Of a stretch of 47,616 bases of DNA, positions 1 through 47,616 are shown piece by piece. The position numbers were made by a program, and so were the translations under genes. Where the stretch lies: assembly GCA_021731295.1 (NCBI GenBank), contig JAKFXQ010000022.1, positions 1 to 47,616 on the forward strand. Reading direction: 5' to 3'. The notes below the pieces were generated by a model. It was given only the letters and a program-made list of their open reading frames with translations, did no database searches and was not told where the DNA came from. Origin of the DNA: Patescibacteria group bacterium. Its GTDB lineage: Bacteria > Patescibacteriota > Minisyncoccia > Phycocordibacterales > UBA2100. Within the stretch, counting starts at the first letter, position 1; every line of letters begins with the position of its first letter.

Positions 1-3000
1 CGCGTAGAACTGCGCGTCCAGCACACCTCCCGTGATGGTCATGCCGTATGAACCTGAGCCGAGTTGTTCAATCGTGGTTGTCGCCGTCGACGCACCTAGG
101 ATCTGAAGCGTCCCGGCGCCGTGCGTCACTGACGCTCCACTTGCAAGCCGAACATTCGCTTGGCGAGCGCCGCCACCCAGAACGGTCCCATCAAAGTCTG
201 TCGCATGACTCCAGTATTCGTTTCCGCTCGAGCGATAGTCGCCCCAGATGTAGAGCGAGCCATCCACTGCTCCATGATCTTGAATGTAGAGCGAGCCACT
301 CGATGCGACGACGGGAACACTTGAGGATGCGTTCCACATCTTTATATCCGTGTTCTCACCGACGCGCAGCGTCGCGTATTCATCACCGCCGACCGTCTTC
401 GCGTTTGCCGTGTAGCTGTTGCCGGAATTGAGGAAGAGTGTCGAACCGGTCCATGTCGTCGATGCGCCGCCCGTTTGGTTAGAGAACCCACCGCCAACTT
501 CCAGAGTATTCCCGCTCCCTAACGTGAACGTACCGCTCGCAAGTGTCGTTGTTGCCGTTGAAGTTGCATTTCCACTCACGGTCCAGCCGCCGAGTGGGTT
601 TGCAAAGAGAAGTGTTCTGAACGACGACGTCCCCGGCGTGACGGTCTCCCCTGTGTCGCTTGAATTAAATCGCACGGTACCACTGTTGTGCACGAACGTT
701 CCCGACGTCGCGACCCACGACCCGCCGACCGCAAATACACCTGATGGCAGTGTCGCCGCACCGTTATCGAACCGCACTGTATTTGTGGAGGTCGCGTTCG
801 TATCCACAAATGACCAGCTCCCGCCCACGCCGGCAAACGTGAGGTTGTACGTGTCCGTGCCATTAAGGCGCAGTGTTTGCACAGAACTTGCGGTGAAGCG
901 AAGTGTCCCCGAATTATGCGCGAAACTGCCGCCGTTTCGAGAGAAACTTCCCCCAACTGCGTGCGTGCCAGACGGCAACGTCACCGCGCCATTCGTGATG
1001 ATCGTATGCCGTGAACTTGTGGCATGCGCTTGACCAAAGGACCACGAGCCCGTGCCGTTAAACGTCAGGTCGTAGAAACTAGATGAGAGTGGCGTGATGG
1101 TGTCAGCGGTCGCCGAAGTGAAGAGGACTACTCCGTTGTTGTGCATGAACGACGCACTACCGGAGACCGTGAAGCTTCCTGCCACGGTCGTCGTGCCATT
1201 CGAGAGCGTGACGATACCATCAGAAATCGTGAGATCGTTGGAAACGGTAACGCCGGTTCCAATGAACGACCAGTTACCGCCAGAGCCGTTGAACGTCAGG
1301 TTATTGAATGACGAACTCCCCGGCGTGATGGTGTTCCCAACGTCCGTGGCAGTGAAGGTCACTGTGCCGCTCTGTGCCGTAAAGACGTTGTTATTCGTAA
1401 AGTTTCCGCGAACTTCAAGTGCGTGGCTCGAGCCCGCAGTGAGCGCATCATCTGCGCCTATCGTGATGTCCGTCGCTCGTGCGGCAGCTCCCAACGCAAC
1501 GGTTTTTGAAGTACCGTCGATAAGGACTGTGCCCAAGTCCTGCTTCGGCGTCGTATTGTCCGTCCAGCTTGATGAGCCCGTCCCGTCGAACGTCGTAGTG
1601 CCAGTGCCTTTGGTGAAGAGACCGTTCGTGTTTATGGTCAAACTGGAGGCAAGGTTCAAGTCAGATGTTCCCTGTGAGACAGTCCCGTACGTTATCGCGA
1701 GGGTGCCGTTTATGTCGATGTCACTGGAAAGATTCCACGTCGGCGCGCCTGATGTCTGGCCGAATGTGACGTTATTGAATGACGCATCTGCCGCACCGGT
1801 AGAATCAACGCTTTCCGTAGTCGAGGTTGCGGTGAAAATTACACTCGACGTGCCGGGCGTCGTAGTTCCATTGTTGTCCCACGACCCTTCGATGGTAAAT
1901 GTATTTCCATCCATCGTAAGGGTGCCGTTCACTTCGACATCGTGCGTTGAGACATTGCCGCTCGAACCAGAGTCCGGCCGGTACGTCGTGCCCGCACGAA
2001 TCCAGAGTTCGACCGGGTCGCATCCTGTTACCACACACGCGTCCAAATCGTTTCCGGCATCCACATCGAAGAATATGTCTTCGTTGTTTAGCGACGCAGA
2101 ATAGTCGTAGTTTGAGAGATTCGCGTTCGTGATGGTGGGGTTTTCGTTCGAACCGAGCGTGATGTGGCGCTCGAAGAGTTGCATCCCACTTATGTCGCCA
2201 TCGCCATCGTATATCGTGACGCCAATCGCTTCATTGGTATCCGCCGCACCGGTTACAAAGACAGTAACCACATCGTCCTCGAACGCAGTCACGTTCGCAA
2301 TTGACCACGTGCCGCCACTTATAGTTCCTGTCTTCCCCGTTTGCAGCTCGCCGTTTACCGCAACCGCGACGGTGCCCGACGTAACGTTCGAGGACTGGTC
2401 ATACTGCTGTGCCGTGCCGGAAACAGTAATGCCTTCCGACCACTGAATCGTCCAATCATTGAGGGTTGGACAATCGCCACTGATACAGTCCAGGTTCGCA
2501 CGCGGTCGTATTACGTTGTAGGTAATACGATTTAGATTCTCGATGTTCACGGGGCCAGTGGACGTGCCGAGTGTGTTATACGGCAAGTCAACTTCTGGAA
2601 TAAGCGCCCACGAGCTCGTTGAGGTGAAGTACTCAAGCTGGTAGCGAACGTCGCTCGAACCAGGTGTCGTATCGTTCCAGGAATAAGATTCCCACTTTGG
2701 TCCATTTCCGTCATCGAAGTCAACGGGGGGCGAAACGACGACACCAGACGTAAATTCCGGATACACACGCGCGACGATGTCTATAGGCACGGTCGCGGGA
2801 GTAACCGTGGTGATAGATGATGGCTCAAGGACTTCTTCTGGCGACCAAAGCGTGCCGTTCCAATACGTGAAATCGTATTCCGTATTTGCGTCATCATACG
2901 CAACAACGAGAATGCTGCCGTCACCCGTTCGCGCACTGCGCAACTCCCACGAGTCCGTGACAGTGGTGAGCGCCGTCGGTGTTCCAAGTATCGAGCCGTC

Positions 3001-6000
3001 CCAGTCACTATATAGCGCGTTCGCTGTATCGCTCCAAACCGTCATGATGTAGCCATCGCGACTTCCTTCTGTCTCGTACTCACAGGAGAACGGGCGCCCG
3101 CCGGCGGCATTGGCAAACGGGGTCGTACCATCGATGGTCTGATACGGCTCCCAGCTGTTCGTCGAACCAGTCCAACGAGCGAGCGCTATCCATTCGTCGT
3201 TGTCCATAAAACAGAGCGCCATGTTGTCCGTACCCACGTCGCGTACCAATCGCCCCGCTTCAAAGTCGTCTTGTATGACATGTGTATTCGTTCCGACCCA
3301 CGCACCGCTCGTCCAACGGTTGTAGATGAAGCTCGCCCCACCGCCGTTCGCTACGACGACCACGGCATCCGTGCCAGACTCCTCATACTCAACGGCGATA
3401 CCCTCACTGTTTGCTTCGGATGCGGACCCCATGGTCATAGAACTCACGAATATCGAACCGTTCCAGACCCATGCCTGATAGTCCGTCGCCCCTGCTATGG
3501 CATCACGGAACACCACAATAATTTCATCAGACGTCGGATCTGAAGCCAATTTTACCCATTCGCAATTGCCCGCTATCCCGAGTGCGAACGAGGTGGTCGC
3601 GTTCCACATGGTTCCATTCCACGTCGTATAGGTCGCCTCTGTTCCCGCACACGCAACGAGCAATGCATCACCCGACGTTGTCTCGTACGCGACATCAAAG
3701 CCGCGTTGTGTAGCGTCCGCAACGAAGATGAGGTTCGACGTGAGATCGTCCGTCGTATTCGTGTCGCCGTCATATACTTGCGCACGCACACCGCCGGTCG
3801 AGCCCATTGTCGCAATAATGTATTCGTCGCGCGTTGGCGCAGCAGCTACCTCAACGAAACGCTGGACCGCACCAACAGACTGTGCATCAAATTCTTCGGT
3901 CCATGTGGTTCCGTTCCACAGTCGGTACTTAGGAGAAAGCGAGGTGCCCTCGGCATAAGCGACAAACGCTTCGCGATTTGTTGTTGTCACCCGAAGACTA
4001 TCGGACCCATACGTTTCAAGACTCGTTAGTGTATCGGTATCAAACTGCTCATCCGTTGTCTGGAACCACGTGGAAATCACCACTGCAGTGTCTATGGTGA
4101 AGCTCCGTGGTTCAGTCCATGTTGACCAAACGTTTCCACCACTCGGGTCGATGGCACGCACTCTCCACCAGTAGGTAACGCCGTCGGTCAGGGCATCGGC
4201 CTGCTGCACTTTGAAACTAATCGTGTCGCTGTCATCGAATGGTGATGTGTCCGTTGAGGACGCCGTATTCGCGAAGCCAGCATGGAGATTAGACGAACGC
4301 GTCGTCGAGCCACTAACGAACGTATTGTCCGTCGAAATGGAGAGTTGGTATACCAAGGTGTCATCTTGCGGATCATTTGAGTAGAAGAGGAACGTCGGCG
4401 TCGTCGTGCCCGTCTTCTCATTATCGAACAGTGCAATTTGCGTCGGCTGTTCGACCGCGAGACCCCACTCTACGGTCCAACTCGTAAGTCGCGGCGTCGA
4501 GGCCGTTGTCGTCGAGACCGCCTGCAGTCGCAGTTCGTTGTATATCGTGGGCGAAAGAGACAAGAGCGATATGGGCGACGCGAAGAAACCAGTGGCGTTA
4601 CCCGTCAGGTCGGAGTTCGGAATGTCCTCCCAATCCGCTCCGGTCCAGTACTGCACACGATACCGAATGCCGCTGTTTGCGGGTTCGGTATCAGTCCAAC
4701 TGAGACTGCCCCATGCATTTCCAGTAGTCAGCCAATCGAAATCTATCGAGGTCGAGGTAGTTGTTCCCACCGTGTTTGGCGGCGTTAAAACGACATCATC
4801 GGTCGAGGTCGCTTCCGTGTTCTCGAAATCGTTCGTCGCAAACTGCTCTTCCGTGGTCTGGAACCATGTAGTGATTGTTGTGCTGGTGTTCACGGTGAAG
4901 CTATACACTTCTGACCACGAACCCCATTCGTTGGAATTATTTCTGTCACGCGCACGAACACGCCAGTAATACGTGGTGCCGTTCGAGAGCGCTGAACTTG
5001 GCACAAAGCGAATTACCTCACCTTGTGTAAATGGGTCTTTATCAGCAGGCGTCGTGATGTTAGAAAATTCGGTAAAGTTAGTTTGCGAGTTTCTATCGAG
5101 CACTGCCGAGCTGAAATCGTAGGTATCGTCAACCTGTACCTGATACGTTAGGTCGTTACTTTCGTCATCAGCGCCGGTAAATTCGAACCACGGCGTAGTT
5201 GATGCGACCTGCTCGTTGTCAAAGAGTTTCTGTATTTCCGGCGCATCGGGAGCGTCATTCGTACGCAACGCTGGATACGTATCGTATTCATCGAGCGGCT
5301 CTCCGGAAGCATTCACGACACGGAAACAGTAGTCCGTACTAGCAGCGCCATTGTGCTCCAACACCCAGTCCCATTCGGTCTCCTGATCTTCCGCAGCTGT
5401 ATTCGGGTTGTATGCCGAGTCATTCTCTTCTTCATACGTCGCGACGACATCGGAGTTCATAAGAAGTGGCGAGGAGAGTGTTGTCCCATCAGAAAGTCCG
5501 CCGACATCATAGCCACGCCACGCTGCAGTGGTCGAACCTATGGCGCCGACATCGAGCCATTCAGACACCGCACTACAGGATGCAGAAGGTGCGAACTGTA
5601 GCCGGAGCGATGCGAAGCCGGCAGGCAGTCCGACGTTCTCTGTGAGCACCCCAAGTCGTAGTCGCAAGGTGTTCGTAATTGATGGCGACGACGCATCAGT
5701 GATTGGCATGTCCTCATCGTGATCAGCGACGCCGGTAGGCCATGGGTCGGACGGTGTGAGTCCCGTTGAGTTTGCATACCACCGATAGTGCGTTTGCGTG
5801 AGATATGGCGCGCGCACCCAGGCGAGCGTCCATGCGTCGAGCGAAGGAACATTCGACCCCGATGTAGTCATAGTGGCCTGCAGACACAGGCCGGAATACG
5901 TAGTGGTCGAAATACCGGATATATCCAGCGGACTCGACGAGACCTGGAACCCGGTCTCGTTTCCAGAAAGCACACCATTCGTGAGTACGGCGCCACACGT

Positions 6001-9000
6001 GCCTGAAGAGCCATCCAACACCTGGATGACGACATCGGTCCCCGCAGGCTCTGTCGTCTCCCACGTAATTTCTCCCCACGTGCTCTGCCCTGGAACGAAA
6101 TCAAAGTCGATGACCGTCGATGTGTGCGTGCCGGTGTCCGCCGCATAAATGCGTGGCGCCATCGAGAATGCTTCGCGGAACGGCGCAGCGTCAACTGATG
6201 CATTGCTTTCTATCGTTTCAATCGTGTCCCAAGTTGTCCCGTTCCAGAACGAGAAGTCGTACCTATCGTTTGGGTCGTCATGGAACATCGCGAATATAAG
6301 TCCGTCTCCCGTGCGAATGCTCGAAACTGTCCACGAGTCAGTAATCGTCGATACTCCAGCTTCTCCTGAATGTGCGGACCCATTCCAGTATTGATATTGT
6401 CCATTCCCGTTATCGCTGTACGGAATCATCAGATACCCGTCGCGACCACTTGATACTTCAAACTGACAGCTAAACGGTCGTCCTTCAATCGTTCCTGAGC
6501 CCGCACCGTCGTTCGTATTACCCGTACCATCAAACTCGTTCGTACCTGCCGCAAACGTCGCCCACCCGTCACCAGTCCAGAGTATTGAGCCAAGGTCGTC
6601 ATCCTGGTCGGAATAGCAGAGTCCAAGATTGTCACTCCCGACATCTCGTGCAATATGCCCCCACTCAAAATCGTCGCCGAGTGTGAACGGTGTTGCGGGC
6701 GACCACTCGGACAACGTCGTATCCCACGCGCTCCACAGAAAGCCTGCAGTGCCGCCGTTAGAAACGACGACCATCGCCTGATTCCCCGACTCCTCATATT
6801 CAATTGCCATTCCCTCGTGAGCGACGTCGGACATAGAGCCAAGAGCAGGGCCCACCGTCCACGCACCCCCATTCCAGGAAGCAACCTGGTAGTCTGTCGC
6901 GCTAGCCGCCGTGTCACGAGCAACCATCACTATCTGGTCTGTCGTCGGATGTGATGCGAGTTTAATAAGTTCGCAATCGTTAGTTAGTGTGAGGTTGATG
7001 GTGCCACCAGAAACCCAGCTCGAGCCGTTCCACACGTAGTAGCTTGGGTCAGCGTCGCCATCACAGTACACGACAATGGCATCACCAGATGCACTCTCGT
7101 ACGCGATATCAAATCCGCGCATGGTAAGGTCGTCGAGTCCTGCCGTTACCTCCTGCAAGTCACCCCATGTCCCCGCATCTGCATCAAATACCTGTACGTT
7201 CACATCATTCGACGCGTCTTGCGTTCCCATCACATATTCGTTCCGTGTGGGTGATGGTTTTGTCACTATCCACTGAATCGTGCCGCCAACACTTTGTGCT
7301 GACAATTCGCCGCCCCATGACGCTCCGTCCCATAGCTGATACCGCGGTGTCTGTACCGTACCTTCAGCGTAGACGGTAATCGCCTCAACGAGCGGTGGCA
7401 CGACGAGCTCAACACTCCCGTCGCCCGTGGTTTGTGTGAGGTCGAAATCTCCAGTTTCAAACTGTGCGTCTTCGGTCTGGAACCACTGCGAAGGCGTAAT
7501 GTCGGCGATGTACGTATAGCTCGTCGTGGTGCTCCACTCGCCTATTGCAGACGTATCATCCGAAATCCCACGAACACGCCAGTAGTACGTCGTGCCGGAG
7601 ACGAGCGCCGACTGCATTGTGAAGCGTATGCGTTCGTCTTCGGCGAAAGGACTAGTATCACCTCCGTTGTCGAGATTCTCGAAACAATTCGGTGAACACC
7701 CGCTCTCATCGTCCGATGTATGATCGCCCAGTGGAGATGTGTCCAAATCTTCGTCATCGTCCCATTGAATCTGGTAGATCAGATCAGATGTGCTATCTGG
7801 ATCGGTCCCGGTGAACTCAAACTCTGGTGACGAAGTGCCGCTCTTTTCGTTGTCGAACGGGCTATGCAACGTGATGACAGGAGGCTCTGGTGCGTCGCGC
7901 TTCGCGAAGACCGCCGTGCGATAGGGAGGAAGATGGTTCGTCGTACTGAAACTCGAGACGTTGATGTTGTGTGTGTGTCCTCCCGGGGCGTCCGAGGCTC
8001 CAGTGGCAGTTCGATTCACCGTTGCCGATGGACCCTGCGAAACCACCGTCACGTTGGACTGTGCATGAGTCGATGCACCACCTGTGGCGCCGTACGTTGT
8101 CGTCGCCTGCACAAACCGATTCTCAAACGCTCCACCAGCACTCGACGTTGTTGCCCAGCCGGATGCGGCATCAGCACTCCACATCGCAATCATGTCGTTG
8201 ACGGGGGACGACGTCGCAGTCACCCGTGCCAGCAAGGCACCTAAGTACGGTGGTTCGTGGTTTGTGAAGCCTGATGTGGCGTTGACGCCATGCGTATGCG
8301 TCGGCGTGGAAATCGCCTGGGGACCGTTACCGGCGTCACCGCCACCTGAAGCCCCTTCTGTTGTGCCGGTTATGGAGTGCACGTGCGTTGGAGAGCCTCC
8401 TGTCGTTCCGGCGGTTGAGGTAGACGCCGCACGAATTAAGCGTCCATCTTGCGCGGCAACACGATACCAACCGACAGGAAGTGACGAGGACGCGACATCG
8501 AAAATTGCTATGGCGCCCGCAGGAATATCAGTTGGTTCGCCTGTCGCATTGTGTTGAATAACGGCGAGCTCACGATATTGTGGCAAACTCGACGTGGCAC
8601 CAATTGAGGGCGAATTGAATGTGTGCGTGTGTGCAAGCAGTGCTACATCTGGCGTTCCCGCGGTACCGTTCGAGTCACCGGTCGCTCCGGTCGCATCTAC
8701 CGTCGCACTCGCGGTGTGCGTGTGTGTAGCCGCGCCACCGGTTAGGCCCGCCGTCGAGGAGCCCATGATGAAGCGCTGGTAAAACGGATCGGCAGGGAGA
8801 CATGAGACACAAGTCCAGCCTGTCGGAATGTACGGACGGTCCCAGTACAAGAGCATGCTACCGATAGCGTCGGAAGCAAGTTTCCACTGCCGCGCTTCGA
8901 CATACGGCTGCGCATCCCCTTGTCGCACCTCTGCGGGTCCCAGGAGATATATGCGCGGAGAAATATCCGGCGCGTCGTACGTGTAGGTGAAAGTGGTTGC

Positions 9001-11718
9001 TTCCCCCGCTTTGAGTGAGAGCGGCCACACGATACGCTTCGCTTCCCCGAACAAGCGAACGTCACCACCTCCAGAGTCGAGGACTGAGAAATCCTTCGGC
9101 ATGGCCTCAACGAATTCGCCTTCAATATCCGTTGCCGCAGTAACGACAAGCTGCATCGTGTAGCTCGCGACCGGATAGAGTCGTGTCGCACCAATGCGCT
9201 GTATTGAAAACGATTCTGTCGCAACCTTGAAACCATCGGTGATGCGGTGCAGTACGTTTCCATCATCTGCAAACTGCGTTACCGTAATCGCGTAGTCCCC
9301 CGCAACTCCAGCACTGTATGTCGCTGAGTAGTCAGAACTCTCAATGACATTGTTCGGTCCGCACTCGCCGGTCTCGGTAACAGCGACTTCAAACGACGAG
9401 CCATTTGGATCAGTTACGACGGCTTCAAGATTTGCATCGCAGAGAGTGTCGCCTCGCTCATCCAATGCCGCAAACATAAGCGTCGCGGTTTCCCCTGGAA
9501 CGTACGTCGCTTTGTCAGTATTGACGACGAGAACACCCCAGTAGAACGTAACCGTCTCCGCATATGTCTCGCCGTTCTCCTCGATGGTGATGTCTATCGT
9601 GTATTTTCCAGGCTTGAATGAACGCGGATGCTTCTTGAATTCTAGTCGCCACTCTCCATCGTTCTCGTACACGATATCGAGCGGCACGTCCGACGGTTCA
9701 CCGTACCCATCCAAGAGCTTCGCACGCGCCTCGTAGGAACGTTCGCGCCCTTGCAGGAACTGCAAAATGCGCCCGCGCAAGCCTTGCTGCGACTGGAACC
9801 TGAACGCGAAGGACGGCAGTTCGTCGCCACTGAAATGTGTTCGGTCGGTGAGACGGCGATTCACCTGTGGCGCTTCCGGGTCAAGCGCCTCCGAACCCGC
9901 CTCGGCAAGAAAGCGCGAGTCCAACGTGCCCGAGGATGCCACACCGTCTGCGACGATGAAGAATTCCTGCGCACCGGGTTGTGCAGAATCAATCGTGAGG
10001 CGCAAATATATCGTTTGGCCTGGAAACACATTCACGCGCTGCACCTGGGAGCGTGGCGTGAATCCCTCTGGCAATCCCGTTGCATCCGTCGTTTCCTCCG
10101 TGGAGAGCGCGACCCAGTCTCGGGCATACTCGACAACCGTATCCGCACCAACGACCACATCGCTCATCGAACAGTTCGTGCCGGATGGATTAAGCGACAC
10201 ACACGCGCGCGACTCTCCAGATGCGCCGCAGATATAGCCGTCCTCGCTCGCTTCCCATCCTGCCTCGCAGAAATACGTCAAATCACCAATGACCGGAACC
10301 TCGACAGACGTCGGCACGTTGTTCATGTACTGGTGTGCCGCCGCAATTGACGAATCATTGGGGAATCCGGCCCGAAGACTAAACGTTTCCGGTCCGTCGC
10401 CAGTGTTGGTGACACTCACGTACACGATGCTCTGGAGACTGTCTCTGCGTGGCCGCGCCGCATACAGCGGCCTATCCGCACGGAGGCGCAGTGACTGCGA
10501 GGCGTCGCTCGCAAATCTAAATCGAATTGCGCCGTCGCGGCCTGCGCGCAGCGTCGCAATGTCGGCGCCTTCATCGGACAGTTCGAACGTAACGTTCTCT
10601 GGCGCATCCGCAGGCTCTTCCTCACCAGTGAACAAATCCTGCGTGCGCTCTTGGTATTCGATATCGAGCCACGCCGCATCGAGGAACAACTCGCCGCCAC
10701 CATTCACGCGCTCATACTCGAACTCAACGACGACGTCTTCGAGCTCGCTCCATGACGTTATGTCTGAGAGCACGCTTTCGAAGTAGCCGCCGTTGGTGCC
10801 GTTCGAAATATCCGTATTGAGGAAAATTGCACCTGCATCGCGCCACCTGCCGTTATGGAAATAGCGCACCGAGAACATGTCCTCAGCCTCACCTGCCAAA
10901 CGATGTGCAAATGAGAACCGGAGCGTTGCGCCAGTGAACACTTTTTGTGTTAGCTCACCATCAACGACGAACCCGGAGACGTGCAGTGTGTGGCACGCGT
11001 CACCCGAAATGGCACAGCTCGCAACCTCGGAAACGCCATCCTCAATAATGCCAGTGGCGACGTGTGCCTGCACGGTGGAACCCATGTGCGAGAGAATGAA
11101 ATCAATTCCCGACTCGAAGAACGACGTCGGCTCGCTCGATACTGGCGCTGGTTCAGGCACAGGCGCGAGCTCAGGCACAGCTACTGGAGTGGGTGAATCT
11201 GCGATGGGCTCTGCGGAATCTGCTGGCGCTTCTACAGCAGGAGTTTCCACCTCGGCTTCCGCGGATGGAGAAGTTTCCTCTGTAGATTCTGGAGCAGTCT
11301 CGTTCACCGGTTCTGTCTCCGGCATTGTCTCGGGCGTTACGCCTTGCTCGGATGATTCCGCGTCTTCACCGTCTTCGCTATTTTCCTCTCCCACTTCTTC
11401 AACTACACCTGTTTCGGAATCCACGGGAACCTCGGGACTAGAACCTCCACCGCTAGACACGTCCGTGTGCGGCGCTATATGCGCTGCATTCTCATTTGAG
11501 AACACCTCGAACAATGCCTCTTCTGCGAGTTCTTGCGAAAGTACCTGGTCCGCATTCTCCCACCCGACGGACTTAACCGCGGTCGGGAAGACGTGCGCAA
11601 CTCTCGTCTCACGAAATGCCAGCACGAAATCGCCCGATCGCGAGAGTGCGAACGTAGCAAAAACGACCCCTACGAGTATGAATACCGCGTGTGCAATTCG
11701 CTTGGGACGGAGCCTCAT
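1..11718 (-). CDS. Giant membrane-anchored multi-domain surface protein (C-terminus cut by window edge)
   Basis: One uninterrupted frame of 3906 codons from ATG 11718 to the left edge; an in-frame TGA lies 48 nt upstream and there is no other start codon between. Residues 1-9 are basic and about 9-26 are a signal/anchor helix. Residues 90-198 are an acidic Pro/Ser linker. About 200-360 and 430-600 look like beta-sandwiches, and about 720-830 resembles an MG2-type Ig domain (TYVPGETATL). About 943-1277 are three HxH tail-collar-like modules. Near 1277, 2157 and 2420 are Fn3/Ig-like domains with TYYWRVR. About 1437-1857 and 2567-2977 are two homologous W(N/D)GxxW propeller-like modules. About 3263-3886 are beta-strand repeats (GSFxxxSGTVxFT). 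It is secreted and probably displayed outside the cell for attachment or host contact; the role is inferred. No sortase motif can be assessed because the C-terminus is missing. Confidence 0.93.
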   Translation of the reverse strand, partial: MRLRPKRIAHAVFILVGVVFATFALSRSGDFVLAFRETRVAHVFPTAVKSVGWENADQVLSQELAEEALFEVFSNENAAHIAPHTDVSSGGGSSPEVPVDSETGVVEEVGEENSEDGEDAESSEQGVTPETMPETEPVNETAPESTEETSPSAEAEVETPAVEAPADSAEPIADSPTPVAVPELAPVPEPAPVSSEPTSFFESGIDFILSHMGSTVQAHVATGIIEDGVSEVASCAISGDACHTLHVSGFVVDGELTQKVFTGATLRFSFAHRLAGEAEDMFSVRYFHNGRWRDAGAIFLNTDISNGTNGGYFESVLSDITSWSELEDVVVEFEYERVNGGGELFLDAAWLDIEYQERTQDLFTGEEEPADAPENVTFELSDEGADIATLRAGRDGAIRFRFASDASQSLRLRADRPLYAARPRRDSLQSIVYVSVTNTGDGPETFSLRAGFPNDSSIAAAHQYMNNVPTSVEVPVIGDLTYFCEAGWEASEDGYICGASGESRACVSLNPSGTNCSMSDVVVGADTVVEYARDWVALSTEETTDATGLPEGFTPRSQVQRVNVFPGQTIYLRLTIDSAQPGAQEFFIVADGVASSGTLDSRFLAEAGSEALDPEAPQVNRRLTDRTHFSGDELPSFAFRFQSQQGLRGRILQFLQGRERSYEARAKLLDGYGEPSDVPLDIVYENDGEWRLEFKKHPRSFKPGKYTIDITIEENGETYAETVTFYWGVLVVNTDKATYVPGETATLMFAALDERGDTLCDANLEAVVTDPNGSSFEVAVTETGECGPNNVIESSDYSATYSAGVAGDYAITVTQFADDGNVLHRITDGFKVATESFSIQRIGATRLYPVASYTMQLVVTAATDIEGEFVEAMPKDFSVLDSGGGDVRLFGEAKRIVWPLSLKAGEATTFTYTYDAPDISPRIYLLGPAEVRQGDAQPYVEARQWKLASDAIGSMLLYWDRPYIPTGWTCVSCLPADPFYQRFIMGSSTAGLTGGAATHTHTASATVDATGATGDSNGTAGTPDVALLAHTHTFNSPSIGATSSLPQYRELAVIQHNATGEPTDIPAGAIAIFDVASSSLPVGWYRVAAQDGRLIRAASTSTAGTTGGSPTHVHSITGTTEGASGGGDAGNGPQAISTPTHTHGVNATSGFTNHEPPYLGALLARVTATSSPVNDMIAMWSADAASGWATTSSAGGAFENRFVQATTTYGATGGASTHAQSNVTVVSQGPSATVNRTATGASDAPGGHTHNINVSSFSTTNHLPPYRTAVFAKRDAPEPPVITLHSPFDNEKSGTSSPEFEFTGTDPDSTSDLIYQIQWDDDEDLDTSPLGDHTSDDESGCSPNCFENLDNGGDTSPFAEDERIRFTMQSALVSGTTYYWRVRGISDDTSAIGEWSTTTSYTYIADITPSQWFQTEDAQFETGDFDLTQTTGDGSVELVVPPLVEAITVYAEGTVQTPRYQLWDGASWGGELSAQSVGGTIQWIVTKPSPTRNEYVMGTQDASNDVNVQVFDADAGTWGDLQEVTAGLDDLTMRGFDIAYESASGDAIVVYCDGDADPSYYVWNGSSWVSGGTINLTLTNDCELIKLASHPTTDQIVMVARDTAASATDYQVASWNGGAWTVGPALGSMSDVAHEGMAIEYEESGNQAMVVVSNGGTAGFLWSAWDTTLSEWSPATPFTLGDDFEWGHIARDVGSDNLGLCYSDQDDDLGSILWTGDGWATFAAGTNEFDGTGNTNDGAGSGTIEGRPFSCQFEVSSGRDGYLMIPYSDNGNGQYQYWNGSAHSGEAGVSTITDSWTVSSIRTGDGLIFAMFHDDPNDRYDFSFWNGTTWDTIETIESNASVDAAPFREAFSMAPRIYAADTGTHTSTVIDFDFVPGQSTWGEITWETTEPAGTDVVIQVLDGSSGTCGAVLTNGVLSGNETGFQVSSSPLDISGISTTTYSGLCLQATMTTSGSNVPSLDAWTLAWVRAPYLTQTHYRWYANSTGLTPSDPWPTGVADHDEDMPITDASSPSITNTLRLRLGVLTENVGLPAGFASLRLQFAPSASCSAVSEWLDVGAIGSTTAAWRGYDVGGLSDGTTLSSPLLMNSDVVATYEEENDSAYNPNTAAEDQETEWDWVLEHNGAASTDYCFRVVNASGEPLDEYDTYPALRTNDAPDAPEIQKLFDNEQVASTTPWFEFTGADDESNDLTYQVQVDDTYDFSSAVLDRNSQTNFTEFSNITTPADKDPFTQGEVIRFVPSSALSNGTTYYWRVRARDRNNSNEWGSWSEVYSFTVNTSTTITTWFQTTEEQFATNDFENTEATSTDDVVLTPPNTVGTTTSTSIDFDWLTTGNAWGSLSWTDTEPANSGIRYRVQYWTGADWEDIPNSDLTGNATGFFASPISLLSLSPTIYNELRLQAVSTTTASTPRLTSWTVEWGLAVEQPTQIALFDNEKTGTTTPTFLFYSNDPQDDTLVYQLSISTDNTFVSGSTTRSSNLHAGFANTASSTDTSPFDDSDTISFKVQQADALTDGVTYWWRVRAIDPSGGNVWSTWTEPRSFTIDTAVVISTWFQTTDEQFDTDTLTSLETYGSDSLRVTTTNREAFVAYAEGTSLSPKYRLWNGTTWTEEFDAQSVGAVQRFVEVAAAPTRDEYIIATMGSTGGVRAQVYDGDTNTTDDLTSNLIFVADATQRGFDVAYETTSGDALLVACAGTEATYTTWNGTMWNATTSFALGIAGNCEWVKLASDPTSDEIIVVFRDAIAGATDYQAWVWNGSIFVSSMTMGSASEANSEGIAVEYEESGTDAVVVVANGGGASFIYNRWTSGAWVGTNTHVIQDDFEAGRLVRDVGTDNMALCFMDNDEWIALARWTGSTNSWEPYQTIDGTTPFANAAGGRPFSCEYETEGSRDGYIMTVWSDTANALYSDWDGSILGTPTALTTVTDSWELRSARTGDGSILVVAYDDANTEYDFTYWNGTLWSPEEVLEPSSITTVTPATVPIDIVARVYPEFTSGVVVSPPVDFDDGNGPKWESYSWNDTTPGSSDVRYQLEYFTSTSSWALIPEVDLPYNTLGTSTGPVNIENLNRITYNVIRPRANLDCISGDCPTLNDWTIQWSEGITVSGTAQQYDQSSNVTSGTVAVAVNGELQTGKTGTISGGTWSIANVTAFEDDVVTVFVTGAADTNEAIGVTIYDGDGDISGMQLFERHITLGSNENPTITNANLSNYDYSASLNNEDIFFDVDAGNDLDACVVTGCDPVELWIRAGTTYRPDSGSSGNVSTHDVEVNGTLTMDGNTFTIEGSWDNNGTTTPGTSSVIFTATSTTESVDSTGAADASFNNVTFGQTSGAPTWNLSSDIDINGTLAITYGTVSQGTSDLNLASSLTINTNGLFTKGTGTTTFDGTGSSSWTDNTTPKQDLGTVLIDGTSKTVALGAAARATDITIGADDALTAGSSHALEVRGNFTNNNVFTAQSGTVTFTATDVGNTITPGSSSFNNLTFNGSGGNWSFIGTGVTVSNDLTISDGIVTLSNGTTTVAGSFTVSGSASFMHNNGVVLFTSATADTITPLSSSFYDLTFNGTGSWSFGQAHATSSRHTIITNGAVTLPSGTHAVGGSFSRNGGSFAHNSGTLRFTASSVQTLRLNGTDTYNLTFAGVGGSWSFVDTNATSTNTVRFDNGAATLPSGVFAVGGSWVATSGTFVHNSGTVRFNSSDTGETVTPGTSSFRTLLFANPLGGWTVSGNATSTATTTLASGTFTLGSGNTLEVGGGFSNQTGGASTTWTGSTLFLNSGNSYTANAKTVGGDEYATLRVGENTDIKMWNASSSVPVVASSGSLYIQDHGAVDGSLYIWGDYRSSGNEYWSHATDFDGTVLGGGARQANVRLASGASVTHGAGTLQILGASTATTTIEQLGSGSYGMTITGGVLDAQFYA
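60..1932 (-). repeat. C-terminal beta-strand repeats of the giant protein
   Basis: About eight imperfect protein repeats of about 70 residues built on the pattern GSFxxSGxFxHNxGTVxFTS, TITPxxSSF, xLTFNGxGGxWSF. This is typical of Thr/Ser/Asn-rich stacked-strand (solenoid-like) stalks. At DNA level the copies are diverged, so this is an old array. Confidence 0.6.
2850..3930 (-). repeat. Propeller-like module, copy 2 (seven WNG motifs)
   Basis: Seven motifs: LWNGTTW, TWNGTMW, VWNGSIF, RWTSGAW, RWTGSTNSW, DWDGSIL and YWNGTLW. Flanking phrases are shared with copy 1 (RGFDVAYE, GRPFSCE, SRDGYIM, RTGDGSIL), so the two blocks are diverged duplicates separated by Fn3-like domains. Confidence 0.65.
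6226..7340 (-). repeat. Propeller-like module, copy 1 (seven WNG motifs)
   Basis: Seven aromatic motifs in order: LWDGASW, VWNGSSW, SWNGGAW, AWDTTLSEW, LWTGDGW, YWNGSAH and FWNGTTW, about 60 residues apart. Each is preceded by strands such as GDAIVVY and GNQAMVVV. Seven evenly spaced blades suggest a seven-bladed beta-propeller, possibly lectin-like. It is homologous to copy 2 at 2850-3930. Confidence 0.65.
7890..8890 (-). repeat. Three tandem tail-collar-like HxH modules inside the giant protein
   Basis: At protein level each module of about 105-115 residues has a hydrophobic start ending in GW (PTGW, PVGW, ASGW), an RF/RL-I sequence, TxGxTGG, a first THxH or STHA, a Gly/Ser-rich stretch, a second HTH and an LPPY/EPPY/LPQY end. 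This order matches phage tail-collar / fibre-tip proteins, where HxH pairs bind metal. In the third module the first HxH is degenerate (THAQ). Confidence 0.7.
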
Positions 11719-11858
11719 TTTTTGCGGGCCACACCTAAAAAGCCGGATATGGCGATCCGCCCCTCAATTCTATCAGTGAAATCTCAAAAGTATGGCTTAC
11801 CTGTGGGAAAAATTGCGGATAACTCCGCTCTTGAATTCGCTTATTTTACCCCATAGAA
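11719..11858. other. Intergenic, 140 bp upstream of the giant gene
   Basis: A/T-rich compared with its surroundings. On the minus strand an AGGTG lies about 13 nt before ATG 11718 and a TAGAAT-like -10 lies near 11772-11777, but I find no convincing -35 at the right distance. Nothing coding seen. Confidence 0.4.
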
Positions 11859-13337
11859 CTACTGTCCGCGCACAGACCGTTTGAGCTCGCCCATATCGGT
11901 GTCCACGAGCTCTTCCGATATGTCGATGACTTCCTTGATGTGCTCCAGCATGTCGCGCTCTTCGGGAGTGAGTTGCGGCTTTTCGTCGAAGTCGTTCACC
12001 ATCTGCTCGAATTCTTCGCGCATAGACGCAAAGATTCGGTCAAACTTGTCGGCCATGCCCGAAATGCGGTCGATGAGGCGCTCTTTGTCACGTGCCGCCT
12101 GATTCCTCGTGTAGACCATGATGGCCGACAAAGCGCCAATGATGAATGCGAAGATAATGGTGAGAATGCGTTCTGCCGTCCATGGCGACGGCTGCTCCAC
12201 GGCCGCCTCGGCGCGCGCACGAGCGGTCGCAATCAGGGGAAGCGTCAGATCTTTCGTAACATCGCGCGAGTTCCCCGCCTTGTCGAACGCCTTTATGGTT
12301 ACCTTTATCTCCCCACCGTCAGTCGCGGGCGCGGGCGTGGCACCGTCGGTTAAGTCCTGGGCCCGAACGGTCGCCGCGATAGTTTCGCCATAGAGAATCT
12401 GATACCTATCAACGCCCGAGGTCTCGTCCGTTGCCTCAAACGTAAAGCGCGGTGCCGCTGTGCCATCTGCTGAATCGACGAAACTCCAGTCGAACTCCAA
12501 TGGCGGCGTCGTATCCATCTGCACCTTGAAGATTCCGGATTCGCCCCAACCAAACTCATTTTCGTACTGCGCGATGAGGAACCAGACACCGTCAGCGCTC
12601 GCCGTCATGGTGAGCGGTTCGTTTACATTTGAAATTTCCTCGTTCGGCGTATCCGCCTCATTTTGCGACAGAATGACGCGGATAGCAGTCGCGTCTGCCG
12701 GTGGCTTCCACGTAAACTGCGCCGTCGTTGTCGCGTACCACGAGTCAGATTTCGGGTGCGTCGGCGAGGTGATTGATGGGGCTATCGGCGGATCACCTCC
12801 CGCGAGAAATCCCCCTGCCGGAGGTGGGGGCGCTGCGGGCGGTGCCTTTGGCGCTGCAGGCCCAATCGTATAGGTAGATTCTATGCCGGCGGTGAAGACA
12901 TTGGTCCCCTTTCCGTCCGCCGCGAGTACCGAACCTTCCTTAACCCCAAGTTTGAGTTCTCCTTCTGCTTTTGCTTTAAACTTTATGGTCGCTACCGTGC
13001 CTTTGGTCGCAAACGCACTCGGCGTTCCACCACTGAAATTCATCGTGCCCGCGGAGTTTGAGAAGGTTGGGTCTGCGGTCCAGAGAGAAAAGACTGAGCC
13101 ATCTTTCGAGATACTGACCACGCTTGCGAGCGCTGGATCGAACGTCACGGTTCCATCGGATGCATTCACATTTTCGCCCTTCGGATCGACTGATACTTTT
13201 ATCGAAAATTCGTCGCCGACGCCGAAACTACCGGTCGCAGGTGAAAAATAGAGCTCTGCCGCGTTCGCAAAGAGTGGCACGAGGAGTAACCCTGCGACAA
13301 TCGAAAGAACGCTTGAGTGATGGAACTCACGCATCAT
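11859..13337 (-). CDS. Membrane-anchored cohesin-like domain protein
   Basis: 492 aa. Residues 1-27 are a signal peptide (ends FANAAE). About 28-155 form a cohesin-type beta-sandwich (YFSPATGSFGVGDEF, VTFDPALASVVS, GTVATIKFKAK). A Pro/Ala/Gly linker follows, then two Ig/Fn3-like segments (TTAQFTWKPPADATA; APRFTFEATDETSGVDRY). A membrane helix lies near 390-408 and a charged helical tail of about 85 residues follows, probably cytoplasmic. This is an outside-facing sandwich with an internal coiled tail. Two ATGs exist; TACGAT at 13342-13347 lies 7 nt before the second (13334), favouring that start. It sits directly upstream of the giant surface protein and may be functionally linked; no dockerin was seen. 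Confidence 0.85.
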   Translation of the reverse strand: MMREFHHSSVLSIVAGLLLVPLFANAAELYFSPATGSFGVGDEFSIKVSVDPKGENVNASDGTVTFDPALASVVSISKDGSVFSLWTADPTFSNSAGTMNFSGGTPSAFATKGTVATIKFKAKAEGELKLGVKEGSVLAADGKGTNVFTAGIESTYTIGPAAPKAPPAAPPPPAGGFLAGGDPPIAPSITSPTHPKSDSWYATTTAQFTWKPPADATAIRVILSQNEADTPNEEISNVNEPLTMTASADGVWFLIAQYENEFGWGESGIFKVQMDTTPPLEFDWSFVDSADGTAAPRFTFEATDETSGVDRYQILYGETIAATVRAQDLTDGATPAPATDGGEIKVTIKAFDKAGNSRDVTKDLTLPLIATARARAEAAVEQPSPWTAERILTIIFAFIIGALSAIMVYTRNQAARDKERLIDRISGMADKFDRIFASMREEFEQMVNDFDEKPQLTPEERDMLEHIKEVIDISEELVDTDMGELKRSVRGQ

Positions 13338-13341
13338 ACAT

Positions 13342-13347
13342 ATCGTA
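13342..13347 (-). promoter_or_regulatory. Leaderless -10 box TACGAT
   Basis: Ends 7 nt before ATG 13334 and 4 nt before ATG 13337, so it supports the second ATG as the real start. Confidence 0.45.
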
Positions 13348-13392
13348 GCGCACGCACGGTGAAATGCGTACGATTCAGTGTGGAGAGCGGCC

Positions 13393-13878
13393 CTAGACGG
13401 CCATGACCTGGATACGCTTGCCTTTGCCCTGAACAGTCTTCAGAGGAAGTAACAACATCAAAACACCTTCGTGCATCTTCGCCTCCGTTTTCTCTGGGTC
13501 TACTTCTGACGGAAGGATTATTTGGCGATAGAACGGCCCCCACGAACATTCTTCAAGTACGTGTTCTTTGTTTTCTAGTTCCGCGCTCTGGAAATGCTCA
13601 CCATTCGGACGCGTCCGATTGCCTTTGATGGTGACAATATCGTCATCGCCCTCAATCATGACGTTGAAATCATGTACGGACGTGCCCGCCATTTGCGCGT
13701 ATATAACAATCGCTGTTTCCGTCTGAAAAATGTCTACCTTTAACTGCTCAGCGGATTGTGTCGGGGGATTTGCCGCAACGCTTGCGGCCACCTGCTGCTG
13801 TACCTTATCGTCTTTAGTCTCCGCAGTGCTTGCGGGAATAACATCCTTTTTTTTGAGTCTATCCAAGAACGATGACAT
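13393..13878 (-). CDS. Hsp20 / alpha-crystallin small heat-shock protein
   Basis: 161 aa. A Lys/Asp/Gln-rich N-terminal arm (1-45) precedes an alpha-crystallin domain (about 47-140: LKVDIFQTETAIVIYAQMAG, DDIVTIKGNR, FYRQIILPSEVDPEKTEAKM) ending in the family signature as EGVLMLLLPL. It is an ATP-independent holdase that prevents aggregation of unfolded proteins in the cytoplasm. The length is normal for the family. A consensus TATAAT lies 19 nt before the ATG with no clear Shine-Dalgarno, so transcription is separate from lepB behind it. Confidence 0.92.
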   Translation of the reverse strand: MSSFLDRLKKKDVIPASTAETKDDKVQQQVAASVAANPPTQSAEQLKVDIFQTETAIVIYAQMAGTSVHDFNVMIEGDDDIVTIKGNRTRPNGEHFQSAELENKEHVLEECSWGPFYRQIILPSEVDPEKTEAKMHEGVLMLLLPLKTVQGKGKRIQVMAV

Positions 13879-13897
13879 ACGAAAGAGCCGTCAGTGC

Positions 13898-13903
13898 ATT
13901 ATA
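13898..13903 (-). promoter_or_regulatory. -10 box TATAAT for Hsp20
   Basis: Consensus TATAAT read on the minus strand, 19 nt before ATG 13878; the predicted leader is about 12 nt. No good -35 at 16-18 nt, so a stress sigma factor or activator is possible. Confidence 0.5.
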
Positions 13904-13952
13904 CGCTTGCATGCTCCGATGTGTCTCCGCGATGTGTGGATAGTCGGTGGAT

Positions 13953-14522
13953 TCAATACCGATGCTCTCCCGGAAGATAGTCAACCTCGTCGAGCGGAAA
14001 CAATCGCGCAAACGCGCGACCGATGATGTACTTTTCCTGTAGTGGTCCCCACACGCGCGAATCCGAACTTGCAGAACGATTATCGCCCAGTACGAAATAC
14101 TCGTCCTCGTGCAGCGTGGTCGTCTCATCACGCGTGCCACGCATAGAACCTGACGAATACGGCTCTGTGAGCACGATTTCATCGCCTTCTGCGGGCACAA
14201 TGCGCATCGCACCATCGTGCAAAATAACGGTCTCTCCGGGTAGTGCAACGACGCGCTTTATGAAGAATGTGTCCGGATCCTGCGGGTAGCGGAAAATGAT
14301 GACGTCGCCGCGCTGCGGCTTCTCGAACCGATAGGAAAGCTCATCGATGACCAAGTATTCTTTGGGCTCGAAGGTCGGTTGCATTGAAGCACCAGAAACG
14401 ATGAACGGCTGAGCGACGAAGTATCTAAACGGCGTAACAATGAGTAGTGCAAGAATAGTGAATTTTATGATTTCCAGCATCATGTTTTTCTCGCGCGGCA
14501 CCGGTAGCGTTTCTGATTGCAT
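13953..14522 (-). CDS. lepB: Signal peptidase I
   Basis: 189 aa. One N-terminal membrane helix (about 15-35) is followed by the S26 catalytic boxes: SGASMQPTF with the nucleophile Ser46, RGDVIIFRYP, FFIKRVVALPGE with the general base Lys89, and the GDNRSASSDSR box. It cleaves signal peptides of Sec-exported proteins at the outer face of the membrane, and several exported proteins lie around it. The length is typical of single-anchor Gram-positive/CPR type. The start is supported by TAGACT ending 6 nt upstream. Confidence 0.96.
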   Translation of the reverse strand: MQSETLPVPREKNMMLEIIKFTILALLIVTPFRYFVAQPFIVSGASMQPTFEPKEYLVIDELSYRFEKPQRGDVIIFRYPQDPDTFFIKRVVALPGETVILHDGAMRIVPAEGDEIVLTEPYSSGSMRGTRDETTTLHEDEYFVLGDNRSASSDSRVWGPLQEKYIIGRAFARLFPLDEVDYLPGEHRY

Positions 14523-14528
14523 CGCACT

Positions 14529-14534
14529 AGTCTA
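14529..14534 (-). promoter_or_regulatory. Leaderless -10 box TAGACT
   Basis: Ends 6 nt before the lepB ATG at 14522; no Shine-Dalgarno between. Confidence 0.5.
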
Positions 14535-14557
14535 CCGCACCCATTCATGGAAACTCA

Positions 14558-14587
14558 GCGGGCGGCCCTATTGCTAGGGCCGCCCGC
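14558..14587 (-). terminator. Hairpin terminator after the 73-aa membrane protein
   Basis: Perfect 13-bp GC-rich stem (GCGGGCGGCCCTA) with a TTGC loop, 5 bp beyond the stop at 14592. There is no long T-tract, so efficiency is uncertain. Confidence 0.75.
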
Positions 14588-14591
14588 ATAC

Positions 14592-14813
14592 TCACGTGCG
14601 TGCAGCTCGCGCGAGACACGCATACGCCACCGCTGAAAACACGACTGCCACCGCTGCCCGCACTTCAACCGTGCCGCGGTACTCGCCACGGTCGAAGAGG
14701 TACTGTACGGCAACATTCATGCTATACGCGTAGAGAAATGGCTCTATCGCGAACCAGACAATCGCCATCGCCACACCGGCGATGACGACGTTGCGCAGTC
14801 GATTGGCTGACAT
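14592..14813 (-). CDS. Small two-helix membrane protein, unrecognised
   Basis: 73 aa, starting MSANRLRNVV. Two hydrophobic segments, about 8-30 and 52-68, are separated by a polar loop (YLFDRGEYRGTVEVR). I do not recognise the family. I chose ATG 14813 over longer in-frame starts because a purine-rich AGAGGA lies 8 nt upstream and the longer form would overlap the next gene. It is a stand-alone unit with its own -35/-10 promoter and hairpin terminator, so it is probably expressed as a short monocistronic message. Confidence 0.65.
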   Translation of the reverse strand: MSANRLRNVVIAGVAMAIVWFAIEPFLYAYSMNVAVQYLFDRGEYRGTVEVRAAVAVVFSAVAYACLARAART

Positions 14814-14851
14814 GGTCGAAATCCTCTGCTGGAGACCACCTAACCTCCTTG

Positions 14852-14880
14852 ACAGTATCGTGTTCGCAACGTGTGCGCAA
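14852..14880 (-). promoter_or_regulatory. Promoter TTGCGC-17-TACTGT
   Basis: -35 at 14875-14880 and -10 at 14852-14857, spacer 17. It would give a leader of about 30 nt containing AGGAGG and AGAGGA before ATG 14813. Confidence 0.5.
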
Positions 14881-14891
14881 GCACAACGCAA

Positions 14892-14913
14892 CAAGGGGGC
14901 TTTCGCCCCCTTG
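14892..14913 (-). terminator. Hairpin terminator after the PG-binding/Fn3 gene
   Basis: 9-bp stem CAAGGGGGC / GCCCCCTTG with TTTC loop, about 20 bp beyond the stop at 14935. Confidence 0.75.
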
Positions 14914-14934
14914 CGCGGTACGGGTACACGGGCC

Positions 14935-16623
14935 CTAGAGCGTGGTGAATGACGTCTCGGAACTGGTCCCTGGATTATTCGCTGCGTCCCTGGATTCGAG
15001 AACGATGTAGTATGTCGTCGAAGCCATGAGACTGGTGAGGCCAAGGGAATGACTCGTCACTGATGCTCCGTCAGTAACCGAATTAGCCGTGCCAAGAACC
15101 AAGGGCGTTGAGGTGCCGTAGTAGATCTTGGAGTTGGCCGATTCGTTCGTCGTCCACATAACCTGCGCGGTCGTCGTCGACGGCGTTATCGAGATAGCGG
15201 AGATGACGGGGGCCGTGGTGTCTGCCGGAAGCGCTCCGGTCGAGAACGACGTCTCGCTACCGGTCGCCGTGTTGTTCGCCGCGTCCTTAGACTCAACCTT
15301 GAAGTAGTACGTTGTGGATGGGTTGAGGCCAGTCACGTCGATTACGTGCGTCGTGGTCATGGTGCTGTCGGTCTTCGTCTGCGCAGACCCCATGTTCAGC
15401 GGTGACGTCGATGCGTAGTAGACCTTGGAATCGCTCGTTTCGTTCGTCGTCCAGCTGATGCGCGCTGTAGAGGTGCTTACCTGAGAGACCGAGATGGCAG
15501 AAAGTGTCGGTGCCGTGGTATCAGGGGCGGTGTTCGTCGTGAACGAGAACGGCGAGGATGTTGCTGTGTTCCCCTTCTTGTCTTTCGACTCGATGACGTA
15601 GTAGTACGTAGTTGCCGCCGAGAGACTGGAGAGCTGAACAGAATGATTCACATTGTGCGTGTTCCACCAATTGTTTTCTGTAACGGATGAGGCACTTGCG
15701 AGATTCAACGGCGAACTGGTGCCGTAGAAGACTTTGCCGGTCGCAGCCTCGTTCGTCGTCCACGTAATGCCTGCAGACGTCTGCGAAGGATTAGAGGCGA
15801 TGTTAGAGAATGTCGGCGCAGTCGTGTCAGTGCCGGTTGTGGGCGGCGTAGTCGTCGGTGTTGTGCCGTTGCACGGGACCCATGAGCTCTTCTTGCCGTT
15901 TTGCTCTAGGCGCATGCCCGGCGTGATGAGGAGCTTCTTCTTGCCATCTTTCTCGATGTAGGAGTTCGGCGTGATGACAATCTGATGCTTGCCGTCCTTG
16001 TAGATGTAGACGTTGCCTGTCTGGATGATTTTTACTTTTCCGTCCTTGAAGACGCCGGGTATCCCCGCAGGAATAGTCGGTATTGCACACGGATTCGATG
16101 CAGGAGGAGTGATGGTGCTGAAGAGGTCTTCGAGCTCTTCGAGTGCGTCGTCCTCAAGATCCTCGCTCAAATCCTCTGCCTGCTTGAACTGCTGCTTAAT
16201 CCACGAATTGAGCGCCATGCGTGTGCGTGGACCAACAAAGCCCACGGACTCCAGTCCATTGCGGCGCTGGAAACGCTCGATGGCACGACGTGTTGCCGGA
16301 CCGTAGTAGCCGGTAATCATTGCTTCTGGGTAGAGCTCTGTATCGCTCGAAAGGAGCGTTTGGAGCAATTTAACTTGCTCACCTTCAGAGCCCACAGAGA
16401 GGCCCTGCATGATTTCGAGGACCGTTTGCTGTGTCTGGACTTCAAGCTGGACCTTCTGCTGGTTCAGACTGGCAATCTGGCTCTGCAATGCCTTAATTTG
16501 CGCGAGTAATTCTTCAATCTTGGCAATTCCGTTCGTTTCAGCGCTAGCGAGCATGGGGAATATACTCCCCAGGACGACGCCGCAGACGACGAGTGCCGTT
16601 ACGTGTTTCTTCATAGTGTTCAT
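14935..16623 (-). CDS. Exported protein with peptidoglycan-binding domain and three Fn3-like repeats
   Basis: 562 aa from ATG 16623; the longer frame begins with TTG and lacks a signal peptide at its end. Signal peptide 1-28 (ends LASAE), then a coiled coil (about 30-70, KIEELLAQIKALQSQIASL). A PG_binding_1 domain follows (about 73-140, GSEGEQVKLLQTLL, TGYYGPATRRAIERFQ). Next is a KDGK-type strand repeat (about 185-255) and three Fn3-like repeats of about 100 residues, each with the core WTTNE, (V/I)YY.TS(S/T)PL and TTYY.(V/I).ES(K/R)D. It is likely attached to the cell wall and displays the Fn3 stalk outside. The leader is about 80-90 nt and contains a short AGAGC/GCTCT hairpin. Confidence 0.9.
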   Translation of the reverse strand: MNTMKKHVTALVVCGVVLGSIFPMLASAETNGIAKIEELLAQIKALQSQIASLNQQKVQLEVQTQQTVLEIMQGLSVGSEGEQVKLLQTLLSSDTELYPEAMITGYYGPATRRAIERFQRRNGLESVGFVGPRTRMALNSWIKQQFKQAEDLSEDLEDDALEELEDLFSTITPPASNPCAIPTIPAGIPGVFKDGKVKIIQTGNVYIYKDGKHQIVITPNSYIEKDGKKKLLITPGMRLEQNGKKSSWVPCNGTTPTTTPPTTGTDTTAPTFSNIASNPSQTSAGITWTTNEAATGKVFYGTSSPLNLASASSVTENNWWNTHNVNHSVQLSSLSAATTYYYVIESKDKKGNTATSSPFSFTTNTAPDTTAPTLSAISVSQVSTSTARISWTTNETSDSKVYYASTSPLNMGSAQTKTDSTMTTTHVIDVTGLNPSTTYYFKVESKDAANNTATGSETSFSTGALPADTTAPVISAISITPSTTTAQVMWTTNESANSKIYYGTSTPLVLGTANSVTDGASVTSHSLGLTSLMASTTYYIVLESRDAANNPGTSSETSFTTL

Positions 16624-16723
16624 AGTTGTAATAATGGAGAGCTTTCGCTCTACATCATCAGACGCCGGGGCGAACGCCAACTTACGCGTTTCTTCATGGA
16701 AAACGTGGTGAGAATGTTGTCAA

Positions 16724-16745
16724 ACGGGCCCCTTTCGGGGCCCGT
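16724..16745 (-). terminator. Hairpin terminator after the small secreted protein
   Basis: 9-bp stem ACGGGCCCC / GGGGCCCGT with TTTC loop, just beyond the stop at 16759. The TTTC loop recurs in neighbouring terminators (14892-14913). Confidence 0.75.
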
Positions 16746-16758
16746 CGGAAGCTATCGA

Positions 16759-17019
16759 CTAGGAAACGCCTCCAGGAGGTCCGTCATCGCCACCTCCATC
16801 ATCGGGAATACAGAGCCCTTCTTCGTTCGGCGGAAAATCTCCGTGCTCGATGTGCGTCGCATATGCTGGCTCCGCGACCTTGATGAGAACGTACGGATTC
16901 GTTGCCGACGACGTCGCGTGGCAGAGGGTCACCCGCGTTTGTCCCGCGTGTGCGAGCGACGCGAACGTAAAGAAAATCGCCACCGCCGAAACAATGGATT
17001 TCATAGTGTATTGAGCCAA
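16759..17019 (-). CDS. Small secreted protein with CHATxxxxNPYVLI motif
   Basis: 86 aa. Signal peptide about 1-25 (ends AHAGQ), then VTLCHATSSATNPYVLIKV and a downstream HIEHGDF, ending in an acidic Gly/Pro tail. The same Cys-His / NPYV / HxxHGD arrangement occurs in secreted proteins of many bacteria; its role is unknown to me, though the conserved Cys and His could bind metal. The frame opens with TTG 17019, which has GAAGG 9 nt upstream; the internal ATG 17004 is an alternative with no Shine-Dalgarno. Followed at once by a terminator. Confidence 0.75.
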   Translation of the reverse strand: MAQYTMKSIVSAVAIFFTFASLAHAGQTRVTLCHATSSATNPYVLIKVAEPAYATHIEHGDFPPNEEGLCIPDDGGGDDGPPGGVS

Positions 17020-17154
17020 CGAGTAATACCTTCATCGTAGCGCACTTTGCGTGGTGTTGAGCGCTTGTACACACCCCGTCACGCGAAACGATGCGTATCG
17101 GCCTGTCATCATTGAACCAGTGCAGAGTGGTGAGTACGAGGAAAGGAATATCCG

Positions 17155-17595
17155 ATGTCGCACAGACGATTGTGCGGTCGTGAGTACGTCTTCATTCAAT
17201 CACTGATGTACCACGGCTTTAGATACACACGCCGACGAACCCGACTGAAACGCGGCTACAACTACATCATTCCATCGACGGGCCGCGAAGATGCCGTTGG
17301 CGTGGATGCGTGGATAAAACTGCGCGGCGATGATGCGCTCGTTCCAGTACAGGTGACGCAGCGTGGCATCAGACTCTACCGCAAGCACAATGGCGTGCGA
17401 CCCGATGAGTTTCTTGTCGTGTCGTACACGCGTATTCGTACAAAGCAGCGACGGTGCCGACAGCACGGCATCCTCTTCGTCCTCGTGCGCGATTTCGACG
17501 GCACGAAGACCAATCACACGATTGCGTGGGGAGATGTGAAGGCCTTGCGCTACGCGCTCGGAATTTCCACGCGTCGAAGAGGCCGCACCCGGTAA
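17155..17595 (+). CDS. Basic orphan protein, PD-(D/E)XK-nuclease-like
   Basis: 146 aa, strongly basic. The core GREDAVGVDAWIKL...LVPVQVTQRG recalls the acid-strand-strand arrangement of PD-(D/E)XK folds (Asp in GVDAW, then QVT where the family usually has (E/Q)xK), followed by GILFVLVRDF. The catalytic Lys is replaced by Thr, so activity is doubtful. Start ATG 17155 has GAGGAAAGGA 6 nt upstream. It is alone on the plus strand, convergent with the hydrolase gene, with its stop codon inside a shared terminator loop. Family assignment is inference. Confidence 0.7.
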   Translation: MSHRRLCGREYVFIQSLMYHGFRYTRRRTRLKRGYNYIIPSTGREDAVGVDAWIKLRGDDALVPVQVTQRGIRLYRKHNGVRPDEFLVVSYTRIRTKQRRCRQHGILFVLVRDFDGTKTNHTIAWGDVKALRYALGISTRRRGRTR

Positions 17596-17608
17596 GGGAT
17601 GCGGCCTC
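17579..17608. terminator. Bidirectional terminator between convergent genes
   Basis: 9-bp stem GAGGCCGCA / TGCGGCCTC with an inner CCC/GGG. It overlaps the stop of the plus-strand gene (17593-17595) and of the minus-strand gene (17607-17609), so it can serve both. Confidence 0.75.
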
Positions 17609-18149
17609 ATTGCATGGCGAGATACTCGCGGCTTTTCATGGCGATACCACGCGCAATGCGGGGATCGGTGAGAAGACCGCCTTCGTGGTCAGTGTCCACA
17701 CGTACATGTGCGCGCGCTTGCGGGTACTCGGTGTACGCCTCATACACGATGTCATCATTCGTCGCGCCGAACGAGACGACGGGAATGCCGTACGGGACAT
17801 GGGCCCCGAGCATCAGTGAGCCGGCCCCCCAACACATGAGATGGGGTGAGAAGACCGTGATGACACCAACAACGTCGGCACGTCGCATGCGCGCGGCGAC
17901 TGCACACGCGAGTATGCCCCCGAACGAGTGCCCTCCTATAAGGAGGCGTCCGGGCCGGTCGTACTCGCGCACGATATCCGAGACAAACCTCCACTTTGTG
18001 ATGAAGTCACCCGGAAAGTACCAGCGACGCTCTACGTGAACGGGTGCACTGAATGTGTCAGTGAACGATGTGTGCATGTTGGCCCACATCGGCGTTTTCG
18101 AAGCATTGTCGTATACGCCGCAGAGCAACAAGACCGAATCAATGTGCAC
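17607..18149 (-). CDS. Alpha/beta-hydrolase
   Basis: 180 aa. Strand VLLLCGVYDN, nucleophile elbow GHSFGG (catalytic Ser about residue 75), a later strand GIPVVSFGATNDD with the acid position, and His in DTDHEGGL near the end give a complete Ser-Asp-His set in a short single-domain hydrolase. It is probably a cytoplasmic esterase or serine hydrolase; the substrate cannot be told. The start is GTG 18149, with a strong GGAGGT 5 nt upstream; no ATG lies near. Confidence 0.85.
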   Translation of the reverse strand: MHIDSVLLLCGVYDNASKTPMWANMHTSFTDTFSAPVHVERRWYFPGDFITKWRFVSDIVREYDRPGRLLIGGHSFGGILACAVAARMRRADVVGVITVFSPHLMCWGAGSLMLGAHVPYGIPVVSFGATNDDIVYEAYTEYPQARAHVRVDTDHEGGLLTDPRIARGIAMKSREYLAMQ

Positions 18150-18213
18150 GACCCACCTCCTTCTGTTTGGGGTCTTGGCGTGATTGTCTACTTACTTGAG
18201 GTGAGTGTAAAGG

Positions 18214-18975
18214 TCACCCCGGCGGCAGCGGTAGAAATACGGACGTCTTTTCCTTGTACGCTTCCCACTCTGGATTCCCCGCCCATCTTTTTTCAAGCAT
18301 CGGAACGCCAGAAACGAACAAGAGAAGATACGTGATAAGGATAGGACTTACGAACACGACATACGAGAGTGTCGTAAAACTCGCCGCGGCTAGTGCAATG
18401 CCCCACCACATCATGCTTTCGCCAAAGTAATTGGGGTGTCGCGTATACCGCCAGAATCCCTGTGTCATGATGCGCCCCTTATTGGCTGGTTCGCGTAGAA
18501 ACCGGTCCAACTGCGCATCGCCACGCACCTCAAAGAAGAAACCGATGCACCAGAGAAAGAGTCCGATGAGGAAAAATGTCAGACTTCCCTCTTGCGGCAG
18601 TGCGATGACAGCGAGAACGGGCAGTGCAACGATAAAAACAATCGCGCCTTGCAACATATAAATCTGCAAAAAACTCCGCAAAAGAAACCAGTCACCCCAC
18701 GCTTCTCGCCACGCACGATACCTAAAATCCTCGGGTTTGCCGCGATTCTTGCGGTAAATCCGAGTCGCCAGACGTATGCCCCATATGGACGCGAGCACTG
18801 ACAGTACGAGCGCGATACCCGAAGCCTGCGCATACAAGTGCGCAGCAGAAATGGCGACGATGAACGCAATTCCATAGCCAACATCCGCAGTGCCGTTATC
18901 CTCTCGCCAGAGGCTTACGAGAAACAATGCGCACATGAACGAAACAAGTGCAAGACCGGCAAAGATGAACCCCAT
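18214..18975 (-). CDS. DUF1295 / isoprenylcysteine-methyltransferase-like membrane protein
   Basis: 253 aa with about six membrane helices. The C-terminal signature RYTRHPNYFGE followed by MMWWG and EKRWAGNPEWEAYKEKTSVF is that of the DUF1295 (steroid 5-alpha-reductase C-like / ICMT-like) family; the RHPNYFGE loop binds the cofactor in relatives. Substrate unknown. ATG 18975 begins just behind the stop of the upstream DUF2177 gene (TAA then CATG), so the two are translated together; the longer TTG start at 19020 would overlap that gene by 44 nt. Confidence 0.9.
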   Translation of the reverse strand: MGFIFAGLALVSFMCALFLVSLWREDNGTADVGYGIAFIVAISAAHLYAQASGIALVLSVLASIWGIRLATRIYRKNRGKPEDFRYRAWREAWGDWFLLRSFLQIYMLQGAIVFIVALPVLAVIALPQEGSLTFFLIGLFLWCIGFFFEVRGDAQLDRFLREPANKGRIMTQGFWRYTRHPNYFGESMMWWGIALAAASFTTLSYVVFVSPILITYLLLFVSGVPMLEKRWAGNPEWEAYKEKTSVFLPLPPG

Positions 18976-18976
18976 G

Positions 18977-19378
18977 TTAGCGTAGGAACGTAGTACCAAG
19001 GAGATACGCTCCTGCCGCAACGGACGCCGAGAGCACGGTCCCCCAGATGATGTCTACGAAAACAACTATCGCTGGCCAGTCGCGCAGCGTCGCCCAGTTC
19101 GTCAAATCGTAGGTTGCGTACGCAAAGAATCCGAAAAGTCCTCCGTACAGAATGGCGTGCCCAAGAGAGCGGAGCTCGAATGCGGGTCCTGTCGCAAAAA
19201 TAGTCAGTCCCACGAGGAAGATGAAGTAGAACGCGACAGCAACAGGCCAATTAATCGGCCCCATCAGATGTCCTAGTTGACCTCGATAAAACGGTTGCGC
19301 AATGACGCCCAGCCAAAGCATGTCGATGGCAAAGAATACCGGAACCGAGAACAGATAGAGGGCAGCGAAGGTGCGCAT
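18977..19378 (-). CDS. DUF2177 family membrane protein
   Basis: 133 aa, four predicted helices. Family phrases IDMLWLGVIAQPFYR, NWPVAVAFYFIFLVG, YGGLFGFFAYATYDLTNWAT and VVFVDIIWG are all present. Integral inner-membrane protein of unknown function. Start ATG 19378 rather than TTG 19387. It lies between a tiny hydrophobic ORF and the DUF1295 gene in one transcription direction. Confidence 0.88.
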   Translation of the reverse strand: MRTFAALYLFSVPVFFAIDMLWLGVIAQPFYRGQLGHLMGPINWPVAVAFYFIFLVGLTIFATGPAFELRSLGHAILYGGLFGFFAYATYDLTNWATLRDWPAIVVFVDIIWGTVLSASVAAGAYLLGTTFLR

Positions 19379-19383
19379 ATGTA

Positions 19384-19518
19384 TCAACTAGCTACTCCCA
19401 CGAGTGTGCGGAAGAATTGGAGAAACAGTGAAAGCGTCTGGATAATAAACGAGACTATCAGCTCCGCGAACTGAAGGAGAAATGAGAGGAGGAGGGAAAG
19501 TATGCCATCGAGTCCCAT
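19384..19518 (-). CDS. Possible 44-aa hydrophobic peptide
   Basis: ATG 19518 to TGA 19384-19386: MGLDGILSLLLSFLLQF followed by a second Leu/Ile/Phe-rich stretch and a short basic turn (FFRTLVG). Nearly the whole chain is one or two hydrophobic helices, and the stop falls 5 nt before the DUF2177 ATG, as expected for a coupled operon member. No Shine-Dalgarno and no homology known to me; could be chance. Confidence 0.4.
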   Translation of the reverse strand: MGLDGILSLLLSFLLQFAELIVSFIIQTLSLFLQFFRTLVGVAS

Positions 19519-19535
19519 AAACGCATGCTACCACG

Positions 19536-20102
19536 TCACACTAACCACGCGACAGCACTCATGAATCCGAGGCCGACCATCGTTACGTAGAAGAGATTCC
19601 CGAGGACGAGGATTGGTATGACGACCCGTGCCTGATACCCCATAAGACCCACTGGCACAGCGATAACTTCAGTCGGAAACGGTACAAGCGCCGCCCACAG
19701 ACCGAGAATAACGAGCGGCAGAGACCATTGCCGTGCTCCTGCACGTTCTAGCGCGCCCACCATACGCGCGCTCCCTGGTGGCAGGTGCGTGCGCCCCACA
19801 CGTGCAAGGAGAAACCCTATGGCGTCCGCTATCGTCATGCCGAGGGCAATCAAAACTATTACGGGCACCGTCGCAAGTCCCGCTGCCGTGAGCGCTGGAA
19901 TAAACGACGCGGTGACAATGGGAACAAAAACATTGAACCCATTGATGATTGAGAAGAGGAATACGCCAAGATACCCGCCACCTAAAATGAGATTCTGCAC
20001 CGCGGCATTTTCCGCTGCAACGGAACCCAGCCAAAAGGCGAAGCCCAGTGTTGCGGCTAAAAAGCTGAGCCGGAGCATGCGCTCCGAAGTAGGAGCGCGC
20101 AT
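19536..20102 (-). CDS. VTT/SNARE-associated-like (DedA-type) small membrane protein
   Basis: 188 aa. The hydrophobic organisation and phrases NGFNVFVPIVTASFIPALTA, MTIADAIGFLLARVGR and WAALVPFPTEVIAVPVGLMG fit the VTT/DedA-like fold, whose members act as flippases or transporters in the inner membrane. Shorter and more diverged than canonical DedA, so the assignment is moderate. ATG 20102 follows the stop of the previous small gene by 1 nt. Confidence 0.75.
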   Translation of the reverse strand: MRAPTSERMLRLSFLAATLGFAFWLGSVAAENAAVQNLILGGGYLGVFLFSIINGFNVFVPIVTASFIPALTAAGLATVPVIVLIALGMTIADAIGFLLARVGRTHLPPGSARMVGALERAGARQWSLPLVILGLWAALVPFPTEVIAVPVGLMGYQARVVIPILVLGNLFYVTMVGLGFMSAVAWLV

Positions 20103-20103
20103 G

Positions 20104-20262
20104 CTAGAGCGTGCTCATGTACACACCCATGTAGTAGGGCCACACGAGGAGCGCGAGAACACCCTTCCAAAACGAGAGCTTGAGAAACCCGATGGTGAAG
20201 AGCCAGCCGATAAACCAGAGCCCACCAGAGAGAGAATGATTTTCAACTTTTACCTGACTCAT
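20104..20262 (-). CDS. Small membrane protein (52 aa)
   Basis: From ATG 20262: MSQVKVENHSLSGGLWFIGW, then a Trp/Leu-rich helix and YYMGVYMSTL. The start lies 1 nt after the PspC-gene stop (TGATATG). The pattern of a short polar head followed by GGLWFIGWLFTIGF recurs in small proteins encoded with PspC-domain proteins; I cannot name the family. Confidence 0.75.
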   Translation of the reverse strand: MSQVKVENHSLSGGLWFIGWLFTIGFLKLSFWKGVLALLVWPYYMGVYMSTL

Positions 20263-20263
20263 A

Positions 20264-20464
20264 TCATGCGTGTTGAACGGGAATAATAATGACACCAAGA
20301 ACGTAGGCGATTACTCCTGGAATAACGCCCGTAACGAGCGTTCCCACTATCCACGCGAACCGAAGCGCAACAGGGTCAATGTGCCAGTACTCACCTAACC
20401 CAGCACAGATGCCGGCAATGACGCGGTTCTCTTCGCTCCGATACAAATGACGCACGTGATCCAT
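20264..20464 (-). CDS. PspC-domain protein
   Basis: 66 aa, almost the bare PspC domain: LYRSEENRVIAGICAGLGEY, then DPVALRFAWIV and the Gly/Pro-containing helix VIPGVIAYVLGVIIIP. In other bacteria PspC proteins sense envelope stress in the membrane. Here it heads a chain of tightly spaced membrane genes (next ORFs start 1 nt after each stop). Confidence 0.92.
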   Translation of the reverse strand: MDHVRHLYRSEENRVIAGICAGLGEYWHIDPVALRFAWIVGTLVTGVIPGVIAYVLGVIIIPVQHA

Positions 20465-20495
20465 ACGTCTATTAACCCGCTCAGACGAACGTCTG

Positions 20496-21533
20496 TCAAG
20501 CGTGCCAGAACTTCACGATGTACTTCCACGCAAACTTTGCGATAACGAGAAGAATGAGTCCGTAGAGCGCCCACTGAACGAGGAGGAAGAACAGGGCGAA
20601 CAGGCCGAGAGTCATTTCCGTCAAAATGCGGTTGATATCGTTCACGGTACCGGAGGCGGCAGAGCGCCACATCTCGCTCAAGCGATCCCCGTCCACAATC
20701 GCCACTTCGGTGACATTCACGTGGAAGTACGTATATTCGAGGCGATCAAGTTGCTCGGCCTTCGCGCGCACCAAACGATCAAGCTGCGCGGAGACGTCTA
20801 TACGCGATTGCGTGAGTCGCTCGACTATCTGTAGTTTGCTTTCAATAATCTTCGCGAGGCTCTCAGCATTTTGCGTGCGTATCGCGAGCGCGGTGATGTC
20901 ATCATATGCCTCCGTCGCCGTTTCCAACGTAGTGGTTATGGTTTCCAACTTCTTCGTGAGAATCTCTTCCTCAGAGGTGAAATCTTTAATCTGGCTCACG
21001 ATTGAGTACACGTTCTCCGACATGTCCTCTGGCTTGAATGCTTCGAGGAACGTCACTATTTCCTCGACGTTGTCTTTCTGTACTTTGAAAGTAAACGAGC
21101 ATCCGCGGTCATACTCGTTTGCGTTCTCAAACACGACATATGACTTGCTCTTTAGGTCGCGTATCGCGGCACAGTCGCGCCCACTGTTCCCTGTCTCTAT
21201 CGAAACGCTGTACTGCGTAACTTCGTATTGTTCTGCCTCGTCCCCGACAGAGCCGCCATACGGCACAGGCGCAATATTCCGCGCCGAGAGCATCGCGCCG
21301 TCATAGCCCGGTGCCGTTGCATAGCCGACACTCACACCCCCACCCGAACTTTCAGAGTACGCATAGTCGTACTCCGCCATCTGTGGCGCTATAGAGATAC
21401 GGTCACTCGAAGACACGCCGAGCACGGAGAGTACTACTGAAAAGAGAACGAGAATTGCGGCAACCACGCCGAGTGCCTTCAACATATTAATCGGCGTCCA
21501 GTCTACCGAGCGCAATTGTGTGAGTGGGTCCAT
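20496..21533 (-). CDS. DUF4349 membrane protein
   Basis: 345 aa. N-terminal helix (about 18-40), Ser/Gly/Tyr-rich linker, a conserved domain (about 100-180), a long coiled coil (about 185-275, EEEILTKKLETITTTLETA...) and a C-terminal helix (about 310-335). This is the DUF4349 layout (putative lipoprotein or envelope protein of unknown role); the coiled coil faces outside and both ends lie in the membrane. TAGAAT ends 6 nt before the ATG. Confidence 0.88.
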   Translation of the reverse strand: MDPLTQLRSVDWTPINMLKALGVVAAILVLFSVVLSVLGVSSSDRISIAPQMAEYDYAYSESSGGGVSVGYATAPGYDGAMLSARNIAPVPYGGSVGDEAEQYEVTQYSVSIETGNSGRDCAAIRDLKSKSYVVFENANEYDRGCSFTFKVQKDNVEEIVTFLEAFKPEDMSENVYSIVSQIKDFTSEEEILTKKLETITTTLETATEAYDDITALAIRTQNAESLAKIIESKLQIVERLTQSRIDVSAQLDRLVRAKAEQLDRLEYTYFHVNVTEVAIVDGDRLSEMWRSAASGTVNDINRILTEMTLGLFALFFLLVQWALYGLILLVIAKFAWKYIVKFWHA

Positions 21534-21539
21534 AGCGAA

Positions 21540-21545
21540 ATTCTA
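21540..21545 (-). promoter_or_regulatory. Leaderless -10 box TAGAAT
   Basis: 6 nt before ATG 21533. Confidence 0.5.
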
Positions 21546-22697
21546 TCATCGGAAGACGACAGGGACTTCGAGTACATCGTCGTGTTCCGGAAGACCGGAA
21601 GCGTTATCTTTCTGGAGAATGATGGCCGCACGGCTGGATACCGCAGTCGTCGTTGATGCCGCAGAGAATTCAAGTGTACCCAAAAACGGTACGTACTCGT
21701 CGGTCATCCAGTCCGCGAGCACTGTTGCATATCCTTCGGCAATGATGAGGCCGTCCCAATCAACAAGCGTCACCGGAAAATCACCTTCGAATGCCCATGC
21801 GCCGCGAACAAATCCAGTAACCGTGAGCGGGGATTCAATCGCTGTTCCCGCGCGCGGTGAGGTCAAGACGACCGTGTCGCTCTTGCAGGTAATGTGCCGA
21901 TCGACGGAAATGAGTTCATCCACACGTATGCCGAAGTCATAGTCCGCGCCGAATCCGTCTTCGGGCGCAGGCACGACAGCGCCCGCAATCGTCACAAAGA
22001 GCGGTGTATACGGAGCCGCACCCACAACTTCGCGTTCGTAAGTCTCTCGCACAATATCGTTTGCGGGGGACGTACCGATAATCCAGTGCTCTGGCTGTCC
22101 CTCGCCGCAGGCACGGAACGTGCGTACCTCTCCCCCCCACGTGAGATACCCTTGAATGATCTGTGTACCCGGTTCCAGTTTCTCCGCGGCACGAACAAGC
22201 GCGCCGTCAGCGTAGACAATATACGCAGTCTGGGCTTCGCTTGGCTGCGCAGTCATCGGATCCTCCGCGCGACGGTCAGCAAAGTTTGCCATTATGACGC
22301 GATTCCGCACCACGACATTCTGCGGTGCTATACGGTCGCCGAGCAACACTGCGTTCGTGCCCACGTATTCTTCGCCGTCTTTCAGTGCCGCGACGACGTA
22401 GTAGAACGAGCCGCTGCCGCCTGGCTCGTGAACCACGAGCATGACCGCATCGTCATCGTAGTCACCATCAACGTCACGCAAGACCGGTTCGCCGAAGACG
22501 GTGACCGTTTCTGTTGTGTCGCCGTAGCGACCGTCGACGAGCGCGAACTCTCGTCCCTCAATCGTAATGCGGGCGTTCAGCGGGTCCGTGATGGCGACTA
22601 CCTCCTCTTCGGCAATAGGAGCGGTCGTCGCGACAAAGTACTGCGCGGCGATAAGGACGAGGACGACGAGTATGAAAATGCTGAAGAGTTTATTCAT
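21546..22697 (-). CDS. Exported protein with C-terminal Gmad2 Ig-like domain
   Basis: 383 aa from ATG 22697. One N-terminal helix (1-22), a beta-rich middle (about 35-150: ITIEGREFALVDGRYGD, DDAVMLVVHEPGG, YYVVAALKDG), a second segment with FRACGEGQPEHW, and a C-terminal Gmad2 domain (about 275-365: LTSPRAGTAIESPLTVTG, ARGAWAFEG-like strand, GTLEFSA). It is anchored with the domains outside. The function of Gmad2 proteins is unknown; the fold suggests adhesion. The frame could start earlier at TTG 22757, but that overlaps the upstream gene. Confidence 0.85.
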   Translation of the reverse strand: MNKLFSIFILVVLVLIAAQYFVATTAPIAEEEVVAITDPLNARITIEGREFALVDGRYGDTTETVTVFGEPVLRDVDGDYDDDAVMLVVHEPGGSGSFYYVVAALKDGEEYVGTNAVLLGDRIAPQNVVVRNRVIMANFADRRAEDPMTAQPSEAQTAYIVYADGALVRAAEKLEPGTQIIQGYLTWGGEVRTFRACGEGQPEHWIIGTSPANDIVRETYEREVVGAAPYTPLFVTIAGAVVPAPEDGFGADYDFGIRVDELISVDRHITCKSDTVVLTSPRAGTAIESPLTVTGFVRGAWAFEGDFPVTLVDWDGLIIAEGYATVLADWMTDEYVPFLGTLEFSAASTTTAVSSRAAIILQKDNASGLPEHDDVLEVPVVFR

Positions 22698-22734
22698 GGT
22701 GGATAGTGTTACGACGAATAATGAGGCTCCATTC

Positions 22735-23460
22735 TTACATTTCGGGCACACGTTCAAACTGTAGGGCCCCGCCGCGGTCCAAATACATCAATTCCAGTGA
22801 CTCCGGCGTGAGTGCCGAAACACTGAAGTGCAGTATCTCCTCGGGCAAATCTTCAAGTGTCATGCGGATGTAGGCAGTATTCGGCGCGAGCGGGAATGGC
22901 ACCGAAATCAAGCTGGTGTCAGTAAAAACCTCCCACTGCCCTCTCGTCTGCGTTTCGCCATGCGAATCAATGACCACGCCGCCGGAAACAAACACTCGTT
23001 CGAACTCCGGGTCCTCGCGACTGCGCCAGACACCGAGAATGCTTTCGCTCACGATGAGTGCCAAATCGGGACGTGTGCCGCCGCCTTCACCTGGGTCGCC
23101 CCAATTCCACGGGGCCTTGTCCGAGCTTGGGAGCGGATAGCATACATACGTGCCCGCGTCCGACTGTATGGTTACTTCCTCGCCAGCGCCGGTCAAGGTT
23201 ACGCCGCCGCCTTCGAAGCGCGCGTGCGCTCCCGCTGAGGCGTTCAATACCGTGCGGAAGAACGGTGCACCTTGCGCAGGAACGAGCGTCACCGATGAAA
23301 GGTCGTCTGGAATGAGCAACGAAAAGTTGAACGTGTCGCACTGATACGCATAGGATGTTGGTGGCGGCGGACCGACGACCGGTTCGGGCTTGTCCCAGAA
23401 AAAGACGTAGGCGGCTCCCGCCAAGAGGGCGATGGCGACAATCGTGATAACCGCCTTCAT
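22735..23460 (-). CDS. Exported protein with MliC-like domain
   Basis: 241 aa from ATG 23460. Membrane anchor 3-22, Pro-rich linker, then an MliC-like beta-barrel region (about 37-110: YQCDTFNFSLLIP, SAGAHARFEGGGVTL, two Cys framing the domain). A second sandwich domain follows (about 115-241) with RGQWEVFTD. MliC proteins inhibit c-type lysozyme, so defence against host or prey lysozyme is possible, but the match is diverged. AATACT ends 6 nt before this ATG. Confidence 0.8.
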   Translation of the reverse strand: MKAVITIVAIALLAGAAYVFFWDKPEPVVGPPPPTSYAYQCDTFNFSLLIPDDLSSVTLVPAQGAPFFRTVLNASAGAHARFEGGGVTLTGAGEEVTIQSDAGTYVCYPLPSSDKAPWNWGDPGEGGGTRPDLALIVSESILGVWRSREDPEFERVFVSGGVVIDSHGETQTRGQWEVFTDTSLISVPFPLAPNTAYIRMTLEDLPEEILHFSVSALTPESLELMYLDRGGALQFERVPEM

Positions 23461-23466
23461 AGGGTG

Positions 23467-23472
23467 AGTATT
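23467..23472 (-). promoter_or_regulatory. Possible leaderless -10 box AATACT
   Basis: 6 nt before ATG 23460; the flank matches the box before 46469 (AATACTCAC). Confidence 0.35.
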
Positions 23473-23497
23473 CACCGCGAGCCCCCTGGTGTCAAAG

Positions 23498-23887
23498 TTA
23501 TACGGTGAGTTGCCACGACAAACCGAATTTGTCAGAAAACCAGACAAACCTGGCGCTGAATGGATAGGTGTCGAGCGGCATGAACACTTCGCCTCCTTCG
23601 GAAAGTGCGGAAAAGAGCGCGTCTACCTGCGCCGCGTCTGCGCAGGTGAGAAAAATGGATGTTGCTGGGGTAAACGTAAACTCATGCGGGACGGGTGTGT
23701 CTATCGCACTGAACGGCGTGCCGTTTAACGTAAATGACGCGATCTCGACACTTCCTTCTTTCCCTGCCCCATCGGCCGCGTACTTTTTCATGACGGCGAC
23801 AGAGGAGTTAGGGATGAGCGATGTATACAACATGACCGCTTCTTCAGCGTGCCCGTCGAACATGAGAAACGTTGAGACCGTGGGCAT
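23498..23887 (-). CDS. PhnB-like / VOC-fold protein
   Basis: 129 aa. Starts TVSTFLMFDGHAEEAVMLYTSL and contains GSVEIASFTLNGTPFSAID and the C-terminal WFSDKFGLSWQL, the signature of PhnB-like (3-demethylubiquinone-9-methyltransferase-named) VOC proteins. Cytoplasmic dimer-forming fold; the true substrate is unknown in most members. Full family length. TATTCT ends 6 nt before the ATG. Confidence 0.93.
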   Translation of the reverse strand: MPTVSTFLMFDGHAEEAVMLYTSLIPNSSVAVMKKYAADGAGKEGSVEIASFTLNGTPFSAIDTPVPHEFTFTPATSIFLTCADAAQVDALFSALSEGGEVFMPLDTYPFSARFVWFSDKFGLSWQLTV

Positions 23888-23893
23888 GGCGCA

Positions 23894-23899
23894 AGAATA
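23894..23899 (-). promoter_or_regulatory. Leaderless -10 box TATTCT
   Basis: 6 nt before ATG 23887, preceded by TGA (extended -10 like). Confidence 0.5.
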
Positions 23900-23906
23900 T
23901 CACACA

Positions 23907-25055
23907 CTATTCAGCCGGGACGATGCGCATGATGCGATCATCGCCGTCACGAACCGTGCCGCGACCGTCGCGATTTGACGAAGAAAAATAGATGGCGCCA
24001 TCTGGTCCTTCGGCAACGGCACGAATGCGCCCCATGCCGGAAACAATCTCCTCGATGCGCTGGGCGCGCGTGCCGTCTTCACTAAGGACGATGCGCAGCA
24101 GTGCCTCGCCACGGAGCGCCCCTAGAAAGAGGTTGCCGTAGAATTGTGGGAAAGCATCCCCAGAATACGCGAGCAAAGAGCCCGGCGCTTTCGCCGGTGT
24201 AAATACTGTTAGTGGCGCGACGGTGCCGACGAGCACTTCTTCGTGAGAGACGCGCGGCCAGCCGTAATTGCCACCAGCGACAAAGCGATTTACTTCGTCC
24301 CCTCCTGCCGGCCCGTCAAAAACCGACGGCCCGTGTTCGCTCTGATACATCACGCCTGTTTCTGGATGCCACGTCAGTCCCTGCGCATTCCTATGTCCCT
24401 TGCTCCACACATACGAACCGGGTGTCGGATTATCAAGTGGCACCGCACCTTCGGGCGTCATGCGAAGCGTCTTTCCCACTAACGATGCATCATCCTGGGC
24501 GAGTTCGCGATCCGTCGCATCTCCCGTCGTTACGTACAACATGCCATCGGGTCCAAACTCGATGCGCGAACCCGCGTGATACTGCGCGGCCGGTACTGCA
24601 TCGATGATTATTTTGTCGAAGACGAGCTCGGTGTCTCTATCTTCAAGTCGCACGACCCTCACAAACATATCGCGCCCCACTTCGTAGGCGTACGACGCGT
24701 AGACGAACGAATCCATCGCATAGTCTGGTGAGACCGCGAGTCCCATCAAACCTTCTTCTCCTCCGACAGAAACATCGTCAAATGCGTAGAGCGGCTCTGC
24801 GCGCAGAACGCCGTCTTCAATGAGGCGTATGCGGCCGGGGCGTTCCGTAACGAGCATGCGTGTCGGTGACGTCCAGGCGATAGACCAAGGCACTTCAAGC
24901 CCGGTAACGAATGTCTCAACAATGTACGGCACGTCGCTCGGCACAGGTTCTGGTGTGGAGACCGATGACTGGGAAAAAAGCGCAAGGTAATCTGCGGCAA
25001 ACCACGCACCGATGAGTACAACGAGTACGCCACACGCGCCGAGGATGGACTTCAT
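23907..25055 (-). CDS. PQQ-type aldose sugar dehydrogenase (YliI-like), exported
   Basis: 382 aa. N-terminal anchor (about 3-25), then a six-bladed propeller of the glucose/sorbosone dehydrogenase family: GLEVPWSIAW, GGEEGLMGLAVSP, QYHAGSRIEFGPDGMLYVTTGDA (in two parts), GHRNAQGLTW, SEHGP and GGDEVNRFVAGGNYGWP. Relatives oxidise aldoses outside the membrane using PQQ. CPR organisms are not expected to make PQQ, so the cofactor would have to be scavenged. Start ATG 25055 rather than GTG 25064, with TATCGT 7 nt upstream. Confidence 0.93.
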   Translation of the reverse strand: MKSILGACGVLVVLIGAWFAADYLALFSQSSVSTPEPVPSDVPYIVETFVTGLEVPWSIAWTSPTRMLVTERPGRIRLIEDGVLRAEPLYAFDDVSVGGEEGLMGLAVSPDYAMDSFVYASYAYEVGRDMFVRVVRLEDRDTELVFDKIIIDAVPAAQYHAGSRIEFGPDGMLYVTTGDATDRELAQDDASLVGKTLRMTPEGAVPLDNPTPGSYVWSKGHRNAQGLTWHPETGVMYQSEHGPSVFDGPAGGDEVNRFVAGGNYGWPRVSHEEVLVGTVAPLTVFTPAKAPGSLLAYSGDAFPQFYGNLFLGALRGEALLRIVLSEDGTRAQRIEEIVSGMGRIRAVAEGPDGAIYFSSSNRDGRGTVRDGDDRIMRIVPAE

Positions 25056-25062
25056 GGCCTTC

Positions 25063-25068
25063 ACGATA
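25063..25068 (-). promoter_or_regulatory. Possible leaderless -10 box TATCGT
   Basis: 7 nt before ATG 25055. Confidence 0.35.
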
Positions 25069-25071
25069 CCA

Positions 25072-25608
25072 TCAAAAACCTGGGTGCTTTTTTACGAACG
25101 CTTTTTCGAGCGCTGTACTCTTCCTGCCGAGGATTATGTTGCGATGTGGGTAGCGGCCGAATCGGTCGATTATTTTCTTGTGCTCAATCGCGTACTTCAA
25201 AACCTCTTTGTCGCCGTAGGCACGGAATATCGCGAGCGATTCCTTTTGTATTTTCTTCGATTCGCTGTGCATGTACGGCATATAGAAAAACCGCCGTTCA
25301 CGCGGTTGCACAATTTTGTCTGCATTGAGTCGCAGTGCTTCCTGCGCCAACGTCAGCGCTTGGGCGTCATGCGCGAAGCTCTCCGGCTTTCCGCGGAATA
25401 TATTGCGGGAGAATTGATCCAGCACGATGATTTCCGCCAAGCGGCCCATGGGCTCCTGCCGCCAGTGCGCTGTCTCGCCAGCGGACACCGAGAGTAGCGT
25501 TGGCAGGAATCGTTTACGGAGGAGGGCGTCGAACTTTGGGTCTTTCGTAAACCACTCTTTCTCGCCGTGGTCTTTGAACCAAAATCTGATGATGTCGTCG
25601 AAATGCAT
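25072..25608 (-). CDS. DUF924 family protein
   Basis: 178 aa, complete domain: IIRFWFKDHGEKEWFTKDPKFD-like opening, LAEIIVLDQFSRNIFRG, AQALTLAQEALR, FFYMPYMHSES, and the C-terminal GRYPHRNIILGR. All-helical TPR-like cytoplasmic protein of unknown function, widespread in bacteria. TACAGT ends 7 nt before ATG 25608. Confidence 0.95.
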   Translation of the reverse strand: MHFDDIIRFWFKDHGEKEWFTKDPKFDALLRKRFLPTLLSVSAGETAHWRQEPMGRLAEIIVLDQFSRNIFRGKPESFAHDAQALTLAQEALRLNADKIVQPRERRFFYMPYMHSESKKIQKESLAIFRAYGDKEVLKYAIEHKKIIDRFGRYPHRNIILGRKSTALEKAFVKKHPGF

Positions 25609-25615
25609 GCGCCGT

Positions 25616-25621
25616 ACTGTA
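25616..25621 (-). promoter_or_regulatory. Leaderless -10 box TACAGT
   Basis: 7 nt before ATG 25608. Confidence 0.45.
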
Positions 25622-25641
25622 GCATACTGCCCGTTGCGCTC

Positions 25642-27276
25642 TTATACGGCTGGGCGGCGCCGACCAAACAATTCGGCAATTCTGCGAATCTGACCTAAGA
25701 ACGAAACGCGGTAGCGTGCTATTACTGCCGCACCGAAAAATCCATACATCAATACTGTATTCGCAACTGCCCAGAACGTGAGTAGTGGTGCAGTACGTCC
25801 GACAAGCGCGCCGTAGATGAGGGCCACGAGTGTGATTGTGCCAAGTACCGCATGGGGTATGAAATGCGCGATGTCTGAGGAAGGAACTTTTGGAATCTCG
25901 CCCTTAGGTGTCACGGCATAGGTAAGTTTGCGGCCGAGCACGGCACCGAAGAAGGCGATTGCATACACGGGCCAAACAGCAACGTTCAGCAATTTGCCGG
26001 GAATATGAAATCCGGATTCGTACGAGGGACGAATGTAGAAACGTTGAAGCCAGAGAAAAATGAGTATCTGCATAAGGAGAAACGAGCAGTAATAGACAAG
26101 TAGCCACGACAAATCCATTGTTGCTGAGCTGATTCCGAAGAAAAAGTAGAGCGAGAGGAGCGTAATACCGATGACTTGGGCAATGCCGTAAAAATAAAAC
26201 TGCTGAAGCAGAAAGTATCGTACTGCGTGAATCAGCTTCATCCCTGGAATGAGCGTTGGGGAATGACGGAACAAAATGTCCATGAGTCCGTATGCCCAGC
26301 GCAGCTGTTGACTAAAGTATGCATCCCACGTAGCAGGACCTTCCCCTATAAGTAGAACTTCGGGCACATATACACTCTTCCACTGCTTACGGTACAGTCG
26401 CATACCAGTAAGATGGTCTTCAACTATGTGCCCGGCGTACCCCTCAATATCATCATGCGCTTCGGAGCGAATAATATGGTTGGCACCTATAAAGAGGTGC
26501 ATGTGCTTCCCGAAAAGTCCTTTCTGAACAGGGCCGTAAAATCCGTACGCCTGTTCTGCGGCACCGCGAGCTATCCACGATTCGTTCTCATTTCCATAAA
26601 TCTGTGGAGCGCCGACAAATGCGACCGCGGGGTCGCGGAAGTAGCCGAGGGTAACGTCTAGGTAGTGTGGCACAGGAACGAAGTCCATGTCGTGCTGAGC
26701 AACAATCTCGTAATCTCGTCCGTGTTCAGTAAACCATGCGTTGTAGTTTCCGCACTTGGTGCGTGCCGCAAACTTTCCTGAGGACTGGTTATAGTGCTTT
26801 TTCCCGAAGCGTGAGAAATGCTTAACGCCAAGTAGCTCACATAACCGCTTCGCTGCGGCATCATCTCCCTCATCCAGCAACCACGTGTCGTGAGGATAGT
26901 GCACCGCGCTCATCGCTGTGAGCGTTTTTTCGAGCATATCAATCGGCTCTTTCCCGGGCACGTATGCCGTGAGTAAGGCGACTTTCAGGCCCTTTTGTGG
27001 CGGCTGCGGCACTGGGTGCCGCATCGAAAGTGCCAAGTCCCAGGAAAGCACTTCGTTCATTACTTGGTACCACACAACAAATGTGACCGCCGCAAATATG
27101 AGGTAGTCGATTCCGTGCCAGAAACCAGAAAAGTTTGAAGGGATGTGTTCGAGACGGAACCACCAGTACGCGAAGATGATGACCGACAAGGTGCCGAGAG
27201 AAATGAGAAAATACGTCGCGAAACGCTCACTTTGAGACCGGAATACCGGCGTGGTACGGAAGTTTGCTGGAGACAT
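25642..27276 (-). CDS. Cellulose-synthase-like family 2 glycosyltransferase
   Basis: 544 aa from ATG 27276 (a GTG at 27297 is possible). Two N-terminal helices, then a processive GT-A domain with all four signatures: DEGDD (about 135-139), QHDMD (DxD about 196-198), VEDHLTG (about 285) and QQLRW (about 323-327), followed by about six membrane helices. Polymerises a beta-linked polysaccharide from a UDP-sugar and moves it across the membrane. No PilZ domain or other synthase subunits adjoin it, so the product (exopolysaccharide or glycan) is open. Confidence 0.94.
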   Translation of the reverse strand: MSPANFRTTPVFRSQSERFATYFLISLGTLSVIIFAYWWFRLEHIPSNFSGFWHGIDYLIFAAVTFVVWYQVMNEVLSWDLALSMRHPVPQPPQKGLKVALLTAYVPGKEPIDMLEKTLTAMSAVHYPHDTWLLDEGDDAAAKRLCELLGVKHFSRFGKKHYNQSSGKFAARTKCGNYNAWFTEHGRDYEIVAQHDMDFVPVPHYLDVTLGYFRDPAVAFVGAPQIYGNENESWIARGAAEQAYGFYGPVQKGLFGKHMHLFIGANHIIRSEAHDDIEGYAGHIVEDHLTGMRLYRKQWKSVYVPEVLLIGEGPATWDAYFSQQLRWAYGLMDILFRHSPTLIPGMKLIHAVRYFLLQQFYFYGIAQVIGITLLSLYFFFGISSATMDLSWLLVYYCSFLLMQILIFLWLQRFYIRPSYESGFHIPGKLLNVAVWPVYAIAFFGAVLGRKLTYAVTPKGEIPKVPSSDIAHFIPHAVLGTITLVALIYGALVGRTAPLLTFWAVANTVLMYGFFGAAVIARYRVSFLGQIRRIAELFGRRRPAV

Positions 27277-27328
27277 GCAGGCGCGGCACCCTACCACGAA
27301 AATGGCTTAAAGTCTAGCTAAATAGGAA

Positions 27329-27352
27329 CGAGCGGGCCTAGGGGCCCGCTCG
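27329..27352 (-). terminator. Hairpin terminator after the deaminase-like gene
   Basis: 10-bp stem CGAGCGGGCC / GGCCCGCTCG with TAGG loop. The stop codon of the gene (27338-27340) lies at the loop. Confidence 0.7.
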
Positions 27353-27874
27353 CGGTGCGTGTATCTTCCAGAGCTCCTCGACAGACATCTCTTCAATCAC
27401 GAACGAGTCAGCGTCTGTCGGTCTACCCAGAATGAGCTGTGTATCTGGGCGAACGACGGGAAGCGTCGCGAAAGCGAGCCGGCACGACTCGCACGGATGC
27501 AACGTCTCTGATTGGAGACCACTTCCATGATCCACCTGCGGATTGCCGACGACCGCGATGCCGATAATGCGCGTGTACCCTTCTTGCATCGCCGCCATAA
27601 TCGCCGTCATCTCTGCGCAAATCTTCGGCGCTTCTTTCGCGGCCTTTATGTTTGAGCCGCGAAAGAGTTTCCATCGCGTATCCGGCCTAGCATCCGGCTT
27701 GAATGCGTAGACCGCGCTCCCTACGGGAAACGGCCGATACGATTGGCTGCGCTCTGCGGCGTACCGTGCCTGCCAGAGTGTTGCCTCACGTGCATTCCAC
27801 CACCGGCGAAGAATCTCGTCTTCACCGGGCTCCGGCATGATGCTCCGGAGATAGTCGTCGAACCTGTGTGGCAT
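27338..27874 (-). CDS. Cytidine-deaminase-like zinc protein
   Basis: 178 aa. FPVGSAVYAF (about 49-58), CAE at 86-88 and PCESC with Cys128/Cys131 form the tetrameric-CDA zinc site with catalytic Glu88. Compared with bacterial Cdd it has a longer N-terminus rich in Trp/Arg (RRWWNARE) and an altered C-terminus, so the substrate may differ (nucleoside salvage or a modified base). GGAGG sits 5 nt before ATG 27874; a TTGACC-17-CATAGT promoter and an immediate terminator make it a stand-alone unit. Confidence 0.85.
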   Translation of the reverse strand: MPHRFDDYLRSIMPEPGEDEILRRWWNAREATLWQARYAAERSQSYRPFPVGSAVYAFKPDARPDTRWKLFRGSNIKAAKEAPKICAEMTAIMAAMQEGYTRIIGIAVVGNPQVDHGSGLQSETLHPCESCRLAFATLPVVRPDTQLILGRPTDADSFVIEEMSVEELWKIHAPRAGP

Positions 27875-27901
27875 TCCTGCCTCCTATAGCTGCCAGTCGG
27901 C

Positions 27902-27930
27902 ACTATGGACGAGCTCGCGGAGGCGGTCAA
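27902..27930 (-). promoter_or_regulatory. Promoter TTGACC-17-CATAGT
   Basis: -35 at 27925-27930 and -10 at 27902-27907, giving a leader with GGAGG before ATG 27874. Confidence 0.55.
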
Positions 27931-27932
27931 CG

Positions 27933-28565
27933 CTATCGCACAATCTGATACACGAGGACAGTCAGTAGCGTATAGGTCGCCGCATTCACGCCACCCGAAC
28001 GTGAGAAGAATTTCATGGCGCTCCCGAGTGAGCTCTTGGGCTTGAACGGAATACCGTCGAACGTGATGGTCGAATGCACCTCATCGAGAAACAAATGCGC
28101 CAGATAGCCGAGTGCCATGCCGCCGCCAAAAATGAGCGCCGGGTCCGCAGAAAGACCGAATCGTTCCGCAACCAGATATGTCACGCATCCCGCAATCGCT
28201 GCAGCGGGCAGTGAATGAAAAATGCCGCGATGCACCGTAAAGCGCTTCATGACGCCGCCCACGACGAACCACGTGAAGACGAGAACTCCAAAAGGAACGC
28301 CGGCGACGACTCGCCAGTCGTCAGAGAGATGCAACATGAGAAAAAGCGTGGTGCCCCCGACCGCAACGGTCGCCGTTCCGAACACCAAATGGAATGGGAG
28401 ACCAGAATCACTGTCTACATCCGGCAGAATCGAGCCCAACACAGCGACGAGGAACAAGAGCGAGAGCAACAGCCAGTCAGTAAGGAGTGCATACGCGTAC
28501 AGTGCGACGACAAGCACGGCCGCAACAACCGCGCCCCACCCAATATGCTCGCGAAACATTGCCAT
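27933..28565 (-). CDS. YdjM-like membrane-bound metal-dependent hydrolase
   Basis: 210 aa, about five membrane helices. Signature residues of the YdjM / DUF457 family: ILPDVDSD, HRGIFHS and a late YLAHLFLDEVHS, which together supply metal-binding Asp and His at the membrane face. Function in vivo is unknown. TACACT ends 6 nt before ATG 28565, favouring it over GTG 28571. Confidence 0.9.
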   Translation of the reverse strand: MAMFREHIGWGAVVAAVLVVALYAYALLTDWLLLSLLFLVAVLGSILPDVDSDSGLPFHLVFGTATVAVGGTTLFLMLHLSDDWRVVAGVPFGVLVFTWFVVGGVMKRFTVHRGIFHSLPAAAIAGCVTYLVAERFGLSADPALIFGGGMALGYLAHLFLDEVHSTITFDGIPFKPKSSLGSAMKFFSRSGGVNAATYTLLTVLVYQIVR

Positions 28566-28571
28566 TCGCAC

Positions 28572-28577
28572 AGTGTA
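28572..28577 (-). promoter_or_regulatory. Leaderless -10 box TACACT
   Basis: 6 nt before ATG 28565. Confidence 0.5.
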
Positions 28578-28623
28578 GCAGTGCTATACGAGCACCAACA
28601 TTGTTGCGAACGCGCACTGCGGA

Positions 28624-28629
28624 TACAAT
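28624..28629 (+). promoter_or_regulatory. Leaderless -10 box TACAAT
   Basis: 6 nt before ATG 28636, with a TTGTTG about 17 nt further upstream as possible -35. Confidence 0.5.
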
Positions 28630-28635
28630 GCATCT

Positions 28636-28920
28636 ATGGGACCTGATCAAATGCCGAAACAGTTCTGCGACAACATCAATATCAGTCGCAACGAGGAGTA
28701 TTTCTTGTTTCAAATGTTCTCCGGTACGTCGAACGTTGTCTACGCGCTCACTCCGGCGCACGTAAAGCGCCTCAAGCTCGCGCTCTCCTACTATCTTGCC
28801 GAGCACGAGAAGGAATATGGCACGGTAGAAGCGGAGTGGCCACCAAAAGTAACGAGTCCGATACAAATCGCGGATTTGAAGACGCCGAAGAAACCGCGTC
28901 GTCCGAAAGAGAAAGATTAA
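28636..28920 (+). CDS. DUF3467 domain protein
   Basis: 94 aa. Short head, then NINISRNEEYFLFQMFSG and the closing LTPAHVKRLKLALSYYLAEHEKEYG, the usual DUF3467 beta-sandwich plus helix, and a Lys/Pro-rich tail. Cytoplasmic protein of unknown function, common in CPR. Stop lies 6 nt from the convergent YgjP-like gene. Confidence 0.9.
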   Translation: MGPDQMPKQFCDNINISRNEEYFLFQMFSGTSNVVYALTPAHVKRLKLALSYYLAEHEKEYGTVEAEWPPKVTSPIQIADLKTPKKPRRPKEKD

Positions 28921-28926
28921 CGCTGG

Positions 28927-29460
28927 TTAACGCAAGATGTAGCGACGCAAAGCTTTCCGCCGCGCCGCATAATCCGGTATCGCCTGCCCCACGAGTGCCC
29001 AAAACGCACGTGAATGATTCTGCTCCTTCAAATGGCAGAGCTCGTGCACCACGACGTAGTCCAATAGTTCACGCGGCACGAACAGTAATTTGTATGAAAA
29101 ATTCAGGTTTCCCTTGTGCGAACAACTTCCCCACGAACTCGTGGTGTCTTTTATGGCGATACGCCCGTAGCGGTAGCCCAATCGTGCACTCCACGCTTCG
29201 ACACTGTCGGTGATAGCCGCACGCGCCGCCTCTTTGTACTTTTTGTAATCGCGACGGCCAGATACCGGAAGCGCACTCACCGTGCGCATACGTTTCTGCG
29301 CGCGCTCTATCCAATCAGCGTAGCGCTTCACGAACGCGGCGATGCTGCGCTCTGAATGCGCAAGCGGCGCGGTGAGAATCACCGCGCCGCCAGGACGTAC
29401 TGTTAGCCGCAGGTATCGCGCCCGAGTGGAGCGCTTCACCGTGTAGACTATCTCGCTCAT
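28927..29460 (-). CDS. YgjP-like (M48-type, DUF45) metallopeptidase
   Basis: 177 aa. N-terminal strands (RYLRLTVRPGGAVILTAPL), a linker helix, and the C-terminal zinc motif VVVHELCHLKEQNHSRAFW with downstream Glu/His ligands; TTSSWGSCSHKGNLNFSYK-type segment precedes it as in the family. Predicted zinc peptidase acting in the cytoplasm; substrate unknown. ATG 29460 follows the cyclophilin-gene stop within 2 nt (TAGTGATG), so the two are co-transcribed. Confidence 0.95.
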   Translation of the reverse strand: MSEIVYTVKRSTRARYLRLTVRPGGAVILTAPLAHSERSIAAFVKRYADWIERAQKRMRTVSALPVSGRRDYKKYKEAARAAITDSVEAWSARLGYRYGRIAIKDTTSSWGSCSHKGNLNFSYKLLFVPRELLDYVVVHELCHLKEQNHSRAFWALVGQAIPDYAARRKALRRYILR

Positions 29461-29462
29461 CA

Positions 29463-30152
29463 CTACTCGAACGTCACGCGTTCGATAATCATCGGCGTAA
29501 CTGGTCGGTCGCCCGGGCCCGTCGCGGTCGTTTCAATTGCCTTCACGGTCTCCATGCCTGCGGTCACCGTGCCAAAGACCGTGTGCTTTGCATCCAAGAA
29601 GTTATTAGCTGCAACATTGATGAAGAACTGCGAACCGTTTGTATTCGGCCCCGCGTTCGCCATCGCAATTGTGCCAATCGCGTTTTTGTTCTCTGCATGA
29701 ATCTCATCCCCGAACGTGTAGCCCGGACCTCCCGTGCCCCAGCGCGCTGCCTGTGCTTCGTCTTTCGAGAGCGGGTCGCCGCCCTGAATCATGAATCCGG
29801 CGATAACGCGGTGGAATTTCGTGCCATCGTAGAAGCCGGCGCGTGCGAGCTTTTGGAAATTCTCGACCGTCTCCGGCGCAAGGTTATTCATAAATTCGAT
29901 AGTAATCGGACCCTGATTCGTGTGTAGTGTCGCTTTCATAGCGATATCGTCTGCTGATAATTCTGGTAAAGCCTGCATCTGCTGCGGCGCCTGTACATTC
30001 GGCGTTGGCGCCTGCGGCACATTCGCAGCAGCACCAAACGTGTCCAGTGACACGTTTGCAGACGCTGCAGGTTCAGGCTCCTGCGCCGTCATCATAAAGT
30101 ATCCCCCTGCGACTAAAATCACGAGCGCAAAGATGCCTGCAACGTAGTTCAT
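29463..30152 (-). CDS. Membrane-anchored cyclophilin-type peptidyl-prolyl isomerase
   Basis: 229 aa. N-terminal helix (about 3-20), Ala/Pro/Gln linker (about 25-70), then a bacterial cyclophilin domain: FHRVIAGFMIQGGDP (Arg, Phe, Gln of the active site), AMANAGPNTNGSQFFI and VFGTV. Assists folding of exported proteins outside the membrane. Fits with the many surface proteins nearby. TACACT ends 7 nt before ATG 30152. Confidence 0.95.
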   Translation of the reverse strand: MNYVAGIFALVILVAGGYFMMTAQEPEPAASANVSLDTFGAAANVPQAPTPNVQAPQQMQALPELSADDIAMKATLHTNQGPITIEFMNNLAPETVENFQKLARAGFYDGTKFHRVIAGFMIQGGDPLSKDEAQAARWGTGGPGYTFGDEIHAENKNAIGTIAMANAGPNTNGSQFFINVAANNFLDAKHTVFGTVTAGMETVKAIETTATGPGDRPVTPMIIERVTFE

Positions 30153-30159
30153 TCGCACC

Positions 30160-30165
30160 AGTGTA
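30160..30165 (-). promoter_or_regulatory. Leaderless -10 box TACACT
   Basis: 7 nt before ATG 30152. Confidence 0.5.
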
Positions 30166-30195
30166 CACACGCACGGCGCATGCGCAAAATCCAGA

Positions 30196-30864
30196 CTACT
30201 GTGGCGGGTAAATACGCAACCACATTTGCGGATTCAAGTAACTTTGTCTCGAGACAAACGTGTAGCCGTAGTCCTGTACATATGTGCTCCACGGCGCGAC
30301 CGTATTCTTGCGGTTGTCCAAGACGTAGTCGCCTTCTTTCAGGCGTGCAATGAGCACGATGTGCTCCTCCCCTGTCTCCGTGCGCACATGCGAAAGCAGA
30401 AGATTACTCGGTTTAAATGCGCGTACTTGACTGAGCAGTCTCTGTTTAAGCAGGGCGAGGTCTTCACAATCTCCGCCGCGCTTTCCTGCCACTGCCCAAT
30501 GTTCTGATACGCCGAACAACTGCAAATCAGAAAGCTGCGGCAATGTATTCACATCAATATTTGTTTCAGCAAGTTCGAGCCGGCGAAACTCACCGCCCTC
30601 ATCGCGCTTCATACGCTCACTCTCCGTACCCTCAAACGGCTTGCACTCTTCAGGGTGTCGCTCGCAAAAATTCAGATACTCATACGGAATGGTGGCTTCG
30701 CCGCCGACACGCATGAACATGGGGTATCGTTGCTTCACCGTTGTTTCCCATGGGTTCGATTTTGGTGCGGGCTCTTTCTGGGCCTGCGCACTTTCGGGAC
30801 TGCCCAAGAGTCCTGCGGCAACTGCGGCCGCACGCATCGCTTCGCCAAATCCACCCTTCTTCAT
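30196..30864 (-). CDS. Transglutaminase-like cysteine protease (BTLCP, LapG-like)
   Basis: 222 aa. Weak signal peptide (about 1-28, ends AQAQK), then the BTLCP domain: RGGDCEDLALLK with Cys133, GEEHIVL with His168 and DYVLDNR with Asp183. Spacing and order match the Cys-His-Asp triad of LapG, the periplasmic protease that releases large adhesins in Proteobacteria. The presence of a giant adhesin-like protein in the same window is suggestive, but no LapD-like partner and no obvious Ala-Ala-Gly cleavage site were found. TACTCT lies 6 nt before the ATG. Confidence 0.9.
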   Translation of the reverse strand: MKKGGFGEAMRAAAVAAGLLGSPESAQAQKEPAPKSNPWETTVKQRYPMFMRVGGEATIPYEYLNFCERHPEECKPFEGTESERMKRDEGGEFRRLELAETNIDVNTLPQLSDLQLFGVSEHWAVAGKRGGDCEDLALLKQRLLSQVRAFKPSNLLLSHVRTETGEEHIVLIARLKEGDYVLDNRKNTVAPWSTYVQDYGYTFVSRQSYLNPQMWLRIYPPQ

Positions 30865-30870
30865 GCCTAC

Positions 30871-30892
30871 AGAGTATCACGCGTGATACAGT
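30871..30892. promoter_or_regulatory. Divergent leaderless promoter pair around a 16-bp palindrome
   Basis: GTATCACGCGTGATAC (30874-30889) is a perfect palindrome. It overlaps TACTCT for the minus gene (30871-30876, 6 nt before ATG 30864) and TACAGT for the plus gene (30887-30892, 6 nt before ATG 30899). It could be a repressor operator for both genes. Confidence 0.5.
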
Positions 30893-30898
30893 GCCGAA

Positions 30899-31570
30899 AT
30901 GAACGAGAACACCCCGAACCCAGAGAACAGACGGGACGCCGTCGCCCTCAATTTAGAGACGTATCGCAAGATTGCGCGTCAGTGGCACGAAGACCACCGT
31001 GTGCATGACTGGTGGAAAGACGGCACCGACACGCTCATCAGCATGCTTCCCAAAGGTGGCACGGTCCTCGACATAGGCTGCGCCGGCGGTCACAAATCCA
31101 AGTATTTTCTTGAGCGTGGGTTTGCTGTGACGGGCGTAGACTTGGTCCCCGAATTCATCGACATCATTAAAGAGGAGGGGCTGAACATGGACGCCTACGT
31201 TGCAGACATGCGCGACCTCTCACACGTTCCCGGTCCGCGCGGCCATGAGAAGGAGCAGTACGACTGCGTCTTCGCGAACGCCTCCCTTCTCCACATAGAA
31301 AAACAAGACGTGCCGCGCACACTCTCGGGCTTCTCTCAAAAACTCAAACCCGGCGGCCTGCTCTATATCGCGGTGAAGCGCATGCGCGATGATGTTGGCG
31401 AGGCAATCGAAAAAGAAGACGACGTCGGTTTCGAGTACGAGCGCTTTTTCAGCTACTACACACGTGATGAGATGACAGGCTTTCTCAACGCCGCGGGGTT
31501 CTCCATCGAAGACGTCAAAGACCAGCCGCACGGGACGAATTGGCTGCAAGTTATCGCGCGCAAGCAATAG
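30899..31570 (+). CDS. Class I SAM-dependent methyltransferase
   Basis: 223 aa. Motif I VLDIGCAGGHKSKYF, acidic end of strand 2 GVDLVPEF, VADMRDL, motif IV-like YDCVFANASLLHIE, and KPGGLLYIAVK complete the Rossmann methyltransferase core. The acceptor cannot be told; it resembles small-molecule methyltransferases of the methyltransf_11/25 type. Cytoplasmic. It shares a 34-bp divergent promoter region with the LapG-like gene. Confidence 0.93.
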   Translation: MNENTPNPENRRDAVALNLETYRKIARQWHEDHRVHDWWKDGTDTLISMLPKGGTVLDIGCAGGHKSKYFLERGFAVTGVDLVPEFIDIIKEEGLNMDAYVADMRDLSHVPGPRGHEKEQYDCVFANASLLHIEKQDVPRTLSGFSQKLKPGGLLYIAVKRMRDDVGEAIEKEDDVGFEYERFFSYYTRDEMTGFLNAAGFSIEDVKDQPHGTNWLQVIARKQ

Positions 31571-31572
31571 CA

Positions 31573-31601
31573 TTGCGGCGCATGCCCCGCACTGCTACAG
31601 T
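31573..31601 (+). promoter_or_regulatory. Promoter TTGCGG-17-TACAGT
   Basis: -35 at 31573-31578 and -10 at 31596-31601; gives a leader of about 35 nt ending in GAGGT before ATG 31643. Confidence 0.5.
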
Positions 31602-31642
31602 GCCCGACGGTCAACATCGACCGGTCACCTCTGAGGTACGGC

Positions 31643-31969
31643 ATGGAACTGCAAACGTTTCCCTACGGCTCCTTCATCGTCTCTTTGACCGAGGAAGAAT
31701 GGGAAGAACTCCTCGCCATCAAGTACGTCCCGGCGCGTCGGCGCTGGCTTGTCGAGGCGCACGCCGAGAAGCGCTGCTGGCTTCCCGGCACAGTCGGCCA
31801 GCTGGCGATTGAGTACATCAATCGGCGGTGGAAGGAAGAGAAGCTGCCCTACCAACTGCGCTCGGAGATTCCGAACGAGCCGTGGGCGTCACCCACAAAG
31901 AAACTGCGGATGATGCCGCGCGAGACGGCGCCCTCGCATGTCTCGGCCCGATACAACGTCGCCCGCTAA
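31643..31969 (+). CDS. Orphan protein, 108 aa
   Basis: No family recognised. Starts MELQTFPYGSFIVSLTEEEW and contains two Trp-rich short helices (RRWLVEAHAEKRCWLPG; YINRRWKEEKLPY) and a basic tail. Shine-Dalgarno GAGGT lies 6 nt before the ATG, own -35/-10 promoter and own terminator, placed just upstream of the Gam-like gene in the same direction. Likely cytoplasmic. Confidence 0.7.
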   Translation: MELQTFPYGSFIVSLTEEEWEELLAIKYVPARRRWLVEAHAEKRCWLPGTVGQLAIEYINRRWKEEKLPYQLRSEIPNEPWASPTKKLRMMPRETAPSHVSARYNVAR

Positions 31970-31989
31970 AGACGGGTGGCACGAAAACA

Positions 31990-32012
31990 GAGCGCCCCAC
32001 ATCGGGGCGCTC
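31990..32012 (+). terminator. Hairpin terminator after the 108-aa orphan
   Basis: 9-bp stem GAGCGCCCC / GGGGCGCTC with ACATC loop. Confidence 0.75.
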
Positions 32013-32087
32013 ACGTTGTAGCCTACGAGACAGCCCCGTGGTATAGCTGGCGTGGGAAATAGGCCCCGAAAGCTGAGAGGTACACCG

Positions 32088-32723
32088 ATGCCAAGAGAGC
32101 CCAAGTCTAATACGCGCACGCGCCTGATCGTTACGCGCGCGACGAAGAAGCCCGCGGCACGTTCGCAAGAGCAAGCCCGCGAGGAGTTCTTCGATTCTGT
32201 GGATGAGATGAACCTGCTCGCGCAGGACATCCGAGCAATCGAAGCGGCGAAGACAGGAGCTGCGCAGGAGATGTTGGCGGTTGAAGCGCGTTTGAAGCAA
32301 ATCGTGAATCCGCTGATGGACAGCGCCATCGCTCGCGCGAAGCGTCTGTACGAGCATGCGAAGAAGAACGGCAAGCGCGACGGCCACATGAAGCACGTGG
32401 CCGTCGGCAGCGGCACCGTCGCCTGGGCACTTTCGCCGCCCGCGGTGAAGCTGAAGAATCCGGAAGAGGTCCTTCAGTATCTGATTCAGAAAAAGAAGGA
32501 CTTCTTTCTGCATCGGCCGCCGGCGAAAATCAGCCGCACCGCCATGCTGCTCGAGCCGGAGCAAGCGAAGAAGATTCCGGGCGTTTCCATCGTGCAGGAC
32601 GAGAAGGTCTACGTGCGTCCTGGTAATACGATGGCACGCGCCGAATCGACGCTCACCAAAAAGGGCACGCCCGGCAAGTGGAAGCTGAAGTGGCCGGAGG
32701 ACGAGGAGTCCGAGGCCGAATAG
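32088..32723 (+). CDS. Mu Gam-like DNA-end-binding protein
   Basis: 211 aa from ATG 32088, which has GAGAGGT 6 nt upstream (the ATG at 32052 has none). Basic head, long helix (about 30-105, DIRAIEAAKTGAAQEMLAVE) typical of the Gam coiled coil, then GSGTVAWALSPPAVKLKNPE and TAMLLEPEQAKKIPGVSIV, YVRPG, the conserved Gam beta core. Phage Mu Gam is a Ku-like homodimer that binds DNA ends and blocks nucleases; host copies may act in end protection or repair. A Ser/Glu-rich tail follows. Own leader and a strong terminator. Confidence 0.88.
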   Translation: MPREPKSNTRTRLIVTRATKKPAARSQEQAREEFFDSVDEMNLLAQDIRAIEAAKTGAAQEMLAVEARLKQIVNPLMDSAIARAKRLYEHAKKNGKRDGHMKHVAVGSGTVAWALSPPAVKLKNPEEVLQYLIQKKKDFFLHRPPAKISRTAMLLEPEQAKKIPGVSIVQDEKVYVRPGNTMARAESTLTKKGTPGKWKLKWPEDEESEAE

Positions 32724-32749
32724 CCGGCTGGCGCTCGCCGCCAGAACCT

Positions 32750-32784
32750 GCGCCCCGCTCGACCCGAGCGGGGCGCTTTCTATT
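32750..32784 (+). terminator. Rho-independent terminator after the Gam-like gene
   Basis: 11-bp stem GCGCCCCGCTC / GAGCGGGGCGC with GACCC loop, followed by TTTCTATTT. Confidence 0.9.
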
Positions 32785-32829
32785 TCGCCTCTGCGCACCC
32801 GCCCCACTAGCGCGCTGTGCGGCGCCCCG

Positions 32830-32835
32830 TATACT
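32830..32835 (+). promoter_or_regulatory. Leaderless -10 box TATACT
   Basis: 7 nt before ATG 32843. Confidence 0.5.
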
Positions 32836-32842
32836 CACGGTA

Positions 32843-33520
32843 ATGTTCGAGATGATTTTCTCGGCGGTCCTTGGGTTCTACATGGGAATTGTCTCTGCGC
32901 TCTTTGGCGGCGCGGGCGACGCACCGATGGCAACCACGACAGAAACCGGCGCAGAAACGTCAGAGACTGCATCACCAGAAACGCCCGCCACTCCTCCCGC
33001 ACCGTCTGGCGCCAAAGCGTACACACAAGGCGCGTACTATTCGCAAACTGCCTACACACCCAAGAGCGGTCCAAACGACAAACTCTTCATTTCCAAAACC
33101 CAGGGCGCGGCTCCACTTGCAGTCACCTTCTCTGGCATCGTCTCCTCCACCGGCTACTCCATTGAATACGGCGACGGTAAACGCTCGGGGACGACGAACT
33201 GCCGCCACCTCACCTGCCCGGCAACGCCACTCACGACCGAAGTAAAAGGCAGTCACACGTACGAAACGCCCGGCATCTATACGGCAAAACTCCGTCGCCA
33301 CTATCGCGTGGGCGAAGCTGACTGCGCAGGTTCGCAGTGCAACGTCGTCGCTACCGTCACCGTCACCATCTTTGATCCTTCAAAAGTCTGCCGCGGCTAC
33401 AAGGACGGCGAGACGTATGACTTCCAAGAAGGAGAAACCACGACGACCATCCCGGGCGGGCACTTCCAGACGACGGGTCACTTCGAGTGCGTGAAGGGTG
33501 AATGGCAACCACGCGAATAG
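32843..33520 (+). CDS. Exported PKD-like domain protein
   Basis: 225 aa. Hydrophobic N-terminus (about 4-25, MIFSAVLGFYMGIVSALFG), Thr/Pro/Ala-rich linker (30-60), then a PKD-like beta-sandwich (about 80-190: APLAVTFSG, YSIEYGDG, SHTYETPGIYTAKL) with a disulfide-ready pair of Cys, and a C-terminal Cys-containing extension (KVCRGYKDG...FECVKGEW). Surface protein of unknown partner. In-frame sequence upstream to 32678 belongs to the terminator and Gam tail, so ATG 32843 is the start. Convergent with the next gene (2-nt gap). Confidence 0.82.
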   Translation: MFEMIFSAVLGFYMGIVSALFGGAGDAPMATTTETGAETSETASPETPATPPAPSGAKAYTQGAYYSQTAYTPKSGPNDKLFISKTQGAAPLAVTFSGIVSSTGYSIEYGDGKRSGTTNCRHLTCPATPLTTEVKGSHTYETPGIYTAKLRRHYRVGEADCAGSQCNVVATVTVTIFDPSKVCRGYKDGETYDFQEGETTTTIPGGHFQTTGHFECVKGEWQPRE

Positions 33521-33522
33521 CG

Positions 33523-34266
33523 TTAGTCACGCCCGCGGTCTTCGTCCTCCTCATCTTCGTCTCCGTCTTCCCCATCTTCGGTCTCTTCGGGGACTTCCTC
33601 CGGCTCTTCGCTCGCCGCTTCGTCCTTCGAGTCGCGCATGAACATCAGTGAATGCATTTTCCGCGCTGAAAAATCCTTGAGCTCGTCCGAAGCAATCTGG
33701 ACAGCGGCGTAGTCCAACAACGCTGCATCCGTCTCGCCGACTTTTTCCTTCAGCATCGCTCGGATAAGGAGAAGGTCGGTTGAGTTTGCAAAGCGTTCTT
33801 CTTGGAGCATTTCATCCACGAGGAGTATCCCCGCCTTTGGTACTCCGCGCTGTGCGTACGCGAGCGCCAGAAAGCACAGGCCCTGCGAGTCAGTACGATT
33901 GATAGTGCAATACGTCATGAGCGATCGCGTGGCGGCTTCCCCGTCGTGCAAGTTGAGTTCGGCAATCCCGCGCAATTTCCACGCCGGGTACATGGTAGGC
34001 AATGATTCGGTGACCGGCCGCGCATAAAACAGTACCTCCAGATGGTCGTTGCGTGTCTGTGCCAGTTCCGCCAGGTAGATGCGCACAACATTGTTCTCGG
34101 GGTCCGTTTCCAAATGGGCGACGCAGGCAAGGCGACATGCCTCTGCGTCGTCATTTCTATTCGCAAATAATTTGAGGATATGTGGTGGTGGAGCACCCAG
34201 CTTCTTAAGATCCGCCTCAATCATCTCGCGGGTGAAGGTCGGCAACTTCCATTTCGCCTTTGCCAT
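33523..34266 (-). CDS. TPR-like helical protein with acidic tail
   Basis: 247 aa. Repeated helical pairs (ACRLACVAHLETDPENNVVR, RIYLAELAQTR..., GLCFLALAYAQRG) look like TPR/Sel1-type repeats over about 40-200. The last about 35 residues are nearly pure Glu/Asp (EEPEEVPEETEDGEDGD). No signal peptide, so a cytoplasmic scaffold is likely. The acidic tail may bind basic partners such as the Lys-rich 94-aa protein next door (speculative). TATACT ends 6 nt before ATG. Confidence 0.75.
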   Translation of the reverse strand: MAKAKWKLPTFTREMIEADLKKLGAPPPHILKLFANRNDDAEACRLACVAHLETDPENNVVRIYLAELAQTRNDHLEVLFYARPVTESLPTMYPAWKLRGIAELNLHDGEAATRSLMTYCTINRTDSQGLCFLALAYAQRGVPKAGILLVDEMLQEERFANSTDLLLIRAMLKEKVGETDAALLDYAAVQIASDELKDFSARKMHSLMFMRDSKDEAASEEPEEVPEETEDGEDGDEDEEDEDRGRD

Positions 34267-34272
34267 CTTGTC

Positions 34273-34278
34273 AGTATA
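34273..34278 (-). promoter_or_regulatory. Leaderless -10 box TATACT
   Basis: 6 nt before ATG 34266. Confidence 0.55.
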
Positions 34279-34335
34279 GCGCTGGTAGGAATGAAGACTT
34301 AGCCACGGGCCGGGTCTTCGAGGTTTCGGTCCCTG

Positions 34336-34620
34336 TTAGCGCGATGACTTCGAGCGACGCTTCTTGCCCTTAGGCGCTACACTTTTCTGCTTCTGCTTCG
34401 GCTTGGGTGTTCGCAGCTGGTAGTCCTTCCGCTGCGCGTCTCGGTGTTCAGACTGAACCTTAGTCTCTCCCTTCTTCTGTTTCAGCGTTGGTGCCTTCTT
34501 CGGCTTTTTCTTTGTCTGCATCTTGGCATTTTTAACGACACCTTCCATTCGCGGTGGTCGTGTCAGGTGCATGCTCTGTCGCATCTCGCGCTTGTTTCGT
34601 TTCGGCGTTTTATTTCTCAT
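34336..34620 (-). CDS. Lys/Arg-rich small basic protein
   Basis: 94 aa, more than a third Lys or Arg (MRNKTPKRNKREMRQSMHL start; PKPKQKQKSVAPKGKKRRSK end), no hydrophobic core. Composition suggests binding to nucleic acid or ribosome (histone-H1-like tail). I do not recognise a family. The longer frame to 34794 overlaps the gene upstream; TATACT exactly 6 nt before ATG 34620 fixes the start. Confidence 0.7.
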   Translation of the reverse strand: MRNKTPKRNKREMRQSMHLTRPPRMEGVVKNAKMQTKKKPKKAPTLKQKKGETKVQSEHRDAQRKDYQLRTPKPKQKQKSVAPKGKKRRSKSSR

Positions 34621-34626
34621 ACGCGC

Positions 34627-34632
34627 AGTATA
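34627..34632 (-). promoter_or_regulatory. Leaderless -10 box TATACT
   Basis: 6 nt before ATG 34620. Confidence 0.55.
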
Positions 34633-34664
34633 CCGCGCATCGCTCGTCGACCGTAGCGCCGCAC

Positions 34665-34913
34665 CTATTTCTTGAAAACGGACTTGTACAATCCCCAATC
34701 GTCCTGCCAACCATTCGTCATGTATCGGAAGAAGAAATGCATCGCGAGTGCAAGAACAAGCCCCACGCCGAGCGCCCACCACACACCTTCCCATCCGTAG
34801 TACGAGTGCACCGCCCAGCCAATCGCCGCAATGACGATGTATTTCACTATGCGAAACCGCGCCGTCTGCCCGTGCACAGCGACGTAGAGTTCTTTCTTGA
34901 CGGTCGCGTTCAT
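34665..34913 (-). CDS. Small two-helix membrane protein (82 aa)
   Basis: Short polar head (NATVKKELYVAVHGQTARFR), two membrane helices (about 24-40 and 45-65) and a C-terminal MTNGWQDDWGLYKSVFKK. The Trp-rich end is distinctive but I cannot name the family. ATG 34913 overlaps the end of the upstream gene region (stop at 34916-34918), so translation is coupled. Confidence 0.75.
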   Translation of the reverse strand: MNATVKKELYVAVHGQTARFRIVKYIVIAAIGWAVHSYYGWEGVWWALGVGLVLALAMHFFFRYMTNGWQDDWGLYKSVFKK

Positions 34914-34915
34914 GT

Positions 34916-35149
34916 TCAACTAATCAAACACTCGTCTGTCTTCGTATCGAAATAGTATTGGTCGCCACGAATCTCGCAGGCCTCACGGTCAGTCATACAC
35001 CCTTCGCCAACGCGCTGGGTACCTGACGGGCATGGCTCATCCACAATCGGTGCCTTCAGCGCTGCCTGCTGCTGGTAGAGGAAATAGCCGAAAAAGACCG
35101 CGGTGGTAAGTGCGATGACGGTGCCAATCTTCACTGCCAGCATCACCAT
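34916..35149 (-). CDS. Small exported/membrane protein with four-Cys tail (77 aa)
   Basis: One N-terminal helix (about 2-25), then PCPSGTQRVGEGCMTDREAC, and a second Cys near the end (DECLIS): four Cys outside the membrane that could form two disulfides. Start ATG 35149, backed by TATACT 7 nt upstream, rather than GTG 35170. Unknown family. Confidence 0.72.
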   Translation of the reverse strand: MVMLAVKIGTVIALTTAVFFGYFLYQQQAALKAPIVDEPCPSGTQRVGEGCMTDREACEIRGDQYYFDTKTDECLIS

Positions 35150-35156
35150 AGGAAAA

Positions 35157-35162
35157 AGTATA
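35157..35162 (-). promoter_or_regulatory. Leaderless -10 box TATACT
   Basis: 7 nt before ATG 35149. Confidence 0.5.
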
Positions 35163-35178
35163 GCCAGCACCTGCTACA

Positions 35179-35379
35179 TCACAAGCCTTCGAGCCCACTC
35201 ATCGTGGCACTGTAGTTAGAAATGAATGATGGAACCGCAAACATAAGGACTATCCCCGGCAGAATAAACACCGCGAGCGTCACTATCAGCGTCCACAAGA
35301 AATACTTCCGCGTCCGCTCAGTCGTCTCGTATATGGCATCTATCTTTTTCTCCATCGCCGCCAGTCTCTCTTCAGGCAT
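35179..35379 (-). CDS. Single-pass small membrane protein (66 aa)
   Basis: Amphipathic N-terminal helix (ERLAAMEKKIDAIYETTERT) followed by RKYFLWTLIVTLAVFILPG and a hydrophobic continuation. The KKIDAIY..TE.TRKYFLWT pattern is, to my knowledge, common in Parcubacteria small proteins without assigned function. TACACT lies 6 nt before ATG 35379, so the longer frame to 35445 is rejected. Confidence 0.78.
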   Translation of the reverse strand: MPEERLAAMEKKIDAIYETTERTRKYFLWTLIVTLAVFILPGIVLMFAVPSFISNYSATMSGLEGL

Positions 35380-35385
35380 ATCGGA

Positions 35386-35391
35386 AGTGTA
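35386..35391 (-). promoter_or_regulatory. Leaderless -10 box TACACT
   Basis: 6 nt before ATG 35379. Confidence 0.5.
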
Positions 35392-35508
35392 GCATTCGCA
35401 CCGCCTGCGACCCGTCTTCGGCGTCACCCTGTGACATTCAGACAAATAGCGATTCTTATATTCAACACTGTCGACAAAGGCACATACTCTATACGCAAAC
35501 AGCCGAGA

Positions 35509-36279
35509 CTATTTCGCCGTCCTCAACCAAGGAAATGCTAGTGACGTGGCCTTGTTGGAAATAGGAGCCACCCCTTTCGTTCTTGCAAATGCATAGCAAA
35601 AATACGCCAAGGGCATTCGGCCAATCAGAACCGCAATAAGGTACGTGTACGTCAGTAAATTGCTCACTCTACCGGTCCGCTCCTTTTCAATATCGAATCC
35701 GAGCGCGCTATATTTCACGTCCTCATTCCATGCAATGAGTTGTAAATACTTGAGGTACACAACCGCTGGGATGCCGCCGTTCACCGTTTCCAGTACCGCA
35801 AGCTTGGTTAGCGCGCGGTCCGGAATCTTGTATTCAGGCATAGCCCCAACAGGTTCAGGAAATGAATAGTCAAGGAGGAAGGCGCTCCGATAAAGAACGC
35901 CCGCAAGTATTTCCATTGCGCTCTCTTGATTCTTCTTTAACAGGAGTTCGAACACATGGAAAATTTCCTCAAAAGTCGCTGGCGCCGTGACTCGCGCACC
36001 AGCTTTCCAGATAGTCGGGGCCATGTCGTCAGGATTCGGGCCTGTCGTACCGTTTTTGTGACGCGCCTGAAAATCCGGAGCAGATTCTTTGCCTGGTTTT
36101 AGGAAGCCGATTTCGAAATCGCCCTCTCGCCATACAATATATTTGCGCGGTGCCGGTAGGGTCCCGCCCCGAAACCCTCTAGCGAGTTCTACGAGTTTGC
36201 GGCGAACCGGACCGATGTACTTAGGTTGAAGTAGTTTGGTATTACTTATATTTAGCTCTGTCTGAATGTGTGGGTCCAT
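35509..36279 (-). CDS. Unrecognised protein divergent from the C5 methyltransferase (candidate restriction or defence partner)
   Basis: 256 aa. No motif that I can assign. N-terminal half is polar (RKYIVWREGDFEIGFLKPGK, PDFQARHKNG, PDDMAPTIWKAG); the C-terminal half is helical and hydrophobic (LLTYTYLIAVLIGRMPLAYF). EIGFLK and PDF do not make a clear PD-(D/E)XK set. Position, head-to-head with the methyltransferase at 52 bp, is typical of a restriction enzyme gene. Base use here is more A/T-rich than in neighbours, which suggests transfer. Guilt by association only. Confidence 0.72.
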   Translation of the reverse strand: MDPHIQTELNISNTKLLQPKYIGPVRRKLVELARGFRGGTLPAPRKYIVWREGDFEIGFLKPGKESAPDFQARHKNGTTGPNPDDMAPTIWKAGARVTAPATFEEIFHVFELLLKKNQESAMEILAGVLYRSAFLLDYSFPEPVGAMPEYKIPDRALTKLAVLETVNGGIPAVVYLKYLQLIAWNEDVKYSALGFDIEKERTGRVSNLLTYTYLIAVLIGRMPLAYFCYAFARTKGVAPISNKATSLAFPWLRTAK

Positions 36280-36331
36280 ATGGGGATAAGTCGATCTTGA
36301 TCGAATAAGCCTTGCTTGTTATGATCGAGCT
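36280..36331. other. 52-bp divergent intergenic of the methyltransferase locus
   Basis: Holds the promoter of the methyltransferase (36297-36325). For the opposite gene I see no clear box; TTATCC lies only 4 nt before ATG 36279. Space is too short for two independent promoters, so their expression may be linked. Confidence 0.4.
36297..36325 (+). promoter_or_regulatory. Promoter TTGATC-17-TATGAT, leaderless
   Basis: -35 at 36297-36302, -10 at 36320-36325, and ATG 36332 6 nt after the box. Confidence 0.6.
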
Positions 36332-37741
36332 ATGGGTAAGACGCACCATACCAATCAGACTCAGGCATCGCAACCGCTCCGTGTCGTCGAACTTTTTGCT
36401 GGTGTCGGCGGTTTTCGATTGGGCCTGTCTGGAAAAAACGACGACTCGAGAGATTTCCGGACCGTGTGGTTCAACCAGTGGGAGCCGGGCACAAAGAAAC
36501 AGCACGCTCACGACGTGTACACATCGCGGTTCCCTGCTCTTCCCGATGAGGAACGACGGCTTACTAATCGTGATATCGCCGAAGTCATGAAGGCCGCTCT
36601 CCGAGGCGAGTTTAAAATACCTGACCATGACGTGCTCGTTGGCGGATTTCCTTGCCAGGACTATTCTGTCGCTCGCACTCTCAGCCAAGCGGCCGGCATT
36701 ATCGGAAAAAAAGGCGTTCTGTGGTGGGAAATTCGGAACATCCTCGAACACAAGCGAGATCAGCGCAAGCCCGTCAAGTACATTTTCCTCGAGAATGTGG
36801 ATCGCCTTCTAAAATCTCCAACTTCTCGACGAGGACGTGATTTTGCCATCATGCTGGCCACCCTTGCAGACCTTGGATACGCCATTGAGTGGCGCGTCGT
36901 AAATGCAGCGGACTACGGTATGCCCCAACGCCGCCGCCGCATATTTATAGTCGGCTATCATGAATCCACTGCGCTCTATCGCAGCTTGTCTCTTGAGAAG
37001 CCATTGGATTGGATGCTGCGTAAAGGTGTCATTGCGTCTGCACTGCCCGCTGTTTCTGCTGAGCTATTGCCACTATCGGGCACGATTGAAGGGACACTTG
37101 CTGACATCACAGAAAATTTCGCGAGCAATATGAAAGGAAGTCCATTTAGTAGTGCGGGAATAATGAAGGGGCGCACTTACCATTCGATAAAAGTGTCTGC
37201 TCAGCACGACGGCCCACAAACTACCCTCGGCGATGTTCTTATTGATGAACAGAACGTCCCGCGAGAATACTACGTGGCCGGCGATTTGAAGCGCTGGAAG
37301 TATCTAAAGGGAGCGAAGAACGAGCCGAGAAAAAGTGCCAGCGGTTACGAGTTCACCTACACGGAGGGGCCGATGGCTTTCCCAGACGCGTTGGATAAAC
37401 CGTCGCGCACCATCATCACCGGCGAAGGCGGTCCCACACCATCCCGCTTTAAGCACGTCATTCGATCTGCCTCAGGAAAGTACCGCCGATTAACCCCGCT
37501 CGAACTTGAGAGATTGTGCATGTTCCCGGATCACCACACCGCGCTTGAGGGGGTTTCCGACGTGAGGCGTGCCTTTTTCATGGGCAACGCACTTGTAGTG
37601 GGAGTAATAGAGCGTATTGGTGCTGCCCTCAGCAAAGCACACAGAAAATCTCTGAAGGGTGTTACGTCGGAGAACATGGTGCTGTCTCCTTTAAGCCCGG
37701 ATCTCGCTCGCTCTCACCGAAACCGACCGCCTCATGGGTGA
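36332..37741 (+). CDS. DNA (cytosine-5) methyltransferase
   Basis: 469 aa with all main C5-MTase motifs in order: I FAGVGGFRLG (22-31), IV GGFPCQDYSV with catalytic Cys108, VI ENVDRLL (about 152), VIII QRRRRIFIVGY, a target-recognition region of about 200 residues, and X GNALVVGVIERIG. Methylates cytosine in a specific DNA site; the specificity cannot be read. Likely the modification half of a restriction-modification system with the divergent 256-aa protein. Confidence 0.96.
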   Translation: MGKTHHTNQTQASQPLRVVELFAGVGGFRLGLSGKNDDSRDFRTVWFNQWEPGTKKQHAHDVYTSRFPALPDEERRLTNRDIAEVMKAALRGEFKIPDHDVLVGGFPCQDYSVARTLSQAAGIIGKKGVLWWEIRNILEHKRDQRKPVKYIFLENVDRLLKSPTSRRGRDFAIMLATLADLGYAIEWRVVNAADYGMPQRRRRIFIVGYHESTALYRSLSLEKPLDWMLRKGVIASALPAVSAELLPLSGTIEGTLADITENFASNMKGSPFSSAGIMKGRTYHSIKVSAQHDGPQTTLGDVLIDEQNVPREYYVAGDLKRWKYLKGAKNEPRKSASGYEFTYTEGPMAFPDALDKPSRTIITGEGGPTPSRFKHVIRSASGKYRRLTPLELERLCMFPDHHTALEGVSDVRRAFFMGNALVVGVIERIGAALSKAHRKSLKGVTSENMVLSPLSPDLARSHRNRPPHG

Positions 37742-37754
37742 GATTGATCAACGC

Positions 37755-39695
37755 TTATAGGTTATTCCAACGCCGTGCAATGTAGTCGGTGCCTTCCTCT
37801 GAATGCACCGGTCCTCCATCAAAAAAACGAGACGGGTGGCGGATTGGTTGAGCTGCGTTCCCGCGACCAGAGTGAGCGGTTGGACCGCGCCTGCGTCGCG
37901 CCCACGTCGCAAACACATACTTCTTAGCACGAGTCATAGCTACATATAACAATCGGCAGGCTTCGTTTTGCGTGTCGTGTCCCATGACGATATCGTCATC
38001 GACCCCCACAATTACGCATGCTTCTGCGGTCAGTCCCTTTGAACTGACCATACTCATAAGCCGCACACCTTCACTACGACTTTTCTGCAAATCTTCTCCT
38101 ACCGGCTCAAGCTGCCCGAGGAATCGTCCGAGGTCACTTGGCTCTACGTTCTTCTCAGAAAAATGTGTGTCGAGATTGCGCAATATTTCTTTGAACTCTT
38201 CCGTTATAGAAAAAAATCCGCCACTCGTGCCTGTCGTTGCAATCAGCCAGTTGCCCCATCCATCCTCAGGCGTTTCCTCCGGTAATGGGGTACGTCCAAG
38301 CCATTCCTGCACATTGTCTATAAGTTCGGACGCTGCCCGTCGACTCGGCGCAGGGAGCGCAGGGAAACCTTCCGCGTACAGAGTACGCATCGCATCCGTA
38401 AATGAAGTGCCATCTTCTCGGGCGCGCGCATATACAGCATCAAGTGTGCTATCGGTATTGATGCCCACCTGCAATGACAAGAGCGTTGCCCACGCCAGAT
38501 GGTCGGTCGGATTGGAGAGAAGATGGGCAAGAGCAATCGCTTTGCGATTTGAAGATTCGCCCAACACTCTCTCAACATGGTTGGGATCTGCGTAAGCTAT
38601 CCCTTCTCTCTCCAATGCTTCTTTGATGGGAGTACTGAACATGCCGTTGTGGTCGCCGCGAAAGAGGATGAGTATGTCTGGCGGCTGAATCTTCTCCACT
38701 TCGATAAGCTTCTTCACTATTTGAGCTACCCCATTTGCTTCCGCTGTATGAACGCGAAATGCCAGTAGTGCAGCCTCTCCTTGTGGCGCAGATTCTCCGG
38801 GCAAGATAGTCGGTCTAGCAGCAGAGCGCGAAGTATCTTGCCGTATTACATGGTTCGCCCATTCGATAATACGCGTTCCACAACGTCTCGTGTTGGTCAG
38901 ATTGAAAACCGGAGCCCCTGCGTAGTCGTTCGCGAAACGTCGGATACCGACGGGGTGCGCCTTCCTAAACCCATAGATTGATTGGTCGTCATCACCACAT
39001 GCAAGAATAGTGCACCCCCGCTGGCTTATTCTCTTTATCACTTCGAGGTCACATGCGTTTAGGTCTTGATATTCGTCCACAATCAAAAGTTCGTAGTCCA
39101 GCCCTGCGAGTTCTGGATGGTGTTCAAGCGCGTTGCGCAAACCAAATGGCAACTCCGACACGTGTGTGTAGCCATATATCTCGCGGTGCTCTCCCCATAC
39201 CCCTTGAAAGCGCCTGCGCACATTGGGGTCTATCTCTTTATCCTCATCAGGCGCAAGCGATTCCCAGTTCGCAGCCATCTCCTTAAAAAGTTTTTTCACT
39301 TCTGGCTCCGAGATACTAAGTTGCCGCCGCAAGGTCTTGTGCACGATGTACTTTTTCTCCCAATCATCCGCGATGCGAATGGGGTACACTAACCCACCAC
39401 TACCAGGATTTTGCATAAGCACCGATATTGCAAAAGAATGGATCGTGCTTAGTGGGGGGACCGCTACCTTGGTGTCTGTCTGGTCGGACACCTTGCCAAT
39501 CAGTTCGTTTGTGGCTGCCCGTGTGAAGGTGAGCAATCGCACCCGCGACTTATTCTCGGTGCCCAATAGCCGCAGAAGATACTCGACAACGGTCGAGCTT
39601 TTGCCCGCGCCGGGACCCGCCAAAATACAGCCGTGCGCATTCGCGGGATGGCGCAGTATCTGTTCCTGTTCCTGTGTGGGTATAAAAGCACTCAC
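37755..39695 (-). CDS. UvrD/Rep-like superfamily 1 helicase
   Basis: 646 aa starting at GTG 39695. Walker A GPGAGKS (27-33), TFTRAATNELIGK (Ia), DEYQDLNACD (II), GDDDQSIYGFRKA (III), NTRRC (IV) and VAMTRAKK (VI). About 70-100 residues shorter than UvrD/PcrA, with diverged 2B region, so it is not the housekeeping enzyme but an accessory helicase as found in defence loci. TATAAT ends 7 nt before the GTG. Convergent with the methyltransferase and followed upstream by a nuclease-like gene. Confidence 0.95.
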   Translation of the reverse strand: MSAFIPTQEQEQILRHPANAHGCILAGPGAGKSSTVVEYLLRLLGTENKSRVRLLTFTRAATNELIGKVSDQTDTKVAVPPLSTIHSFAISVLMQNPGSGGLVYPIRIADDWEKKYIVHKTLRRQLSISEPEVKKLFKEMAANWESLAPDEDKEIDPNVRRRFQGVWGEHREIYGYTHVSELPFGLRNALEHHPELAGLDYELLIVDEYQDLNACDLEVIKRISQRGCTILACGDDDQSIYGFRKAHPVGIRRFANDYAGAPVFNLTNTRRCGTRIIEWANHVIRQDTSRSAARPTILPGESAPQGEAALLAFRVHTAEANGVAQIVKKLIEVEKIQPPDILILFRGDHNGMFSTPIKEALEREGIAYADPNHVERVLGESSNRKAIALAHLLSNPTDHLAWATLLSLQVGINTDSTLDAVYARAREDGTSFTDAMRTLYAEGFPALPAPSRRAASELIDNVQEWLGRTPLPEETPEDGWGNWLIATTGTSGGFFSITEEFKEILRNLDTHFSEKNVEPSDLGRFLGQLEPVGEDLQKSRSEGVRLMSMVSSKGLTAEACVIVGVDDDIVMGHDTQNEACRLLYVAMTRAKKYVFATWARRRRGPTAHSGRGNAAQPIRHPSRFFDGGPVHSEEGTDYIARRWNNL

Positions 39696-39702
39696 AGGCA
39701 GG

Positions 39703-39708
39703 ATTATA
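39703..39708 (-). promoter_or_regulatory. Leaderless -10 box TATAAT
   Basis: Consensus box 7 nt before GTG 39695; TTGTTT about 18 nt further upstream may be the -35. Confidence 0.55.
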
Positions 39709-39756
39709 GGCTTTTTTGTTTAGGAAAAACAACTGAATGCCTACCGACACCATAGA

Positions 39757-40323
39757 TCAACTGGATGGTGGGGCAAGTCGGTCCTTTACCTTCCGCGCAA
39801 GTTCGTCTCTGTCAAATCTGCCTGTATTTTCGAGCCGCAGCAGCGGCACACCTGCATCGCTCAAAATTCGCTCCACCTCCCCGTCCCGTTCCTTTCTATC
39901 CTCGCGCTCGTGCGACCGGTCATCAAGCTCAATAGCGAGCCTCGGGGATAGGTCTCTTTTATCGCAGAGGAGGAAGTCAACAGACTTCTGACTGATGTGC
40001 GCACGCGCCGCTCGCCAGTTCTGACCTTTTACTTTCTCGTCTAGAAATGCGTCCAGATGCACCTGGGCAAAAATGCAGAAGTCATGTCCAACGGCTGCGA
40101 CAAGCGTGTGGAAAAAGTCCTGCTCGGCACGCGTCATGATAGAAGACCTCGACGTGTACTCATACAACGGCTTGACCGTCTCCTTCGTGGCCGACGCACT
40201 ATCTCGCTTGCCAAAGAGAATGCGTGCGGCGAGAACGAACGCTGCGAACACGGCTAGTGCTCCGAAGATGTATATAACTGGACCGAAGGCGTTCCAGAGA
40301 ATGGCGATAGGATTGATATCCAT
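39757..40323 (-). CDS. Membrane-anchored DUF2726 (PD-(D/E)XK-like) protein
   Basis: 188 aa from ATG 40323. N-terminal helix (about 8-32) anchors it, then a DUF2726 domain: LTRAEQDFFHTLVAAV-like opening, VDFLLCDK, IELDDRSHEREDRKERD and GVPLLRL. The Asp...Glu-Leu-Asp arrangement matches the PD-(D/E)XK nuclease-like family with the Lys moved. Encoded directly upstream of the helicase in the same direction; helicase plus nuclease-like pairs are common in anti-phage loci (inference). Confidence 0.88.
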   Translation of the reverse strand: MDINPIAILWNAFGPVIYIFGALAVFAAFVLAARILFGKRDSASATKETVKPLYEYTSRSSIMTRAEQDFFHTLVAAVGHDFCIFAQVHLDAFLDEKVKGQNWRAARAHISQKSVDFLLCDKRDLSPRLAIELDDRSHEREDRKERDGEVERILSDAGVPLLRLENTGRFDRDELARKVKDRLAPPSS

Positions 40324-40329
40324 GGGAGA

Positions 40330-40335
40330 ATCGTA
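40330..40335 (-). promoter_or_regulatory. Leaderless -10 box TACGAT
   Basis: 6 nt before ATG 40323. Confidence 0.45.
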
Positions 40336-40373
40336 CCGTTCCAAACCAAAAACACCACCTCACCTCTCCGCCG

Positions 40374-40480
40374 ACACAGCGCGGAAACATGTGTGACGGG
40401 GTATTTGCCGAGAGACGACGAGGCAACGAAGGGAGTTTTCTAGCAAGAAAACGACCGACCCCGGAGGACAGGTGTCCGGG
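40374..40480 (+). ncRNA. Candidate structured RNA or leader (multi-branch fold)
   Basis: In a 231-bp non-coding gap. Complementary blocks on the plus strand: ACACA 40374-40378 / TGTGT 40390-40394; CGGGGT 40397-40402 / ACCCCG 40458-40463 enclosing two hairpins, TTGCC 40405-40409 / GGCAA 40422-40426 and GTTTTCT 40435-40441 / AGAAAAC 40446-40452 (loop AGCA); and CCCGGA 40460-40465 / TCCGGG 40475-40480, which competes with the closing stem. Two exclusive states suggest a switch, or the pairs may be partly chance. No known RNA family recognised; either strand could be transcribed. Confidence 0.4.
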
Positions 40481-40510
40481 ATGTGCGGCGGCCCCTCCCC
40501 CTACTCTGAC

Positions 40511-40539
40511 TTGCACCCCCACCATATTCGTTGTACAGT
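40511..40539 (+). promoter_or_regulatory. Promoter TTGCAC-17-TACAGT
   Basis: -35 at 40511-40516, -10 at 40534-40539; start ATG 40555 is 15 nt on, preceded by GGCTGGAAC. It lies downstream of the folded element, so that element is not in the leader of this gene. Confidence 0.5.
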
Positions 40540-40554
40540 ACTGACGGCTGGAAC

Positions 40555-40818
40555 ATGAAAGTGCCACCAATGCACCCAATAGAAGCGTTTCTGCGGCGAT
40601 TCCACCGCATCATGCTGATTCAGATACTCTGGGGAATGCGGATCGTCACCGCTCTCTTGTGGTTCGGCAGCCTGTATCTACTGGCTTTCGGACATGAGTA
40701 CATCGAGCTCGGATTCGACACACCGAAGCCGGGTGATGGTTTTCCTCTGTGGGTCGTAATCGGCACACTCCTCGGCGCCCCAGTCTTCCTCTGGGGATTG
40801 TTCCAAACTGAATTCTGA
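40555..40818 (+). CDS. Small membrane protein (87 aa)
   Basis: From ATG 40555 (a TTG-started longer frame overlaps the -10). Head MKVPPMHPIEAFLRRFHR, helix about 22-45, polar loop (EYIELGFDTPKPGDGF) and second helix about 65-82. Unknown family. Own promoter and terminator. Confidence 0.7.
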   Translation: MKVPPMHPIEAFLRRFHRIMLIQILWGMRIVTALLWFGSLYLLAFGHEYIELGFDTPKPGDGFPLWVVIGTLLGAPVFLWGLFQTEF

Positions 40819-40851
40819 CTCTCGGTCGCCGACGAACACAATCGACCCTCT

Positions 40852-40876
40852 GAACGCCGCTCCCTGAGCGGCGTTC
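40852..40876 (+). terminator. Hairpin terminator after the 87-aa gene
   Basis: 10-bp stem GAACGCCGCT / AGCGGCGTTC with CCCTG loop, then GACTTT. Confidence 0.75.
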
Positions 40877-40892
40877 GACTTTAGAATCCTGC

Positions 40893-40920
40893 TTGACGTA
40901 AAGTAGCGCGATTGTATTGT
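40893..40920 (+). promoter_or_regulatory. Promoter TTGACG-16-TATTGT
   Basis: -35 at 40893-40898, -10 at 40915-40920; leader of about 45 nt with GAAGGAA before ATG 40973. Confidence 0.55.
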
Positions 40921-40972
40921 CTGAATAGCCCTCGGGATCAGCCTGAGGTGCTTACACGAGAAGGAACGTAGA

Positions 40973-41458
40973 ATGCAGATCTCGGAATGCATTGCTGAGT
41001 ATGAGCGGAAGAAGCTCATCGATAGGGTCCTCGCCTACGAGAACCCCGAGCTCATCGAGCGGTTCAAGCACAAGATTGAGGTCACCCACGAGGAAGCGCA
41101 GCAGCTCTTCGTCGACCTCAAGCAGTTCCTCTGCCTGTGCAACGAGCACCCAGACAAGGTGCTTGTCCCGTCCAAGGCGATTGATGCCGCGTGGCATCAG
41201 TTCATCTTGTACACGTTCGAGTACGGCCGCTTCTGCATCGAGTTCTTCGGCGAATTGATTCATCACGAGCCGAAGTCGTACCTCTTTCCGGAGCCGGAGA
41301 GCGGCCCTGGCCGGAGCGAAACGTTCACACTCGCCGAGCAGTCGTTCGGAGCGTTGAGCCTCAACTGGGGCAAGGACGCCAAGGACGCCGCGAAGTGCGA
41401 GAAGAACTGTTCTGTCAAAGGTGGCCGGCGCGGCCGCGTCACCACGACGCCGCACTAG
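40973..41458 (+). CDS. GRDP-like (glycine-rich-domain-containing) helical protein
   Basis: 161 aa. The central phrase LVPSKAIDAAWHQFILYT, then EYGRFCIEFFGELIHHEP, is the family signature (Pro-Ser...Asp..TrpHis, Phe-Cys, HisHisx-Pro) of the GRDP-like domain known mostly from eukaryotes and scattered bacteria. Basic Cys-containing tail. Cytoplasmic, function unknown. GAAGGAA Shine-Dalgarno, own promoter and strong terminator. Confidence 0.8.
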   Translation: MQISECIAEYERKKLIDRVLAYENPELIERFKHKIEVTHEEAQQLFVDLKQFLCLCNEHPDKVLVPSKAIDAAWHQFILYTFEYGRFCIEFFGELIHHEPKSYLFPEPESGPGRSETFTLAEQSFGALSLNWGKDAKDAAKCEKNCSVKGGRRGRVTTTPH

Positions 41459-41484
41459 ACGGTAACGCACGCGTACGCGTGTGG

Positions 41485-41516
41485 ACGGACGTAGGGTATG
41501 ATAGCCCTACGTCCGT
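41485..41516 (+). terminator. Hairpin terminator after the GRDP-like gene
   Basis: 12-bp stem ACGGACGTAGGG / CCCTACGTCCGT with 8-nt loop, then TTTTG. It ends 7 nt before the next gene's ATG. Confidence 0.85.
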
Positions 41517-41523
41517 TTTGTAT

Positions 41524-42150
41524 ATGAAAGAACTCGATGCATCTCGCCAGAACACGAACGTGCTCGATGACTTGGATGACGCGCGCGTCGCACCACTTTC
41601 CCAATCTGACATTGCTGCTGTGCGCGCAGTGGAACAAGTAGCGTACGGTGACGCGCCGGATTTGGTGACTGACACGACAAGTTCCTCGGCGCGATTCGCA
41701 GAATTTGAAGCCGGGAGAGCGCAGTTGGGCGCCCCGAATCTGTGTCTCAAGTACGAAAATGACGGACGCATCCTAGGCTACGTCATCGCCGGAGAATCTG
41801 AGTACACAAAAAAAGACGGCACACTTCCCCCTGGCACCCGATACATCCATGTCGCCGACTTCGCGGTGAGTGACAAAAATAGTCTGGCGGGAGGACGTGT
41901 CGCGCTCACACTCGTTAAACGTTTTCTCAGCCTGTATAAAAGTGCGTACGTCGATAATGGGACGCAGACTCCCATTGTCTTTATTTCACGAGAGACTACG
42001 TCGCGCAGACTACTGCACTCCATGCTCCCTGTGCTTCAATCAGATCACGGCATGGCTTTCACGATGACTGAAGATGCGTTCACCGTGGGAAATGACAAGA
42101 TGTATCAAACCGTTCTGACGCTGAATTCTTCGGCAGCACCAAAAACCTAG
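41524..42150 (+). CDS. GNAT-like acyltransferase (tentative)
   Basis: 208 aa from ATG 41524. DIAAVRAVEQVAYG-type first helix, a central strand LCLKYENDGRILGYVIAG, RYIHVADFAVSD and the later GGRVALTLVKRFLSLY resemble the GNAT acetyl-CoA fold (strand 4, then the pyrophosphate-loop helix), but the Q/RxxGxG/A loop is degenerate. It starts 7 nt after a terminator hairpin without a Shine-Dalgarno, so expression depends on read-through or an unseen promoter. Its stop TAG overlaps the stop of the opposite gene. Confidence 0.68.
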   Translation: MKELDASRQNTNVLDDLDDARVAPLSQSDIAAVRAVEQVAYGDAPDLVTDTTSSSARFAEFEAGRAQLGAPNLCLKYENDGRILGYVIAGESEYTKKDGTLPPGTRYIHVADFAVSDKNSLAGGRVALTLVKRFLSLYKSAYVDNGTQTPIVFISRETTSRRLLHSMLPVLQSDHGMAFTMTEDAFTVGNDKMYQTVLTLNSSAAPKT

Positions 42151-43028
42151 AGTTCCTCTCTGATCGAACCCGCAGTCATGTCGGTGCGATATGACTTGGT
42201 GGTGCCGCCCGCTTGCACGGTGACGCGATATCCCGACGTTATCATCATCGCGCACATCTCATCCGGCCCGCCAAGGCCGAGGCAGGAATCCGACCAGTCC
42301 ATTTCTTCCACCTGCATCACAATTGCTGAACCAACAGAGACGCCTGCTTTCTGCGCGGCGTAGGCGCGTACCGCGCTCACTGCTTCCGGAACCGGCAGGT
42401 TATGCATACTCCCTTCTGGTGCATTGTCAGCGGACGTCGGCGTCGGCGCGACAAATTCGAAGCTTGCGACGACCGCGTCAAAATCCGCGAGCATGCGATC
42501 TTCTGGTGTGTGGTAGCCGGCGGTAAACATAAACACGTAGTCGGGACGCGCGACAACAATGTTGCGGCTCATGTAGAGACCGTCGGCGCTGTATGCCTGT
42601 CCGGAAACGCCGGCGACCATAACCGGACTGAGTACGCCATCGGAGAGTTTAAAGTTCGAGAAACTGGTGTCGTTGATGAATGAATCAGTCGTGTAATTAT
42701 CGAGATCATTCTGGTACGCAATGATGGAGATTGCGGGCGGTGCTTCTGTCCCCTCTACTTCGCCCGCAACGAGCGAGCGGGTGAACGGCGTGTCTTCAAA
42801 GAGGACAATTGCCCGCTGTCGGCGCTCACCATCTACATCTGTCACGTGGGCGAAGTAGCCTTCGGGAACCACGAACGAAATACCGAGCTCGGAGTCCACA
42901 TAGCGCTCTGCCTGCGGCTCGGGCATTTCATCCGGCAAGACCGGTGCCTGAACCTCGGGCACAAATAGATAAAAGTACGCCACGAGGGCGAGGAGAATAG
43001 TAAGCGCGCCGCCAAAGTAATATTTCAT
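42147..43028 (-). CDS. Exported single-anchor protein, two-domain
   Basis: 293 aa. N-terminal helix (about 4-22), short Pro/Glu linker, a beta domain about 42-195 (YVDSELGISFVVPEGYFA, FMFTAGY) and a C-terminal domain about 210-290 with VEEMDWSDSCLGLGGPDEMC and YRVTVQAGG, a pattern found in small bacterial exported proteins (Trp-x-Asp-Ser-Cys-Leu-Gly). Role unknown. TAGGAT ends 6 nt before the ATG. Confidence 0.8.
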   Translation of the reverse strand: MKYYFGGALTILLALVAYFYLFVPEVQAPVLPDEMPEPQAERYVDSELGISFVVPEGYFAHVTDVDGERRQRAIVLFEDTPFTRSLVAGEVEGTEAPPAISIIAYQNDLDNYTTDSFINDTSFSNFKLSDGVLSPVMVAGVSGQAYSADGLYMSRNIVVARPDYVFMFTAGYHTPEDRMLADFDAVVASFEFVAPTPTSADNAPEGSMHNLPVPEAVSAVRAYAAQKAGVSVGSAIVMQVEEMDWSDSCLGLGGPDEMCAMMITSGYRVTVQAGGTTKSYRTDMTAGSIREEL

Positions 43029-43034
43029 AGGATT

Positions 43035-43040
43035 ATCCTA
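43035..43040 (-). promoter_or_regulatory. Leaderless -10 box TAGGAT
   Basis: 6 nt before ATG 43028. Confidence 0.45.
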
Positions 43041-43083
43041 CCTTGCACTCTTAGACGGTGGAAGAGCGCGTGTCTTTCAGGGA

Positions 43084-43749
43084 TTAGCCGAGGAGCCCGA
43101 TTTCTTCCCCGCGGCAGGCGGGACATTTGAGCACGCCTTCTTTCGGTACGAAGCGCAGACCCGTTTGGGTGCCACAGCCTTCACAGCGGCCGCGAGCGCG
43201 CTCCCAAATAGCCGCTTTCTCCGCGGCGCTCATCATGCGTTCCCCATGGTGCGCGTCATCCGCGATGCGCGAGAGATTCGCTGGCTGGAGGAGGAAGGTA
43301 AACACTTTGCGTCCCCCGTCCGTGTCCTGGCGCGCGTCCACGAGATTGAAGATTCCCTTGTCGAACCAGACACCGCTCGATACTTTTTCGTAGACTTGGA
43401 TTTGGAGTACGACGCGGCGCGCGCCTTCGGCATAGGCGCGCGCCGCTTTCAAGAACTTGCCGTTGTCGGAAAGTTTCCCGCTCTCGTACATGGCGATTTG
43501 GTCGTGCTCGCGCCCAGAGACGGTCGTCGAGTCATGTCCGCGAAACGAGTAGGTGAACGTGCGCGCGTCCCACGTGTCCTTGAATTCCCCATCATGCTCC
43601 AACACGAGAAACACGGATAACGTGTCTTCCAAATCCCGAAACGTCATTCCCTTCTGCAAATCCACACCTTCACGTTCAATGAGTTCGCTCCCTGAAACTA
43701 AGGACGACGCGCGCACCGGCTCATACACTTCACCGAGAAGATTCGACAT
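43084..43749 (-). CDS. SRA-like domain protein with C-terminal zinc ribbon (degenerate HNH)
   Basis: 221 aa. The N-terminal two thirds carry TVSGREHDQIAMYESGKLSD, DNGKFLKAARAYAEG, VQVYEKVSSGVWFDKG-type phrases of SRA-like modules that precede HNH domains in restriction enzymes. The C-terminus has AAIWERARGRCEGCG followed by LKCPACRG: the CxxC pairs of an HNH or zinc-ribbon fold remain, but the catalytic His-His and Asn are absent. Could be a modified-base reader rather than a nuclease. Third gene of an operon with HD and flavodoxin genes (starts 5 nt after the stop upstream). Confidence 0.7.
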   Translation of the reverse strand: MSNLLGEVYEPVRASSLVSGSELIEREGVDLQKGMTFRDLEDTLSVFLVLEHDGEFKDTWDARTFTYSFRGHDSTTVSGREHDQIAMYESGKLSDNGKFLKAARAYAEGARRVVLQIQVYEKVSSGVWFDKGIFNLVDARQDTDGGRKVFTFLLQPANLSRIADDAHHGERMMSAAEKAAIWERARGRCEGCGTQTGLRFVPKEGVLKCPACRGEEIGLLG

Positions 43750-43753
43750 AGAA

Positions 43754-44275
43754 CTACTGCGCGCGTACTGCGTTCACGAGTTGCGCGATTGAGGGACGCG
43801 AAACCGCGTCGAACTCGTCCATGCCCGCAAGCGCCCGCTTGTTCGCCTCGCTTGGGTCTTTCTTGTAGGCACGACGCAGCAGGATCTTGGGGAACGAGAT
43901 AAGAAAACGGTCCCACCAGTTGAGATTCTTGGCACGACCGCGCAAAGGGAAATGCTGCACATGCTCGCGGATATGTTCCGGCAAACTGTTACCGAACCAG
44001 AGCGCTCGCTCGGGCGAGCGCTCTGGTGCACCGGCGACACTAAAGAGAAAGAGGCGCTTGCCGGAGAGGTCGCTCCAATACCGTGTGAGAAAATCCACGC
44101 CCTGAATTTTTCCCATGCGCAGGTACCCGCCGACGATGATGGTGTCGTACGGCGCGATGTCGGACGAGCGAACAGTGTCCATCGGGCGCACGTCGGCATG
44201 CAGCTCCTCCCCTATCCACTGCGCATACTCGCGCGTGGAACCGTAGCGTGTGCGATAGACGACAAGGACGTTCAT
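43754..44275 (-). CDS. Flavodoxin-fold protein (HemG-like)
   Basis: 173 aa from ATG 44275. MNVLVVYRTRYGSTREYAQW is the FMN phosphate loop, DTIIVGGYLRMGKI the second FMN contact, and LFLFSVAGAPERSP a third; the size and helices fit a long-chain flavodoxin or protoporphyrinogen oxidase HemG relative. Electron transfer in the cytoplasm; the partner is unknown. It begins 5 nt after the stop of the HD gene. Confidence 0.9.
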   Translation of the reverse strand: MNVLVVYRTRYGSTREYAQWIGEELHADVRPMDTVRSSDIAPYDTIIVGGYLRMGKIQGVDFLTRYWSDLSGKRLFLFSVAGAPERSPERALWFGNSLPEHIREHVQHFPLRGRAKNLNWWDRFLISFPKILLRRAYKKDPSEANKRALAGMDEFDAVSRPSIAQLVNAVRAQ

Positions 44276-44280
44276 AGAAA

Positions 44281-44826
44281 TTAGTCGAGCTTTGCGAGAA
44301 AGCGGATGAGATTGGCGATGTGTACTTCTTGTGTGACACCCAAAAGCTCGCAGCCGCGTGCGATGTCTTCGCGTTTTATCTTCGGCGCGAACTTTAATTC
44401 GGCGAGGCGTTTCTTGATGGAGCTCTCTTTCATCTCGCCGTACGGCAGTGGATTGAGTTTCTTGTACGCGTAGAAAATGCCGCAGATTTCGTCGCATGCC
44501 ATGAGAGCTGCCGCGAGTTTGGTCTGCGGCAAGGTGGTGAAGCCGTTGTACTCATACGCATGAGCTTCAACGGCGTGCATGAGTTCCTCTGGATAGTTCC
44601 ATTCCTTGAACCACGCGAGGGAGCGCGCCGGGTGCACGTCTGGGTGCTCTTCAAAATCTATGTCGTGCAAAAGTCCCGTGATGTACCAAAGGTCTGGGTC
44701 GCCGTCGTAGATTCCCGCATAGCCTTCCATGGCGGTTGCGACCATGCGCGCATGCAAGCGCTGATACTCATCGCGCACATGTGTTTCAAGAAGTGCCTGT
44801 GCTTCCGCGCGTGTGGGGAGTGCCAT
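44281..44826 (-). CDS. HD-domain phosphohydrolase
   Basis: 181 aa. His25 (LHARMVA), His54-Asp55 (GLLHDIDFE), a HPARSLAWF and AVEAHAYEY segment, and DEICG give the H...HD...D set of the HD superfamily. Likely metal-dependent nucleotide or phosphoester hydrolase; substrate unknown. TAGAGT ends 6 nt before ATG 44826; first gene of the three-gene operon. Confidence 0.9.
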   Translation of the reverse strand: MALPTRAEAQALLETHVRDEYQRLHARMVATAMEGYAGIYDGDPDLWYITGLLHDIDFEEHPDVHPARSLAWFKEWNYPEELMHAVEAHAYEYNGFTTLPQTKLAAALMACDEICGIFYAYKKLNPLPYGEMKESSIKKRLAELKFAPKIKREDIARGCELLGVTQEVHIANLIRFLAKLD

Positions 44827-44832
44827 CCGCGA

Positions 44833-44838
44833 ACTCTA
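44833..44838 (-). promoter_or_regulatory. Leaderless -10 box TAGAGT
   Basis: 6 nt before ATG 44826. Confidence 0.45.
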
Positions 44839-44868
44839 GCAGAGTCAGCGCTCGTGCGGAACTAGAGA

Positions 44869-44898
44869 GGGGCGCGTTCGCTTTCGCAAACGCGCCCC
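44869..44898 (-). terminator. Hairpin terminator after the 110-aa orphan
   Basis: 10-bp stem GGGGCGCGTT / AACGCGCCCC with a CGCTTTCGCA loop. Confidence 0.75.
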
Positions 44899-44903
44899 CA
44901 CAC

Positions 44904-45236
44904 TCAACTCGCAGACTCGTGGAACCGGAGGTCCATCAGGTACTGGAACGAACGCCCAGCCTTACGGAGCTTCCGGACCGGCGGTGGGAGATTCATGCTC
45001 GCGCGATGTTCGAGGATTTTCGCCACGACCGCACGCTTCGCCGCGATGTACATCCCCGCCTCAATCGGCGGAAACTCGTTCGGGCGATGCATACGCCACC
45101 GCGTTACCTCGTCGAGAGTGCGTACACACGGATACTTGCCGTGCTTGACCTGGAAGGTCACGTACACGCCCGTCGCGAGGACGATGGTCGCGCTCACACA
45201 ATCCCACTGCCGGAGAGAGCCTATAGTCTTTGCCAT
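44904..45236 (-). CDS. Orphan protein, 110 aa
   Basis: From ATG 45236, which has AAGGA 9 nt upstream. Starts MAKTIGSLRQWDCVSATIVL; middle VTFQVKHGKYPCVRTLDEVTR, then a helix with AAKRAVVAKILEHRA. Mixed beta then helix, no signal peptide, basic. No family recognised. Own TTGCAA-16-CATAAT promoter and terminator. Confidence 0.68.
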   Translation of the reverse strand: MAKTIGSLRQWDCVSATIVLATGVYVTFQVKHGKYPCVRTLDEVTRWRMHRPNEFPPIEAGMYIAAKRAVVAKILEHRASMNLPPPVRKLRKAGRSFQYLMDLRFHESAS

Positions 45237-45294
45237 ATCGTCAGTCCTTGTTGCATTACGCTGCACAGGACGCCGACACAACTTACTGGTCGAA

Positions 45295-45322
45295 ATTATG
45301 ACATATTTATTGTATTTTGCAA
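45295..45322 (-). promoter_or_regulatory. Promoter TTGCAA-16-CATAAT for the 110-aa orphan
   Basis: -35 at 45317-45322 and -10 at 45295-45300 on the minus strand. It overlaps the promoter of the plus-strand pseudouridine synthase. Confidence 0.5.
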
Positions 45323-45338
45323 GTACCTGTGATACACT
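45310..45338 (+). promoter_or_regulatory. Promoter TTGTAT-17-TACACT, leaderless
   Basis: -35 at 45310-45315, -10 at 45333-45338, ATG 45346 7 nt after the box. Confidence 0.55.
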
Positions 45339-45345
45339 CTTGGCC

Positions 45346-46038
45346 ATGTCCGACTACCCGATGCGCATCAACAAGTACCTCGCGCACAAAAACTACTGCA
45401 CCCGCCGTGCCGCCGACGAGCTGATTTCCGAAGGCAAGGTCCTGTTAAACGGCAAGATTGCTGTCCTAGGGGACAAGGTGCAGGAGAAAGACTCGGTTAT
45501 CGTCCGCTTCAAGCCAGTGAAGCGCCACTACTACGCGTATTACAAACCGCGCGGTGTTATCACCCATTCCCCACAAGATGGGGAAACGGATATTCAGACT
45601 GTCGTACCATTGAAGGGCGTCTTCCCTGTCGGCCGACTGGATAAGGATTCAAGCGGGCTCATTATATTGACCGACGACGGACGCATCACTGACAAGCTTC
45701 TGAATCCAGACTACGTGCACGAAAAGGAATACGTGGTGACGACCAAGGAAGAGTTGCCGAAGAATTTTAAGGAGCGCATGGAGCGCGGCGTGGATATCGA
45801 GGGCTACATGACAAAGCCGTGCACGGTGGAAATCCTGGGTGCGCGCGATTTCTCCATCGTCTTAACTGAGGGCAAGAAACATCAGATTCGCCGCATGTGT
45901 GCGGCGCTCGGGCTCGTCGTTGATACACTGGAGCGCATTCGCATCATGAACGTGCACCTCTCTGGTCTCAAAGTGGGCGCGCACCGCGAGCTCACGAAGG
46001 CAGAGCTCTCAACGTTCCTGCGCCTCCTCGGCTTCTAG
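45346..46038 (+). CDS. RluB/RluF-type 23S rRNA or tRNA pseudouridine synthase
   Basis: 230 aa. S4 RNA-binding domain 1-55 (MRINKYLAHKNYCTRRAADE), then a TruA/RsuA-type core: YYKPRGVITH, GRLDKDSSGLIILTDDG with catalytic Asp99, KEYVV, and KKHQIRRMCAALG. RsuA/RluB family; it converts a uridine in rRNA (or tRNA) to pseudouridine. Upstream in-frame codons to 44995 are rejected because the -35/-10 lies at 45310-45338. Confidence 0.94.
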   Translation: MSDYPMRINKYLAHKNYCTRRAADELISEGKVLLNGKIAVLGDKVQEKDSVIVRFKPVKRHYYAYYKPRGVITHSPQDGETDIQTVVPLKGVFPVGRLDKDSSGLIILTDDGRITDKLLNPDYVHEKEYVVTTKEELPKNFKERMERGVDIEGYMTKPCTVEILGARDFSIVLTEGKKHQIRRMCAALGLVVDTLERIRIMNVHLSGLKVGAHRELTKAELSTFLRLLGF

Positions 46039-46040
46039 CA

Positions 46041-46469
46041 TCAGGCGTGTGCACCGTGCGCACTGTCAGCGACGCGGACCATACGGTCTATAAACCAGAA
46101 TTTGATAGTCATCGTTAGTGCGCCGGCGAGGAGCATCGGAATGAGTTGCTGCGTCCAGCCAAAATACAGAAACGCGAAGAAGCACGGAATATTGATACTG
46201 TTGAGGAGTGTGGGCAGATCCCATTTGAACTTTTTTCCATCCGCGTAGTACAGCTGTTCACCGATGACACCTCTGCTCATCCACGCACGCGTGTGGCGCG
46301 GGCGCGGGAACATAAACGGATTGACGATGGCGAAGAGTACCGCGCCCAGAAGTATCGGCCAGCTATGCTGATACATGCCGACGGCGAGAAGCGGCATGAG
46401 GAGCACCCGCGACCAACCACTCCACGGGTTTGCATGACGACTCCATACCCTATCCGGCATGATGGCCAT
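46041..46469 (-). CDS. DUF6653 family membrane protein
   Basis: 142 aa. HANPWSGWSRVLLMPLL, NPFMFPRPRHTRAWMSRGVIG and GEQLY are family-specific; four short membrane segments follow. Unknown function. ATG 46469, with AATACT 6 nt upstream overlapping the stop of the RluA-type gene; co-transcription with that gene is also possible. Confidence 0.85.
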   Translation of the reverse strand: MAIMPDRVWSRHANPWSGWSRVLLMPLLAVGMYQHSWPILLGAVLFAIVNPFMFPRPRHTRAWMSRGVIGEQLYYADGKKFKWDLPTLLNSINIPCFFAFLYFGWTQQLIPMLLAGALTMTIKFWFIDRMVRVADSAHGAHA

Positions 46470-46475
46470 AGTGTG

Positions 46476-46481
46476 AGTATT
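46476..46481 (-). promoter_or_regulatory. Possible leaderless -10 box AATACT
   Basis: 6 nt before ATG 46469. Confidence 0.35.
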
Positions 46482-47187
46482 ACACAGCGAGCGCGCGTAG
46501 GTCTTCCAGTATGGGGGCAACGAATGTCTCGTCAGTTTCGAGCGGCACCGTTATGGAATACGCGTGGAGTGCGAGGCGGGTAACGCCATGAATAGGCGCA
46601 CGCCCTGCAGCGTAGAGCGCGTCCCCGACAATGGAGTGACCGATAGATGAGAGGTGCACGCGCAGTTGATGCGTGCGACCTGTTTTCGGTGTGAGTTCAA
46701 GAACCGTTGCCGCGTCTTCTCCCGCACCTGTGCGCGAGAGAACGCGCCACTCGGTGATTGCCGCGCGAACATCGTCGAGTGTGCATGGCTGCGCCGCCCA
46801 GCGGCGCGGCACCTCTTTCGTCCTCATTATTTCTGCAACAATCGTGCCCGTGTCTTCGGCGACGTGCCCGTACACGAGTGCACGATACGTCTTTGTGATG
46901 CGTCGTTCCTTGAATGCCAGACGCAACGCATCAAACGTGTCCTGCGTTTTCGCCGCAAGCAGAATGCCGCTGGTGTTTTTATCCAGTCGGTGCACGAGCC
47001 CATTGAGGGCAATCGCCTCGCCTTGCGGCGAAACCCAATCACCTCCCACTCCGCGACATTCTGGAAACTGTTCCCCTAGCCACGCGGATACCGACGGCTC
47101 GTCATTGCGTCCGTCGCGGTGCGAAATCAGGCCCGCCGGTTTATCGAGCACGATGACTCCGTCTCGTTCGGCAATGACGTGCGGCAT
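46480..47187 (-). CDS. RluA-family pseudouridine synthase
   Basis: 235 aa. VIVLDKPAGLISH, then LVHRLDKNTSGILLAAK with catalytic Asp69, KTYRALVYG, and PKTGRTHQLRVHL; no S4 domain. Modifies uridine in rRNA or tRNA. Its ATG overlaps the stop of the upstream gene (TAATG), so it is translationally coupled to it. Confidence 0.95.
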   Translation of the reverse strand: MPHVIAERDGVIVLDKPAGLISHRDGRNDEPSVSAWLGEQFPECRGVGGDWVSPQGEAIALNGLVHRLDKNTSGILLAAKTQDTFDALRLAFKERRITKTYRALVYGHVAEDTGTIVAEIMRTKEVPRRWAAQPCTLDDVRAAITEWRVLSRTGAGEDAATVLELTPKTGRTHQLRVHLSSIGHSIVGDALYAAGRAPIHGVTRLALHAYSITVPLETDETFVAPILEDLRALAV

Positions 47188-47615
47188 TAGCGGATATTCT
47201 GTATCGCGGCCTGCGCCATGTCGTGCTTCGTCTTGAGAACGTTTGAGATTGAGAGGAGTACCTCTGCCTGTGCGCTCACGGAGAGTACATCAATCCACTC
47301 TTTGTGATCGTCCTTTCCCTGCAGTGCCTCTTCAATATCACCTGCGGAGACATCAGAGCGTACAAAGAGTCCGTACCACGGTTTGCGCACCGTAACGCGC
47401 CCAACGTCGTCACCTTCGGTATCAACTTCAATCTCCTGTGAGAACGTGAGTGGAATGAAGCCGAACAGCTTACCGCGAGTCTCGTGACGCACTTTGATTT
47501 TCTCAAAGTTGAGCGACATCTCTTCAACTGCTTCGTTCTCCAGAAGAATGCCTTTGGCGAAATCAGCAAGGTCCTGCTCTGACTGCACTTCAGCGTGCGC
47601 TTTCACACGCATCAT
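47187..47615 (-). CDS. Unknown conserved protein (possibly truncated by window edge)
   Basis: 142 aa visible from ATG 47615 (or 47612). An opening helix (EQDLADFAKGILLENEAVEE), a beta-rich middle (FEKIKVRHETRGKLFGFIP, LTFSQEIEVDTEGDD, RVTVRKPWYGLFVRSD) and a C-terminal helix bundle. No signal peptide. Similar proteins are, as far as I recall, frequent in Parcubacteria without known function. The start may lie beyond the window. Confidence 0.7.
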   Translation of the reverse strand: MMRVKAHAEVQSEQDLADFAKGILLENEAVEEMSLNFEKIKVRHETRGKLFGFIPLTFSQEIEVDTEGDDVGRVTVRKPWYGLFVRSDVSAGDIEEALQGKDDHKEWIDVLSVSAQAEVLLSISNVLKTKHDMAQAAIQNIR

Positions 47616-47616
47616 G

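Follow-up and report, generated by a model that had tools for sequence, protein, structure and literature searches.

Giant surface proteins have been described in CPR bacteria (Vampirococcus, PMC8080830) and in Omnitrophota (PMC10066038), where very large exported proteins have been proposed to act in host recognition by small-celled symbionts; these are heterogeneous, poorly conserved open reading frames. In RTX-type giant adhesins, such as the 5047-residue adhesin of Aeromonas hydrophila (PMC12077191), a long repeat shaft is combined with ligand-binding domains. In Firmicutes, WxL clusters encode a WxLIP protein (DUF916, a DUF3324 Ig-like pair and a TM segment) together with large and small WxL proteins (PMC10599100). 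At the level of single domains, HxH motifs bind iron in the tip of the T4 long tail fibre (PMC11705849), and BclA-type domains are trimers (PMC11952670).

The protein described here resembles the CPR and Omnitrophota giants in being very large and apparently exported, but differs from them in belonging to a defined family with a fixed triple trunk, a swappable triple head and a syntenic operon that includes a phylum-wide WxL-like module. It shares with RTX-type adhesins a long repeat shaft and putative ligand-binding domains, although no RTX family was detected in it and its anchoring would depend on a DUF916-like partner. Giant surface proteins in CPR were already known (PMC8080830), whereas the family, its triple head and trunk and its anchoring module are new as far as the searchable literature shows; a search that was incomplete, with few subscription papers and bioRxiv preprints, found no publication naming WxL in CPR or the family of the giant.

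The window, a stretch of 47,616 nucleotides, is contig C5 of a Patescibacteria MAG (G000; 998 kb, 95% complete, 50 contigs). The single frame that the preliminary description had placed at one end of it, open at the contig edge, was located there on the minus strand, running from an ATG at 11718 with no stop down to base 1 (Table 1). Homologues confirm that it is coding, and 3906 open codons would be expected by chance, from the composition of this strand, with a probability of ~10^-69. The length then given, at least 3906 aa, proved right, and the neighbouring contig, whose recovery had been recommended, is C17: an open frame at its start encodes 2437 aa and supplies the C-terminal remainder in frame, the end of C5 (...TTC TAC GCG) and the start of C17 (ac GCG TTT) overlapping by 5 bases. 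Across the junction, the joined residues AQFYA-FADMNATGL align without indels to internal C17 copies (ASYYS-VRNTDANGL). In the same-genus genome G202 the orthologue is a single uninterrupted ORF of 6336 aa, with trunk caps at 3826/4619/5388 as against 3824/4625/5389 in G000; of its flanking genes, the upstream ones correspond to C5 (signal peptidase, Hsp20, cohesin-TM) and the downstream ones to C17. From this we infer, and strongly, a full protein of ~6342 aa and ~668 kDa, of which the window ORF is the first 62%.

Table 1. Features of the giant gene and its upstream neighbours in the window (aa, residues of the giant protein)
Feature	aa	Position	Strand	Remark
Giant surface protein, N-terminal 3906 aa	1-3906	1..11718	(-)	Continues on contig C17, bases 3-7316; inferred total ~6342 aa
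First of three ~780-aa strand-repeat trunk units	3161-3906	1..2238	(-)	Units 2 and 3 on C17
Trunk-unit cap 'IWGDY...YW..ATDFDGT', conserved		1-798	(-)	In first trunk unit
Cassette 2, diverged internal duplicate of cassette 1	2421-3074	2497..4458	(-)	
Cassette 1 (Fn3/Ig + ~8-repeat propeller-like + jelly-roll-like)	1281-1960	5839..7878	(-)	
Head slot, three tandem phage-tail-collar-like units	955-1276	7891..8856	(-)	
Collar-like units in head slot		8545-8856, 8215-8514, 7891-8193	(-)	
MG2-like/Ig region	700-960	8839..9621	(-)	MG2 E 6.6e-4, below Pfam cut-off
Acidic Pro/Glu/Ser-rich linker	85-200	11119..11466	(-)	Composition
N-terminal export segment (hydrophobic aa 8-26)	1-33	11620..11718	(-)	Hydropathy
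Exported 492-aa cohesin-domain protein with TM helix		11859..13337	(-)	Directly upstream of giant gene, conserved there
Hsp20 gene		13393..13878	(-)	Upstream neighbour, syntenic
Signal peptidase (S26) gene		13953..14522	(-)	Syntenic in same-genus orthologous locus

The modules named in the preliminary description were recovered. Its Fn3 module corresponds to an Fn3/Ig match to Pfam PF25788 (E 5e-12), its propellers to a ~380-aa module that has ~50-aa WNGxxW repeats and is present in two diverged copies, and its strand repeats to the trunk units, the propeller and trunk folds being read solely from sequence repeats. Scans of the undivided giant against Pfam, PDB and PHROG gave few matches, and profiles of the cassette and of the trunk found nothing significant among PDB sequences. 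The trunk cap occurs in exactly three copies in every member with a complete trunk, in a count of 32 rows that represent ~24 distinct genomes (some appear twice); two truncated rows have two caps. The MG2-like region is present in 20 of the 26 genomes probed, the other six having no MG2 match, and the linker near the N-terminus is probably disordered, judging from its composition. Elsewhere in the genome, contig C42 (L015:371-4772) carries type IV pilus genes (PilC-like and prepilins), and a stretch of its 596-aa prepilin-like protein is 40% identical to the jelly-roll region of the giant.

Collar and TNF/C1q/BclA-like folds form homotrimers in other proteins. In the giant, the collar-like HxH module is present as three tandem copies with tail-fibre matches in PDB, PHROG and viral folds: the collar family profile matches a solved tail fibre (PDB 9qgo, an entry with three chains; E 3.4e-5), the head matches PHROG tail-fibre families, and a viral collar fold in BFVD is matched with E 3.7e-6, from a low-confidence model of the head. 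This model has a mean pLDDT of 46.8, with three beta cores at ~75-88 and poor values in the HxH loops, and gave nothing usable against PDB by Foldseek; the units have no match in Pfam. As in phage tail-collar and tail-fibre proteins (T4-type HxH; PDB 9qgo), the collar unit contains GxIxxW...PxGW, HxH and a terminal PPY, but in contrast to the identical chains of a phage homotrimer the three units are non-identical and lie in one bacterial chain. Across the family each unit has two HxH motifs, and three units per chain are compatible with a putative metal-holding HxH trimer; the head of G000 is probably metal-coordinating through HxH.

Exactly three head units occupy all 18 complete slots downstream of the MG2-like domain, and the heads fall into three unrelated types: collar in nine of these slots, TNF/C1q/BclA-like in seven and, in two, a 'GYW' type with units of ~115 aa that end in GYW. 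The TNF/C1q/BclA-like heads of relatives resemble the C-terminal trimers of that group (PMC11952670) through weak, repeated profile matches (TNF E 1.2e-4; BclA_C in 6 of 11 units) but have three tandem units per chain, and the type is absent from the protein of G000. For each of the 51 head units tested, the best match was the same-index copy in another genome, suggesting that every head triplication is old and that the copy number has been kept since. The three head and three trunk units of one chain may pack about a shared axis as a single-chain pseudo-trimer. The triple head is not universal, as the six genomes without an MG2 match and the G137 subgroup indicate; this subgroup has neither MG2 region nor triple head, and G137 has DUF2341/LamG-like modules instead. 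Recent capture of the head from a phage is unsupported, since a scan of viral contigs found no relative and tblastn against a phage collection gave no match to the head.

The C-terminal part was modelled in the closest relative, L063, over its last 750 aa (24 sequences; mean pLDDT 82.7). Prevailing disorder, which the preliminary description had named as an argument against a surface protein, was not seen at this confidence, and only ~aa 85-200 are linker-like. Residues 120-306 of the model, equivalent to ~aa 5709-5892 in G000 (68% identity between the two domains), resemble CBM66 4b1m (VIA Z 18.3, rmsd 2.6 over 155 residues) as well as thrombospondin and legume lectins (Z ~16-17), and an L-type (ConA-like) jelly-roll lectin fold is predicted with confidence near the C-terminus. 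The final ~160 aa (pLDDT ~50-80) form a new domain that matches no Pfam family and whose profile found nothing significant among PDB sequences. With the whole 750-residue model, Foldseek returned multi-domain all-beta matches with low TM-scores, so that the model supports the lectin part alone, the remaining parts being barely tested.

A query with the trunk cap found 42 named loci, nearly all in Patescibacteria MAGs, and complete members of the family measure 5.5-7.5 kaa. The three ~780-aa trunk repeats, DUF2341, the L-type-lectin-like domain and the new C-terminal domain are constant, whereas members differ in their N-terminal region and in how many Fn3-propeller-jelly-roll cassettes they contain, head type and cassette number changing from species to species. 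Within the genus, the full constant C-terminal part is carried by 3 of 52 genomes (G000, G202 and G020), and a fourth match, G333, is confined to the DUF2341 stretch. Family-like loci were also observed under the record titles Neomarinimicrobiota, Planctomycetota, Legionellaceae and Omnitrophota (L064, L071, L091, L097); these are probably Patescibacteria contigs that were mis-binned or mis-titled.

Most neighbours of the giant are exported or membrane proteins. On C17 it is followed by genes for a 226-aa coiled protein, an Fn3 protein, an ABC ATPase and an FtsX/MacB-type permease, and then by those for a 616-aa protein (C616), a 351-aa two-Ig TM protein, a dockerin protein and two cohesin-TM proteins. 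The order cohesin-TM, giant, Fn3, ABC ATPase, FtsX permease, C616, two-Ig TM, dockerin, cohesins is kept in other families. In three genomes (loci L127, L128 and L129) the giant is separated from an otherwise intact operon on another contig, and in G201, G299 and G160 partner genes are on a different contig from the giant. Cohesin-TM, dockerin and cohesin+dockerin proteins on both sides of the giant (L014:15455-19188 and window 11859-13337) are conserved across families. Further along the window (14935-16680), an exported protein of 581 aa combines a peptidoglycan-binding domain with Fn3 repeats.

C616 carries the same C-terminal domain as the giant, and a two-Ig gene adjoins a carrier of this domain in all 13 further loci, including a C26 paralogue in G000; in the C17 operon and in most of the further loci across the phylum it stands beside two carriers. 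The two-Ig protein has a C-terminal TM helix and, with no direct Pfam match, its profile aligns with a PF06030-positive protein of G000 (hhalign 95.7%, E 8.6e-9, 245 columns). The layout is that of the Firmicutes WxL clusters (PMC10599100), in which a two-Ig TM protein of DUF916 kind adjoins a large and a smaller carrier of one C-terminal domain, the large one having N-terminal binding domains. However, the C-terminal domain of the giant is not PF13731 and has no dual WxL (Trp-x-Leu) motif, the large carrier measures several kaa, ABC/FtsX and cohesin/dockerin genes are added, and the phylum is another. The WxL domain PF13731 was found neither among 23 C-terminal domains nor in the whole G000 genome at E<=10, in a search in which a Lactococcus lactis control scored. 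As the genome holds no PF13731 and the C-terminal domain has no Pfam match, tethering is proposed by analogy only, and the module would work like a WxL cluster without being classed as one.

Two other contigs of G000 carry related genes. On C26 (L116:10901-16538), a second WxL-like module consists of carriers of 1236 aa and 335 aa followed by a 286-aa two-Ig protein. On C20 (L117:10815-15821, L105) there are three DUF916-like membrane proteins, of which the one passing the PF06030 cut-off sits after a secreted TasA/WxL-like protein of 391 aa; comparison of the latter with the C-terminal domain of the giant showed no similarity.

The preliminary description had proposed a large external mosaic protein, and the export segment, the phage-fibre-like head, the lectin fold and the mostly exported or membrane neighbours bear this out. 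The attachment to a host cell that it further suggested is putative. The C17 continuation, the conserved operon, the threefold units, the exchange of heads and the WxL-like module had escaped it. We consider it reasonably probable that the giant is an exported fibre-like adhesin with a WxL-style C-terminal tether and a variable N-terminal head that binds a partner cell. It would leave the cell by its N-terminal signal, and its C-terminal domain, together with C616, would dock on the adjacent two-Ig TM protein, putatively of DUF916 kind, as has been proposed for large WxL, small WxL and WxLIP proteins in Firmicutes (PMC10599100). The putative lectin-like domain beside this foot may hold a wall or surface glycan, the three strand-repeat trunk units would form the shaft, and the N-terminal half, which includes the propeller cassettes and the triple head, would face outward and bind the partner cell. 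What sequence comparison supports in this picture is the C17 continuation, the family, the operon, the triple units and the recurrence of the C-terminal domain. The C-terminus is taken as the foot because the anchoring module shares its domain; the N-terminal half, being the variable part, is taken as the tip. Variation of head type and cassette number by species is expected of a tip that determines specificity, and the change of head type resembles that in phage tail fibres. The lack of a WxL domain, the partner genes on another contig in G201, G299 and G160, and the subgroup without MG2 region and triple head weigh against this reading. A more specific form of this reading, held only tentatively, is a single-chain counterpart of phage fibres and tailspikes, a pseudo-trimer on a new phylum-wide WxL-like anchor that selects the host cell.

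The adhesin might instead stand the other way round, with the N-terminal segment as an uncleaved membrane anchor and the lectin and C-terminal domain as the distal, partner-binding tip. In complete family members a 19-residue hydrophobic segment follows a basic stretch, hydropathy found no further TM segment in the giant, C-terminus included, and the lectin fold lies close to that end, all of which suits this orientation. However, several members show by eye a candidate [V/A]-x-A signal-peptidase site after the hydrophobic segment, which is compatible with a cleaved signal peptide as well as with a signal anchor; moreover, the recurrence of the C-terminal domain beside a DUF916-like membrane partner fits a foot and the variability of the N-terminal half fits a tip, making the reverse orientation somewhat unlikely. 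A surface coat or matrix protein (S-layer-like or a biofilm scaffold) with no host-cell receptor would account for the strand repeats and Ig/Fn3 modules, which are common in coats, and for the cohesin and dockerin proteins of the operon. This is unlikely, as a protein found in only 3 of 52 congeners is no basic envelope component and swappable phage-fibre/TNF-like heads fit recognition better. The cohesin and dockerin genes that flank the giant, together with the L-type lectin/CBM66-like fold, could also point to a cellulosome-like extracellular scaffold that captures polymers or enzymes through lectin, propellers and the neighbouring cohesins and dockerins; Pfam scans of both halves of the giant, however, found no dockerin, cohesin or catalytic family, and there was no hydrolase among the operon genes scanned, so that such a role is very improbable. 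That the size is an assembly error fusing separate genes is scarcely credible: both parts are MAG contigs and the C5/C17 join was made in the present analysis, but 3906 aa lie within one contig and G202 and several other genomes have single ORFs of 5.5-7.5 kaa on single contigs.

The family combines a proposed shaft and foot, both fixed, with a switching head and a conserved anchoring module, which makes 'giant surface proteins' accessible to experiment. Head types can be set against the hosts of the species that carry them, and the head, ~340 aa in this protein, is small enough to express. If the triple units are indeed single-chain trimers, they would be a new build of a fibre tip familiar from phages and from proteins of the TNF type. 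The C-terminal domain and its DUF916-like partner recur across the phylum and would offer a general way into the surface display of these cells.

What the first reader, a model, noticed from the sequence alone, without database searches (positions are those of the whole stretch)
35509..40323. Candidate defence island with an unrecognised 256-aa partner
A C5 methyltransferase divergent from an unassigned protein, convergent with an accessory UvrD-like helicase and a nuclease-like gene. The DNA appears more A/T-rich than the flanks. The unknown protein has no classical nuclease motif and a hydrophobic C-terminal half, so it may be a new restriction enzyme type or an abortive effector.
Basis: inference. 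Interest (0 to 1): 0.62.

Follow-up and report, generated by a model that had tools for sequence, protein, structure and literature searches.

The report
GATC restriction pair, unrecognised nuclease
The unknown 256-residue protein is very probably the DNA-attacking half of a bacterial immune pair that recognises GATC; it resembles no restriction enzyme family we could find, and its partner's on-switch contains the pair's own target site.

Summary
The four genes exist as described, but only two form a system.

The 256-aa gene (35509-36279, -) and the C5 methyltransferase (36332-37741, +) look like a type II restriction-modification pair. All 16 distinct homologues found lie beside a DNA methyltransferase gene: 10 beside the same m5C family, 6 beside an unrelated N6/N4-type enzyme; no third gene is shared. 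Relatives of the methyltransferase elsewhere sit beside Sau3AI- and BglII/BstYI-family enzymes (GATC-centred sites).

Site GATC (inferred): GATC in the host genome is 0.31 of expectation, lowest of 256 tetramers. It is among the lowest three in 13 of 15 carriers against 10 of 50 non-carriers. Five divergent R-M intergenic regions hold 12 GATCs where 1 is expected. In 8 of 18 methyltransferase loci a GATC forms the -35 hexamer (TTGATC), exactly 17 bp from a -10 box: probable methylation-controlled expression.

The 256-aa family matches no Pfam, NCBIfam or PDB sequence; two confident AlphaFold models (pLDDT 86-87) have no convincing PDB match. Its catalytic mechanism is unknown.

Helicase and DUF2726 genes are not linked to the pair elsewhere. 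An abortive membrane effector has no support. DNA cleavage itself is untested.

The parts
35509..36279 (-). Candidate GATC restriction enzyme (R), 256 aa; invariant G63 E65 D85 P88 F103 R131 D137 Y150 A183 N185 E186 D187 K189 Y190 G203
   Evidence: 16 homologues, all beside a DNA methyltransferase gene; AlphaFold pLDDT 86.0
36280..36331 (.). 52-bp divergent R-M control region with three GATC sites (36293, 36299, 36323)
   Evidence: 3 GATC where 0.064 expected; element GATCAAGATCGANTTATC shared with L003 and L004
36297..36325 (+). M promoter: -35 TTGATC (36297-36302), 17-bp spacer, -10 TATGAT (36320-36325); both boxes overlap a GATC; 6 nt before the M start codon
36332..37741 (+). C5-cytosine DNA methyltransferase (M), 469 aa, GATC predicted
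   Evidence: PF00145 E 1.4e-56; 41% identical to the M. hyorhinis enzyme beside a Sau3AI-family gene; only PF00145 match in the genome

Best explanation
35509-37741 is a two-gene type II restriction-modification system for GATC. Inferred: the methyltransferase marks GATC in the host genome, as m5C if it acts like its relatives; the 256-aa protein attacks DNA that carries unmodified GATC, probably by cutting it, with an active site somewhere among the invariant residues (E65, D85, E186, D187, K189 are the candidates). Expression is probably set by the pair's own target site: the M promoter uses a GATC as its -35 box, so on entry M is made first; as M methylates that box (one m5C would lie opposite the G of TTG), M falls to a maintenance level and R can rise. 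Shown: the gene pairing, GATC avoidance in hosts, and the enrichment and exact placement of GATC in the control region. Not shown: DNA cleavage, the methylated base, the regulation.
For: Linkage to a methyltransferase in 16 of 16 loci, with two unrelated methyltransferase families (10 m5C, 6 N6/N4-type) and no third shared gene. Vsr gene beside M in L003 and L004. Methyltransferase relatives beside Sau3AI/MutH-family genes in three fetched plasmid-collection records and a BglII/BstYI-family gene in one, of eight. GATC O/E 0.31, rank 1 of 256; 0.22-0.43 in all 21 stretches; 13 of 15 carriers against 10 of 50 non-carriers with GATC among the three lowest. No DpnII, MutH, D12 or PF01555 gene in the host. 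12 GATCs against 0.99 expected in five divergent control regions. TTGATC-N17-TAnnnT in 8 of 18 M upstream regions, shuffles mean 0.017.
Against: No nuclease motif or fold is recognised. Two carriers are outside the lowest three in the single-stretch test (G476 rank 5, G467 rank 6). Three non-carriers of the same genus (G001, G003, G018) avoid GATC just as strongly, with no DpnII or MutH gene. Carriers and controls are not matched by taxon. G475 also has a DpnII gene. The promoter pattern is absent in 4 of 10 m5C-linked loci and 6 of 8 plasmid-collection records, and none of six PF01555-linked loci has a GATC in the 150 bp upstream of R.
Confidence: 0.8

Rival explanations
1. The 256-aa protein is an obligate helper of the methyltransferase (regulator, inhibitor or specificity partner), and the enzyme that attacks DNA lies elsewhere or is lost.
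For: No nuclease signature. L008 and L016 carry a further ORF next to R with an acidic pattern (GSDIIISIP...VDEKA).
Against: It is shared by loci with two unrelated methyltransferase families, which a methyltransferase-specific helper would hardly be. The extra ORF is in 2 of 16 loci only; no other gene is shared by more than 3 loci. GATC avoidance in hosts implies an attacking enzyme.
Confidence: 0.12
2. The pair is a real R-M system but its site is longer than GATC (for example BglII/BstYI-like, with GATC as core), and the GATC deficit has other causes.
For: One methyltransferase relative sits beside a BglII/BstYI-family enzyme. GATC deficit also occurs without the pair. TGATCA, AGATCT and GGATCC are each low in the host, 0.64-0.72.
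Against: All GATC contexts are low once the core is taken out of the expectation (the four hexamers give 0.64-0.92), whereas the core itself is at 0.31. The shared control elements are flanked by different bases.
Confidence: 0.12
3. The four genes act as one defence island: methyltransferase as self-mark, helicase and DUF2726 nuclease as effector (Gabija- or DISARM-like), the 256-aa protein as accessory.
For: Adjacency; helicase scores best against GajB models in PADLOC (E 3.8e-43); DUF2726 is nuclease-like.
Against: Neither has a match in the 12 homologous loci. No GajA match among the four proteins. R and M pair without them across several phyla.
Confidence: 0.03
4. The 256-aa protein is a membrane-acting abortive effector.
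Against: The modelled C-terminal half is a set of short helices that carries the most conserved polar stretch; the GATC evidence points to DNA as target.
Confidence: 0.02

Closest known systems
Sau3AI-type GATC m5C restriction-modification systems
   Same: Same methyltransferase family (40-41% identity to relatives beside Sau3AI-family genes); predicted site GATC; divergent R and M in several; TTGATC-17-TATAAT before M in L029 too.
   Different: The 256-aa protein has no MutH/Sau3AI (PF02976) match and half the length of the ~480-aa Sau3AI-family gene in L029.
DpnII/MboI-type GATC systems
   Same: Predicted site; six homologues pair with an N6/N4-type methyltransferase.
   Different: No PF04556 match. 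The methyltransferase partner is PF01555, not the D12 type that lies beside the DpnII gene in G475.
CfrBI and LlaDII: expression set by methylation of the cognate site in the M promoter (cited in PMC3874152, passages; original papers not seen)
   Same: Cognate sites inside the M promoter of a type II pair.
   Different: Here the site is the -35 hexamer itself at a fixed 17-bp spacing, shared by loci with different restriction enzymes; regulation is inferred only.
PADLOC candidate PDC-M01B
   Same: One of 13 members matches weakly (L014, E 0.0012, residues 147-245).
   Different: The window protein does not match. PDC-M01 overlaps Septu calls in one survey (PMC11811056, passages); no such gene set was seen here.

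Membership tests
Type II restriction-modification system | DNA methyltransferase gene next to a separate restriction gene | tested here: met
   16 of 16 loci
Type II restriction-modification system | Both enzymes recognise the same short site | tested here: inconclusive
   GATC avoidance, control-region sites and methyltransferase relatives agree but are indirect
Type II restriction-modification system | Restriction protein cleaves unmodified DNA | not testable with these tools
   needs a bench assay
C5-cytosine DNA methyltransferase (PF00145) | Profile match over the whole domain | tested here: met
   E 1.4e-56, positions 2-323 of 324
Sau3AI/MutH endonucleases (PF02976) | Sequence profile match of the 256-aa family | tested here: not met
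   no match at E<=1 in any of 13 members
DpnII endonucleases (PF04556) | Sequence profile match of the 256-aa family | tested here: not met
   no match at E<=1 in any of 13 members
PD-(D/E)XK nuclease superfamily | Core fold with acidic pair and (D/E)xK on adjacent strands | tested here: inconclusive
   The only invariant D-x-K (D187-V-K189) lies in a helix of the model; no fold match, which excludes nothing
HNH, GIY-YIG, PLD and PabI-type restriction enzymes | Signature motifs or profile match | tested here: inconclusive
   no Pfam match in 13 members; folds not compared one by one
Gabija | GajA nuclease beside the GajB helicase | tested here: not met
   no GajA model matched the four proteins
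Abortive membrane effector | Transmembrane segments | not tested
   no predictor at hand; only the model's secondary structure was seen

The most novel reading that the evidence does not exclude
A restriction enzyme family for GATC whose catalytic fold is not among those known for restriction enzymes: a small, mostly helical protein with a helix-borne N-E-D-x-K-Y active site, exchanged between m5C- and N6/N4-type methyltransferases, in a system whose methyltransferase promoter is built on the pair's own target site, so that methylation itself times the switch from protection to attack.
Probability: 0.3. Interest if true: 0.8.

Novelty: new variant of a known kind. Interest (0 to 1): 0.58.

Why it matters
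If right, a further group of GATC restriction enzymes exists with no detected sequence or fold relationship to Sau3AI or DpnII, and catalogues that rely on existing models (Pfam, NCBIfam and PADLOC had none that fits) would count these loci as orphan methyltransferases. The small enzyme, its strict conservation and a predicted site make its mechanism directly testable. The TTGATC-17-TAnnnT rule would predict both site and regulation of other GATC m5C systems from sequence alone.

Tried and rejected
Pfam, NCBIfam, PADLOC and PDB sequence searches of the 256-aa protein gave nothing usable; the one PDB row (a pentatricopeptide protein, no stretch passing on its own) vanished with the profile. Foldseek gave no row at E<=0.001 for the window model on PDB or viral models, nor for L011 on PDB. 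VIA-align best Z 4.9 (95 residues, 3.4 A, gRAMP/Craspase) and 4.2 (115 residues, 5.9 A) are in the range of common arrangements and were not used. A plasmid search with the window protein (E limit 10) gave only chance rows; plasmids with L011 and phages with L005 gave none. Viral contigs gave one locus, found twice (L016, L021), and none for the PF01555-linked subgroup.

An empty-site comparison failed: the left flanking gene (33523-34266) is found in no other of 60 genomes. PDC-M01B was followed into PMC11811056 (passages) and dropped as too weak. Literature searches showed no listing that describes this family or a TTGATC methyltransferase promoter (0 papers), but most rows were seen as listings only; REBASE and most subscription papers could not be searched, so prior listing as a putative enzyme cannot be excluded.

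Dropped rows: 6 of 56 control stretches under 6,000 bases were left out, and L016 (viral) was left out of the carriers there (it gave O/E 0.25, rank 1). In some searches the L003 methyltransferase start was moved to residue 10, to match the MGK start of the window's; in the pooled GATC count it was not moved.

Full report
What is there. The window is contig C5 of a 998-kb, 50-contig genome; the closest named hits are Parcubacteria and Kaiserbacteria assemblies. The stretch is mildly AT-rich: GC 0.524; 1.4% of 706 windows of equal length are as low.

The 256-aa family. A genome-collection scan gave 12 loci (L003 is also G007). A viral-contig scan added L016 and a phylum search added L018 and L019. 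With the window this makes 16 distinct loci, from Patescibacteria, Bacteroidota, Firmicutes bins, a Spirochaetales bin, a Deferribacterales assembly and a viral contig (record titles). The family is rare: 2 of 98 relatives, 3 of 379 genomes of the phylum, 1 of 395 genomes of the phylum of G475, a Prevotellaceae bin; each count includes the query's or centre's own genome. Invariant in all 16: G63, E65, D85, P88, F103, R131, D137, Y150, A183, N185, E186, D187, K189, Y190, G203.

Linkage. All-against-all comparison of neighbouring ORFs gave one family in 16 of 16 loci (this one), the m5C methyltransferase in 10, an N6/N4-type methyltransferase in 6, and no other family in more than 3. PF01555 was confirmed by Pfam in the 5 of those 6 that were scanned; in L012 the gene runs off the end of the locus. 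Order is divergent (window, L003, L004, L018, L019), convergent (L005, L008, L016) or tandem (L006, L007, L009-L014). L003 and L004 carry a Vsr gene beside M, as m5C systems often do (recalled). One family paired with two unrelated protective enzymes is what one expects of a restriction enzyme rather than of a methyltransferase helper (inference). Helicase and DUF2726 have no match in the 12 loci (tblastn).

Which site: relatives of M. The window methyltransferase is 41% identical to the M. hyorhinis enzyme beside Sau3AI-family genes and 40% identical to one beside a Sau3AI-family gene in Lactiplantibacillus argentoratensis. M. hyorhinis has a cloned 5mC enzyme for GATC, Mhy3 (PMC4636357, abstract and passages); that L028 holds Mhy3 is my inference. 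Of 8 annotated records fetched, three have a Sau3AI/MutH-family gene beside M, one a BglII/BstYI-family gene, one an unspecified restriction endonuclease; the other three have no gene named as a cognate enzyme (L024 has an HNH gene two genes away).

Which site: avoidance. In 447.6 kb of the host genome GATC occurs 553 times against 1,803 expected from trinucleotides (O/E 0.31), the lowest of 256 tetramers; next is CTAG at 0.64. All 21 stretches give 0.22-0.43. With one stretch per genome, GATC is among the three lowest tetramers in 13 of 15 carriers and 10 of 50 non-carriers (Fisher P 4.9e-6; Mann-Whitney P 1.4e-6, the next palindrome reaching 1.2e-3). m5C-linked and PF01555-linked carriers both show it. 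The host has no DpnII, MutH/Sau3AI, D12 or PF01555 match, and of 11 carrier genomes searched only G475 has a DpnII gene and none a MutH match. Against: G001, G003 and G018 of the same genus avoid GATC without the pair and without DpnII or MutH; PMC4687349 reports that avoidance can be a trace of lost systems (abstract and passages). Carriers and controls are not matched by taxon, and avoidance is common for GATC in general.

Control region. The 52 bp between R and M hold three GATCs where 0.064 are expected. The five divergent loci hold 12, with 0.99 expected (P 7.6e-10, Poisson on each genome's own density; for L004 the density came from its own 12.7-kb locus). Window, L003 and L004 share the element GATCAAGATCGANTTATC just upstream of R, although R of L004 is only 33-34% identical to R of the window. 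The scan tool finds one promoter, TTGATC-17-TATGAT (mean 0.5 in its shuffles). TTGATC-N17-TAnnnT stands upstream of M in 8 of 18 loci examined (window, L003, L004, L018, L019, L007, L025, L029). Spacers of 10 to 25 other than 17 give 2 loci at 12, 1 at 22 and none otherwise; shuffled sequences give 0.017 loci on average, at most 1 (60 shuffles). In the 447.6 kb of host DNA, both strands, the pattern occurs once, here. It is missing in L005, L006 and L008 (Bacteroidota, whose promoter consensus differs, recalled), in L016, and in six of the eight plasmid-collection records. Since a methylated cytosine would face the G of TTG, autoregulation by methylation is the natural reading; the principle is known for other systems (PMC3874152, passages). 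With 6 nt between the -10 box and the start codon, M of the window would be read from a leaderless transcript (inference).

Structure. AlphaFold2 gave confident models of similar make-up for the window protein (pLDDT 86.0, pTM 0.86) and for L011 (86.7, 0.89): N-terminal helix, a hairpin ending at K-x-G-K-E, a strand after D85-M86-x-P88, then helices, with N-E-D-x-K-Y inside helix 172-192. No PDB or viral match reached E 0.001 and VIA-align Z stayed below 5. This does not prove a new fold.

Verdict. Ordinary in kind (a type II pair), unusual in its restriction gene and in a promoter built on the cognate site.

Noticed in passing
window 37755-40344: A UvrD/PcrA-like helicase with GajB-like scores beside a DUF2726 nuclease-like gene on the same strand; in 60 relatives a close helicase homologue occurs only in the window's own genome. 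Perhaps a separate accessory unit.
   Followed up: partly
L008:6703-7335 and L016:5624-6256: A 211-aa ORF directly after R, with a GSDIIISIP...VDEKA stretch that resembles a nuclease acidic pattern, in 2 of 16 loci; no Pfam (L008) or NCBIfam match.
   Followed up: partly
L016 (IMGVR_UViG_3300026522_001174): The pair lies on a contig classed as viral; whether the contig is a phage was not tested. GATC O/E 0.25 there.
   Followed up: no
G001, G003, G018 (same genus as the window): Strong GATC avoidance (0.18-0.37) without this pair and without DpnII or MutH matches: a lost system, or further unrecognised GATC enzymes. G014 and G017 also avoid TCGA (0.34-0.35).
   Followed up: partly
L025 and L029 upstream of M: TTGATC-17-TAAAAT and TTGATC-17-TATAAT before M genes that sit with BglII/BstYI- and Sau3AI-family enzymes: the promoter rule may hold across GATC m5C systems.
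   Followed up: partly
L003:2345-4156: A GmrSD-type modification-dependent restriction gene (PF03235, PF07510) beside the Vsr gene of that locus.
   Followed up: no
L007:2516-4264: An ATPase resembling the retron Eco8 effector (well below the curated cut-off) just downstream of the pair.
   Followed up: no
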